Shown here: one piece after another, positions 1 to 37,200 of the stretch
Position numbering within the stretch: position 1 is the stretch's first letter
Layout: each line of letters opens with the position of its first letter
Virus record (IMG/VR): IMGVR_UViG_3300042569_001514
Span: 1-37,200 of that record
DNA length: 37,200 bases
DNA from: a virus
Reading direction: 5' to 3' (one strand)
Translations under genes and position numbers: made by a program
Notes under the pieces: generated by a model
Seen by the model: only the letters and a program-made list of their open reading frames with translations
What the model was told of the DNA's origin: nothing
Database searches by the model: none

Positions 1-192
1 CTGCAGCGCCGATTACATGGAGCGCCGCGATTTGAAAGAAACGGCCATACCTGGCCTGGGCGTGTCGTACCGGCACCTGGCGCAAACGCTGGGCACCGAA
101 TGGGCGCGGGTGCATTTCGGCGCTGACTTTTGGGTGCGCACGCTGGCCACCCGCGTGGCCGGGCTGCGTGGCCAGGGGCGGCGGTTGTTTGT
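1..192. repeat. Terminal direct repeat, left copy
   Basis: This segment aligns without gaps to 37009-37200. There are four mismatches in 192 positions, at 31, 37, 49 and 67. It lies inside the dNMP kinase gene, and all four differences fall on third codon positions and are synonymous. The simplest reading is that the window goes slightly more than once round a circular or permuted phage genome whose unit is 37,008 bp. The differences show that the two ends come from closely related but non-identical copies. Confidence 0.9.
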
Positions 193-430
193 GGTGAGTG
201 ATGTGCGCTTTGCCAATGAGGCGGGCTGGATTCGCGCCCAGGGCGGCGAGGTGTGGATGGTTGAGCGCCCAGGCCTGGCGCCGGTGCGGGCGCATGCCAG
301 CGAATGCATCAATTTCCGAATTGACCAGGTGCTGCGCAACAGCGGCACGCTGGCCGACTTGGAACGCGCCACGCTGGATGCACTGGCCGGTGCAAAGCGC
401 GTTGCACGGGCTGGAAGGGAGGCGGCATGA
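2..430 (+). CDS. Deoxynucleotide monophosphate kinase, C-terminal part
   Basis: This is the 3' part of the gene that starts at 36845. Joining 36845-37008 to 1-430 gives a continuous 197-residue frame. The family phosphorylates dNMPs to dNDPs for phage DNA synthesis in the cytoplasm. The Walker A loop is in the other window piece. This part carries the Arg-rich lid-like stretch after RRDLKETAIPG and a FVVSDVRFANEA segment, typical of T4 gp1-like phage dNMP kinases. Its stop overlaps the next start (ATGA at 427-430), so translation is probably coupled. The neighbouring dUTPase supports a nucleotide-pool role. The true 5' end is outside this piece. Confidence 0.85.
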   Translation, partial: CSADYMERRDLKETAIPGLGVSYRHLAQTLGTEWARVHFGADFWVRTLATRVAGLRGQGRRLFVVSDVRFANEAGWIRAQGGEVWMVERPGLAPVRAHASECINFRIDQVLRNSGTLADLERATLDALAGAKRVARAGREAA

Positions 431-633
431 GCACACAGCAAACCGCCAACACCTGGCAAAACGCATACGGACGCACATTCAAAGTGTTGGCTCGTGACGT
501 AACCATGGAAAACGGCCTGGGCCAAAAGTGGGGGCCACTGGCGCACTTGCGGGCTTTGGATGATGCCAGCGTGGACATCATGGTTTGGCAACGCGAACTG
601 GATGCACCCGTGCAGCGGGAGTTGCTGATATGA
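427..633 (+). CDS. Small hypothetical protein (68 aa)
   Basis: A short, mostly hydrophilic protein with no motif I recognise, no signal peptide and no membrane segment. It contains an aromatic patch (WQNAYGRTF) and an acidic C-terminal half. The start overlaps the stop of the dNMP kinase by four bases, and its own stop overlaps the next start the same way. It is therefore translated as part of the early operon, and this coupling is the main evidence that it is real. Function unknown. Confidence 0.7.
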   Translation: MSTQQTANTWQNAYGRTFKVLARDVTMENGLGQKWGPLAHLRALDDASVDIMVWQRELDAPVQRELLI

Positions 634-995
634 CACCGCACACACCCTTCACAGCCATGGCCAAAGCCCTGGCCAAGCGCTACCCGGCAGCACCGGCACC
701 AGCGACCACATGCAGCGCACCAGGACAAACACTGACAGCGCGGATCCGTGAACTGGTGCGCCAGCACGGCCCGCTGTCGTCGCTGAGCATTGCCGCCACG
801 CTGGAAATAGACGGGTCCAGCGGTCTGGTGTATGCGCTGATGAAGAACGACCTGCAAAAAGGCCAGGTGGAGTTTTCAGACGGCAAGTTTTACTGGAACC
901 ACGACTATGACGCAGGCCTGGCCAAGCGTATCAGCCAGGCAGCAGCGCTGCTGAAGCGGCACGGCTACCGCGTGAAAGCACCGGAAACCGTATGA
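630..995 (+). CDS. Winged-helix-like hypothetical protein (121 aa)
   Basis: The start at 630 is chosen because its ATG overlaps the upstream stop (631-633). An upstream in-frame start at 585 would only extend into the neighbour. Residues of about 35-85 (ARIRELVRQHGPLSSLSIA, then a short helix and a KFYWNHDY wing-like strand) look like a winged helix-turn-helix of the MarR or phage-replication type. This could be a DNA-binding accessory or regulatory protein of the early operon. The family assignment is inference from the fold pattern. There is no catalytic motif. Confidence 0.7.
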   Translation: MTPHTPFTAMAKALAKRYPAAPAPATTCSAPGQTLTARIRELVRQHGPLSSLSIAATLEIDGSSGLVYALMKNDLQKGQVEFSDGKFYWNHDYDAGLAKRISQAAALLKRHGYRVKAPETV

Positions 996-1309
996 CAACC
1001 ACCACCCTGCCAAAACTGTACCTGTGCGGCCCCATGACGGGCCTGCCGGATTTCAACTACCCCGCCTTTCACACCCGCGCTGCAGTGCTGCGCCACGCTG
1101 GGTTTGAGGTGGTGAACCCGGCTGAAGACGCCCTGCCCGATGACGCGCCATGGGCGCGCCACCTGCGCCTGGCCATCGTCAAGCTGCTGGCCTGCGATGC
1201 CGTAGCCACCCTGCCCGGGGTTCAGCACAGCCGGGGCGCGCAGCTGGAAATACACATTGCCAAACAGCTGGGCATGCGCGTGTGCAGCGTTGACGCCTGG
1301 CTGTTCTGA
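992..1309 (+). CDS. DUF4406 / nucleoside deoxyribosyltransferase-like protein
   Basis: The 105-residue protein opens with KLYLCGPMTGLPDFNYPAF, the signature of the DUF4406 group. That group belongs to the nucleoside 2-deoxyribosyltransferase-like fold common in phages. A conserved-looking VVNPAED segment and a late SRGAQLEIHIAKQLGM helix follow, as in that family. The family is thought to act on nucleotides or their derivatives, but the substrate is not established. The start overlaps the upstream stop (ATGA at 992-995). It sits in the same operon as dNMP kinase and dUTPase, which fits nucleotide metabolism. About 60 bp without a gene follow. Confidence 0.8.
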   Translation: MTTTTLPKLYLCGPMTGLPDFNYPAFHTRAAVLRHAGFEVVNPAEDALPDDAPWARHLRLAIVKLLACDAVATLPGVQHSRGAQLEIHIAKQLGMRVCSVDAWLF

Positions 1310-1368
1310 GCGCCGCCCCACCCACACACCACACACCTGTTTTTGCTTTTTTTCACACCTGAAACGTT

Positions 1369-1905
1369 ATGCGATCTACACAAATTGAACGCCAAAAAAC
1401 TGACGAACGCCTGGCCATTGAAGGCGCGCTGCGCAATGCAGCGCTGGCTGGCCGGGGGCTGACTAACACCGAATTGTGCGAAGCCACCACCCTGCCCGCG
1501 CACCGCGTGCGCCGCGTGACTGCAAAGCTGCTGTCTGTGGGGCAGGTCACATCCACCGGCGCGGCAGGCGGCCAGGGCGCGCGCTACACCTGGGCACGCG
1601 GCGTGGCGCCTGTTCAGGCGCAGACGCACGAGCCTGCACACTGGCAAACGCACCCAGGCGGCCCGGCGCTGTTCACGCGGGTGAATGGCTCAGGCGTCCG
1701 AATTTCGTTCCCCGTGGGCAGCATGCCCACACGGGCCACGGCGCGCATCACGGCGGCATCGGTGCGCGAAACGTACCGGGCGCCGGAGCTGAAGGCGAAT
1801 CCGGGCATCACGCCGGACAGATTCGAGGCGTACTTGCTGCCCAGCCTGGTGAACGGCGTGCGCGTGCCGTCGGTGCATGCGCGGCAGGCGGGGGTGGTGG
1901 TATGA
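1369..1905 (+). CDS. HTH-containing hypothetical protein (178 aa)
   Basis: The first 80 residues contain a helix-turn-helix-like unit (GRGLTNTELCEATTLPAHRV followed by RRVTAKLLSVGQV), resembling a winged-helix that detects or binds DNA. The C-terminal half is Arg- and Pro-rich, with no known motif. The ATG follows a pyrimidine-rich gap (1310-1368) with no strong Shine-Dalgarno. The stop overlaps the next gene's ATG. A longer ORF in another frame from 1476 was rejected as a shadow. This may be a replication-accessory or regulatory protein. Function inferred only. Confidence 0.65.
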   Translation: MRSTQIERQKTDERLAIEGALRNAALAGRGLTNTELCEATTLPAHRVRRVTAKLLSVGQVTSTGAAGGQGARYTWARGVAPVQAQTHEPAHWQTHPGGPALFTRVNGSGVRISFPVGSMPTRATARITAASVRETYRAPELKANPGITPDRFEAYLLPSLVNGVRVPSVHARQAGVVV

Positions 1906-2342
1906 GCGCGCAGCACACACCGGGGCGGCTGGTAGTCCGTGGCGGTTACAGCATCTACACAGCGAATGGAAACACGCCAATTGCGGATACATGCCTGACA
2001 AACTCTGTGTCAGCGAACGATGCAGCCAACGCCCGCCGTTTGGTTGCTTGCTGGAACATGCTGGAAGGCGAAACCACAGAAAACATTGAAGCAAACCCAC
2101 TGCCAGCGATTCTCGACAACCTGGAAACCCTCCTTCAGACTATTGGAAAAAACTTTTTGAAAGTGACGGAACAACGCGACGAACTGCTGGAGGCGTTGAA
2201 GCTGGCTGATGCTGCGCTTTCAGACATAGGCGACGCAGATCGAGAACCGGGTGATGACTTGGCATGGTGCGAAGCACGGGCCGCCAAAGACATTCCTGCA
2301 ATCCGCGCAGCCATCGCCAAAGCAGAAGGCGGTGCAGCATGA
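1902..2342 (+). CDS. Hypothetical phage protein (146 aa), ead/Ea22-like
   Basis: The start at 1902 is chosen from the ATGA overlap with the previous stop. An earlier in-frame start would run through the upstream gene. The N-terminal segment (NDAANARRLVACWNMLEG, near residues 40-57) is a phrase common to phage early proteins whose first domain holds a GxYxI strand pattern. The middle forms a helical segment (KVTEQRDELLEALKLADAA) likely to be coiled coil, ending with IPAIRAAIAKAEG. Proteins of this style are frequent in phage early regions, but their biochemical role is not known. Coupled to the next gene by ATGA at 2339-2342. Confidence 0.75.
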   Translation: MSAQHTPGRLVVRGGYSIYTANGNTPIADTCLTNSVSANDAANARRLVACWNMLEGETTENIEANPLPAILDNLETLLQTIGKNFLKVTEQRDELLEALKLADAALSDIGDADREPGDDLAWCEARAAKDIPAIRAAIAKAEGGAA

Positions 2343-2563
2343 GGCAATACCTCGTCACAAAATTTGTGTGCGCGACTTGCGGGAACAACTTGGAGATTTC
2401 AAGCAAACCCTTCACGGGGTTGGCTCGGTATGCCGAAGGGGAGCCAAGCGGGGCCTACAAGCACGAAAGCGTCATACAGCTTGAGCCGTGCGAAAACTGT
2501 ATGCGACCCCTTGAAGACATGCGGCGGGCAGCGCGAACGCTGCTGGAAGGCGGTGCAGCATGA
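2339..2563 (+). CDS. Small zinc-ribbon-like protein (74 aa)
   Basis: The start comes from the ATGA overlap with the previous gene. Two CxxC pairs are visible, CATC near residue 11 and CENC near residue 52, giving a four-cysteine treble-clef or zinc-ribbon pattern. About 38 residues separate the knuckles. Such small zinc proteins in phage early operons often bind nucleic acid or host proteins, but nothing here identifies a target. The C-terminal LLEGGAA repeats the ending of its neighbour (KAEGGAA), a hint of local duplication at gene junctions. Confidence 0.7.
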   Translation: MRQYLVTKFVCATCGNNLEISSKPFTGLARYAEGEPSGAYKHESVIQLEPCENCMRPLEDMRRAARTLLEGGAA

Positions 2564-3117
2564 GCGCAAAGCGCTATTCAGCCGCCTACGGGCTGACGCT
2601 GGATCAGATCATGGCGCAGCTGCACCAGCAGGCGCTGGTGGTGGAATGCGGCGGCTGCCTGGTGTGGCAGGGGTCTGTCAGCACCACGGCGGGCAGCGGC
2701 AAGGTGGGGTCGCCAAAGTGGCGCGGCACCAGCCTGCGCCGCTTGCTGTGGGAAAAGCGCACCCGAAAAACCCTGGCGCGTGGCCGCCTGGTAACGGTGG
2801 CGTGTGAAACCCCGCTATGCGTGGAACACCTGCGCACCACCGACAAGGCCGGCACGGCCTTGCGCGGGTATGCCAGCGCCGATGTGCGCGCCAAACGCAC
2901 CCTCATCAACCGGCGCACGGCCCGGTCCATGCCCTGGTGCAAATTGTCTGAAGAAAAGGCCGCCTACATTCGCGCCAGCGATGCCAGCGGCAAAGCGCTG
3001 GCGGCTGAGCTGGGCGTGCATCCCACCCTGGTTTTCAAGGTGCGCCAGGGCGTTGCCTGGCCAGTGATCCAGCCGGGCGGGCTGTTCAGTGGGCTGCTGA
3101 TGCGGGGGGCTGCATGA
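2560..3117 (+). CDS. HNH-like protein with C-terminal HTH (185 aa)
   Basis: Residues 30-100 follow the plan of phage HNH proteins: a CGGCLVWQG entry, an Arg-rich middle, then VACETPLCVEHLRTTD, similar to the usual V-x-H-x-C-(D/E)-x-P-x-C-V-x-P-x-HL box. The first histidine of that box appears to be alanine here, so nuclease activity is doubtful. Residues 125-170 (KLSEEKAAYIRASDASGKALAAEL then HPTLVFKVRQG) form a helix-turn-helix of the kind often fused to HNH domains. It is coupled on both sides by ATGA overlaps, including to the start of the alternative frame at 3114. It could be a DNA-binding protein derived from a homing-type nuclease. Confidence 0.65.
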   Translation: MSAKRYSAAYGLTLDQIMAQLHQQALVVECGGCLVWQGSVSTTAGSGKVGSPKWRGTSLRRLLWEKRTRKTLARGRLVTVACETPLCVEHLRTTDKAGTALRGYASADVRAKRTLINRRTARSMPWCKLSEEKAAYIRASDASGKALAAELGVHPTLVFKVRQGVAWPVIQPGGLFSGLLMRGAA

Positions 3118-4307
3118 CATGGCTCTACATACCATCGAACTGTTTGCCGGCGTCGGCCAGCTTGGCGAAGGATTGCGAGCCGGGCTCGGATATTTGGGCA
3201 TTGAGACTCGCGCCGTCTGTTACGTTGAGCGGGAAGCTTACGCGGCCGCAGTCCTGGCGGCTCGCATGCAGGAAGGCAGCCTGGATGCAGCACCTATCTG
3301 GAGCGACGTTACCACCCTCGACGCTGGACGCTGGCGTGGCGCAGTGGATTGCATCGTTGGCGGCTTCCCATGCCAAGACCTCAGCCTGGCAGGCCGACGC
3401 GCTGGGCTTGACGGCAAGCGCAGCGGGCTGTTCTTTGAAATTTGCCGCATTGCCGACGATTGCGGTGCGCGGCTCCTGTTTTTGGAGAACGTCGCAGGCA
3501 TCGCTTCTGCCACCTCCACCGTTGTGGACGAAGCCGAAGGCGAACTGCACGAACGCGCAGCTGCCCGCGTCCTGGGAGAACTGGCCGACCGTGGGTGGCA
3601 TGCGGAATGGGTCACTCTTTCAGCGGCCAGCGTGGGTGCCAGCCATGGGCGGGAGCGCTGGTTTTGCTGGGCGTGGCGAGCATTGGCTGACGCCGAACGT
3701 GCCGAACGGCGGGCGCTCAGTGTCTGCGGAACTGGTGGCCAGCAAGGGCATGACGGAGGACGGCCAGAAACGCACTGTGGGGCTGGAAAGCCAAACGAAG
3801 CACTGGGCCACACCAAACGCACACGACGGGCGCAGGCCGGCGGCGGATTTGCACAGCACCCAGGGCGCGAACTTGAGCCGGAATGCATCGAAATGGGCCA
3901 CACCCAACTGCAACACCAGCACTTACAGCAACGGGAAGATGGGGCCGGACATTCGGGAACAGGCCAGCAACTGGCCGACGCCGAATGCACATGTGATCGA
4001 ACACAAAAGCAAACCGCCCATTGTGGATGGAACGCGCAAGCCGAGCGATCCGCAGATCAGCAGTGCCGACATAGCGGTACACCACTTTTCGCCACAGGCC
4101 CAGCCGACCCAGCTTGGGCAAACATCATCCAGCACCACCCACACCTCGCCCCGGCGCTTGAACCCAGCTTTCACCGAGTGGTTGATGGGCTGGCCCACCG
4201 GATGGACGATTGCCGCCCCCAGCGCCTCAAGTGCTGCGGCAACGGCGTTGTGGCGTTGCAAGCTGCGGCAGCAGTTGTGCAACTTGTTCAGCGCGCCAAA
4301 GGAATGA
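3114..4307 (+). CDS. Alternative-frame ORF overlapping the methyltransferase (397 aa)
   Basis: This frame is open for 397 codons, +1 relative to the methyltransferase frame and almost coextensive with it. Its ATG, not the methyltransferase's, makes the ATGA overlap with the previous stop (3115-3117) that links most genes in this operon. The translation contains four W-x-TPN phrases (HWLTPN, HWATPN, KWATPN, NWPTPN) and ends near residues 349-365 with LNPAFTEWLMGWPTGWT. As I recall, that phrase recurs in annotated phage proteins and resembles motif IX of cytosine methyltransferases. Either it is a second protein, or it is a conserved shadow of the methyltransferase, or parts of both are used by frameshifting. 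Whether it is expressed is unknown. Confidence 0.35.
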   Translation: MTWLYIPSNCLPASASLAKDCEPGSDIWALRLAPSVTLSGKLTRPQSWRLACRKAAWMQHLSGATLPPSTLDAGVAQWIASLAASHAKTSAWQADALGLTASAAGCSLKFAALPTIAVRGSCFWRTSQASLLPPPPLWTKPKANCTNAQLPASWENWPTVGGMRNGSLFQRPAWVPAMGGSAGFAGRGEHWLTPNVPNGGRSVSAELVASKGMTEDGQKRTVGLESQTKHWATPNAHDGRRPAADLHSTQGANLSRNASKWATPNCNTSTYSNGKMGPDIREQASNWPTPNAHVIEHKSKPPIVDGTRKPSDPQISSADIAVHHFSPQAQPTQLGQTSSSTTHTSPRRLNPAFTEWLMGWPTGWTIAAPSASSAAATALWRCKLRQQLCNLFSAPKE

Positions 4308-4315
4308 CAGCATGA
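3119..4315 (+). CDS. DNA (cytosine-5) methyltransferase
   Basis: This enzyme would transfer a methyl group from S-adenosylmethionine to C5 of cytosine in a specific DNA site, probably to shield phage DNA from host restriction. Visible motifs are motif I (ELFAGVGQLGEGL, residues 7-19), motif IV with the catalytic Cys85 in GGFPCQDLS, motif VI ENVAG (123-127), motif VIII GASHGRERWF (173-182), a long H/Q/G-rich variable region as target-recognition domain, and motif X GNGVV (374-378). The length of 398 aa is normal. Its stop overlaps the next start (ATGA at 4312-4315). No restriction enzyme gene is visible nearby, so it looks like an orphan methyltransferase. The second open frame over the same DNA is listed separately. 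Confidence 0.9.
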   Translation: MALHTIELFAGVGQLGEGLRAGLGYLGIETRAVCYVEREAYAAAVLAARMQEGSLDAAPIWSDVTTLDAGRWRGAVDCIVGGFPCQDLSLAGRRAGLDGKRSGLFFEICRIADDCGARLLFLENVAGIASATSTVVDEAEGELHERAAARVLGELADRGWHAEWVTLSAASVGASHGRERWFCWAWRALADAERAERRALSVCGTGGQQGHDGGRPETHCGAGKPNEALGHTKRTRRAQAGGGFAQHPGRELEPECIEMGHTQLQHQHLQQREDGAGHSGTGQQLADAECTCDRTQKQTAHCGWNAQAERSADQQCRHSGTPLFATGPADPAWANIIQHHPHLAPALEPSFHRVVDGLAHRMDDCRPQRLKCCGNGVVALQAAAAVVQLVQRAKGMTA

Positions 4316-4845
4316 CCACTCTGCACCACCTTAAGCGGATGAAGCAGCAACAGGCTGCCCGAGCATTTGCCATGCGCGAGGGCGGTTTCAACAATGCCAT
4401 GGCTGACGCGCAAAGCCGGGCCGCAAAGTTGCTGCACCGCGAGCTGAAGGCCATCACCGAGCCCATGCGCCACGCTGTCAACCAGGCGCGCAAAGGCCTG
4501 CTGGTTGAACGGCAGTGGCTGGTGCTGTGCAGTGCGCTGAACGTGGGCCAGGCGATTGAGGCGGGGGGCGTGGTGCGCGGGCTGACGGCCCAGCTTGACG
4601 CTGCACACGATGCGCTGCAAGCGATCAATGACAGGGCCACCGCGAACGAAACCCGCCCATGGAAGCAGCCCACGCTGTACGCGGCGGAAATCGACGCCAT
4701 CAACACCCTGGTGACGGTGCACACATACCAGCTCAAACAGGTGAGCTACGGCGAATACCAGGAAGCCTGGCGGCTGGCCACGGCCCGCGTGAAGTCAGCC
4801 GGGGGCCAGGTCATTGCGAGCGAGCCCATCGTAATCAGCGTTTGA
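4312..4845 (+). CDS. Hypothetical protein (177 aa), mostly helical
   Basis: The start at 4312 is fixed by the ATGA overlap with the methyltransferase stop. The protein is rich in Ala, Gln, Arg and Leu, with several amphipathic helices (for example RAAKLLHRELKAITEPMRHA and GLTAQLDAAHDALQAI). I see no membrane segment or catalytic motif. It is the last coupled gene before a 77-bp gap that precedes dUTPase. The placement suggests an early helper protein, but I do not recognise a family. Confidence 0.75.
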   Translation: MTTLHHLKRMKQQQAARAFAMREGGFNNAMADAQSRAAKLLHRELKAITEPMRHAVNQARKGLLVERQWLVLCSALNVGQAIEAGGVVRGLTAQLDAAHDALQAINDRATANETRPWKQPTLYAAEIDAINTLVTVHTYQLKQVSYGEYQEAWRLATARVKSAGGQVIASEPIVISV

Positions 4846-4922
4846 CCGCATGAAATCTAAAGCACGGCATAAACAATAGCTACAACCGCTTACAAATAAA
4901 GCGCCAGAAGGCAAAAAACACC

Positions 4923-5366
4923 ATGAAACTCAAAATCCAACTTCAACACCCCAACGCCAAAGCCCCCACCTACGGCACCGAAGGCGCGGCCTGCTTTGAC
5001 CTGCATGCAGCCACCGCCGAAGCACTTCCAACTACATGGTTTATTTCTCCTGGCGACCAGATGGTGATCGGCACCGGATTGGCTTTTGAGATTCCAGATG
5101 GCTACATGCTGCAAATACGCAGCCGAAGCGGACTGGCATTCAACCACCGAATAGAGGCTTTCCACGGAACCATTGACAGTGACTACCGCGGCGAAGTGAA
5201 AGTCATGCTGAAAAACATCGGGCGCTTCCCAGTTCGCATCAACACAGGCGACCGCATTGCACAGGCGTGCCTGGTGCCCGTGCCACGGGTGGAGTTTGAG
5301 GTGGTGGAGCAGCTGACGCTGACTGAGCGCGGCGCGGGTGGTTTTGGCAGCACCGGCCAGGCCTGA
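4923..5366 (+). CDS. dut: dUTP diphosphatase (dUTPase)
   Basis: It hydrolyses dUTP to dUMP and pyrophosphate, keeping uracil out of phage DNA and feeding dTMP synthesis. All five trimeric-dUTPase motifs are visible in order: AACFDLHA (1), RSRSGLA (2), GTIDSDYRGEV (3, with the catalytic Asp and Tyr region), RIAQ (4) and RGAGGFGSTG (5, the C-terminal arm). The length of 147 aa matches the homotrimeric family. The gene is preceded by a 77-bp gap with an A-rich stretch rather than by an ATGA overlap, so it may have its own ribosome loading. With dNMP kinase it forms the nucleotide-metabolism part of the early operon. Confidence 0.95.
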   Translation: MKLKIQLQHPNAKAPTYGTEGAACFDLHAATAEALPTTWFISPGDQMVIGTGLAFEIPDGYMLQIRSRSGLAFNHRIEAFHGTIDSDYRGEVKVMLKNIGRFPVRINTGDRIAQACLVPVPRVEFEVVEQLTLTERGAGGFGSTGQA

Positions 5367-5379
5367 CAGGTTTTTGACG

Positions 5380-5526
5380 GTGGCAAGTGCAAAGCCAAAG
5401 GCGCAGAAGCCCGGCTGTCTCAAGTCTGGGGCAGGTGCTGCGGGCGGCGATGAGAGCGCATGCGCCCAGGCCCAGCACTGGGGCCGCTTACCCCAGCCAC
5501 CGTCACCCAAACAATCGGAGGATTGA
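5380..5526 (+). CDS. Possible small protein, GTG start (48 aa)
   Basis: This is a candidate reading frame filling the 160-bp gap between dUTPase and the next gene. It starts at a GTG shortly after the dUTPase stop and ends two bases before the next ATG. The product is Pro-, Ala- and Gln-rich with two or three cysteines and no recognised motif. Tight packing is the only support. Composition could equally be that of an untranslated spacer, so confidence is low. The strong GGAGGA at 5517-5522 that serves the next gene lies inside its last codons. Confidence 0.25.
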   Translation: MASAKPKAQKPGCLKSGAGAAGGDESACAQAQHWGRLPQPPSPKQSED

Positions 5527-5527
5527 C

Positions 5528-5950
5528 ATGACCGAAGCCCTATACAGAAAAGTGATGCGCGGAAAGCGCACCACCTACGAGCTGGCCTACAGCTGCAGCC
5601 GCTGGGCGTATGAGCATGACCTGCTGAAGCCCGGCCAGTTTCGGCTGGAATATGCCAGCGGCGATGGAATGCGGCGCTATGCCTACCCCGTTTCGCCGGA
5701 TGTGGCCGGGTGGGAGGCCGCTGCGCTGATTGCCAGGGTGGCCATGGAAAAGGCCATCAGGGATGCCGCGCAGTGCGTGCCACAAACACGCGGGGCCATT
5801 CCCTACACCAAAAAACAGCAGGCCATTCTGGCCAGATTCCAGCGCGAAATGGCCGACGCCGGCGCGCAGCTGCCGCAGTGGTGGCAGTTTGCGGGGGCGC
5901 ACGACATCAGCAGCGCAGCGATTGAAGCCGTGAGGAATTACAAACCATGA
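5528..5950 (+). CDS. Hypothetical protein (140 aa)
   Basis: The start at 5528 is chosen because a near-perfect Shine-Dalgarno (GGAGGA at 5517-5522) sits at the right distance. The in-frame extension to 5387 lacks one. The protein begins with TEALYRKVMRGKRTTYELA and has Trp/Tyr-rich helical segments, with no catalytic motif I recognise. This strong ribosome site contrasts with the ATGA-coupled genes around it and suggests a higher or independent translation level. It is followed by a coupled excisionase-like gene. Confidence 0.75.
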   Translation: MTEALYRKVMRGKRTTYELAYSCSRWAYEHDLLKPGQFRLEYASGDGMRRYAYPVSPDVAGWEAAALIARVAMEKAIRDAAQCVPQTRGAIPYTKKQQAILARFQREMADAGAQLPQWWQFAGAHDISSAAIEAVRNYKP

Positions 5951-6210
5951 CAGACACAGCCATTGCAAACCAGCTGCAGGCACTGACTGCCACTGTGGCG
6001 GTGCTGACGGCCACCATCCAAACGCTGACGGCACAAACCGGCCGCAGGCTTAGCCGGGCCGAGCTGTGCGAGCGCCTGGGCATCCACCGCAACACGCTGG
6101 GCACGCGCCTGAAAACCGACGCCCGGTTTCCACGGCCAGGCCCTGATGGCAAATGGGCGCTGGCGGATGTGGTAGCGTGGGAGCTTAGGAACGGAGCTAC
6201 ACAACCATGA
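5947..6210 (+). CDS. Excisionase-like HTH protein (87 aa)
   Basis: After a Thr/Ala/Leu-rich helix (residues 1-32) comes a MerR/Xis-type winged helix-turn-helix: LSRAELCERLGIHRNTLGTR, then ARFPRPGPDGKWALADVVAW. The phrase FPRPG...W...DV..W is typical of small phage DNA-binding proteins including excisionases and AlpA-like factors. The length is also typical. It is coupled to the previous gene by ATGA and lies close to the convergent integrase gene. The best guess is the directionality factor that helps integrase excise the prophage. A general early regulator is an alternative. Confidence 0.65.
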   Translation: MTDTAIANQLQALTATVAVLTATIQTLTAQTGRRLSRAELCERLGIHRNTLGTRLKTDARFPRPGPDGKWALADVVAWELRNGATQP

Positions 6211-6410
6211 CAGTCGCAGAACTTATCGCGCACCTTCAGACGCAGCCACAAAACCTGCAAGTGGCGTACTATCTGCACAGCGAGTGCGCCCTGATGGAAG
6301 TCGATGAAATACAGATAATGGAGCTGTGCGAACCCAGGCCAGACGGGTGGGTGCACAGAGCACGGCCCGACAAGCCGACGCAAAATTACCTCGTTTTCCC
6401 TGGCAACTAG
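6207..6410 (+). CDS. Small hypothetical protein (67 aa)
   Basis: This is the last gene of the rightward early operon, coupled to the preceding gene by ATGA at 6207-6210. It begins TVAELIAHLQTQPQNLQVAY, a phrase found in many small phage proteins of unknown function (a short helix followed by a beta-strand, then a YLHSECALMEVDEI strand pair). The stop (TAG, 6408-6410) overlaps the stop of the convergent integrase, so no terminator separates the two converging transcripts. Function unknown. Confidence 0.7.
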   Translation: MTVAELIAHLQTQPQNLQVAYYLHSECALMEVDEIQIMELCEPRPDGWVHRARPDKPTQNYLVFPGN

Positions 6411-7408
6411 GCCAACTTCCGCGCCAGATCAGCCGCCGGGGCGTTGAAGTACGTCAGCGCCTGGTCCATGCGCCGCCAACCAAACACCTTGCACAGCTCC
6501 AGCACGTGCAGTTTCTTCGCCATGCGCGTGGCCGCCGTGTGGCGGGCATCGTGGAAAGTGAACCCATCCAGCCCGGCGCGCTGGCGGTATTTGCGAAACA
6601 TCGCATCCAGCGTTTGGCTGGTCAGCCCAAACACCAGGGCATTGTCCCACCCGCGCATCCGCTGCAGCAGGCGCACGGCCACGGGGGATAGCGGCACATC
6701 CCGATAGCTGCCGTTTTTTGTCAGCGGCAGGTGGCAGTGGGTGGCATGCACATCGGCCCAGCGCAGGCCGCACAGTTCACCCGCCCGCATGCCGGTGGCC
6801 AGCGCCGCCAGGAATGCCATGGCCACGGCCTGCGCCACGGTGCGCACGGTGTGCGGGGGCCGCACCTGGTGGCCCAGGGCGCGCAGCATGCGGCGCACCT
6901 CCCACGGGGCAATCACGCGCTCGCGGTGGTCAGGCTGCGCGGGCTTGCGCACATCGGCCATGGGGTTGGTGGCAATGTAGCCCCACTCGCGCCGGGCGGT
7001 TTCCAGCACCGCCGACAGCAGGCTGATGTCGCGCAGCACACTGCCACGGGCGTTGATTTTCAGCCTGGCATCACGCCAGGCGGCCAGATCGGCCGTCGTC
7101 AATTTTGAAATTGGTGTGTCAATGCCCACAAACTGCTGCTCAAACGCCCGTAAACGCACCGATTCCTTGGCGTTGCCGCGCTTGGCGGGCGTCACCTCAT
7201 CGGCATAGCGGCGCAGCACCTGGCGCAGCGTGTGCGCATCGCCCGGCGGCACAGGTGGCGCAACGGCGGCCTGGCGCAGCTCCATCACGCGTCGGTCGCG
7301 CCATTCGATGGCCTCGCGCCGGGTGGGCAGCGTTTTGCTGTCGCGCACGCCGCGCACCTCGATCATTACGCGCCAGGTGCCCTGCGCGGTCTTTTTCGGC
7401 TCGGCCAT
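6407..7408 (-). CDS. int: Tyrosine-type phage integrase
   Basis: It catalyses site-specific recombination between phage attP and bacterial attB. The catalytic domain shows the expected set: Arg in GMRAGELCGLRW, Lys in LPLTKNGSYRDVPL, HDARH with TAATRM, the GWRRM position where other members have a His or Trp, and the nucleophile Tyr in LTYFN (about residue 320 of 333). An N-terminal SAM-like arm-binding region precedes it. The start at 7408 (MAEPKKT) is preferred. An in-frame ATG at 7537 would add 43 residues with two CxxC pairs and no visible ribosome site. The integrase points toward the early operon and away from the late operon. Confidence 0.92.
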   Translation of the reverse strand: MAEPKKTAQGTWRVMIEVRGVRDSKTLPTRREAIEWRDRRVMELRQAAVAPPVPPGDAHTLRQVLRRYADEVTPAKRGNAKESVRLRAFEQQFVGIDTPISKLTTADLAAWRDARLKINARGSVLRDISLLSAVLETARREWGYIATNPMADVRKPAQPDHRERVIAPWEVRRMLRALGHQVRPPHTVRTVAQAVAMAFLAALATGMRAGELCGLRWADVHATHCHLPLTKNGSYRDVPLSPVAVRLLQRMRGWDNALVFGLTSQTLDAMFRKYRQRAGLDGFTFHDARHTAATRMAKKLHVLELCKVFGWRRMDQALTYFNAPAADLARKLA

Positions 7409-7630
7409 TTTCGTGGGGGTTGCTGTGGGGTTTTCGTGGGCACACGATGTGCAAAGGTGTGCAAAACCCGCACTGTACCAGCCTGGCGGCTGTCTTAAAC
7501 CTTTGATTTTGTGCGGTTTGTGGCATGCGTTGCACATGCCTGCACAGTCTGTGGTGCCTCGAACCGGGGTCGAAAACCCTTATTTCAAGCCATTTGCGCC
7601 GGATTCGTGGGGCTTTTGCGGGGGCTGCTT
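7409..7630. other. Integrase upstream region, candidate attP (no gene)
   Basis: This gap between the integrase start and the late terminator holds no convincing gene. It contains a close direct repeat TGTGCAAA (7448-7455 and 7458-7465) and further TGCACA-type words near 7531-7546, the sort of short repeats that serve as integrase arm sites. A GC-rich tract at 7552-7579 looks faintly like the 3' end of a tRNA but does not fold as one. In temperate phages attP is usually next to int, so this is the most likely place. The core cannot be fixed without host flanks. Confidence 0.35.
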
Positions 7631-7652
7631 AAAAAAGCCCACGTTTGCGGGC
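7631..7652 (-). terminator. Rho-independent terminator ending the late operon
   Basis: Read on the minus strand, a 6-bp stem (GCCCGC/CGTGGGC side, one G-T pair) with an AAAC loop is followed directly by six T. It lies 17 bp after the last small gene of the late operon (stop at 7669) and before the integrase, so it would stop late transcription from entering int. Confidence 0.85.
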
Positions 7653-7668
7653 CTGCTGTTGGTGCCGA

Positions 7669-7764
7669 TTATCGCACCGGGGGTGCGGCGTGCCAGCCGA
7701 CGGGCTGGGCGGGCCAGGCGGCCCAGCACAGCACCCACGGCATCCAGGCCATGTAATACAGCAT
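7669..7764 (-). CDS. Tiny hydrophobic peptide (31 aa)
   Basis: The ATG at 7764 overlaps the stop of the holin-like gene by one base (TGATG), a translational-coupling junction seen elsewhere in this operon. The peptide starts LYYMAWMPWVLCWAAWPAQP. It is rich in Trp, Met, Leu and Ala and can form one short membrane helix. It is the last gene before the terminator at 7631-7652. Its place in the lysis cassette suggests a small membrane protein helping lysis. The function is inferred. The gene is easily missed because of its length. Confidence 0.5.
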   Translation of the reverse strand: MLYYMAWMPWVLCWAAWPAQPVGWHAAPPVR

Positions 7765-8309
7765 CAGCGGCCGCCAGCCTGGCCTCGGCTGATGAACCAG
7801 TAGCCCAGCACCATTGACGCCTGGCCCGTGATCCAGGCAAAGGCCTGCATGGCGGCATCCAGTTGCTGCGCAGGCGTGAGGCTGGGCCAGGTGGTGGCCA
7901 GGCGTTCGATCAGCACCCAATTCAGCACCAGAGCGGCGCCCACCAGGGCGATGGTGATGACGGGGCGAATCAGGCGGCGCAGCACATCGGTGAACACCAG
8001 CAGCAGGCCGCCCACCTTGCCAGCGGCTTTTATTTGCCCGGCGCTGAGCTCATCAGCAGCGTTGGCTTTGCCAATGGCCACCATGCGGGCGCTTTCGATT
8101 GCGCCATCGGCTTCCACAATGGCCACCTCCAGCTTGCCCTGCGCTTCGGCCTGAGCGATGTCCAGATCAAACCTGCGCATGGCCAGGGCGTGCTCGTTGT
8201 CCAGGCGCTTGCCTTCAATGTCGGCTTTGCGGTTCAAAAAGGCGAACACGCCGCCAATGAGGCTGCCAACGGCGCTGCTGCCCAGAATGGAAAGGATGGC
8301 GGTAATCAT
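7764..8309 (-). CDS. Probable holin-like membrane protein (181 aa)
   Basis: The start at 8309 overlaps the upstream stop (ATGA). The longer frame to 8489 only reads through the neighbour. Three likely membrane helices are visible: residues of about 3-24 (AILSILGSSAVGSLIGGVFA), 113-134 (RPVITIALVGAALVLNWVLI) and 150-172 (ITGQASMVLGYWFIS). A charged helical segment (26-95) lies between the first two. This layout matches 3TM phage or gene-transfer-agent holins, which form the inner-membrane holes that release or trigger the endolysin. The neighbouring DUF5675-like gene supports a lysis role. Confidence 0.65.
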   Translation of the reverse strand: MITAILSILGSSAVGSLIGGVFAFLNRKADIEGKRLDNEHALAMRRFDLDIAQAEAQGKLEVAIVEADGAIESARMVAIGKANAADELSAGQIKAAGKVGGLLLVFTDVLRRLIRPVITIALVGAALVLNWVLIERLATTWPSLTPAQQLDAAMQAFAWITGQASMVLGYWFISRGQAGGR

Positions 8310-8758
8310 GGCTCGGTGATCTCCAGCGTAAAGGGTTGGCCGCCTGCCCAGGCCATGAGGGTGGCCAGTGCCGGGCGGCTGATGAGGCCCGCACGCTGCA
8401 TGCGTGCCGGGTGGGTGGTGGTGGCGGGTATGCGCATGGCCCCCAGGCGCTCGGCCGGGGCAATGCAGCCGTGCAGCTGGGTTAGCCAACCCTGGTCAAC
8501 ATCGCCGCCCAGGTTGGCTGCGTGAATCAGCACATGGCTGCGGCCTGGCACGTTGGCCACGCCGTACACGCGGCCGAATTTGGGGCTGTTCACCAGCGCG
8601 CAGGCGTATGCGCCGGGCGGTATGCAGCTGCGCTGGCGGGTGTTGTTGCGCCAGGGCAGCTCGGTGGTGTGCAGCACATGCCCACCGAAGGCCAGGCGGC
8701 CAAAGGTGCCCTGGTCGGTGCTGGGGCTGCGCTGCAGGCGGGCAATGAGGGCGGCCAT
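8306..8758 (-). CDS. DUF5675-like lysis-region protein (150 aa)
   Basis: The sequence shows the DUF5675 pattern: ELPWRNN near residue 33, SCIPPGAY (44-51), SPKFGRVYGV, VPGRSHVLIHAANLGGD (70-86) and a terminal HGCIAP (96-101). His79, His96 and Cys98 lie where a catalytic Cys/His pair could form, reminiscent of L,D-transpeptidase-like folds. DUF5675 proteins occur in phage lysis regions, but I know of no settled activity. No ordinary lysozyme is seen in this genome, so this gene is the leading candidate for the peptidoglycan-active enzyme. That role is inference. It is coupled to the holin-like gene by ATGA. Confidence 0.7.
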   Translation of the reverse strand: MAALIARLQRSPSTDQGTFGRLAFGGHVLHTTELPWRNNTRQRSCIPPGAYACALVNSPKFGRVYGVANVPGRSHVLIHAANLGGDVDQGWLTQLHGCIAPAERLGAMRIPATTTHPARMQRAGLISRPALATLMAWAGGQPFTLEITEP

Positions 8759-8767
8759 ATTGCTGGG

Positions 8768-8986
8768 TCAGGTCAGCATGTTGGCGCGCAGGCTGCTGTC
8801 ATTGTCGCCATCATCCGGCGCGGGGAATGCAGGCGGCTTGCGCTCGGCAACGCTGGCGGCCAGGGCATCGGCCAGCTGCTGTTTGGCGGTGCGGGTGCGC
8901 ATGCGGTTGTCTGCCTGGCTGGTGATTTTGCGCAGGCTGCCGCTGGCGTGCGTGGCGCGTGGCGTGGCGTGGTGGGTGGCGCTCAC
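8768..8986 (-). CDS. Small hypothetical protein, GTG start (72 aa)
   Basis: The start is a GTG at 8986-8984 that overlaps the previous stop by four bases (GTGA). This coupled junction is the reason it is preferred over an upstream in-frame start inside the neighbour. The protein is basic in the first half, with a helical stretch (MRTRTAKQQLADALAASVAE) and an acidic tail (DDGDNDSS). There is no signal or membrane segment and I do not recognise a family. It could be a lysis-cassette accessory. Confidence 0.5.
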   Translation of the reverse strand: MSATHHATPRATHASGSLRKITSQADNRMRTRTAKQQLADALAASVAERKPPAFPAPDDGDNDSSLRANMLT

Positions 8987-9381
8987 AGCTTCGGCCCGCC
9001 TCCGCCTTTGATGGCTGTCCACAGCCCCCAAAAACTGACACCTGCAGCGGCCAGAAACCCCAGCGGGCGGGCGAGGCTGGCCAGCATGTCGAGCACGCGG
9101 AATGCGCCTTTGACGCTGTGCAGCAGCTCCACCAGCTCGGCCGTGTCTGACTTGATGGCCTGGGTGGCGGCGGTGTTGCTTTCCAGGTCAGCGGCCAGGG
9201 TTTTCATGCGCTTATCGCCGTCTTCCAGGCGGCGGTCAACTTTTTCCTGCCAGATGCGCATGCTGCTGCGGCGCTCCGGGCCGGTGTAGGGCTTAGGGGT
9301 GGCGGTGTTTGCTTGGGCACTGGTGGTGGCCGCGTCGGGCGGCGGGGTCGCGTTTTCTGGTGGTGCGGCGTGGTCGGTCAT
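8983..9381 (-). CDS. Coiled-coil protein with C-terminal membrane helix (132 aa)
   Basis: The start at 9381 is the first ATG after the upstream peptidase stop. A longer frame would overlap that gene. Residues 1-40 are Pro/Ala/Thr-rich. Residues 44-95 form a long charged helix (WQEKVDRRLEDGDKRMKTLA and on), and residues of about 102-127 (LASLARPLGFLAAAGVSFWG) form one membrane segment ending in a glycine run. This arrangement resembles the XhlA-type hemolysin or holin-accessory proteins found near phage lysis genes. It probably anchors in the inner membrane and acts with the holin-like protein. A spanin-like role is less likely. Confidence 0.6.
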   Translation of the reverse strand: MTDHAAPPENATPPPDAATTSAQANTATPKPYTGPERRSSMRIWQEKVDRRLEDGDKRMKTLAADLESNTAATQAIKSDTAELVELLHSVKGAFRVLDMLASLARPLGFLAAAGVSFWGLWTAIKGGGGPKL

Positions 9382-9404
9382 AGGCAATGGCCCTTGCGGG
9401 TGTT

Positions 9405-10286
9405 TCAAAGTTGGTCGAATACAAAGCCGACCCAGTCCAGGCCGGGGTTGTCGGCCTGAAATGCGCGCACGCTGCCACGGGGCCAATTGGCCAGGGCCTC
9501 CAGATGCTTGTCTGACACGCCCCAGGCTTTGCACTCGGCAATCAGTGCCTGGGCGCCGCCTGTGCCGAATGCGTCCATCAGGTGGCGCAGCAGCGCGGGG
9601 GCGGCGCGGTCGGTGAATGCGGCGCGGTCGGCGGTCAGCAGAATGGGAACGGTCACGGTGTAGCCCTCTACGGGTTTTGGGTGGATGGGTGCCTGGTTGA
9701 AGTGCTGCAGGCTTTCGGTGAGCATGGGCATGCGGTCATACGGGATGCCGAAAAACCCATCATCTCCCCAGCCTGCGCCCCAACTGTTTTCGGCCAGAAA
9801 GCGCCCTGCGTCATCGTCATACCCAACGATGGACACATAATGCTGCCCACGTGTGACGGACGTGTCAGTGCTGATCTGGTGTGTGCGCCACGGTCCGGTC
9901 AGGTTGTCCACATCGGGCGTAACCTTGATCTCCATGACGACGGGCACGCCGAAGCACAGCAGGCGCTTCACCTCGGCATAACTGCGGTCACTGACGTTTG
10001 TGCGGACAAGCTGAAAGCCCATCAAAACCTCGTTACCCAGTTTCATCCCGTTGAGCCTGGTGGCTCTTTCGAGAGAGTCGAACGTAGAGCCGGTGCTGAC
10101 ACCAGCCAACCCACGATGCCAGCGCGACCAATCCCACAGGTGATACGGGTCAAACCGGGTCTGCCTGCCCGTTGCACGCTCCCATATGCAGTCCAGCGCA
10201 TTCGCCACGGCAAAGGGGCCGCACGAAGGGTCTTGGCCTTGGTGGTAGACCTGTTCGTAGTTGGAACGAAGGTCAACGGATTTCAT
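9405..10286 (-). CDS. Papain-like (C1A) cysteine peptidase (293 aa)
   Basis: The full papain active site is readable: oxyanion Gln16, nucleophile Cys22 in DPSCGPFAVANAL (six residues after the Gln, as in papain), His149 in GQHYVSIVGYDDDAGRF, and Asn167 in ENSWGAGWGDDGFFGIPY, the classic NSWG-x-x-WG-x-x-G motif. It would hydrolyse peptide bonds. No signal peptide or pro-peptide is visible. Residues 215-293 form an extra domain ending in DWVGFVFDQL. It lies between the tail-fibre genes and the lysis cassette, coupled to the upstream small gene by overlap. It could be a virion-borne enzyme that cuts cell-surface protein or peptide, a lysis enzyme, or an anti-host protease. Confidence 0.85.
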   Translation of the reverse strand: MKSVDLRSNYEQVYHQGQDPSCGPFAVANALDCIWERATGRQTRFDPYHLWDWSRWHRGLAGVSTGSTFDSLERATRLNGMKLGNEVLMGFQLVRTNVSDRSYAEVKRLLCFGVPVVMEIKVTPDVDNLTGPWRTHQISTDTSVTRGQHYVSIVGYDDDAGRFLAENSWGAGWGDDGFFGIPYDRMPMLTESLQHFNQAPIHPKPVEGYTVTVPILLTADRAAFTDRAAPALLRHLMDAFGTGGAQALIAECKAWGVSDKHLEALANWPRGSVRAFQADNPGLDWVGFVFDQL

Positions 10287-10588
10287 AGCCCTGCCAGCTC
10301 TTGACGAAGTGCAACGGCCTGAGCCTCTAACTCGGCAATTCGAGTGGCGTTACCCTCACGCAAAGCACGGATGCTGCGAGCGTCAATGGCTGCCAGATCG
10401 GCCAGTACATCGGCACGGGTACGCGCAGGGGGGGCTGGTGGTGGTGGCGGTGCGAATGCTTTTCCATCCCACAACCAGCCTATTCCTGCATCACCAGCCG
10501 GCACGGCACCGATTGACTTTGCAAACTGAGAATCTGCTTCGATGCAGTTGACGGCCACGCCGCCTTCAATGATGAGATAGCGTGCCAT
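10283..10588 (-). CDS. Tail-fibre accessory protein (101 aa)
   Basis: The start at 10588 shares a base with the upstream fibre stop (TGATG). It begins MARYLIIEGGVAVNCIEADS, then a GWLWDGKAFAPPPPPAPP linker, and ends with a helix (AIDARSIRALREGNATRIAE). This plan (N-terminal beta unit, W-x-W-D/N-G segment, proline hinge, C-terminal helical pair) is common in small proteins encoded right after phage tail fibres. They often serve as fibre assembly chaperones or tip components. The role is inferred from position and pattern. Confidence 0.65.
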   Translation of the reverse strand: MARYLIIEGGVAVNCIEADSQFAKSIGAVPAGDAGIGWLWDGKAFAPPPPPAPPARTRADVLADLAAIDARSIRALREGNATRIAELEAQAVALRQELAGL

Positions 10589-12120
10589 CAGATAACTCCC
10601 CAAATACGCAATTCACCCCTTGCCCCATTCCCACCAGTGCCGGTAGATGTTCCACCGCCACCTCCTGCCGGGGCCGTTCCAGCAACAGCGGTGCCAGAAC
10701 TGCTACCAGCACCACCTGAACCCCCGAGAACACTCAAACCGCCTGCCGCGCCGGTATAGCCGCCGCCGCCACCACCGCCAGCGTATGCCCTGCCGCCAGC
10801 ACTGGAAGAACCAGCCGCGCCACCGTATGCACTGTCATAACCGTTTGGCGCTGCGCCACCAAAACCGGGGTTTTCTCTGAGCGATCCACTTGTATAAGGC
10901 TGTCCCGGCGTGCCACCTGATGCCGCACTAAGTACGCCACCGCCAGAACCGCCCTGACCACTTTCCCCACCTGAGCCGCCATAGGCCGTCAGCAGGGAGC
11001 CAAACGTGGTGTTGCCGCCTGTCAATCCGTTGCCATCTGCGCCGCTTTTACCTGTCCCGCCTGCACCGATGGTGACGGAAACGGAGGGCGGAACAACCGA
11101 GGCACGCAAAGTGAAAGGCGCACATGCACCACCACCGCCACCAGCACCATTGGCTGCATACTTTGACCCGCCGCCACCGGCTCCCCACGCAAAGCCATCA
11201 AACAACTGATAACCGGGTGGCTTGGTAAAAGTACCCGAAGCCGAAAACTCTTTGTTGAATGCACTGAGTACGACGGAAAAGAACGCCGAACCATCGCACT
11301 GCACCAGCCGAACTTCTCCGGGGTACATGACATACGAGGTCAACCCGTCGATGGTTTCGCTGGCGTTTGGGTCGAGCGTGATGTCTCCCGTCCCGGCGTT
11401 GCGGATGTAGCACCACCAGCCGTTTGCCAACGTTGCCGCTGCGGTGAATGTCTGCGTAAACGTGCCACTGGTGATGTCAATCAGCGTGCCTTTGTCGGCA
11501 GCGCCAAGGATGGTGTTTGATGTGCGGGCAGATCGGACGATGTTGGGGATGCCGCCCACCGTCAGATCACCACTGCCAAGGATTGACTGCCCGCCAACCG
11601 TCTTGATGTTGGTGCCCGATACCAGTGTGGGCTGCACAGCCACGTCTCCAGAACCTAGCAGACTTGTGCTGTTGATGGTTTTGATGCTGGTGCCGCTGAC
11701 TAGGGTGTTTTGTTTTCCGCCAAGTTCGGTGCTGACCTTGCTGCTGCTCCACACGCTGGTGCCACTGGTGGTGCCGTCGTTGATGGTGCCGTTGGGAATG
11801 GTGGCCACTACTGTTTGCGCCAGTTCGGCGTAATACTTGGCCGAATACACCCCACCGCTGACGGGCGTGCTGGCCTTGCTGGCCCAGTCCTGCGCCAGGG
11901 TGGCGCTGCTGGCCGCGTTGCCTGCTGCGGTGCTGGCAGTGGTGGCATCGGCCTCGGCTTCGTCGGCATTGGCTTTGACGTTGGCCGCCACTGCCGACAC
12001 CTGAGTTGTCCAGGTGGTAAGCGCTGCACTCCACGGGTAGGCCCTGGCGTTGAAAGTGCTGCGGTCGTTCGGGTCGGGTGCGGTGGGCAGCGCGGTGATG
12101 CTGGGGGGTGTGGTTGGCAT
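10588..12120 (-). CDS. Tail fibre with glycine-rich tip (510 aa)
   Basis: This is the likely receptor-binding fibre. Residues 20-90 form an Ala-rich coiled coil (ANADEAEADATTASTAAGNA). Residues 90-200 contain repeated beta phrases (SGTSIKTINSTSLLGSGDVA and SGTNIKTVGGQSILGSGDLT), a typical trimeric fibre shaft. From about residue 295 there are long glycine runs separated by short loops, like the polyglycine tips of T-even gp38 and Salmonella phage S16 adhesins. The variable loops between the runs are the likely specificity determinants. The end, ARGELRIWGVI, is typical of glycine-rich fibre domains. It is followed at once by a fibre-accessory gene. Confidence 0.85.
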   Translation of the reverse strand: MPTTPPSITALPTAPDPNDRSTFNARAYPWSAALTTWTTQVSAVAANVKANADEAEADATTASTAAGNAASSATLAQDWASKASTPVSGGVYSAKYYAELAQTVVATIPNGTINDGTTSGTSVWSSSKVSTELGGKQNTLVSGTSIKTINSTSLLGSGDVAVQPTLVSGTNIKTVGGQSILGSGDLTVGGIPNIVRSARTSNTILGAADKGTLIDITSGTFTQTFTAAATLANGWWCYIRNAGTGDITLDPNASETIDGLTSYVMYPGEVRLVQCDGSAFFSVVLSAFNKEFSASGTFTKPPGYQLFDGFAWGAGGGGSKYAANGAGGGGGACAPFTLRASVVPPSVSVTIGAGGTGKSGADGNGLTGGNTTFGSLLTAYGGSGGESGQGGSGGGVLSAASGGTPGQPYTSGSLRENPGFGGAAPNGYDSAYGGAAGSSSAGGRAYAGGGGGGGYTGAAGGLSVLGGSGGAGSSSGTAVAGTAPAGGGGGTSTGTGGNGARGELRIWGVI

Positions 12121-12121
12121 G

Positions 12122-13057
12122 TCAGATGAGCCCTTTTACGTTGATGTCGATGCTGGCGGTGTTGGCACTGTCGTACCGCACGGGGCTGGATTGCCCCAGG
12201 CCAAAGGTGGTCAGGCCGGTGTAGCCCTGGACGGTGGTGGCCACCCAGGCCACGGGGGTGTCCAGCACGCGCTGCAGCACGGCCAGGGCCTGGTCGGCGT
12301 ATTCACGGGGCAGCGCCACTTGCACGCGCAGGTTGGTGGCGGCGTGGCGGCGCACGATGGTGGTGGTGCCGTCGTCGTTGGTTTTGATGTAGCTGTACGT
12401 CACCGGCTCGGCCTGGGCGCCGGCCAGGGTGCCGCCCCACTGGGCGCCATCGCCTACCAGGGGGGTGTAGTCGCCCACCACCAGCATGCCAATGCCCACT
12501 GGCTGGCCGCTGCCGGCGGTGATGGTCAGCGTCAGCTCGGCCGTGGGCCTGATGGGGATGTTGCGCAAAATCAGCTTGTTGATGGTGCGCGGCGCTGAAA
12601 ACAAGTATTCATACCAGCCCAGGGGGTCTTCGGCCAGGTAGCCGGCGGCGGTGTAGATGGTGGCGCCGCCTGGGGCGTCTTTGACGGTGACGCTGTATTG
12701 CGTGCCGGTCAGCCCGTACAAGGCCAGGCTGTTGAAATAGCCCGGCTGCAGCACGTAGGTGATGCTGGTGGTGCCCTGCACGGTGGTGCTGGTGTAGATG
12801 TCAAACGGGGCCCAGCGGTCGGTTGGGCCAATGTCTACCCAGCGGGTGGAATCGTTTTCTGGGGTGGGGCTGGCGGCGCTGGTGTGGGCGGCGGCGCAGC
12901 GGTATTTGCGGTGGGTGGTGGCGCGAATGCGCACATCGCCCACCACGTAGGCCACGCTGCTGCCACTCCATGCGGTTTCGCCCGTGTTGGGCTCGGCCAC
13001 GGTGGTGCCTGCGCCTACCATGGCGTCGGTGATGGTGATGGGGGTGATGATGTTCAT
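12122..13057 (-). CDS. Tail tip / distal tail protein (311 aa)
   Basis: It is coupled to the tape measure by an ATGA overlap and precedes the fibre gene, the position of distal-tail or baseplate proteins. Early residues (WSGSSVAYVVGDVRIRATTH, then KYRCAAAHTSAASPTPENDS and RWVDIGPTDRWAPFD) resemble the carbohydrate-binding-module-like Y-x-x-G-D-V, W-x-x-IGP segments of phage tail proteins. The rest is beta-rich with no catalytic motif. It is likely the tail-tip hub or adaptor that carries the fibre. No separate gpJ, gpL or gpM homologues are recognised. Confidence 0.65.
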   Translation of the reverse strand: MNIITPITITDAMVGAGTTVAEPNTGETAWSGSSVAYVVGDVRIRATTHRKYRCAAAHTSAASPTPENDSTRWVDIGPTDRWAPFDIYTSTTVQGTTSITYVLQPGYFNSLALYGLTGTQYSVTVKDAPGGATIYTAAGYLAEDPLGWYEYLFSAPRTINKLILRNIPIRPTAELTLTITAGSGQPVGIGMLVVGDYTPLVGDGAQWGGTLAGAQAEPVTYSYIKTNDDGTTTIVRRHAATNLRVQVALPREYADQALAVLQRVLDTPVAWVATTVQGYTGLTTFGLGQSSPVRYDSANTASIDINVKGLI

Positions 13058-16000
13058 GCGGCGATTTCCACAACCATCGGGTATTCAGGGTTGCCGTTCA
13101 CGGCGTCGGCCGCACGGCGGTGCTGGCGGTTGGCCTCCACCAATTGGGCCTCCATGGCGGCGATGCGCTCCAGCAGTTGCTGGGTGAGCTGTTCCATGCG
13201 CTGGCCGTTGCCTGCGCCTGCGCCGTTGGCCCAGGGGTTGAATGCCTTGGGCACGATGGCCTCGCCCTCATGCACCATGGCCAGGGTGTTGCGCGGCACG
13301 TAGTTGGTGCCAATGTCGAACACAGGCAGGCCCATTTTTCGGGCTTCGTCAGCCAGGCTGCCGGGCGTGGCGCCCAGGATTTTTTCGGCCTGGGCCAGGC
13401 TGTAGCCGCTGCTTTGAATGGTGGCGTACAGCTGCTGGGCGGTGGCGCCGGCGGCCAGGGCATCGCGGGCGGCCTGGGCCACGGCTGCGCCGGTGAAGGC
13501 TTCGCCGGCGGCGTTGGTGCCTGCGCCGGTGCCCAGGTTGTAAATGGCCTGGCCACTGCCCACCAGGTTGGTGGCCTTGATTTGGTTTTTGATGGCGCTT
13601 TCCTGGCCCAGTGCGGCCAGCAGTTGCGCCATCAGCTGCGCGGTGGTGCCGGTGTGTTTGGACACATCGCGCACGGCGTCTATTTGCTCTTGCGCGTTGG
13701 CCAGCAGGTCGTCCAGCGCGGTCAGCGTGGCTTCGGCGGCTTTTACCTGGCGCTCGGCCTCGGTCAGCTGGTCGCCGCTGATGGCTTGCAGGTCGCGCAG
13801 TTCATTGGCCAGCACCAGGCGGGCAAAGTCGGCCTCGGCCTGGCTGGCGTATTGGGTGGCGTCCAGCCCGGCGGTGGCCTGGCTGATGGCGCGGGACAGT
13901 TCTTTTTGTTCAGGCAGCGCGCCGGTGGCACGGGCGGCGGCCAGGGCGGTGGCGATGAATTGCTGGGCCTGCTGGCCTTGCAGCGGGCGGTTGCTTTCCA
14001 CGCTGGCAAACAGGCCATCGGCACCGCTTTGCAGGGTGTCGAACACGCCGCGCACTTCTTGCGATAGGTCGCGGGCAATGGCCAGGGTGTCTTGCCAGTT
14101 TTTGCGGGTGGTGGCGGCCTGCTGTTGCAGGGCGGCCAACACGCTGTTGGTTTCGGCCTCGGCGTTGTCGGTCAGCGTGGCCAGGGTGTTGCGCAGGGTG
14201 GCGTAGGCGGTGGCTTCGTCTTCAATGGCCCAGATGCGTTCCTGCAGGGCGCGGTTGGCTGGCTCCAGCGCGGCCAGCTCCTGGCGGCGCAGTTCTGCCG
14301 TGTTGCCGGTGGCTTGCAGCAGGCGCTGGTTAAGGCTGTTGGCTTCGCCTGCGGCTTTGATTTGGGTGCGCAGCCCTTCGTTGTACAGGTAGGCGGCGCG
14401 CTCGGCTTCGCCCATGCCGGCGGTCAGCAGGGCCAGGGCGGCGGTGGTGTTGCCTTGGGCGCGCAGCAGGTCAATTTCCAGGCCCTTGCGCTCATCGCCC
14501 AGGGCGGTGACGCGCTGCTGGGCGGCGATGTTGTCGACCAGGCTGCGGTTGCTTAGGAACAGCTCGCGTTCAAAGGCGTTCATGCCCAGGGTCAGCAGGC
14601 GCAGTTCCTCGGCGGTGTCGCCAAAGGCGCGGGCCTCTTCAATGCGCAGGCGGGCTTCTTCTTCGCGCAGGCCGTCCAGCACGCTGGTGTCGGGCCGGGC
14701 TGCGGCTTGCTGCACGGTGGCGGCCTGGGCGGCAATGTTGTCGGTCACGCTGGCGAATGCATCGCTGTACTGGATGAGGGCGGCGGCCAGCTCGGTGTTG
14801 CCGCTGGCCAGGGTGCTGTCGACCAGGTCGCGATAGCCCTGCCGGCTGGTGGGCAGCGCGCTGATGCCGGCCGATTGCGCGGCGGCCGTCAATTGGCTGC
14901 GGGTGATGGCCTGGCGCTCGGCGTCGCTGTAAAAATTGCTGTAGTAGCTGCCCATGGCTTGCGCGGCGGCTTGCGCACCGCCCAGGGCTTTGATGAGGGT
15001 GTTGGCGGCGTCTTCGCCCACGGCGGCGAATGCCTCGGACGCACGGCCCATGCCATCCAGCGCCATTTGGGCGGCGTTGATTTGCGCCACGGTTTCGCCC
15101 AGCTGCTCCAGCGTGGGCGCTTCGCCCAGGGCCTGCAGCATGGCGTCGGCCCAATCGGGCGTTTGCGTCAGCAGGTAGTCGCGCACATCGGTGGCCACGG
15201 CGGCGGCGTATTCTTTGGCGCCGGCCTCGCCGTTGGCAAATTCGCGGCCGGGCCAGCGATCGGTGCCGTTTTGCCAGTCGATCAGCATTTGGTCGCCCAG
15301 CTTCAGCAGCAGTGCGCCCCATGCGCCGTCCTTGGATGTGTCATCGGCAAAGGCGGTAGCAGCAAAGTAGCCGGCTTTTTGGCCGAAGGTGGTGGCGGTT
15401 TGGTCCAGTATGCCGGTGATGGTTTTGGCCATGGCCACCGCTGCCTGTTGGCCGCTGGCGGTGTAGTCGCGGCTGTTCAGGTCAAAGCCTAAGCCGGCGG
15501 CTTTGGCGGCATCGCCCACCACGGCACCGCCGGCGCGGCTGAAGCCGCCTAGGCCGCCAGTGTGGTAGGTGCCGCTGTCGTCCAGGGATTTGACCAGCTG
15601 GGCCACAGCCAGCACGGCGCCAATGGGGCCGGCCAGCGCGCCCAGGCCAGCGGCGGCGCCTGCTGCGGTGCCGGTGCCGATGAGGCTGGTGGATGCCGAT
15701 AGCCAGCCGCTGATGCCGCCACCGGCAATCATGCTGCCGCCTGCGCCCAGGCCAGTGCCGAATGCACCCAGGGTGCTGCCAATGGTGCCCAGGCCGCTGA
15801 CGCCACTCAGGGCGCTGCCCGCGCCGGTGGCAGCGTTGGCCACGCCAGGCATGCCCAGGCCGGTGGTGATGCCTGCCGCCAAGGGGCTGACGATGGCTTG
15901 CACCACGGGGCGCAGCACCAGGGTGCGGAACATGTTGGCCACGGTGTCGCGCAGCACTTCTGCGAACCCTTTGCCGCTTTCGAAGCCGCGCATCAGCGCG

Positions 16001-17835
16001 TCGGTCAGGCTGCGCTCGATGTCTTCGCTGGCTTTTTTCCAAGCGGCGGCTGCATCGTCGGCGGCCTTGATTTCGGCGGCTTTGCCTTCGCGCAGGCGGA
16101 TGGCCTCTTTAATCTTGTCGATGTACGCGGCATAGGCCTGCGTGCCTTCTTTGATGCCTTGCGATTCCAGCTCGCGCACGGCGGTGGCCAGGGCGCGCTG
16201 CTCGGCGTTCAGGCCCAGCAGCTGAGTTTCGAATTGCACCTGGTCCAGGTAGGTGCGGGCGGTTTCGATTTGTTTTTCATTGGCCAGGCGGGCGCGTTCC
16301 TGGGCCTCGAAAAGCTCATCCCAGGCGGCATTGGCGGCAGCGGCGGCTTGCGCTTGGGCTTCCAGGCCTTGTTTCACAAACGGCTGCTGGCTGATGAGCT
16401 TGGCCACGGCGTCGGCGTAGCCCTCCACGCTGATGCGGCCTTTTTGGTAGCCGGCAAACAGCGTTTCCAGGGTTTTGGCGTAATCGCTGTTTAAGCCGCT
16501 GTCTTTGGCCAGCACGCGATCCAGCGCGGCGGCGAATTCGTCTACCTCTTTTTTGGCGGCTTTGGCGGTGGTGCCCACTTTGCTGAAGTCCAGCGGGGCG
16601 GCCACGGTGTTGCCGGCCTGGCGGGCCAGGCGGGCGTTTTCTGCGGAAAAGTCCAGCCCGGCGTTGGCGCTTTCGGCCAGGTTGCGCAGCTGGCGGGCGC
16701 GCACGATGCGCTCGCTCAGCGCATCCACATCTGCCCGGGCTTTTTCGGCGTCGGCAACCATTTCAGCCCGAATTGCTTTAATGGCGTTCCACTCTTTTGA
16801 TGAACCGTTGATAAGCGCGTCCAAGCCCATTGGTATCAAACCACCGCCACGGGCGAACTGCTCTGCTTGCGCAACAAGTCCGCCTATTTCCCGGCCGATG
16901 GCTTTCATCACAAAAGAAACGTTTACACCCAGCACGCTGATGGCCTCAAACGCCACGCCGATGCCATCGGCAATGGGCTGGAAGTTGCCAGCCTCGGCGT
17001 TCACGCCTTTGAAGGCGCTTTGAATGTCGCCCAGGCTGGCGGCCACGGCCTGAATGGCGCTGGCCATGGTGCCGCTGCTGCCGGTGGCGGCATCGATGGT
17101 GCCCACCAGGGCAGTGGCGGCGTTTTGCAGCTGGGTGTAGGCCTGGCTGACGGTCGTCACGCTGGTGGCCACTTCCTGGGCCAGCACTTTCTGCTGGCTT
17201 TGCAGGGCACCCACCACGGCCTCGGCGGTGAGCTTGCCTTCTTCGCCCAGCTTGCGCAGGGCGCCGGTGCTGACACCCAGGCCATCGGCCAGGGCTTTGG
17301 CCAGGCGGGGGGTTTGCTCAAGGATGCTGTTCAGTTCTTCGCCGCGGAGGGTGCCGCTGGCCAGGCCCTGGCCCAGCTGCACCAGGGCGGCCTGGCTGGC
17401 TTGGGCGCTGGCACCGCTGACGGTGATGGCGTTGCCGATGGTTTCAGTCAGGCTGAGCAGTTGGCCCTGGCTTAGCTTCAGGCTTTCGCTGGCCCTGGCA
17501 ATGCTGGCATAGGTGTTGCCCAGCTCGGTGAAGCTGGTGCGGCTGCGCTGGGCGGCTTGGAACAGGCCATCGAACGCCTGGGTGGCGGCGGCGGTGCTGC
17601 CGGTGGCCAGGCGCAGGTTGTTTTGCAGGGCGGTGACGGCATCGGCCGCCTGCATGAATTGCTGCACGCTTACCACGCCGGCAAATGCGCCGGCCAGCTG
17701 GCCCAGGCTGCTGCGGATGCCATCGGCCGCGTTGCCCAGCTGCTGCATGCTGCTGCCCACGCGGCCCAGTTGGGCCTCGGCCTGGGTGGCGCCGTCGATG
17801 GCCAGTTTGATGCCGATGGTGCTGGTGGCGTTCAT
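13054..17835 (-). CDS. Tape measure protein (1593 aa)
   Basis: This is the longest gene of the window, placed right after the frameshifted tail chaperones as expected. The protein is Ala-, Gln- and Leu-rich and almost wholly helical. It has the standard N-terminal tape-measure domain (GQLAGAFAGVVSVQQFMQAA, then the TGALRKLGEEGKLTAEAVVG and SILEQTPRLAKALADGLGVS phrases) and a hydrophobic Gly/Ala-rich stretch at about residues 640-750 that could insert in the host membrane. Such proteins set tail length and line the tube. At roughly 0.15 nm per residue the tail would be near 240 nm, an estimate. Near the end, FDIGTNYVPRNTLAMVHEGE is a phrase typical of prophage tape-measure ends. Confidence 0.95.
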   Translation of the reverse strand: MNATSTIGIKLAIDGATQAEAQLGRVGSSMQQLGNAADGIRSSLGQLAGAFAGVVSVQQFMQAADAVTALQNNLRLATGSTAAATQAFDGLFQAAQRSRTSFTELGNTYASIARASESLKLSQGQLLSLTETIGNAITVSGASAQASQAALVQLGQGLASGTLRGEELNSILEQTPRLAKALADGLGVSTGALRKLGEEGKLTAEAVVGALQSQQKVLAQEVATSVTTVSQAYTQLQNAATALVGTIDAATGSSGTMASAIQAVAASLGDIQSAFKGVNAEAGNFQPIADGIGVAFEAISVLGVNVSFVMKAIGREIGGLVAQAEQFARGGGLIPMGLDALINGSSKEWNAIKAIRAEMVADAEKARADVDALSERIVRARQLRNLAESANAGLDFSAENARLARQAGNTVAAPLDFSKVGTTAKAAKKEVDEFAAALDRVLAKDSGLNSDYAKTLETLFAGYQKGRISVEGYADAVAKLISQQPFVKQGLEAQAQAAAAANAAWDELFEAQERARLANEKQIETARTYLDQVQFETQLLGLNAEQRALATAVRELESQGIKEGTQAYAAYIDKIKEAIRLREGKAAEIKAADDAAAAWKKASEDIERSLTDALMRGFESGKGFAEVLRDTVANMFRTLVLRPVVQAIVSPLAAGITTGLGMPGVANAATGAGSALSGVSGLGTIGSTLGAFGTGLGAGGSMIAGGGISGWLSASTSLIGTGTAAGAAAGLGALAGPIGAVLAVAQLVKSLDDSGTYHTGGLGGFSRAGGAVVGDAAKAAGLGFDLNSRDYTASGQQAAVAMAKTITGILDQTATTFGQKAGYFAATAFADDTSKDGAWGALLLKLGDQMLIDWQNGTDRWPGREFANGEAGAKEYAAAVATDVRDYLLTQTPDWADAMLQALGEAPTLEQLGETVAQINAAQMALDGMGRASEAFAAVGEDAANTLIKALGGAQAAAQAMGSYYSNFYSDAERQAITRSQLTAAAQSAGISALPTSRQGYRDLVDSTLASGNTELAAALIQYSDAFASVTDNIAAQAATVQQAAARPDTSVLDGLREEEARLRIEEARAFGDTAEELRLLTLGMNAFERELFLSNRSLVDNIAAQQRVTALGDERKGLEIDLLRAQGNTTAALALLTAGMGEAERAAYLYNEGLRTQIKAAGEANSLNQRLLQATGNTAELRRQELAALEPANRALQERIWAIEDEATAYATLRNTLATLTDNAEAETNSVLAALQQQAATTRKNWQDTLAIARDLSQEVRGVFDTLQSGADGLFASVESNRPLQGQQAQQFIATALAAARATGALPEQKELSRAISQATAGLDATQYASQAEADFARLVLANELRDLQAISGDQLTEAERQVKAAEATLTALDDLLANAQEQIDAVRDVSKHTGTTAQLMAQLLAALGQESAIKNQIKATNLVGSGQAIYNLGTGAGTNAAGEAFTGAAVAQAARDALAAGATAQQLYATIQSSGYSLAQAEKILGATPGSLADEARKMGLPVFDIGTNYVPRNTLAMVHEGEAIVPKAFNPWANGAGAGNGQRMEQLTQQLLERIAAMEAQLVEANRQHRRAADAVNGNPEYPMVVEIAA

Positions 17836-17874
17836 GCGTGGGCGCCCGCGGCTGTTGCGCGGGTGGTGTGGGGG

Positions 17875-18605
17875 TTATGGGTGCTGTTGCTGTTGCTCTT
17901 GCTGGCGGCGCTGTTCGGCCCACACGTCCAGCGTGGCGCGTTCGGCCGCCTGGATGCAGGCCCACCATTCGCGGCGGTCGTCAGCATCGGGCGGGCCGTT
18001 GTCTGCCAGCCAGGCGCGCACGCCGCTGTAGCACAGGCCGGTGGCGCCGGCCATGCCGGTGCGCCACTGGGTTTGCACCGCTTGCCAGGCGTGCCAGATG
18101 GGCACGCACTCAGGCCACAGGTAGTGGGTGTCGTCCTGGCCAGCGCTGGCGGCTTTTTGCTCGGCATCCAGCCCCAGGCCGGCAATGGCTTGCGCCCACA
18201 CGGGGGGCAGGCTGGCGTCGGGTTGCTGGTGCGGTGCATGGGCTTGTGCGGCGGCGGTGGCCAGGGCGCTTAGTTTTTTGCCTTGGCGCCTACCTCGGTA
18301 AAGTAGGTTTGAAACATCAACGGGGCCAGGCCGGGCACTTTGCACACGGCGCGCAGGTTGTCGTCGGTGAATGGCAGGGGCTTGTCGTCGGCGTCTTTGA
18401 TGCCCTGCCAGTCTTCCAGCACGGTGGCCAGGAAGTCGGCCAGGCTGGCCTCGGCTTCGTCTTTCAGCCGGGCGCGGATGGTGTCAGCGTCCAGGCGCTG
18501 GGCGGTCAGTGTGAAGTCGAACGGCTGGTCGGCGCCGGTTTCGTCTTTCATGGTGCCGCGCACCTTGAATTTCAGTTTGGGGGCAATGTGCAGTTTGAAT
18601 GCCAT
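17875..18605 (-). CDS. Tail assembly chaperone, -1 frameshift fusion (gpGT-like, 243 aa)
   Basis: This is the extended product of the gene at 18605-18270. Ribosomes would slip back one base on A AAA AAC (18279-18273) and continue from base 18273 to the stop at 17875, adding 132 residues. The added part (TQWRTGMAGATGLCYSGVRA and WPECVPIWHAW) resembles the DUF1799 family, which follows tail-chaperone genes in many phages in place of lambda gpT. Long and short forms together load the tail tube subunit onto the tape measure before assembly. The tape-measure gene follows 39 bp later. No independent start is evident for the second part. Confidence 0.8.
18270..18605 (-). CDS. Tail assembly chaperone, short form (gpG-like, 111 aa)
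   Basis: The start at 18605 (MAFKLHIAPKLKFKV) is preferred over an in-frame extension to 18668, which runs through the structured intergenic region. The protein has a beta-rich N-terminal half and a helical acidic C-terminal half (DEAEASLADFLATVLEDWQG), as in phage tail chaperones acting between the tail tube and tape measure genes. Its stop TAA (18272-18270) follows the slippery heptamer with no base between. Most ribosomes should end here and a minority continue into the fusion. Confidence 0.8.
   Translation of the reverse strand: MAFKLHIAPKLKFKVRGTMKDETGADQPFDFTLTAQRLDADTIRARLKDEAEASLADFLATVLEDWQGIKDADDKPLPFTDDNLRAVCKVPGLAPLMFQTYFTEVGAKAKN
18273..18279 (-). promoter_or_regulatory. Programmed -1 ribosomal frameshift site A AAA AAC
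   Basis: The heptamer is in the correct zero frame (gcA AAA AAC taa) and ends right at the stop codon of the short tail chaperone. After slippage the -1 frame reads CTA AGC GCC and stays open to 17875. This X XXY YYZ sequence and its gene context match the lambda G/GT arrangement. Confidence 0.88.
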
Positions 18606-18632
18606 GGTATGGGGTGGGCCTGTTGATGTGGT

Positions 18633-18715
18633 GGGCCTGTGTAGGTGGGTGGGTAGGGCACGCGCCACAGGCCCGCAACGCTGGCAGCCAGGAAACCCCA
18701 GCCGCTGCCCTACCC
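18633..18715 (-). other. Interlocking inverted repeats, possible mRNA pseudoknot (no gene)
   Basis: The 119-bp gap between the tail tube and tail chaperone genes holds two perfect inverted repeats that interleave. GGGCCTGTG (18633-18641) pairs with 18666-18674, and GGGTAGGGCA (18651-18660) pairs with 18706-18715. The order A-B-A'-B' allows a pseudoknot or two mutually exclusive hairpins. A third partner, a direct repeat GTGGGCCTGT, lies at 18614-18623. There is no T run, so it is not a simple terminator. It may set the ratio of abundant tube protein to scarce chaperone. Confidence 0.6.
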
Positions 18716-18724
18716 TGAAAACGA

Positions 18725-19375
18725 TCAGCTTGCGTAGCTGATGGGGGGACGGTTGAAAGCGATGGCCGCCTGCACTTGGTTGACCTGGTTTCGGTTGAGC
18801 TGAGGCGCTTCGGATACGGTCATGTACCCGTAGCCGTACATGACAGCGCCACCGCCTATCACCATCTTGATGGCCACTTTCCCATTTGTGCGGCTGATTG
18901 CCATCATCGCGGCATAGTTGGCAGCGGCTGGGTCGTGGGCCAGTGTCAGCGTCATGTTTGCAGCATTGAAGCCCGTTGGGATGTTGATACTGTTTCGGCT
19001 GGCCAACAGGTCAACGGTGGTAAATCGGGCATCACCACCGGAGGTAGAAACACTCAACACTTGGGGAATTTGCAGCCAGCTGGACACCTTTTGAATGGTG
19101 CCGGTTCCGCCGCCTACGCCATAGAACTGCGTGTTACTGGTGTCAAGGCCCAGGGGGGATACCGTGGTGGTCGTCAGCTGGTCTGCCTTAAAAACGCGGT
19201 CGGTGGCGTCTTCCCAGCCGGATGTGAACAAAAATTCGTCGTTGTCCACCAGGCCGTGGGCGGCTGATGTGGTCAGCACCGTGGGGTTGGCGTTGGTGGC
19301 GGCAGTGACAGTGGCGGCGCTGCCCAGCGTGTTGCTGAAGTAGATGGCGGTGCCTTCGGGAAAATAAAAAGCCAT
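18725..19375 (-). CDS. Major tail tube protein (216 aa)
   Basis: The protein begins AFYFPEGTAIYFSNTLGSAA and is beta-rich, with the phrase VLTTSAAHGLVDNDEFLFTS typical of phage tail tube proteins of the gpV class. It ends with a strand pair (TVSEAPQLNRNQVNQVQAAI). It polymerises into the hexameric rings of the tail tube. A clear ribosome site (AAAGAGG, 9 bases before the ATG) suits a highly expressed virion protein. It lies between the tail terminator-like gene and the tail chaperones, the normal position. The following gap can form strong RNA structure. Confidence 0.85.
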   Translation of the reverse strand: MAFYFPEGTAIYFSNTLGSAATVTAATNANPTVLTTSAAHGLVDNDEFLFTSGWEDATDRVFKADQLTTTTVSPLGLDTSNTQFYGVGGGTGTIQKVSSWLQIPQVLSVSTSGGDARFTTVDLLASRNSINIPTGFNAANMTLTLAHDPAAANYAAMMAISRTNGKVAIKMVIGGGAVMYGYGYMTVSEAPQLNRNQVNQVQAAIAFNRPPISYAS

Positions 19376-19405
19376 TTTGGTGCCTCTTTAAAGGGATGGA
19401 ATCGT

Positions 19406-19840
19406 TTAAAAAACTGCGGGGTTGGCGGCGGTTTGCCGCACTTGCAGGGTCAGGATGGCGCAGGCGGTTTGCTCGCCGTCCACATCGAAGTCGTAGGCAA
19501 TGCCCACGGGTTGCATGTGGCCAACGGCACCGCCCAGCGTGGGATCGGCCATCAAGCGGGCGTAGGTGGCAGCCAGCAGGCTGTCCACGGCCGCATCGGG
19601 CGCGGTGGTGGTGGTGGTTTTTGCGTAGCACTCCACGGCAATCTGGCAGGCCCACTGAATGGGCATGCCGGATAGCAGCTGCTCGGCGGCTTCAGCCTGC
19701 GCAGGGCGCACCACCACGGCGGTGGTGGTGGCAGCACCCAGGGGGCGCAGGCGCACACGGGCCACCTGCGGGGCCACGGCGGGCGCGGCTTGCAGGACGG
19801 CCGTGATGGCGGCGGTGGCGGTGGCCATCAATGTGGTCAT
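19406..19840 (-). CDS. Tail terminator / minor tail protein (gpU-like, 144 aa)
   Basis: Position between the head-tail attachment gene and the tail tube, and a length near 140 aa, fit the tail terminator that caps the growing tube and joins it to the head. The sequence has an Ala-rich N-terminal helix, VRLRPLGAATTTAVVVRP strands, a VECYAKTTT segment and a closing LTLQVRQTAANPA strand, resembling gpU or DUF3168-like folds. No decisive motif is visible, so the name rests mainly on gene order. The start overlaps the previous gene by ATGA (19840-19837). Confidence 0.6.
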   Translation of the reverse strand: MTTLMATATAAITAVLQAAPAVAPQVARVRLRPLGAATTTAVVVRPAQAEAAEQLLSGMPIQWACQIAVECYAKTTTTTAPDAAVDSLLAATYARLMADPTLGGAVGHMQPVGIAYDFDVDGEQTACAILTLQVRQTAANPAVF

Positions 19841-20127
19841 GCGGCCACCTCCAGCAGCAGCAGGCTGATGCCGGTTCCATCGGGCTGGTGCTCGGCCACT
19901 GTGTAGCTGGCCGCCCCCACCACCACAGCGGCGCCCACCGGGTCGGCAGGCAGCGCGGCGGTGGCGCAGGTGAGGCGGGGCTGTGTGGTGGCAATGCCCA
20001 TGCCGGCAAATGGCCCGGCAGCGCCCAGGGCGTAGCCGTTGTCGAACACGGCTTGCACGGCCTGGCCGCCCACGGTGGTGGGTTGGCCGAAGTCGGCAAA
20101 AAAGGCGCTGTGGTCTTCAACGAACAT
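19837..20127 (-). CDS. Head-tail attachment protein (gpFII-like, 96 aa)
   Basis: The N-terminal FVEDHSAFFADFGQPTTVGG matches the opening of lambda gpFII / Gifsy-type head-tail joining proteins (a FxxDFG phrase, then the small beta barrel with a VFDNGYALG loop). These proteins form the ring joining the head connector to the tail terminator. The length is typical. It follows the capsid gene after a 54-bp gap and overlaps the next gene, the expected order. Confidence 0.75.
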   Translation of the reverse strand: MFVEDHSAFFADFGQPTTVGGQAVQAVFDNGYALGAAGPFAGMGIATTQPRLTCATAALPADPVGAAVVVGAASYTVAEHQPDGTGISLLLLEVAA

Positions 20128-20181
20128 GGCCGGGTGCGTTTTGCTGCTGGGTTGCGGTGTGGGCTGCTACGCGGTGCGGGC

Positions 20182-22077
20182 TTAGGCCGTGAGGGCGTCC
20201 ACCATGGTGGCGAAGCTGACGGTGTTGCGCAGGGCAACGTCCACGTCTTGCAGGGCAACCACGCGCACGGTGCCGGCGGTGCTGCCGGTGTAGGGGTCCA
20301 CCATCAGGTCCAGGCCGCCCCACATGCCAATCACCAGGTCGGCAAAGTTGCCGAAGATGATGGCGGAGCACACGCCGTTGCTGCTGCCTTTGGTGAGGTT
20401 GGATGGCACGGCGTTGGTGACGGCTGCGCGGTAGCCGTTCACTTCGCCGTCTTCCCACACGAAGCCGTTTTGGCCGGACACTTTGCTGGTGGTTTTCAGG
20501 GTGCCGCGCACTTTGGCGTTGGTGAGGTAAGCCAGGCTGCCAATGTCGGCGTTGGCGGTGGCCACGTCAGACTCCAGCTTCACCATGTTGGCCCATGTGG
20601 GGGCCAGGCCGTTGGTGCCGCCGATAACGGTTGCCGTGACTTGCGTCAGGATGCCGCTTGGCTGGTTGGATGCACCCGTGCCGCTGATGGCTGCCTGCTG
20701 GATGGCCAGGCCCAGCACGGCGGCCAGGTCGGACTGCACCATGGCTTCCACGTCGATGCTGGATTGCAGCATCAGGCGGCGCGAAAAGTCGGTGTAGGCG
20801 CCCACAGTTTTGGGCGACATGGTGACCTGGCCAACGGTTTGCTGGCTTTCGGTGGGGGCGGCGTTTTCTGCCACCCAGTAGGCCGTGGCGCTGCCGGTCA
20901 GCTTGGGGATGGCGATGTTGCCTTGCAGGCCCGTCAGCATGCGGGTGCCCAGGCCGTTGATGACCATGGCGTTGCGCAGTGCGTCGATGAAGCTGCCGGC
21001 CAGCAGGTCGGTGGCCACCAGGTTGCCGCCGGCTGTGGGGGTGCCTTGCAGCAGGTCGCGTTTTTGCACGTCGTAAGGCACCATGAAGCCGCGGGCTTGC
21101 TTGCCCAGCTTGGATGCGGCGGCATCGGAGCATTCACGCTCGAATGCGGCGGCGCGCTGCGCGGCAGCATCGCCAGGGTTGGCCAGGGCGTTCAGGGCGC
21201 GCACCATGCTGTAGCGGCGCACCTCTTTGTTGTCCATGCCAATGTCGGCTGTGGGCAGGGGCTTGGCGGCCATTTTTTCCAGGGCTTCGCGCTGGAAGGC
21301 TTCGACGGTCAGGCCGCGCTGGATGGCGCTCATGGCCATTTCAGCACCACCGGGGATGGTGGCGGCGATTTTGGAAATTTCGGCAGCGTGGTTGCGCTCG
21401 GCCGTTGTGGTGACGACTGCTTCAGTCATGGTGCGGGTGCTTTCAATGGGTTGGGTTTGGGGGGTGGCGGTGGTTGCCGGGGTGCCTGGTTGCTGCTGCG
21501 CTGCCGATGCGGCTGCGGCCACCGGCTGGTGGCTGCGGCCAATGCCCACGGATGGGTCGGCAGGGATGGAAACCAGGCTGACTTCGTAGGGCTCCCAGTC
21601 GGTCACGCGGTAGGAGTCCAGCCCGTCGCGTGTTTCAACCAGTTGCGCCTGGTGGATGAGGTAGCCCACGCTGACGTTGCGGCGGATGCCGTCAACCACA
21701 TCGCGGAACACCTCTTCTGCCCGTGCGCTTTTGCCAAAGCGCACCACCGCGCGGCCGACACGGTCGGCGCCGATTTCGACAGATTCGATGACGCCCACCA
21801 CATCGCGGGCGTCGTGGTCGCACAGCAGGTTTGCACCAGCGCGCAGGCGGCCCTGGCGCATGGCGGTGGCTGTGCAATCCAAAATTTCAATGCCCCAGTG
21901 GCGTTCGTAGGGGTATTCGCTGGCAAAGGCCAGGGTGGCAGTGCGGGCGGCTTCGTCAACGGCTGCGCGCTCCACCTGCAGGGCACGCTCGGTGCGGCCA
22001 CCGGGCAGGCTGCGGGCCAGGATGTCGGGCAGGCCGGGCGTTGCCTGGGGTTCTGTGGGGGTGGCGGGTGTGCTCAT
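20182..22077 (-). CDS. Prohead protease-major capsid protein fusion (631 aa)
   Basis: One frame carries two normally separate functions. Residues of about 20-190 are an HK97-type prohead protease, with the expected His in LLCDHDARDVVG and Ser in RRNVSVGYLI, followed by WEPYEVSLVSIPADPSVG. After an Ala/Gln/Thr-rich linker (about 195-225) and a helical scaffold-like delta region comes an HK97-fold major capsid protein (GGNLVATDLLAGSFIDALRN, then ENAAPTESQQTVGQVTMSPK and VSGQNGFVWEDGEVNGYRA). The protease would cut itself and the scaffold from the capsid. The start at 22077 (MSTPATP) is chosen. A GTG 15 bases upstream is an alternative. A duplicated 58-bp element and a terminator precede it. Confidence 0.9.
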   Translation of the reverse strand: MSTPATPTEPQATPGLPDILARSLPGGRTERALQVERAAVDEAARTATLAFASEYPYERHWGIEILDCTATAMRQGRLRAGANLLCDHDARDVVGVIESVEIGADRVGRAVVRFGKSARAEEVFRDVVDGIRRNVSVGYLIHQAQLVETRDGLDSYRVTDWEPYEVSLVSIPADPSVGIGRSHQPVAAAASAAQQQPGTPATTATPQTQPIESTRTMTEAVVTTTAERNHAAEISKIAATIPGGAEMAMSAIQRGLTVEAFQREALEKMAAKPLPTADIGMDNKEVRRYSMVRALNALANPGDAAAQRAAAFERECSDAAASKLGKQARGFMVPYDVQKRDLLQGTPTAGGNLVATDLLAGSFIDALRNAMVINGLGTRMLTGLQGNIAIPKLTGSATAYWVAENAAPTESQQTVGQVTMSPKTVGAYTDFSRRLMLQSSIDVEAMVQSDLAAVLGLAIQQAAISGTGASNQPSGILTQVTATVIGGTNGLAPTWANMVKLESDVATANADIGSLAYLTNAKVRGTLKTTSKVSGQNGFVWEDGEVNGYRAAVTNAVPSNLTKGSSNGVCSAIIFGNFADLVIGMWGGLDLMVDPYTGSTAGTVRVVALQDVDVALRNTVSFATMVDALTA

Positions 22078-22129
22078 GGGTGCGCATTGCACCGCCGGGC
22101 TGTTCCCACCGCCTACAAAACGCGGGAAT
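22072..22129 (-). promoter_or_regulatory. 58-bp repeated element before the capsid gene (copy 2)
   Basis: This segment matches 26303-26360 at 52 of 58 bases without gaps and ends, as the other copy does, at the start codon of a head gene. It contains the arms TTCCC and GGGAA 16 bp apart, a conserved TGCAAT eight bases before the ATG, and no Shine-Dalgarno. It lies just downstream (minus strand) of a strong terminator, so the capsid gene probably needs a start of transcription here. Candidate activator-dependent late promoter. Confidence 0.6.
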
Positions 22130-22148
22130 GGTTGCGCGTTGCTGGCGC

Positions 22149-22178
22149 AAAAAAAAAACCCGCCGGGGTGGGCGGGTT
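22149..22178 (-). terminator. Rho-independent terminator upstream of the capsid gene
   Basis: On the minus strand an 8-bp perfect stem (AACCCGCC/GGCGGGTT) with a six-base loop is followed by at least eight further T. It stands between the 69-aa gene (stop 22204) and the repeated element before the capsid gene. It would separate the portal segment from the capsid segment unless antitermination acts. Confidence 0.85.
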
Positions 22179-22203
22179 GGGATGGCGTTTGGTGTGGGTG
22201 GCG

Positions 22204-22413
22204 TCAGTGGCCCAAAAACATTAGCTCGGCCTCGCGCTTTTTGCGCGGGCGCTTAGGCGCCACGGGCGTGAATGGCACCCACTTCCATGGGGCGTTCTGC
22301 GGGGCGGGCGGGCGGCGCAGCTTGATGGGGCCGGCGCTGCCTGCGGTGGTGGGTGGTGCGGGTGGCTCGGGCGGGGCTACCTGCTGCAGCAGGGTGCGGA
22401 ACAGCAGCAGCAT
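22204..22413 (-). CDS. Small hypothetical protein (69 aa)
   Basis: A short Pro- and Lys/Arg-rich protein starting LLLFRTLLQQVAPPEPPAPP and ending RPRKKREAELMFLGH. The first dozen residues are hydrophobic but too short for a sure membrane helix. It follows the zinc-ribbon mini-gene after three bases and is followed by a terminator. It sits in the head-gene block between portal and capsid, so it may be a minor head or connector component. I do not recognise it. Confidence 0.5.
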   Translation of the reverse strand: MLLLFRTLLQQVAPPEPPAPPTTAGSAGPIKLRRPPAPQNAPWKWVPFTPVAPKRPRKKREAELMFLGH

Positions 22414-22416
22414 GGC

Positions 22417-22572
22417 TTACCCGCCCTGCGCTGGCGCGGGGGCTGGCGGGTTGGCGGGCTGGTCAGCCTCGGCGGTGTAGCAATCGGGGTGGTACACGCG
22501 GCCATCGGCCCCCACCACGTGCGCCTGGGTGCTGGTGTCAACGGGTTGCTGGCAAATGGGGCAGGTGTGCAT
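22417..22572 (-). CDS. Mini zinc-finger protein (51 aa)
   Basis: This gene was found by reading the gap between 22413 and 22575. The ATG lies two bases after the upstream stop and the frame ends three bases before the next gene, so it is tightly packed. The product opens MHTCPICQQPVD and continues to VYHPDCYTAE, giving a C-x2-C...H-x2-C zinc-binding pattern of about 30 residues, then a Pro/Ala-rich tail. Small zinc proteins of this kind are common in the head regions of such phages. Role unknown. Confidence 0.6.
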   Translation of the reverse strand: MHTCPICQQPVDTSTQAHVVGADGRVYHPDCYTAEADQPANPPAPAPAQGG

Positions 22573-22574
22573 GG

Positions 22575-23774
22575 CTAGGCCGCGATCAGCAATGAATTGA
22601 TGGTAAAGCGGGTTTGCAGCGTGGCGCCATTGGTGAAGCCCACGCGCAGGTAGCGCCAGGATGGGCGCAGGATGATTTCAGCGAACTGGCCGCCACCGGC
22701 CACAGCGGCGGTGGCTGCGCTTTTGGCGCGGCGCCAGGTGGTGTTGTCGCGGCTGTATTCCACCCACAGGGTGCCGCTTTGATCTGATTCAGCCGACACG
22801 CGCACTTCTTTGGCGTAGGTGGCGGCGTTGGCCATGGCGGTGGCGGTGGCGGTCACGGTCAGGTCGCGGCTGGTGCCGGTGAATGTGGCATTGGCGGCCA
22901 GCACGGTGGCGCTGTCGTCATACCAGATGCCTGCACCGGCCACAAAACCGGCACGGGTGGTGGCTGCGCCCAGGTTGGCGGTGACGGTGCCGCTGACGGG
23001 CTGGGTACCACTGATTTGAGCGCCGGGGATGGGCTCGGTGGCGTAGGTGCCGGGGATCATCGTCCACACTTGGGTGCCGCTGGTCCAGGCGGTGGCGCGC
23101 ACGCGGAAATACTTGAGGGCGTTGACGGACAGCTCCCAGGCATAGGCAGGGGCTGCCGCCAGCACGCCGGTGGTGGTTTCGATGGTGTTGGCGTTTGACC
23201 GGATGGCCTGCACAGCGAACCAGCTGCCATCGGTGCCGTTGGTGCTGTTGAGCGAGCCCTCAAACGTGCAGTTGGCACCGGCAAAGGTGCCCGCGCAGTG
23301 GATCATGAGGTTTGAAAACCGCTCGGTGTTGACGACGACGGTGCTGGTTGCGCTGGTGACGTTGCCCACTGTGGCGGAGTAGCTGGCGGGCTTGCTGGCC
23401 ACTTTCAGTCGGCCCTCTTCGTCCAGGTTCATGACGGTCATGTCCCCATCGGCAGCGGGGCTGCTGTCGGTGTCACGCCTGCGGGCCAGCATCAATTGCC
23501 CGGCACTGCCGGACACATACGGCGAGTTTGAGTTTCCTATGGTGCCAGCGATGGTTGTCAGCAGGGTTTGCAGGGCAGCCAGCGTTGCGTCGGTGGCAGC
23601 ACCCGTTGGCAGCGGCAGGGCTGCAGCGCTGACGGGCACGGCACCGGCCACAGGCTGGCTCTGGCCATCGGCCCCCAGGTCGAGTTTGATGCGCTGGAAA
23701 TGCACACCGGCCACCTCGTCGGTGGCAGCAAATGCACCACCTTCTCCGGGGTTCAGTTCAATATTGTCGGCCAT
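22575..23774 (-). CDS. Head decoration-like / virion protein (399 aa)
   Basis: A beta-rich, Thr/Ala/Ser-rich protein with the N-terminal phrase PLPTGAATDATLAALQTLL (near residue 55) that recurs in many phage and prophage virion proteins. Later segments contain repeated strand phrases (GTFAGANCTFEGSLNSTNG, ALKYFRVRATAW, SWRYLRVGFTNGATLQTRF) like jelly-roll or discoidin folds. It sits between portal and capsid. A decoration, head-fibre or receptor-type role is likely but unproven. No enzyme motif is seen. It starts three bases after the portal stop. Confidence 0.6.
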   Translation of the reverse strand: MADNIELNPGEGGAFAATDEVAGVHFQRIKLDLGADGQSQPVAGAVPVSAAALPLPTGAATDATLAALQTLLTTIAGTIGNSNSPYVSGSAGQLMLARRRDTDSSPAADGDMTVMNLDEEGRLKVASKPASYSATVGNVTSATSTVVVNTERFSNLMIHCAGTFAGANCTFEGSLNSTNGTDGSWFAVQAIRSNANTIETTTGVLAAAPAYAWELSVNALKYFRVRATAWTSGTQVWTMIPGTYATEPIPGAQISGTQPVSGTVTANLGAATTRAGFVAGAGIWYDDSATVLAANATFTGTSRDLTVTATATAMANAATYAKEVRVSAESDQSGTLWVEYSRDNTTWRRAKSAATAAVAGGGQFAEIILRPSWRYLRVGFTNGATLQTRFTINSLLIAA

Positions 23775-23777
23775 GGG

Positions 23778-25724
23778 TTATGCGCCTTCGTAGGTGGTGA
23801 CGGTGCGCAGGATTTCGTCGTTCGCATCGCGTTCAACGGTTTGCACGGCGCGGGCTGGGTGGGCCACCACCACCTGGGCCTGGGGCACGGTGGCCTCAAA
23901 ACTGACGGCCGGGGCGGTGACGTTGACCACGGGGGCGGGCGTGGTGACGTTGACCACGGGCGCGGGGGTGGTGATGTTGATGGGCATGGCGTCGGCCACC
24001 TGGCGGATTTGTTCGGCGGCCTGGGCCGCGATGGTGTCCATGGCGCGGGCCACGGCGGTGTCAATTTGCTGGGTTTGCAGCTGCACGTTGATGGGCTGGG
24101 GCTGCTGCGTGGCTTGCGTGCGGTACTGCGCAACGGCGGCCACGGCAAATTCGCGCGCCATTTTGTGCAGCTCGCGCACTTGGGCTTGCACATCGTCCAG
24201 CTGTTTGCTGGCGGGGGCCACGGGCTGGGCGTTGTCTTGCGCGGTGGCTTGGCCACCGCCCACGGCGCCGGGCAGGCTGTCATAGGCTGGCAGGGTGATG
24301 CCGTAGCTGCTGGCCAGGTCTTGCGCGGCTTTGATGTTGCTCAGCACATCGTCAAAGTCGTAGCCCATGCTGGCGGCCAGGTCTTGCGGTGCCATGAGGC
24401 CGGCGCGCACTTTCAGAATGTTGGCTTCGGTGTCGGCTTTGGGGTCCACCCAATCCCACCGGCGGGGCTGCCATTCGTGCCGGGCGAATTTGGCGGCCTT
24501 GGCGGCGGGCAGCGCGCTACCGTTGGGCATAGTGATGGCGCCCATGAGTAAGGCGCTTTGCAGCCAGTTGGTGAAGATGCGTTCCAGCACGGCCTGTATC
24601 AGCCACTGCTGGTCGGCCATCCAGCGGTCACGCTCGGCCAGGGTGCCGCTGCGGATGCTGGAAAAGCTGACGCCCTCCAGGTCGTTGGCCAGGGCGTGGT
24701 AGGCCACGCCCCACCCGCTGGCAATGCGCTGCAGGGTGGTTTTGACGAAGGGGCCGAAGTTTTGCTCGGGGTATTTGCTGTCGTAGGCCTGGAAGGTGAC
24801 GCCGGCGGGCAGGGTGTCGAATGTGCCGGGCTGGGTGGTGCTGATGGCTTCGCCGGTGGTGGCGTCTTCCACGCCGATGGGCGGGGCGCCGTCGGGGCTG
24901 CTGAAAAACCCGTAATGGTTGGCGCCGTGCTCGGCGGCCAGCAGGGCGGATAGTTTGAAGTTGCCCAGGTGGTGCAGGCTGAGCATGCCGGGGGCCATCC
25001 ACGGGATGCCGCGCAGCTGTTCGGGCCGGTCGGTGCGGTAGGCGTGGATGAGGTTGGCCACGGGCACGCGCTCGCGCTGGCGGCTGCTGTGTTCGCCGTC
25101 GTTGGGGTGGGCCAGGAACAGGTGCAGGGCCTGGGGGCGGCGGTAGGCGTCGATTTCCACGCCCATGACCACCTGGTTGCCGTTGGCGGCGCGGCCGTGG
25201 TAGGTGGTGTCGATGCGGTCCACATCGATGGGCTGCAGGGCGTAGCCGTAGGGGTTGCCGGCGGCGCTGCCGCGCACTTCGCGCAGCAAAAACTCGCCAT
25301 CAGACGGCAGGCCGCCCACGGCGGTGCGCAGCATGTCAACAAAGTGTTGTTTGCCGGTGGCGTCGGCCAGGGGCTGCCACTGCTGCCAGCCGGCCTCAAT
25401 GGCTTTGGCGGCCAGGCGGTCGGGCGTGCCGTTGGCTTCGGTCACGCGGCTTTGCAGGCGGATGCCGTCAGGCCCAACGATGTTGTCCTGGCACATGCGC
25501 ACGAAGCGGCGGGCATAGTCGTTGTTGTTGGCCAGGTCGCGGCCACGGGCGCGCAGGCGGTCCAGGTCGCTGCGCAGTTCCTGGTTGATGCTTTGGGTGG
25601 TAACGAGCCAGTCGGCGCTCAGGCGGTCGATACGGGCGGCCTGGAAGCGGCGCACCTGGTGGCTGGCTGGTGTGGTGGGCTTGTTGGTCAGCCAGGCGGC
25701 GGCGCGTTTTAGGATGTTGGCCAT
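23778..25724 (-). CDS. Portal protein, lambda gpB family (648 aa)
   Basis: The protein forms the dodecameric ring through which DNA enters and leaves the head. The N-terminal third has the family phrases RARGRDLANNNDYARRFVRM and DNIVGPDGIRLQSRV. The middle contains VPVANLIHAYRTDRPEQLRG with IPWMAPGMLSLHHLGNF. The region near GVSFSSIRSGTLAERDRW is also typical. The C-terminal 200 residues are helical and then Val/Thr/Pro-rich, with an almost repeated phrase (TTPAPVVNVTTPAPVVNVTA). The length is somewhat greater than lambda gpB (533 aa). It follows the gpW-like gene, the normal order. Confidence 0.92.
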   Translation of the reverse strand: MANILKRAAAWLTNKPTTPASHQVRRFQAARIDRLSADWLVTTQSINQELRSDLDRLRARGRDLANNNDYARRFVRMCQDNIVGPDGIRLQSRVTEANGTPDRLAAKAIEAGWQQWQPLADATGKQHFVDMLRTAVGGLPSDGEFLLREVRGSAAGNPYGYALQPIDVDRIDTTYHGRAANGNQVVMGVEIDAYRRPQALHLFLAHPNDGEHSSRQRERVPVANLIHAYRTDRPEQLRGIPWMAPGMLSLHHLGNFKLSALLAAEHGANHYGFFSSPDGAPPIGVEDATTGEAISTTQPGTFDTLPAGVTFQAYDSKYPEQNFGPFVKTTLQRIASGWGVAYHALANDLEGVSFSSIRSGTLAERDRWMADQQWLIQAVLERIFTNWLQSALLMGAITMPNGSALPAAKAAKFARHEWQPRRWDWVDPKADTEANILKVRAGLMAPQDLAASMGYDFDDVLSNIKAAQDLASSYGITLPAYDSLPGAVGGGQATAQDNAQPVAPASKQLDDVQAQVRELHKMAREFAVAAVAQYRTQATQQPQPINVQLQTQQIDTAVARAMDTIAAQAAEQIRQVADAMPINITTPAPVVNVTTPAPVVNVTAPAVSFEATVPQAQVVVAHPARAVQTVERDANDEILRTVTTYEGA

Positions 25725-25753
25725 GGGCTGGGTGGTGTGTGGGGCTGTTGGGC

Positions 25754-26308
25754 TTATGCGCCGAAGCGCACGGCAATGCGGCCACGGGGGGCCAGGCCGG
25801 CGGCGGCGCGCTGGGCGGCGGATTCGCGGGCCACTTCCATGCGGTAACGGTCGCGCAGGGCCAGCAGTTCAGGCAGGCTGTGGCGCTTCAGGCTGCGCCC
25901 GGCAATTTCGTATTCAGCGGCGGCCAGGTTGGCGGCGTTTTCCAGGTAGGCTTCGATGTTGGCCAGCACCTTGGCGGCGTGCGTGCGGGCATCGGTGGCG
26001 GTGCCCCAGGCGGGCAGGATGCTGATGCTGCCGGTGGCGGCGGTGTACACCTCGCCGGCTTTGCTGGCCTGGGCGCGCCAGGCGTAGGTGCCGGGCGCCC
26101 AGGTGGCGGTGGTGGCGGCGGGCACGTTCACCAGGTGGGCGTCGCCGTCGGCGGTGGCCGAAAAGTGAATGCGCGTGGTGGCGTTGACGAAGGTATAGGA
26201 GAGCGCCCAGCCGTCAGATGCCAACCAGGGGGTGTAGGTGCGGCGCCATTTGGCGGTGTCGCCGGCGGGCAGTGCAGTGGGTTCGGTTGTGCTGATGGGG
26301 GCGCTCAT
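25754..26308 (-). CDS. gpW-like head completion/adaptor protein with beta N-terminus (184 aa)
   Basis: Residues of about 105-184 (ARTHAAKVLANIEAYLENAA, then EYEIAGRSLKRHSLPELLAL, RDRYRMEVARE) match the short gpW-type proteins that sit under the portal and join head to tail. The first 95 residues are a beta-sandwich-like addition (WLASDGWALSYTFVNA, TWAPGTYAWRAQ) not present in lambda gpW. The start at 26308 (MSAPIST) lies right at the end of the 58-bp repeated element. A GTG 15 bases upstream is an alternative. Gene order, terminase then adaptor then portal, supports the name. Confidence 0.7.
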   Translation of the reverse strand: MSAPISTTEPTALPAGDTAKWRRTYTPWLASDGWALSYTFVNATTRIHFSATADGDAHLVNVPAATTATWAPGTYAWRAQASKAGEVYTAATGSISILPAWGTATDARTHAAKVLANIEAYLENAANLAAAEYEIAGRSLKRHSLPELLALRDRYRMEVARESAAQRAAAGLAPRGRIAVRFGA

Positions 26309-26360
26309 GGGCGGGGATTGCACCGCCGGGCCGTTCCCACCACCTACAAAACACGGGAAT
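26303..26360 (-). promoter_or_regulatory. 58-bp repeated element before the gpW-like gene (copy 1)
   Basis: This is the first copy of the element also found at 22072-22129 (52 of 58 bases equal, no gaps). It begins at the stop codon of the upstream gene and fills the whole 51-bp space to the next ATG. The conserved features are TTCCC/GGGAA arms around TTTTGTAGG, a GGCCCGGCGGTGCAAT-like core, and no ribosome site. The two preceding genes include a Mor-like activator. Confidence 0.6.
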
Positions 26361-26749
26361 CAGTCAGCAGGCAAATGCGTTGCCAGCTTTTGGATGGCCT
26401 GTTTTGTGGAATTTTTTCGGGGGGAATCAGATGCCGCCCGAATGATTGCAGCGGCGTGTGGGTATTTGCGCAGGCTTCGCACAATTTGCAGGTTTTGCGG
26501 CGCCGTGGCCCACACTGCCGTGGCAATGGCGCAAGCGCTTACCAGCTCGTCCAGCTGGAATGCATCACTGTGTAAAAAGCGAACACGCAGGCTAATGCGC
26601 TGGCAGATGTAGCCCGCCTGGTCAAAGTCGCCGGGCCTGCACAGGCTGGCCAATGCCTGGGCGATGTGGTGAACAGCAAAATAGCTGTCTGCCAGCACCT
26701 GTTCGGCGCACTCTTGAATGATCAAGGTTTGCTGCTGCTCGGTGATCAT
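26360..26749 (-). CDS. Hypothetical protein (129 aa) next to the Mor-like gene
   Basis: The ATG at 26749 overlaps the Mor-like stop (ATGA), so the two are translated together. An extension to 26818 would run inside that gene. The protein is helical with two or three cysteines and the phrases ITEQQQTLIIQECAEQVLAD and ACAIATAVWATAPQNLQIV. The second could be a partly buried helix. No DNA-binding or catalytic motif is recognised. Its stop is the first base of the repeated element, and it may work with the activator. Confidence 0.65.
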   Translation of the reverse strand: MITEQQQTLIIQECAEQVLADSYFAVHHIAQALASLCRPGDFDQAGYICQRISLRVRFLHSDAFQLDELVSACAIATAVWATAPQNLQIVRSLRKYPHAAAIIRAASDSPRKNSTKQAIQKLATHLPAD

Positions 26750-27186
26750 TGGTCTGCCTGTTCTTTTTGGCCAAGGATACGGTAAACGGTGGATTTGCTG
26801 ATGCCGTATTTTCGGCAAATGGCACCGTAATGCATGTGGTGCTGATAATAATCGCGCCGCACGGCAGCGGCGTGCTGCATGCCAGCCGGCATGCCGCGCC
26901 GCACGGCAATATAGGTGCTGAAGCCGCCCCAGCTTTCGCGGGCCTGGCGGTCGGCCTCGGCCAGCAGGGTGGCGGTGGTGTCGGCGTCCACGCCTGGGGC
27001 GGCTTTGGCCAGCAGGGTGGCCACGGTGGCCAGGATGTCTTGCACCACATCGTCAGCGCTTGGCTGTGGCAGCGGCACGCCGGGGCCGGTGGTGCTTTGG
27101 CCGGTGAACAGGGGGCGGCTGGCGGCGCGGCTGACAGTTCGGGTGGCGCCGGTGGCGGGGTTGCGGGCGGTGATGGTAATGGTCAT
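26746..27186 (-). CDS. Mor/C-family transcription activator-like protein (146 aa)
   Basis: The C-terminal half has the Mor (phage Mu middle-operon regulator) pattern: GGFSTYIAVRRGMPAG (about residues 86-101), a central RRDYYQHHMHYGA helix, and a helix-turn-helix ICRKYGISKSTVYRILGQ (122-139). Residues 46-80 form an acidic helical dimer-type region (DVVQDILATVATLLAKAAPG). In Mu these proteins bind as dimers near -35/-51 and recruit host RNA polymerase to middle or late promoters. It sits between terminase and the repeated elements, so it may activate the head genes. The first 40 residues are basic and unlike Mor. Confidence 0.75.
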   Translation of the reverse strand: MTITITARNPATGATRTVSRAASRPLFTGQSTTGPGVPLPQPSADDVVQDILATVATLLAKAAPGVDADTTATLLAEADRQARESWGGFSTYIAVRRGMPAGMQHAAAVRRDYYQHHMHYGAICRKYGISKSTVYRILGQKEQADQ

Positions 27187-27201
27187 AGGCAGGCGGCGGT
27201 T

Positions 27202-27234
27202 GATGTGCGGGCGATGTGCGGGCGATGTGCGGGC
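27202..27234. repeat. Three tandem 11-bp repeats after the terminase gene
   Basis: Three perfect head-to-tail copies of GATGTGCGGGC (plus strand) fill most of the 49-bp gap between the large terminase stop and the Mor-like start. On the minus strand they read GCCCGCACATC, resembling the CCGGCACAT repeats at 30.97-31.06 kb. They may bind a protein or serve as spacing in the leader of the Mor-like gene. Confidence 0.7.
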
Positions 27235-27235
27235 A

Positions 27236-29209
27236 TCACCACCCTGCCCTGCCGGGTGCGGGCCGGCGGGCTGGGCGGTGCAGCAGGGGGTTGGCGGGTT
27301 TGTGGGGCTGGGGCGCTTGCGCGGCGGGTGCGGGCTGGGCGGTTTTGTCTACGGCGTCTTCCACGGGCTGGGCGGTGCGGGCAGCCAGGCGGGCTTCCAG
27401 CGCATCCCAATCGGCTTTGGTGTAGCGGTGCAGGCGCAGCTCGGCGTGGTGGGCGGCGGCGAAGGCGTACACCCAGGTATCCAGCGGTTCGTTGCGGTGG
27501 CCTTTTTTGGCTTCAAAGCGGTTTTTGGCGGGGTTGTAGATTTCGCCCACCAGGCCCGAAAAAAACTCGGGCGGTAGCTGGTCAGAAAAGTGGCACAGGC
27601 GGTCGGCGGCGGTGGGTTTGTCGGCATCGGTGCTCAGGCGGCTGTACAGCCAGTGTTTGGCGCCCACGGTGCCCACGTGGTACACCACCACGCCGCGCTT
27701 GTCGGTTTGGCCGCGCCACGTCACGTCCATTTGCTTGCCCTTGCTCAAAATGGGGGCGTTGTTGGCGGTGGCGCCGAAGATGACCAGCGGGCGGCGGATG
27801 CGGCGCTGGCGGGCGTAGTTTTTGACGGCCTCGGTGCGGTGGCCGCCGGCGTCTTGTGCGGTGGCTTCAATGCGCAGGGTGCCGCCGCCCTGGCGTTGAA
27901 TGGGTTTGTTCAGCAGCTCGGTGAGGGCTGTCCACACTTCGTCACCGGCGGGGTCGCCGGGCAGCTCCACATAGTCGATGGTCCAGCAGGCCATGCCACG
28001 GCCCCAGCCCACGATATGCACGGCCAGGCGGTTGTCTTGCGTGTCCACGCCGGCGGTGGCCACCAGGCACCCGGCGGGGGCGGTGCGCAGGGGGTAAGCC
28101 TCGGCGCGGTCGGCAATGGCGTTGTGGCGCACGGCGCGCATGGCGCGGTCTTCCCACGGTTCGGCCAGGCGGTCGTTGATGAAGGTTTTCAGGCGGGCGG
28201 GGTCGTTCTGCACCTCCAGCCAGCGTTGGGCCAGATCCGCCCACCTGGGGCCCAGGCCGAATTGGTAGTACAGGCAGTTGATGTGGTAGCCGCGCACGCG
28301 GCTGGGCTGGTGGTTGGTGGGGCGCCATTCGCCGGCGGCAATCATGGCGGTTTTGTGGTGTTCTTCAATTTCGGCGCCGCAGTCCTGGCACACATACCAG
28401 GCGCGCTCGGCGCGGTCGCTCCACTTCAGGCCGGCCCATTGCAGGTGCTGCATGTGGCCGCAGTGTGGGCAGGGCACGTGGTAGCGGCGCTGGTCGGATT
28501 TTTCCCACAGGGCTTCAATGCGGCTGATGCCTTTGATGGTGGGCGTGCTGATGTATAGGCGTTTGTAGGTGCCGGGGAATGCGCTGGTGCGGCCTTCCAG
28601 CAGCTCCAGCGGGTCGTCGCCGCCGCCTAAGTTGTTGGCGAATTCGTCCACTTCGTCCACCAGCAGGGTGCGCACGCTGGTGGATTTCAGGCGGGCGGGG
28701 CTGCCGGCATGTTCTATGTAGAGCTGCCCGCCGGCGAAGTCTTTGAATGTGCGGGTGTTGGCGCTGTCGCGGCTGGCCACGCTGGTGAGCGCCCGTTTGA
28801 CGGCGGGGCTTTCTTCAATCATGGGGGCCAGTTTTTGGGCCACCCACTTGTTCATTGACACTTCGCCCGGCAGGCACACCATGACCGGGCCGGGGTTGTG
28901 GTCCATGCAGTAGCCCAGGGTGTTGATGGCCACCTCGGTTTTGCCGAATTGGATGGGGTACATCAGCACCACCTCGCGCACGGGGCTGCGGGCGCTCATG
29001 GCGTCCATGGGTTCGGCCAATGGAAGGTTGGCGTCAGTGCGCCACTTGCCTGGGCGGGAGCTGCCTTTGTTACTGAGGTAGCGGTTTTCGTCGGCCCAGC
29101 GGCTGACGGTGAGGGGTTTGCGGGGCACCATGGCCCGTGCCAGCGCGTTAAAGCCCAGGCCACGCGGGCGGGCGTAGGGGCTGGGCTGGGCGGCGGCGGG
29201 GTGGGTCAT
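27236..29209 (-). CDS. Terminase large subunit, lambda gpA family (657 aa)
   Basis: This is the ATP-driven DNA packaging motor and nuclease. Features in order are SRWADENRYLSNKGSSRPGK and WRTDANLPLAEPMDAM near the N-terminus; the ATPase P-loop-like VVLMYPIQFGKTEVAIN; TLLVDEVDEFANNL (Walker B, near residue 180); a zinc-binding CPHCGHMQHL...WYVCQDCGAE segment; and the nuclease domain beginning CLVATAGVDTQDNRLAVHIV. These are standard for the gpA/GpA-type terminases used by cos phages. The start overlaps the small subunit stop. The last 60 residues are Ala/Pro-rich. Confidence 0.95.
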   Translation of the reverse strand: MTHPAAAQPSPYARPRGLGFNALARAMVPRKPLTVSRWADENRYLSNKGSSRPGKWRTDANLPLAEPMDAMSARSPVREVVLMYPIQFGKTEVAINTLGYCMDHNPGPVMVCLPGEVSMNKWVAQKLAPMIEESPAVKRALTSVASRDSANTRTFKDFAGGQLYIEHAGSPARLKSTSVRTLLVDEVDEFANNLGGGDDPLELLEGRTSAFPGTYKRLYISTPTIKGISRIEALWEKSDQRRYHVPCPHCGHMQHLQWAGLKWSDRAERAWYVCQDCGAEIEEHHKTAMIAAGEWRPTNHQPSRVRGYHINCLYYQFGLGPRWADLAQRWLEVQNDPARLKTFINDRLAEPWEDRAMRAVRHNAIADRAEAYPLRTAPAGCLVATAGVDTQDNRLAVHIVGWGRGMACWTIDYVELPGDPAGDEVWTALTELLNKPIQRQGGGTLRIEATAQDAGGHRTEAVKNYARQRRIRRPLVIFGATANNAPILSKGKQMDVTWRGQTDKRGVVVYHVGTVGAKHWLYSRLSTDADKPTAADRLCHFSDQLPPEFFSGLVGEIYNPAKNRFEAKKGHRNEPLDTWVYAFAAAHHAELRLHRYTKADWDALEARLAARTAQPVEDAVDKTAQPAPAAQAPQPHKPANPLLHRPARRPAPGRAGW

Positions 29210-29811
29210 GCGGGGTGGTCTTCTTTGGCCAGGCTGCTGAAGGTGTCGGACAGGTCGCGCAGCAGGTTTTCAACATGCTCGGCCAGGGTGCGCTGCAGGG
29301 CGTCTTCTGGCTGGCCCACCAGCAGGGGCGGCATGAGGTTGGGCCAGCTTTCCAGCCGCGCGCGGATGAGGGTGCCAGCCTCGGCAAAGGCGGCCAGCAC
29401 CTGGCCACGCTCCATCAGTTCGCCGGCTTCTTTCAGGTAGGCGGCGTGTTCGCGCTCGGCGGCGTAGTGTTCGCGCTTGGCTTTGGCGCCTTGAAAGTTG
29501 TATTCGCTGGCGGTGTGGTCTGGGTCGGGTTCGTTGGGCGGCAAGTGGCGCTGCACCTCGTGGTCGGCATCGCGCAGATCAGCAGCGGCCTGGCGGGCGG
29601 CAGCGTGGCGGTCGGCCACGGGTTGCTTGGCGGGGTCGGCGGTTTGGGCCAGCAGGGCGTTGGTTTTGGCCACGTCCACAAAGCGGCCATCAGGTGTAAA
29701 CACCACCCTGCCCTGCGCGGCCAGCTGGGTGATGTAGCCGGGGCTGCGGCCGATGTGCGCGGCGTATTGGCTGCGCTTCAGGTAGGCGGGGGGCGTGGCC
29801 TGGGCGCTCAT
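29206..29811 (-). CDS. Terminase small subunit, Nu1-like (201 aa)
   Basis: The first 45 residues form a MerR-like winged helix (YLKRSQYAAHIGRSPGYITQ, LAAQGRVVFTPDGRFVDVAK), as in lambda Nu1, which binds cosB DNA. A long charged helical region follows (AKREHYAAEREHAAYLKEAG, residues of about 110-140), then a C-terminal region that contacts the large subunit. It chooses the DNA to be packaged and positions the motor. It is coupled to the genes on both sides by ATGA. Nu1-type subunits imply cos packaging, so the cos site should lie close upstream, possibly in the repeat region near 31 kb. Confidence 0.85.
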   Translation of the reverse strand: MSAQATPPAYLKRSQYAAHIGRSPGYITQLAAQGRVVFTPDGRFVDVAKTNALLAQTADPAKQPVADRHAAARQAAADLRDADHEVQRHLPPNEPDPDHTASEYNFQGAKAKREHYAAEREHAAYLKEAGELMERGQVLAAFAEAGTLIRARLESWPNLMPPLLVGQPEDALQRTLAEHVENLLRDLSDTFSSLAKEDHPA

Positions 29812-30545
29812 TTGGCGGTGGCCAGGGCTTGGCGCAGTTGGGCGTTGAAGTCGGCCACGAAGCCGCGCAGCTGCTGCTGGGCGATGGCCTCCAGGTTGAT
29901 GTAGCGGCGCCAGGTGCCCATGGGCACAAACACGATCATGGGCTGCAGGCCGCTGGATGCGTTGCCGCCACCCAGCCAGCCGCCGGTGCTGATGCGTTTG
30001 TAGATGCCGGGCAGCAGCTTGCCGTGGCGCTGGGGCAGCACGAAATAGCCCACGGCTTTCTGTTGCTTGCCGCGCCCCGCCCGGCGCACTACTTGCAGGC
30101 CGGTGCGCAGGGCGCCCAGCAGCTCGGCCAGCTGGGCACGGCTCATGTTGCCGCGTGCGTCCAGCCGGATGCCACGGCCAGGCACGGCGATGCTGCCGGC
30201 GGGCATGGCACCGGCGCGGCGAATGAGGCCTTCAAACCGCTTCCACTGGCGCGATCCGCCGGTGAACAGGTGGGCCAGGGTTTGGCTGTGTGGGTTGTTG
30301 CCGTCCGTGCGCAGCATGATGGTAGCTTGCAGGTTTTGCTTGCTGGCCTTTTCCACCTTGAACGCCGCCAGGGTGTATTTGGTCGCGCCACCCCGGAAGG
30401 CACCCTGCATGTCGGCTTTGATTTGCTTGTTGATGGCAAATGCAGCGTTGTTCAGGGCGTTCTTGGCGGCAAAGGCGGCCTGCTTGCCTGCGGTGCCCAG
30501 CTGGGCGCGCACCTGGTCTATGCCGTTGATTTGGATGGTCAGCAT
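29808..30545 (-). CDS. gpZ-like minor tail/virion protein (245 aa)
   Basis: The N-terminal half (DQVRAQLGTAGKQAAFAAKN, ALNNAAFAINKQIKADMQGA, then KYTLAAFKVEKASKQNL) resembles minor tail protein Z, whose members start with a helix of AlkALN type and basic strands. The C-terminal half has a GYFVLPQRHGKLLPGIYKRI phrase and a basic end. The name is tentative. Its location upstream of terminase, away from the other tail genes, is unusual. It overlaps the preceding gene by seven bases and the next by four. Confidence 0.5.
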   Translation of the reverse strand: MLTIQINGIDQVRAQLGTAGKQAAFAAKNALNNAAFAINKQIKADMQGAFRGGATKYTLAAFKVEKASKQNLQATIMLRTDGNNPHSQTLAHLFTGGSRQWKRFEGLIRRAGAMPAGSIAVPGRGIRLDARGNMSRAQLAELLGALRTGLQVVRRAGRGKQQKAVGYFVLPQRHGKLLPGIYKRISTGGWLGGGNASSGLQPMIVFVPMGTWRRYINLEAIAQQQLRGFVADFNAQLRQALATAK

Positions 30546-30817
30546 GTGGGGGCCTCGGTGGTGGTGGCGGCGGGCCAGGCGTCCAGGCCTTGGGCGCAGT
30601 GCTCGGGCGTGCCGGTCAGGTGGAAGGTGACGGCGCGCAGGCCGGGAAACAGGCCTTGCGCCTGCAGGCTTTGCACCAGGGCGTGCAGCTGGGGGTCGGC
30701 TTTGACCAGCTGTTGCACTTGCTTTGCGTTGGATTCAGTGGTGCGGATGGTGCGGCTGGCCAGTTGGGCAGGCTGGCCGGGGTGTTGTGCCGGGTTGGGG
30801 TGGTTTGTGCCGTTCAC
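30539..30817 (-). CDS. Hypothetical protein, GTG start (92 aa)
   Basis: A GTG at 30817 preceded by AAAGG about eight bases away is preferred. The in-frame extension to 31093 runs through the repeat-rich non-coding segment. The product contains SRTIRTTESNAKQVQQLVKA and VTFHLTGTPEHCAQGLDAWP with an Ala/Thr tail. The first part could be a small helix pair and the second a strand-helix unit. I do not recognise it. It is the first gene after the putative origin/cos region and overlaps the gpZ-like gene. Confidence 0.55.
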   Translation of the reverse strand: MNGTNHPNPAQHPGQPAQLASRTIRTTESNAKQVQQLVKADPQLHALVQSLQAQGLFPGLRAVTFHLTGTPEHCAQGLDAWPAATTTEAPTC

Positions 30818-31105
30818 TGTGCCGCCTTTCTTTCCATTTTTTCTTTTAAAAACAAGGATGTGCCGGATGTGCCGGATGTGCCGGGGGTATTTGTTTATGC
30901 GAGGGGCGGTTTTTTGCTGAGTGCTCGCGTGTGCGCACGCACGCGCCCGCATGAGGAAAGTGGGGCTTAAACCCGGCACATCCGGCACATCGTTGATTTC
31001 ATTGGGTTTTTTGGCAAAAAACCCGGCACACAGTCCGGCACTTGTGCCGGCACATGGGGTGGTGGCGTGGCTGAATGCGTGGTTCTGGGCCATCGTTTGC
31101 GGTGC
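30818..31105. repeat. Iteron-rich non-coding segment, candidate origin or cosB
   Basis: No gene is supported in these 288 bp. They contain three perfect tandem copies of GGATGTGCC (30856-30882), two CCGGCACAT copies in the opposite sense (30973-30990), further CCGGCAC words (31023-31031, 31035-31041) and a TGTGCCGGCACA palindrome (31044-31055). A perfect 9-bp-arm palindrome rich in A and T (31004-31024) adds a possible melting element. The position, between the primase-helicase and the terminase genes, fits either a replication origin with iterons or terminase-binding R sites of a cos region. Confidence 0.55.
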
Positions 31106-33478
31106 TCAGGCGGCCTGGGCGTAGCTGCCCAGGTGGTTTTTGAAGTCGCGCAGGGCGGCGGTGAATGCATGGCACCGCATTTCCAGCCAGTCGCCTTCGT
31201 TTTCGCCATCGGGCAGGGTTTTGGCCTTTGGCATGGTCAGCACGCGCACGGGGTTGCCTTTGCCGCCCAGGCGCTTGCGGGCGGTTGTGGCCTTGAATTT
31301 GGTTTCAAGGATGTTCACGAACTTAGGCTGGCTGAGCGCCCGGATGCCCTGGCGGCGGCACCATTCCACGTACAGGTCGAACACATCCTGGCTGCGGGCG
31401 GGCAGCAGCAGGCCGGGGTTGCTGTCTTCGCCCGGGAAACCGTCCACATCACCAGCAGCGAACGCATGCACGAAGCGCTGGGGGCTGTCCATGCTGAGGG
31501 CCACCAGGGTTTGTTTGGCGCGGGTGGCGGGCGGCAGGGTGCCGGCGTCGAAGTCGCCCAGGTCCAGGTGGGCCAGGTAGTGGTGCAGGGCTTCAATGCC
31601 GCCGTTGGCCACTTCGGCGCGCACGCCGGCGTAAAAGTCGGGGCTGAGCTTTTCGGGGGTGTAAATGACGGCGTGGCGGCGGTCGTCTTCTTCCAGCACC
31701 ACGGGCTGGGCTTCGTTGCTGAGGAAAACCATGTTCACATGGTTGCGCTCATCGTAGGCGCTCATGCCCTTGGGGTTGATGCGAATCCAGTCGCCGGTGA
31801 TGAAGGCTTTCAGCTTGTTTTTGATGTGGTACAGGTCAGACCTGGCCACCACTTCGTCGGCAATGAGAAACAGCTTGCGGCTGGCCCAGTCGTTGAATTT
31901 GTCTTCGATGGCTGACTGGTCGATCACGCGGCCGTAGCGGCCAAAAATGGCCATGTAGGCCTCGAAAAACTGGTTTTTTCCTGTGCCCTGGGGGCCGTGC
32001 ACCACGATGGTGGTTTTCATCTTGGCGCCGGGGTGCTGGATGGGATAAGCCAGCCAGCGGATGGCCCACTGGTACAGGCGGTCTGGGTTGTCGTCGTTGC
32101 TGCACATGTAGCGCAGCAGGTCCAGCAGGTGTTCACAGTTGCCAGCCTTCGGGGTGGTTGGCCAGCCTGCCCACAGGTTGCACTGGATTTCGGGGTCGGT
32201 GCAGGCGGGGTCAAAGCCGACGTTTTCCACGGCCACAATGTGGCGGTCTGGGTGTTCCATCCACGCCCGGTGAATTTCGCGGGCCATGCACAGGTCGCGC
32301 ATGTCGCTCAGGGCCACCAGGCGGTGCTGGTAGTGGTCGAACACGGTGCCGCCCTGGCCGTACACCAGCGAAAAGCGCTCCAGCAGTTCGTCCAGGCTGT
32401 CAACCGGGCGCAGCGGCGCGGGCGTGTTGCTGGCTGGGTGGGCGGCGGCACCCTCCCCCCCCGTGGCTGTGGGCACGCGCTTGGCGGCGGCGTGCCAATT
32501 CAGCGCCGTGAGGCGGGCTTGCACCTGGGCGCGCACGGCCTGCAGGCCTTCGGCCATGTGCAGGTCGTTGAAGTCGCTCAGTTTGGTGCCGTTGGCGTCG
32601 AATGCAGCCTGGCGGGCGGCTTCGTCGGCAAACACCGGGGCCACCCATTCGCCGCCCACGGCCAGCGCGGCGGTGCTGGCGGCGGTGATGCCTGGGTTGC
32701 CTGTGCTGAATTTGTCATCATCGGCACACACCAGCACCCGTAGGCCTTTGTAACGCTTGGCCAAGGCCTCGGCCACCGGGGCCAGGTTGTTGGCGCTGAA
32801 GGCAATGGCCACGGGCGTGCCGGTGGCTTCGTACAGGCTGGCACCGGTGGCGTAACCCTCGGTCAGCAGCAGCACGCCGTGGGGATGTGGCATGCCGATC
32901 TGATGAAAATGGCCCTTCACGGCCAGGCCAGCGGGCCAAAATTCTTTGTTGAGCTTGCGGCCTTTGGCGGCCTGGCTGCCACGGATGATTTGCAGCCCGT
33001 GGATTTTGTTGGCCACGTCCAGCATGGGCACCACCATGGCGCCCTGCGGCGAAAAGCGCACGCCGTGTGCACCCACGCCTTTGCGGTCCAGGTAGTCGAT
33101 GTGGCCGGTTTCGGCACAGGCCGCCCAGGCTTTGCGGGCGCGCTCGGCGGCCTTGTCAGCCTCGGCCTGGCGGGCCAGCTCGGCACGCTTGCGGTCTTCG
33201 GCCAGGCGCTTGCGCATCGCGTCGCGCTGCTCGGCGCTCAGTTCGGCTTTGCGCAGCTCCACTTTCGTGGCATTGTTGCTCGTGCCCTGCCACACGCCAT
33301 AGCTGCCGACTATCAGCTCGTCGCCATTGTCCAGGCGCATTTCATGCAGGTGATACCAGCCGCGCTTTTCGCGGTCGCCCTCCACCTTGCAGCGCGTCAG
33401 CCGCCCGATGTTGAGGTAGTCCACCCGCAGGCCGGCGGCAGTCAGCTGCCCCAGCACATCATCGTAATTTGAGGCCAT
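31106..33478 (-). CDS. Primase / SF3 helicase replication protein (790 aa)
   Basis: This is the phage replication initiator or primase-helicase. The N-terminal part has a TOPRIM domain, with its Glu in GVLLLTEGYATGASLYEATG and the acidic VLVCADDDKF strand. The C-terminal half is an SF3/D5-like helicase: Walker A HGPQGTGKNQFFEAY, Walker B KLFLIADEVV and motif C NMVFLSNEAQPVVL, followed by a helical domain. The order of TOPRIM then helicase matches phage DUF5906-type proteins. It would unwind and prime phage DNA. It sits at the start of the leftward operon after a terminator, so it probably has its own promoter. None is clear in 33479-33600. Confidence 0.9.
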   Translation of the reverse strand: MASNYDDVLGQLTAAGLRVDYLNIGRLTRCKVEGDREKRGWYHLHEMRLDNGDELIVGSYGVWQGTSNNATKVELRKAELSAEQRDAMRKRLAEDRKRAELARQAEADKAAERARKAWAACAETGHIDYLDRKGVGAHGVRFSPQGAMVVPMLDVANKIHGLQIIRGSQAAKGRKLNKEFWPAGLAVKGHFHQIGMPHPHGVLLLTEGYATGASLYEATGTPVAIAFSANNLAPVAEALAKRYKGLRVLVCADDDKFSTGNPGITAASTAALAVGGEWVAPVFADEAARQAAFDANGTKLSDFNDLHMAEGLQAVRAQVQARLTALNWHAAAKRVPTATGGEGAAAHPASNTPAPLRPVDSLDELLERFSLVYGQGGTVFDHYQHRLVALSDMRDLCMAREIHRAWMEHPDRHIVAVENVGFDPACTDPEIQCNLWAGWPTTPKAGNCEHLLDLLRYMCSNDDNPDRLYQWAIRWLAYPIQHPGAKMKTTIVVHGPQGTGKNQFFEAYMAIFGRYGRVIDQSAIEDKFNDWASRKLFLIADEVVARSDLYHIKNKLKAFITGDWIRINPKGMSAYDERNHVNMVFLSNEAQPVVLEEDDRRHAVIYTPEKLSPDFYAGVRAEVANGGIEALHHYLAHLDLGDFDAGTLPPATRAKQTLVALSMDSPQRFVHAFAAGDVDGFPGEDSNPGLLLPARSQDVFDLYVEWCRRQGIRALSQPKFVNILETKFKATTARKRLGGKGNPVRVLTMPKAKTLPDGENEGDWLEMRCHAFTAALRDFKNHLGSYAQAA

Positions 33479-33654
33479 GTTGTTTTAGTAACCCCCGCAG
33501 CCACTGACTACCCACCCAGCGGGGCTCGCATTACCCGCGCTTGTATGGGGGTGGAAGTACCTAACCCCGGGGGGTGTGGCCGATGCTTTTTCAGACTGCG
33601 AAAAAAAGGCGCGTGCGCCCGCCTTGCGTGGGGCAAAGGGGCTGCACTGGTGTT
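33479..33654. other. Intergenic region upstream of the primase gene
   Basis: Apart from the terminator at 33601-33625, this 176-bp stretch holds no supported gene. It is GC-rich, with a CCCCGGGGGG run near 33566 and a weak GGGGGTTAC segment upstream of the primase ATG. I see no good -35/-10 pair on the minus strand. Confidence 0.5.
33601..33625 (-). terminator. Rho-independent terminator after the RHH gene
   Basis: On the minus strand a stem of six base pairs (AAGGCG/CGCCTT) with an inner GGGCGC region is followed by a run of T. It lies 30 bp after the stop of the ribbon-helix-helix gene and would end the short leftward control operon before the primase gene. Confidence 0.7.
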
Positions 33655-33873
33655 TCATGCGTGGAACTTGCTGCGAACCTGTGCAGGTTCTGTGGTTTCG
33701 CCGGGGCGCTGCTGAGCACAGAATCGCTCCATGGCCCGCTTCTGGGCCTCCAGCTTCAGGAGCCGCCGAATGAATGCCGAATCGCTCATACCTTCGCTGT
33801 CAGCCATGGATTGCATGGCCAGGTATTCGTCACCAGTCAGCAGCGTGACCACGCGGATGTTGTGTTCAGCCAT
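33655..33873 (-). CDS. Ribbon-helix-helix protein (72 aa)
   Basis: The start at 33873 (MAEHNIRVV) is chosen. An extension to 34137 would run through the structured RNA and the Cro-like gene. The first 50 residues fit an Arc/MetJ-type RHH domain: a short strand (NIRVVTLLT), helix DEYLAMQSMADSEG and the MSDSAFIRRLLKLEAQKR helix. These proteins bind operators as dimers. It lies in the leftward control operon behind the Cro-like gene, separated by a strongly folded 150-bp segment. It is a likely accessory regulator of the lysis-lysogeny choice or of replication. Confidence 0.7.
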   Translation of the reverse strand: MAEHNIRVVTLLTGDEYLAMQSMADSEGMSDSAFIRRLLKLEAQKRAMERFCAQQRPGETTEPAQVRSKFHA

Positions 33874-33894
33874 GTGCTTGCCCGTTGTTGGAAG

Positions 33895-34044
33895 AAAAAA
33901 CCCGCAGGCCGCGCCTTCCGTCCTGGCTGTGTGCTCGGCCCGCGTGCGGGTCTGCCAGGATGCGCAGGTGACGAGAGGATGTGAACTCGCCTGCGGTCGG
34001 GAGGGAAAGCGCTCTGCTCGGGCAGGCGCGGCCTTTGGTGCGGG
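33895..34044 (-). ncRNA. Candidate structured RNA with terminal U run
   Basis: The minus-strand sequence folds into a closed, branched shape. The ends pair as CCCGC...AGGCCGCGCCT with AGGCGCGGCCT-GCGGG (34044-34024 with 33916-33901, an 11-bp perfect helix plus 5 bp across a bulge), and six T follow at once (33900-33895). Inside are an arm TCCTGGC/GCCAGGA (33921-33960) holding a second helix, an arm CGCAGG/CCTGCG (33963-33995) with CGAG/CTCG inside, and a CTGC-TCGG-GCAG hairpin. It lies between the Cro-like and RHH genes. It may be a stable small RNA, an attenuator, or an antitermination (put-like) element. Confidence 0.5.
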
Positions 34045-34063
34045 AAACCGGATGCGCCATGGT

Positions 34064-34309
34064 TCAGGCGGCTTGTTCGTTCTTGCAGTTGGTGCCGCGT
34101 ATGTAGGCCCAATCAACATCCGGCCGCAACTGCTCAACAGTCACGGCGCGGTTGCTTTCGCGCTCAATGCGGATGGCAATGTCTTCGCCAATGCGCTGGC
34201 CAGCAGATGCAGCTTTGCGCAGGTATCCGACTGTGGTGCCGCACCGGGCCGCGAAGGCATCACGCTCGGTGGGCGGCAATGTGGCGAGGTATGCAAGCAC
34301 TTCTTTCAT
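34064..34309 (-). CDS. Cro-like / YdaS-type regulator (81 aa)
   Basis: A small DNA-binding protein divergent from the CI-like repressor. Residues 1-45 form a helix-turn-helix (VLAYLATLPPTERDAFAARC, then GTTVGYLRKAASAGQRIGED). The following AIRIERESNRAVTVEQLRPD and VDWAYIRG are signature phrases of phage Cro/YdaS-family proteins. The start at 34309 is chosen because a well-placed -10 (34322-34317) ends seven bases before it, so the longer frame would begin upstream of transcription. The mRNA would then start at or next to the AUG, with no leader. It probably competes with the CI-like repressor for the shared operators. Confidence 0.8.
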   Translation of the reverse strand: MKEVLAYLATLPPTERDAFAARCGTTVGYLRKAASAGQRIGEDIAIRIERESNRAVTVEQLRPDVDWAYIRGTNCKNEQAA

Positions 34310-34316
34310 GCCGCAT

Positions 34317-34345
34317 ATCTTACCTACGGGTAAGGTATTTTTCAA
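34317..34345 (-). promoter_or_regulatory. Leftward early promoter for the Cro-like gene
   Basis: On the minus strand TTGAAA (34345-34340) and TAAGAT (34322-34317) are separated by 17 bp, a good sigma70 promoter. Operator 1 covers the spacer and the first three bases of the -10. Operator 2 touches the -35. This is the same geometry as the rightward promoter at 35618-35646. The predicted start of transcription falls at or just before the Cro-like AUG. Confidence 0.8.
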
Positions 34346-34373
34346 TACCTGCGGGAAATTTACTTTTGGGTAT
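34320..34373. promoter_or_regulatory. Operators 1-3 between the Cro-like and repressor genes
   Basis: Three copies of a TTACCnnnnGGTAA-like palindrome are present. O1 at 34320-34333 is a perfect match. O2 at 34345-34358 reads ATACC...GGAAA. O3 at 34360-34373 reads TTACT...GGTAT and overlaps the repressor start codon at 34372. O1 and O2 centres are 25 bp apart. They probably bind the CI-like and Cro-like proteins, and O3 would allow repressor autoregulation. Confidence 0.75.
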
Positions 34374-35094
34374 GCAAACGATGCAATACGCCATGGACAA
34401 ATACGAACAACGTCGCACAGCGCTCCAAGTGCTGGCGCAAGGACTTGGCAAAGGTGGCATCACCCGAATAGCGGAGCGCATCGGGAAAGACGCCAGCTAT
34501 GTGTCGCGCATGCTCTACCCGGAAAGCAAACCGGGGTTCAAACGCATGGGAGAGGACACAGCAGAAAAGCTGACGGCGGCTTTTCCTGGCTGGCTGTCGA
34601 CCTCAATTGCCCACACAAACGATCATGCAGGCGCGTACATCGTGAACCACGTATCAAAAAATGATGCGGATGTGGCCCACATTCCTCACTACGACACGGG
34701 CGGCGCGATGGGTCATGGGGTGACACTGCGCGACCAGCCCGGCGTAATCAGGGAATGGATAGTGTCAAACGAATGGATTGCAAAAAACATCCGTGTCATC
34801 ACGTCGACAAACAATTTGATTGTGGTCACGGGCTTTGGTGACAGCATGCGCCCGGTGTTTCAGCCTGGCGACCCGATCATGGTGGACACCGGCGTGCGAG
34901 GCGTCGACCATGACGGGATTTATTTTTTTAGGGTAGGCGATGAGGGATTCGTAAAGCGGCTGCAGCGCATACCAGGCGAAGGCATCGTAGCCATCAGCGA
35001 AAATAAAGCCTACCGCGAATGGACAATCAAGCCAGGAATGGATTTTGAAGTGATCGGCCGGGTGGTAAAAGCCTGGGTCGGACACGACTACTGA
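34372..35094 (+). CDS. CI-like prophage repressor, HTH + S24 domain (240 aa)
   Basis: This is the lysogeny repressor. An HTH lies at about residues 25-50 (GGITRIAERIGKDASYVSRM). The S24/LexA-type domain lies at 145-240, with the Ser of GFGDSMRPVFQPGDP (Ser158) and Lys195 in GFVKRLQRIP. The length is typical of phage CI proteins. I do not see an Ala-Gly pair 35-40 residues before Ser158, the usual RecA-stimulated cleavage spot, so inducibility by self-cleavage is uncertain. The start is one of three close ATGs (34372, 34381, 34393), and no clear ribosome site is present. A leaderless mRNA, as for lambda cI, is plausible. Confidence 0.88.
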   Translation: MQTMQYAMDKYEQRRTALQVLAQGLGKGGITRIAERIGKDASYVSRMLYPESKPGFKRMGEDTAEKLTAAFPGWLSTSIAHTNDHAGAYIVNHVSKNDADVAHIPHYDTGGAMGHGVTLRDQPGVIREWIVSNEWIAKNIRVITSTNNLIVVTGFGDSMRPVFQPGDPIMVDTGVRGVDHDGIYFFRVGDEGFVKRLQRIPGEGIVAISENKAYREWTIKPGMDFEVIGRVVKAWVGHDY

Positions 35095-35111
35095 AGGGAC
35101 GGGAACAGCAC

Positions 35112-35543
35112 ATGAAACACGGGATTGCCTACACACTCGGCAAACATTGGAAACTGACAGCCACAGCAGCAGCGCTAGGCCTTGGCACACTGGTTTTGTT
35201 TGCGACATCGCCAAGCAAAGCCCCACCCGTCACAAGCCAGACAAGCACACACACGCCATCACGTGTGCCAACGCTTGTCGGCCTGGCAGAACATGATGCA
35301 ATGACGCTGTGCGAACTGGCTATCAAAAAAGCATCGAAAGACCCAGACAGCGCGAAAGTCCCCAGCGTTGCCCCGATCAGTTCAGATAAAGGGGAATACT
35401 TTTTCTCATGGGGGCCATCCACAAAAATGATGAAACTTCGTAACGGGCTGGGCAATGACGTTGCCGCGACAGGCTCGTGCGTTGTCAGCCAAAGCCTGAA
35501 AAAAGTCACACAGCTAACGATAAACGGCCAATCGGTCATGTGA
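35112..35543 (+). CDS. Secreted or membrane-anchored protein co-transcribed with the repressor (143 aa)
   Basis: The gene starts 17 bp after the repressor stop, and a terminator follows at 35565, so it is probably expressed from the same lysogenic transcript. Residues 1-35 carry a basic N-terminus and a hydrophobic stretch (LTATAAALGLGTLVLFATSP), giving a signal anchor or signal peptide without a lipobox. The exported part holds one pair of cysteines (Cys in TLCELAIKKA and Cys in GSCVVSQ), a KDPDSAKVPS phrase and a NGLGNDVAATGSC segment. Such cysteine-bonded short periplasmic proteins could act in superinfection exclusion or lysogenic conversion. Both are inference. Confidence 0.75.
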   Translation: MKHGIAYTLGKHWKLTATAAALGLGTLVLFATSPSKAPPVTSQTSTHTPSRVPTLVGLAEHDAMTLCELAIKKASKDPDSAKVPSVAPISSDKGEYFFSWGPSTKMMKLRNGLGNDVAATGSCVVSQSLKKVTQLTINGQSVM

Positions 35544-35564
35544 CGGCACCCCGAACACAAACAA

Positions 35565-35586
35565 ACCCGCCTGCGCGGGTTTTTTT
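35565..35586 (+). terminator. Rho-independent terminator of the repressor operon
   Basis: A 6-bp stem (ACCCGC/GCGGGT) with loop CTGC is followed by seven T. It lies 22 bp after the stop of the exported-protein gene and just upstream of the rightward promoter. It isolates the lysogenic transcript from the early operon. Confidence 0.9.
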
Positions 35587-35604
35587 ACGTCTGCTGCTTT
35601 ATTT

Positions 35605-35646
35605 TTACCTATGGGTATTGTCATAAGACTTACCCCAAGGTATAGT
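35605..35646 (+). promoter_or_regulatory. Rightward early promoter with operators 4 and 5
   Basis: TTGTCA (35618-35623) and TATAGT (35641-35646) are separated by 17 bp, a near-consensus sigma70 promoter. O4 (TTACC-TATG-GGTAT, 35605-35618) touches the -35. O5 (TTACC-CCAA-GGTAT, 35630-35643) covers the spacer and the first bases of the -10. The operator centres are 25 bp apart, exactly as at the leftward promoter. This is the main switch for the early operon that runs into position 1. Confidence 0.88.
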
Positions 35647-35653
35647 TACTCAT

Positions 35654-35670
35654 CGCCACACGGTGTGGCG
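35654..35670 (+). promoter_or_regulatory. Hairpin at the 5' end of the early transcript
   Basis: CGCCACA-CGG-TGTGGCG forms a perfect 7-bp hairpin starting about where transcription should begin. The ribosome site GGGGAG (35670-35675) follows directly. It may shield the mRNA 5' end or take part in antitermination (boxB-like in place but longer). Confidence 0.6.
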
Positions 35671-35683
35671 GGGAGTACGCAGC

Positions 35684-35896
35684 ATGGGACGAAAGACACA
35701 GGCGCCGCAGCACGCTGATGCGGCCATCATCGAAAGGCTGGGCGGCAGCACGTTGGCCGCGCAGTTGCTGGGCATCAAGGGGTCTCACGCTGCACAGCGT
35801 GTTTCAAACTGGCGCACACGCGGCATTCCGGCCGCCGTGAAGCTGGCCAATTACAAGCTGCTGGTAAAGCACGCCAGCAAAGGCGGTGCAGCATGA
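35684..35896 (+). CDS. Cro-like HTH regulator, first gene of the early operon (70 aa)
   Basis: The start at 35684 follows GGGGAG with suitable spacing. The in-frame start at 35663 lies in the hairpin. The core (AAIIERLGGSTLAAQLLGIK, AAQRVSNWRTRGIPAAVKLA) is a Cro/CI-type helix-turn-helix found in phage Cro and YdaS proteins. Being the first product from the CI-controlled rightward promoter, it is the best candidate for the functional Cro that shuts down repressor synthesis. The genome thus has two Cro-like genes, one on each early transcript. Its end (SKGGAA) is coupled to the next gene by ATGA. Confidence 0.78.
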   Translation: MGRKTQAPQHADAAIIERLGGSTLAAQLLGIKGSHAAQRVSNWRTRGIPAAVKLANYKLLVKHASKGGAA

Positions 35897-36168
35897 CCCG
35901 CCACCGCTTGGCCAATGTGGCCCTGTTTGTGTTGATCTTTGCCGCCTGGGCGGTGGCAATGGATACCGACTATCACGCCGACCAGGTGGCGATGGATGCC
36001 GAGCGCCGCGAATGGGCGCAGGCGGTGGCGCATTGCCATCGGGCGTTTGGGCCACAAACCGCGCCGGAATATGACCACGCCGACCGGCTGGTGTGCGTGG
36101 GCCGCAAGGGGCAGCGGCACATCGAAGTGCCCATTGCTGCGGATGACCTGAAGGTGGCCGGCAAATGA
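35893..36168 (+). CDS. Small membrane-anchored protein (91 aa)
   Basis: An N-terminal membrane helix (RLANVALFVLIFAAWAVAMD, residues of about 5-23) is followed by a charged soluble part with two cysteines (AVAHCHRAFGP and RLVCVGRKGQRHIEVP). The topology is probably a signal anchor with a periplasmic tail. It is coupled to neighbours by ATGA on both sides. As an early inner-membrane protein it could alter host uptake of DNA or protect against superinfection. No family recognised. Confidence 0.65.
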   Translation: MTRHRLANVALFVLIFAAWAVAMDTDYHADQVAMDAERREWAQAVAHCHRAFGPQTAPEYDHADRLVCVGRKGQRHIEVPIAADDLKVAGK

Positions 36169-36506
36169 GCGCGCCCACCACACACACCGGCGGGCTGGAT
36201 GTTGACCAGATGGCTGCCGACGCACAAAAGCGCCTGGCTTCGTTCATTGCCCGCACAGCCGCCCAGCATCAGCGGCGCATGCGCGAAACGTGGGCAATGG
36301 CACCGCATGCGCCTGTGGCCGTTCAAGTGGCCAGCACACAGGCCACGCCATGGCTGGATGACATCACACCCGTGGAGCCGGATTTGTCCGATCTGGACGA
36401 CGACGACTTGTGGCTGGCTGATGTGGCGCTGGCCGTGCTGGTTGGCGCGCTGCTGATTGTGGCGGCTGGCTTTGTGGCTGGCTACCTGTTCGCCCGCATG
36501 GGCTGA
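36165..36506 (+). CDS. C-terminal membrane protein (113 aa)
   Basis: The first 85 residues are soluble: a helix (DVDQMAADAQKRLASFIART) and an acidic stretch (PVEPDLSDLDDDDLWLAD). A single membrane helix (VALAVLVGALLIVAAGFVAG, about 87-108) ends the protein. This is a tail-anchored layout. It is coupled upstream by ATGA, and a 22-bp gap follows. The pair of small membrane proteins (this one and its predecessor) may act together. Function unknown. Confidence 0.65.
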   Translation: MSAPTTHTGGLDVDQMAADAQKRLASFIARTAAQHQRRMRETWAMAPHAPVAVQVASTQATPWLDDITPVEPDLSDLDDDDLWLADVALAVLVGALLIVAAGFVAGYLFARMG

Positions 36507-36528
36507 CCCATTGCCTGGCTGCACCACC

Positions 36529-36822
36529 ATGCCCACACCACCCTGCCCCGATTTGCCTCCGGTGACTGACGCGCACCGGGCGGCGGCGTTTGAAAGCCTG
36601 CGGTTTCGCTGCTGCGCCACGCTGGCAGAAGCGCTGGCCGACCCGGTGCGGGCGCGTGTGGTGGAGGCACGTGCACACGCGCTGCGAACCGCCGAATGGA
36701 AGCGCACCCAGGCCACCCGCACCACCACCCTGGCGCGCCGCATTGACCCCACCACCGGCACCTGGCGCACCCAGCGCGTGGCCACTGGCTGGGCCGATGG
36801 CGGCACGCCAAACATTGTTTGA
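36529..36822 (+). CDS. Small basic hypothetical protein (97 aa)
   Basis: The ATG at 36529 is chosen over a TTG at 36457 that would overlap the membrane gene. The start lacks a good ribosome site. The protein begins with PTPPCPDLPPVTDAHRAAAF and is rich in Arg and Ala, with a helical core (CCATLAEALADPVRARVVEA) and a basic tail. No catalytic motif. It may bind nucleic acid because of its charge, which is inference. It is followed after 22 bp by dNMP kinase. Confidence 0.6.
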   Translation: MPTPPCPDLPPVTDAHRAAAFESLRFRCCATLAEALADPVRARVVEARAHALRTAEWKRTQATRTTTLARRIDPTTGTWRTQRVATGWADGGTPNIV

Positions 36823-36844
36823 ACCATTGGAAGAACCCGAGGAC

Positions 36845-37200
36845 ATGACACACACCCCACAACACACCATTCTGGTCGGTCTATGCGGCCCGGCGGGCAG
36901 CGGGAAAGACAGCGTGCGCGCCATCCTGGAAAACAAACACGACTTTTGCGGCCTGGCCTTTGCTGACCCCATACGCGGCATGGTGCGCGAGCTGCTGGTG
37001 GCCAATGGCTGCAGCGCCGATTACATGGAGCGCCGCGACTTGAAGGAAACGGCCATCCCTGGCCTGGGCGTGTCTTACCGGCACCTGGCGCAAACGCTGG
37101 GCACCGAATGGGCGCGGGTGCATTTCGGCGCTGACTTTTGGGTGCGCACGCTGGCCACCCGCGTGGCCGGGCTGCGTGGCCAGGGGCGGCGGTTGTTTGT
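36845..37200 (+). CDS. Deoxynucleotide monophosphate kinase, N-terminal part
   Basis: The gene starts at ATG 36845 with a GAGG-type ribosome site just upstream and runs off the window. It continues at position 2. The P-loop GPAGSGKDS is at residues 15-23, preceded by the strand TILVGLC and followed by AFADPIRGMVRELL, the LID-side base-binding helix typical of phage dNMP kinases. The last 192 bases repeat the window start, so the circular gene is 197 residues. It raises dNDP supply for phage DNA synthesis together with dUTPase. Confidence 0.88.
   Translation, partial: MTHTPQHTILVGLCGPAGSGKDSVRAILENKHDFCGLAFADPIRGMVRELLVANGCSADYMERRDLKETAIPGLGVSYRHLAQTLGTEWARVHFGADFWVRTLATRVAGLRGQGRRLF
37009..37200. 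repeat. Terminal direct repeat, right copy
   Basis: This copy matches bases 1-192 with four mismatches, all synonymous, clustered in the first 67 bases. It indicates that the sequence is circular or tandem. It is not a long terminal repeat of the phage DNA ends, because the overlap lies within a gene. Confidence 0.9.

Follow-up and report, generated by a model that had tools for sequence, protein, structure and literature searches.

A phage locus with two co-extensive reading frames very probably encodes both subunits of one C5-cytosine DNA methyltransferase

Does a phage methyltransferase gene that stays open in two frames encode one protein or two, and, if two, do they act together? The question is raised by a 37.2-kb virus record (IMGVR_UViG_3300042569_001514; G+C 64.5%), referred to here as the window, in which integrase, terminase, portal, tape-measure and primase genes are also present. 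Two plus-strand ORFs, hereafter alpha and beta, are co-extensive over ~1.2 kb: alpha (P0002, 3119..4315) encodes 398 aa, and beta (P0001, 3114..4307), in the +1 frame of alpha, encodes 397 aa. Both begin with ATG, and the paired starts, ATGACATG (3114..3121, plus strand), lie 5 nt apart. An earlier sequence-only reading had described these two frames of about 400 codons, and both ORFs were found where it had placed them; it offered dual coding, a frameshift pair or a shadow as explanations. The ATGA couplings that it reported are also present: at 3114, the beta ATG overlaps the TGA of an upstream plus-strand ORF (2560..3117) with weak similarity to HNH endonucleases (phrog_1872, E=2.5e-4), and at 4312, the alpha TGA overlaps the ATG of a downstream plus-strand ORF of unassigned function (4312..4845). 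Very probably, alpha and beta are subunits of a heterodimeric C5-cytosine DNA methyltransferase, both specified by this one stretch of DNA. The earlier reading overlooked how the frames are connected: they resemble two subunits of a single enzyme rather than unrelated phage proteins.

Alpha carries motifs I–VIII and X of a C5-methyltransferase large subunit. The motifs previously read in P0002, namely I (ELFAGVG), IV (GGFPCQD), VI (ENV), VIII (GASHGRERWF) and X (GNGVV), were confirmed; the protein matches phrog_29583 (E=2e-112) and Pfam PF00145 (E=3.2e-28, residues 4–188 only), the latter with motifs I, IV (PCQ), VI (ENV) and VIII in place. Residues P84, C85, E123 and N124 are invariant in alignment A2. 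The catalytic domain (residues 1–190, 3119..3688, plus strand), which contains motifs I, IV, VI and VIII and overlaps the N-half of beta, is modeled with pLDDT mostly 80–97. It is followed by a stretch without a small domain (residues ~208–373, 3740..4237, plus strand) that is mostly disordered in the model, with pLDDT <50 at residues 208–326, 342–365 and 369–373, and then by a modeled C-terminal helix bearing motif X (residues 379–397, 4253..4309, plus strand). An HMM of this C-terminal region recovers motif X in homologues, and the last part of the phrog_1008 profile, which matches P0001, matches motif X of P0002. A small domain, consisting of a recognition region and motif IX, was not found in the alpha chain: the PF00145 match ends at residue 188, and the structures of M.HhaI and M.HaeIII match alpha over about 186 columns only. 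As modeled, alpha is a C5-methyltransferase without a small domain, in which motifs I–VIII and motif X are joined by a region predicted to be disordered.

The C-half of beta carries a different set of phrases. Its putative target-recognition region (residues 155–345, 3576..4148, plus strand) contains four W-x-TPN repeats (WLTPN, WATPN, WATPN and WPTPN) and is followed by LNPAFTEWLMGWPTGWT (residues 349–365, 4158..4208, plus strand), the candidate motif IX; all five phrases had been noted from the sequence and were recovered here. Over part of the motif IX DNA, the alpha frame reads RVVDGLAHRMD. Residues 155–372 of P0001 match phrog_1008 ‘DNA methyltransferase’ (E=1.2e-16), a profile that 49/49 aligned betas also match. 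Family searches gave no Pfam or NCBIfam match for beta, a PDB search returned no match to P0001, and no HNH family was among the P0001 matches. The beta model is poor (pLDDT 53, pTM 0.24), its best part being the last 57 residues (341–397, pLDDT about 70–87), and a fold search matched it to no solved structure. A profile of the beta C-half recovers the in-frame recognition region of single-chain methyltransferases, and the beta recognition region is homologous to their VIII–IX segment. The earlier proposal that LNPAFTEWLMGWPTGWT is motif IX gains support from single-chain homologues, where it follows motif VIII and precedes motif X in the same frame. The whole segment is part of the one reading frame in single-chain enzymes and sits on a second gene in split mycobacteriophage enzymes; by homology, the beta C-half is therefore the part missing from alpha: the target-recognition region plus motif IX.

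These comparisons place the locus among several known arrangements. The single-chain actinophage enzymes DillTech15 gp66, prophi91-1 gp16 and MelBins gp5 contain alphaN, betaC and alphaX in one ORF, with the same parts as the window locus (catalytic domain, PTP-repeat recognition region, FxEWM motif IX and motif X); they differ in having everything in one frame, and their +1 frame is interrupted by stops. M.AquI and the split mycobacteriophage methyltransferases (Wizard007 gp76/75, Camperdownii gp76/75 and Anthony gp80/79) share with the window locus a division into two polypeptides that breaks after motif VIII. In the mycobacteriophage pairs, the second gene lies in the +1 frame and carries betaC and alphaX. 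The second subunit of M.AquI and of the mycobacteriophage enzymes has motifs IX and X together, whereas the window locus keeps motif X in the alpha frame. In motif division the window locus resembles M.EcoHK31I (YGGCCR), also a C5-methyltransferase of two polypeptides, a resemblance drawn from motifs, not sequence. The M.EcoHK31I small-subunit gene overlaps the large-subunit gene in another frame, and its beta has 176 aa. In the window, beta is 397 aa long, starts 5 nt before alpha and overlaps all of it, and no restriction enzyme was identified beside the locus. In M.EcoHK31I, motifs I–VIII and X are on the large subunit and motif IX is on the small one, as in the window locus, but the predicted recognition domain is assigned to the large subunit (PMC3404938), whereas it falls on beta in the window. 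By analogy, the window locus would work like M.EcoHK31I, the differences being a full-length beta and a recognition region on beta. The phage ShiLan also hides a second frame in a methylase gene, as an out-of-frame HNH insertion (PMC11855218); there it is an inserted homing endonuclease, whereas the window overlap spans the methyltransferase itself, and P0001 gave no HNH match. No description of phage cases of this overlap was found among the open-licence papers searched.

In the proposed scheme, ribosomes would start at ATG 3114 for beta or at ATG 3119 for alpha. Alpha would fold as the catalytic domain, with the AdoMet site, the PCQ cysteine and ENV, and would supply the motif X helix through its disordered linker. 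The C-half of beta, read in the +1 frame, would supply the target-recognition region and motif IX, which are the parts found between motifs VIII and X in a monomeric C5-methyltransferase. We infer that beta is translated and associates with alpha as one working enzyme, in which the methylated sequence would be set by beta; the enzyme probably serves as an orphan phage methyltransferase that protects phage DNA. Motif division, together with the single-chain and split homologues, makes two subunits of one enzyme the most likely products of the locus.

This scheme requires that the second frame be coding. In the window alone, at 64.5% G+C, an open second frame is only mildly unusual, with one stop in the +1 frame where synonymous codon shuffles give 4.4 (p about 0.03). 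The comparison was extended to 35 non-redundant loci (<70% alpha identity), with expected stops taken from synonymous shuffles that hold the methyltransferase protein fixed. Only loci with two or fewer stops in the +1 frame entered the set, a mild selection since only three loci of at least 95 bits (L012, L041 and L050) had 5–6. Across these loci, the +1 frame has 3 stops in ~11,900 codons against ~154 expected: none in the 6,084 codons of the beta N-half (97.4 ± 7.0 expected) and three in the 5,820 codons of the C-half (56.4 ± 6.3 expected). The +2 frame stays close to expectation, with 188 stops against 217 expected over the N-half and 257 against 247 over the C-half. Relatives with low GC3 (0.42–0.46) have no +1 stops over 387–506 codons, where 7–9 are expected. 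The beta start codon is ATG at 30 of the 35 loci and GTG at the other 5, mostly at −5, −2 or +4 nt relative to the start of alpha.

Conservation of the beta protein points in the same direction. Among pairs with <50% alpha N-half identity and with alpha held fixed, beta identity is.220 over the recognition region against.139 in the synonymous null, and.498 against.224 at residues 346–375 (motif IX); because the pairs are related and not independent, their z-scores are read as direction, not probability. With beta held fixed, alpha is also constrained over the recognition region and at 346–375, so the alpha middle is not wholly free. Between close relatives, C-half substitutions fall on alpha positions 1/2/3 at.41/.26/.33, compared with.23/.13/.64 in the control, a pattern in which the wobble position of beta changes most.

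The N-half of beta is a different matter. Control methyltransferases without beta show no C-half identity excess over the null, but they do show an N-half excess, and the extra similarity of the beta N-half was accordingly dropped as evidence of function. A conserved W-L-Y near the beta start overlies the alpha residues that immediately precede motif I, and we do not treat it as specific to beta. Controls (L054–L080 and L121) also avoid +1 stops in alpha codons 60–190 (1 vs 8.8 and 0 vs 15.2 expected). Because of this avoidance and the N-half excess, the case for the beta N-half rests on codons 9–60, where the overlapping loci have 1 stop against 13.2 expected and the controls 19 against 21.8 (no avoidance), and on the start codon. 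Among these same controls, +1 open stretches of 138–247 codons occur in 10 of the 11 tested, and in three cases the +1 ORF matches phrog_16143 ‘DNA methyltransferase’ (E about 1e-28). A combined reading seems unlikely, in which the beta N-half is itself a functioning protein part, so that functional sequence is specified by both frames over the full 1.2 kb, and in which the stop avoidance of the controls in codons 60–190 reflects a second layer of coding shared by many C5-methyltransferase genes.

Three other explanations were weighed against the two-subunit enzyme. One is that P0001 is an untranslated shadow, kept open by base composition and conserved through the conservation of alpha; the only mildly unusual count in the window and the stop avoidance in codons 60–190 of methyltransferases without beta both speak for it. 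A shadow fails to explain the stop deficit across the 35 loci, the open frames of the low-GC3 relatives, or the C-half conservation above the synonymous null with its codon-position pattern, and other methyltransferases contain this segment in frame. The sequence-only reading had named two observations that would point to a shadow: homologues with an intact methyltransferase and a broken alternative frame, which are almost absent in the clade, and substitution patterns without constraint in that frame, whereas its C-half is constrained. On this comparative evidence P0001 is not a shadow ORF, and we regard that explanation as exceedingly unlikely.

Of the explanations offered by the earlier reading, dual coding is the one supported. 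Programmed ribosomal frameshifting would fuse the alpha N-half to the beta C-half into a single-chain enzyme, and the order of parts does match the single-chain homologues. However, the open beta N-half and the conserved start would be superfluous, yet both are present, and without a second shift the fused chain would have no motif X; we judge this very unlikely. Beta could also be a phage protein with a task of its own, such as a regulator or an anti-defence factor, and no methyltransferase subunit, an idea that draws on its length of ~400 aa, its N-half without assigned function and the lack of Pfam or NCBIfam matches. This is highly unlikely given the uniform phrog_1008 matches of the betas, the presence of motif IX, the existence of single-chain and split homologues, and an alpha without a small domain. 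Counted against the two-subunit reading itself were the poor beta model with no matching structure, the constraint on the alpha middle, and some metagenomic contigs with indels that break the alpha/beta scheme. At L009, L010, L082, L012, L051 and L059, a shift in both frames places motif IX or X on a different ORF; these apparent transfers were not given weight, since indels or assembly errors may lie behind them.

Sequence comparison indicates that this overlap is shared by phages and prophages from several bacterial phyla. P0001 aligns with Acidovorax phages Alfacinha1 and 3 at 47% and 40% identity over 98% of its length, and P0002 matches them in two pieces (60% covered). Scans of viral contigs retrieved 77 loci with P0002 and 27 with P0001. 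A bacterial-genome scan with the beta alignment gave 337 relatives, and among the best 80 of these an alpha overlapping in the same relative frame is present in 80/80; the scan was seeded with overlapping betas, and the frequency of stand-alone betas is not readable from its result. A quick tree of catalytic domains places 44 of 57 non-redundant rows in one branch (98% SH-aLRT), 42 of which have the overlap, the two others being L012 (frame shift) and L040 (contig ends early). The branch includes genomes or bins of Pseudomonadota, Myxococcota, Armatimonadota and Planctomycetota, although bin taxonomy may be imperfect.

At the recurring loci, one of the two proteins is usually unannotated or misnamed. 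Among the phage methyltransferases that now appear in annotations as a single gene or a hypothetical protein, many may be two-subunit enzymes. If so, cloning either ORF alone would give inactive protein and wrong specificity calls, and gene callers that forbid long overlaps would lose one subunit. A long co-extensive same-strand overlap whose partners are known and which a deep clade has preserved would also make dual-coding evolution measurable.

Individual loci illustrate the range of arrangements. In Alfacinha1, the CDS called ‘cytosine-specific methyltransferase’ (gp46, 3004–4137 of locus L001) is the beta frame, and the true alpha (3006–4118) is unannotated. Synechococcus phage Ssp-JY39 (L114, 1721–2836) and Pseudomonas phage phPA-G (L116, 1879–2607) have beta alone annotated, as a hypothetical protein, with the alpha of the other frame missing. 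A shorter beta lies in the +1 frame of an intact alpha in SG4 gp64, Paenibacillus phage Bloom and others. On the Paenibacillus polymyxa plasmid pAP1 (L205, 1817–3307), the beta frame, inside one long alpha ORF, shows a motif IX phrase twice, as LNPTWVECLMGFPLDWT and as LNPAWVECLMGFPLGWT, which looks like a duplication of the segment.
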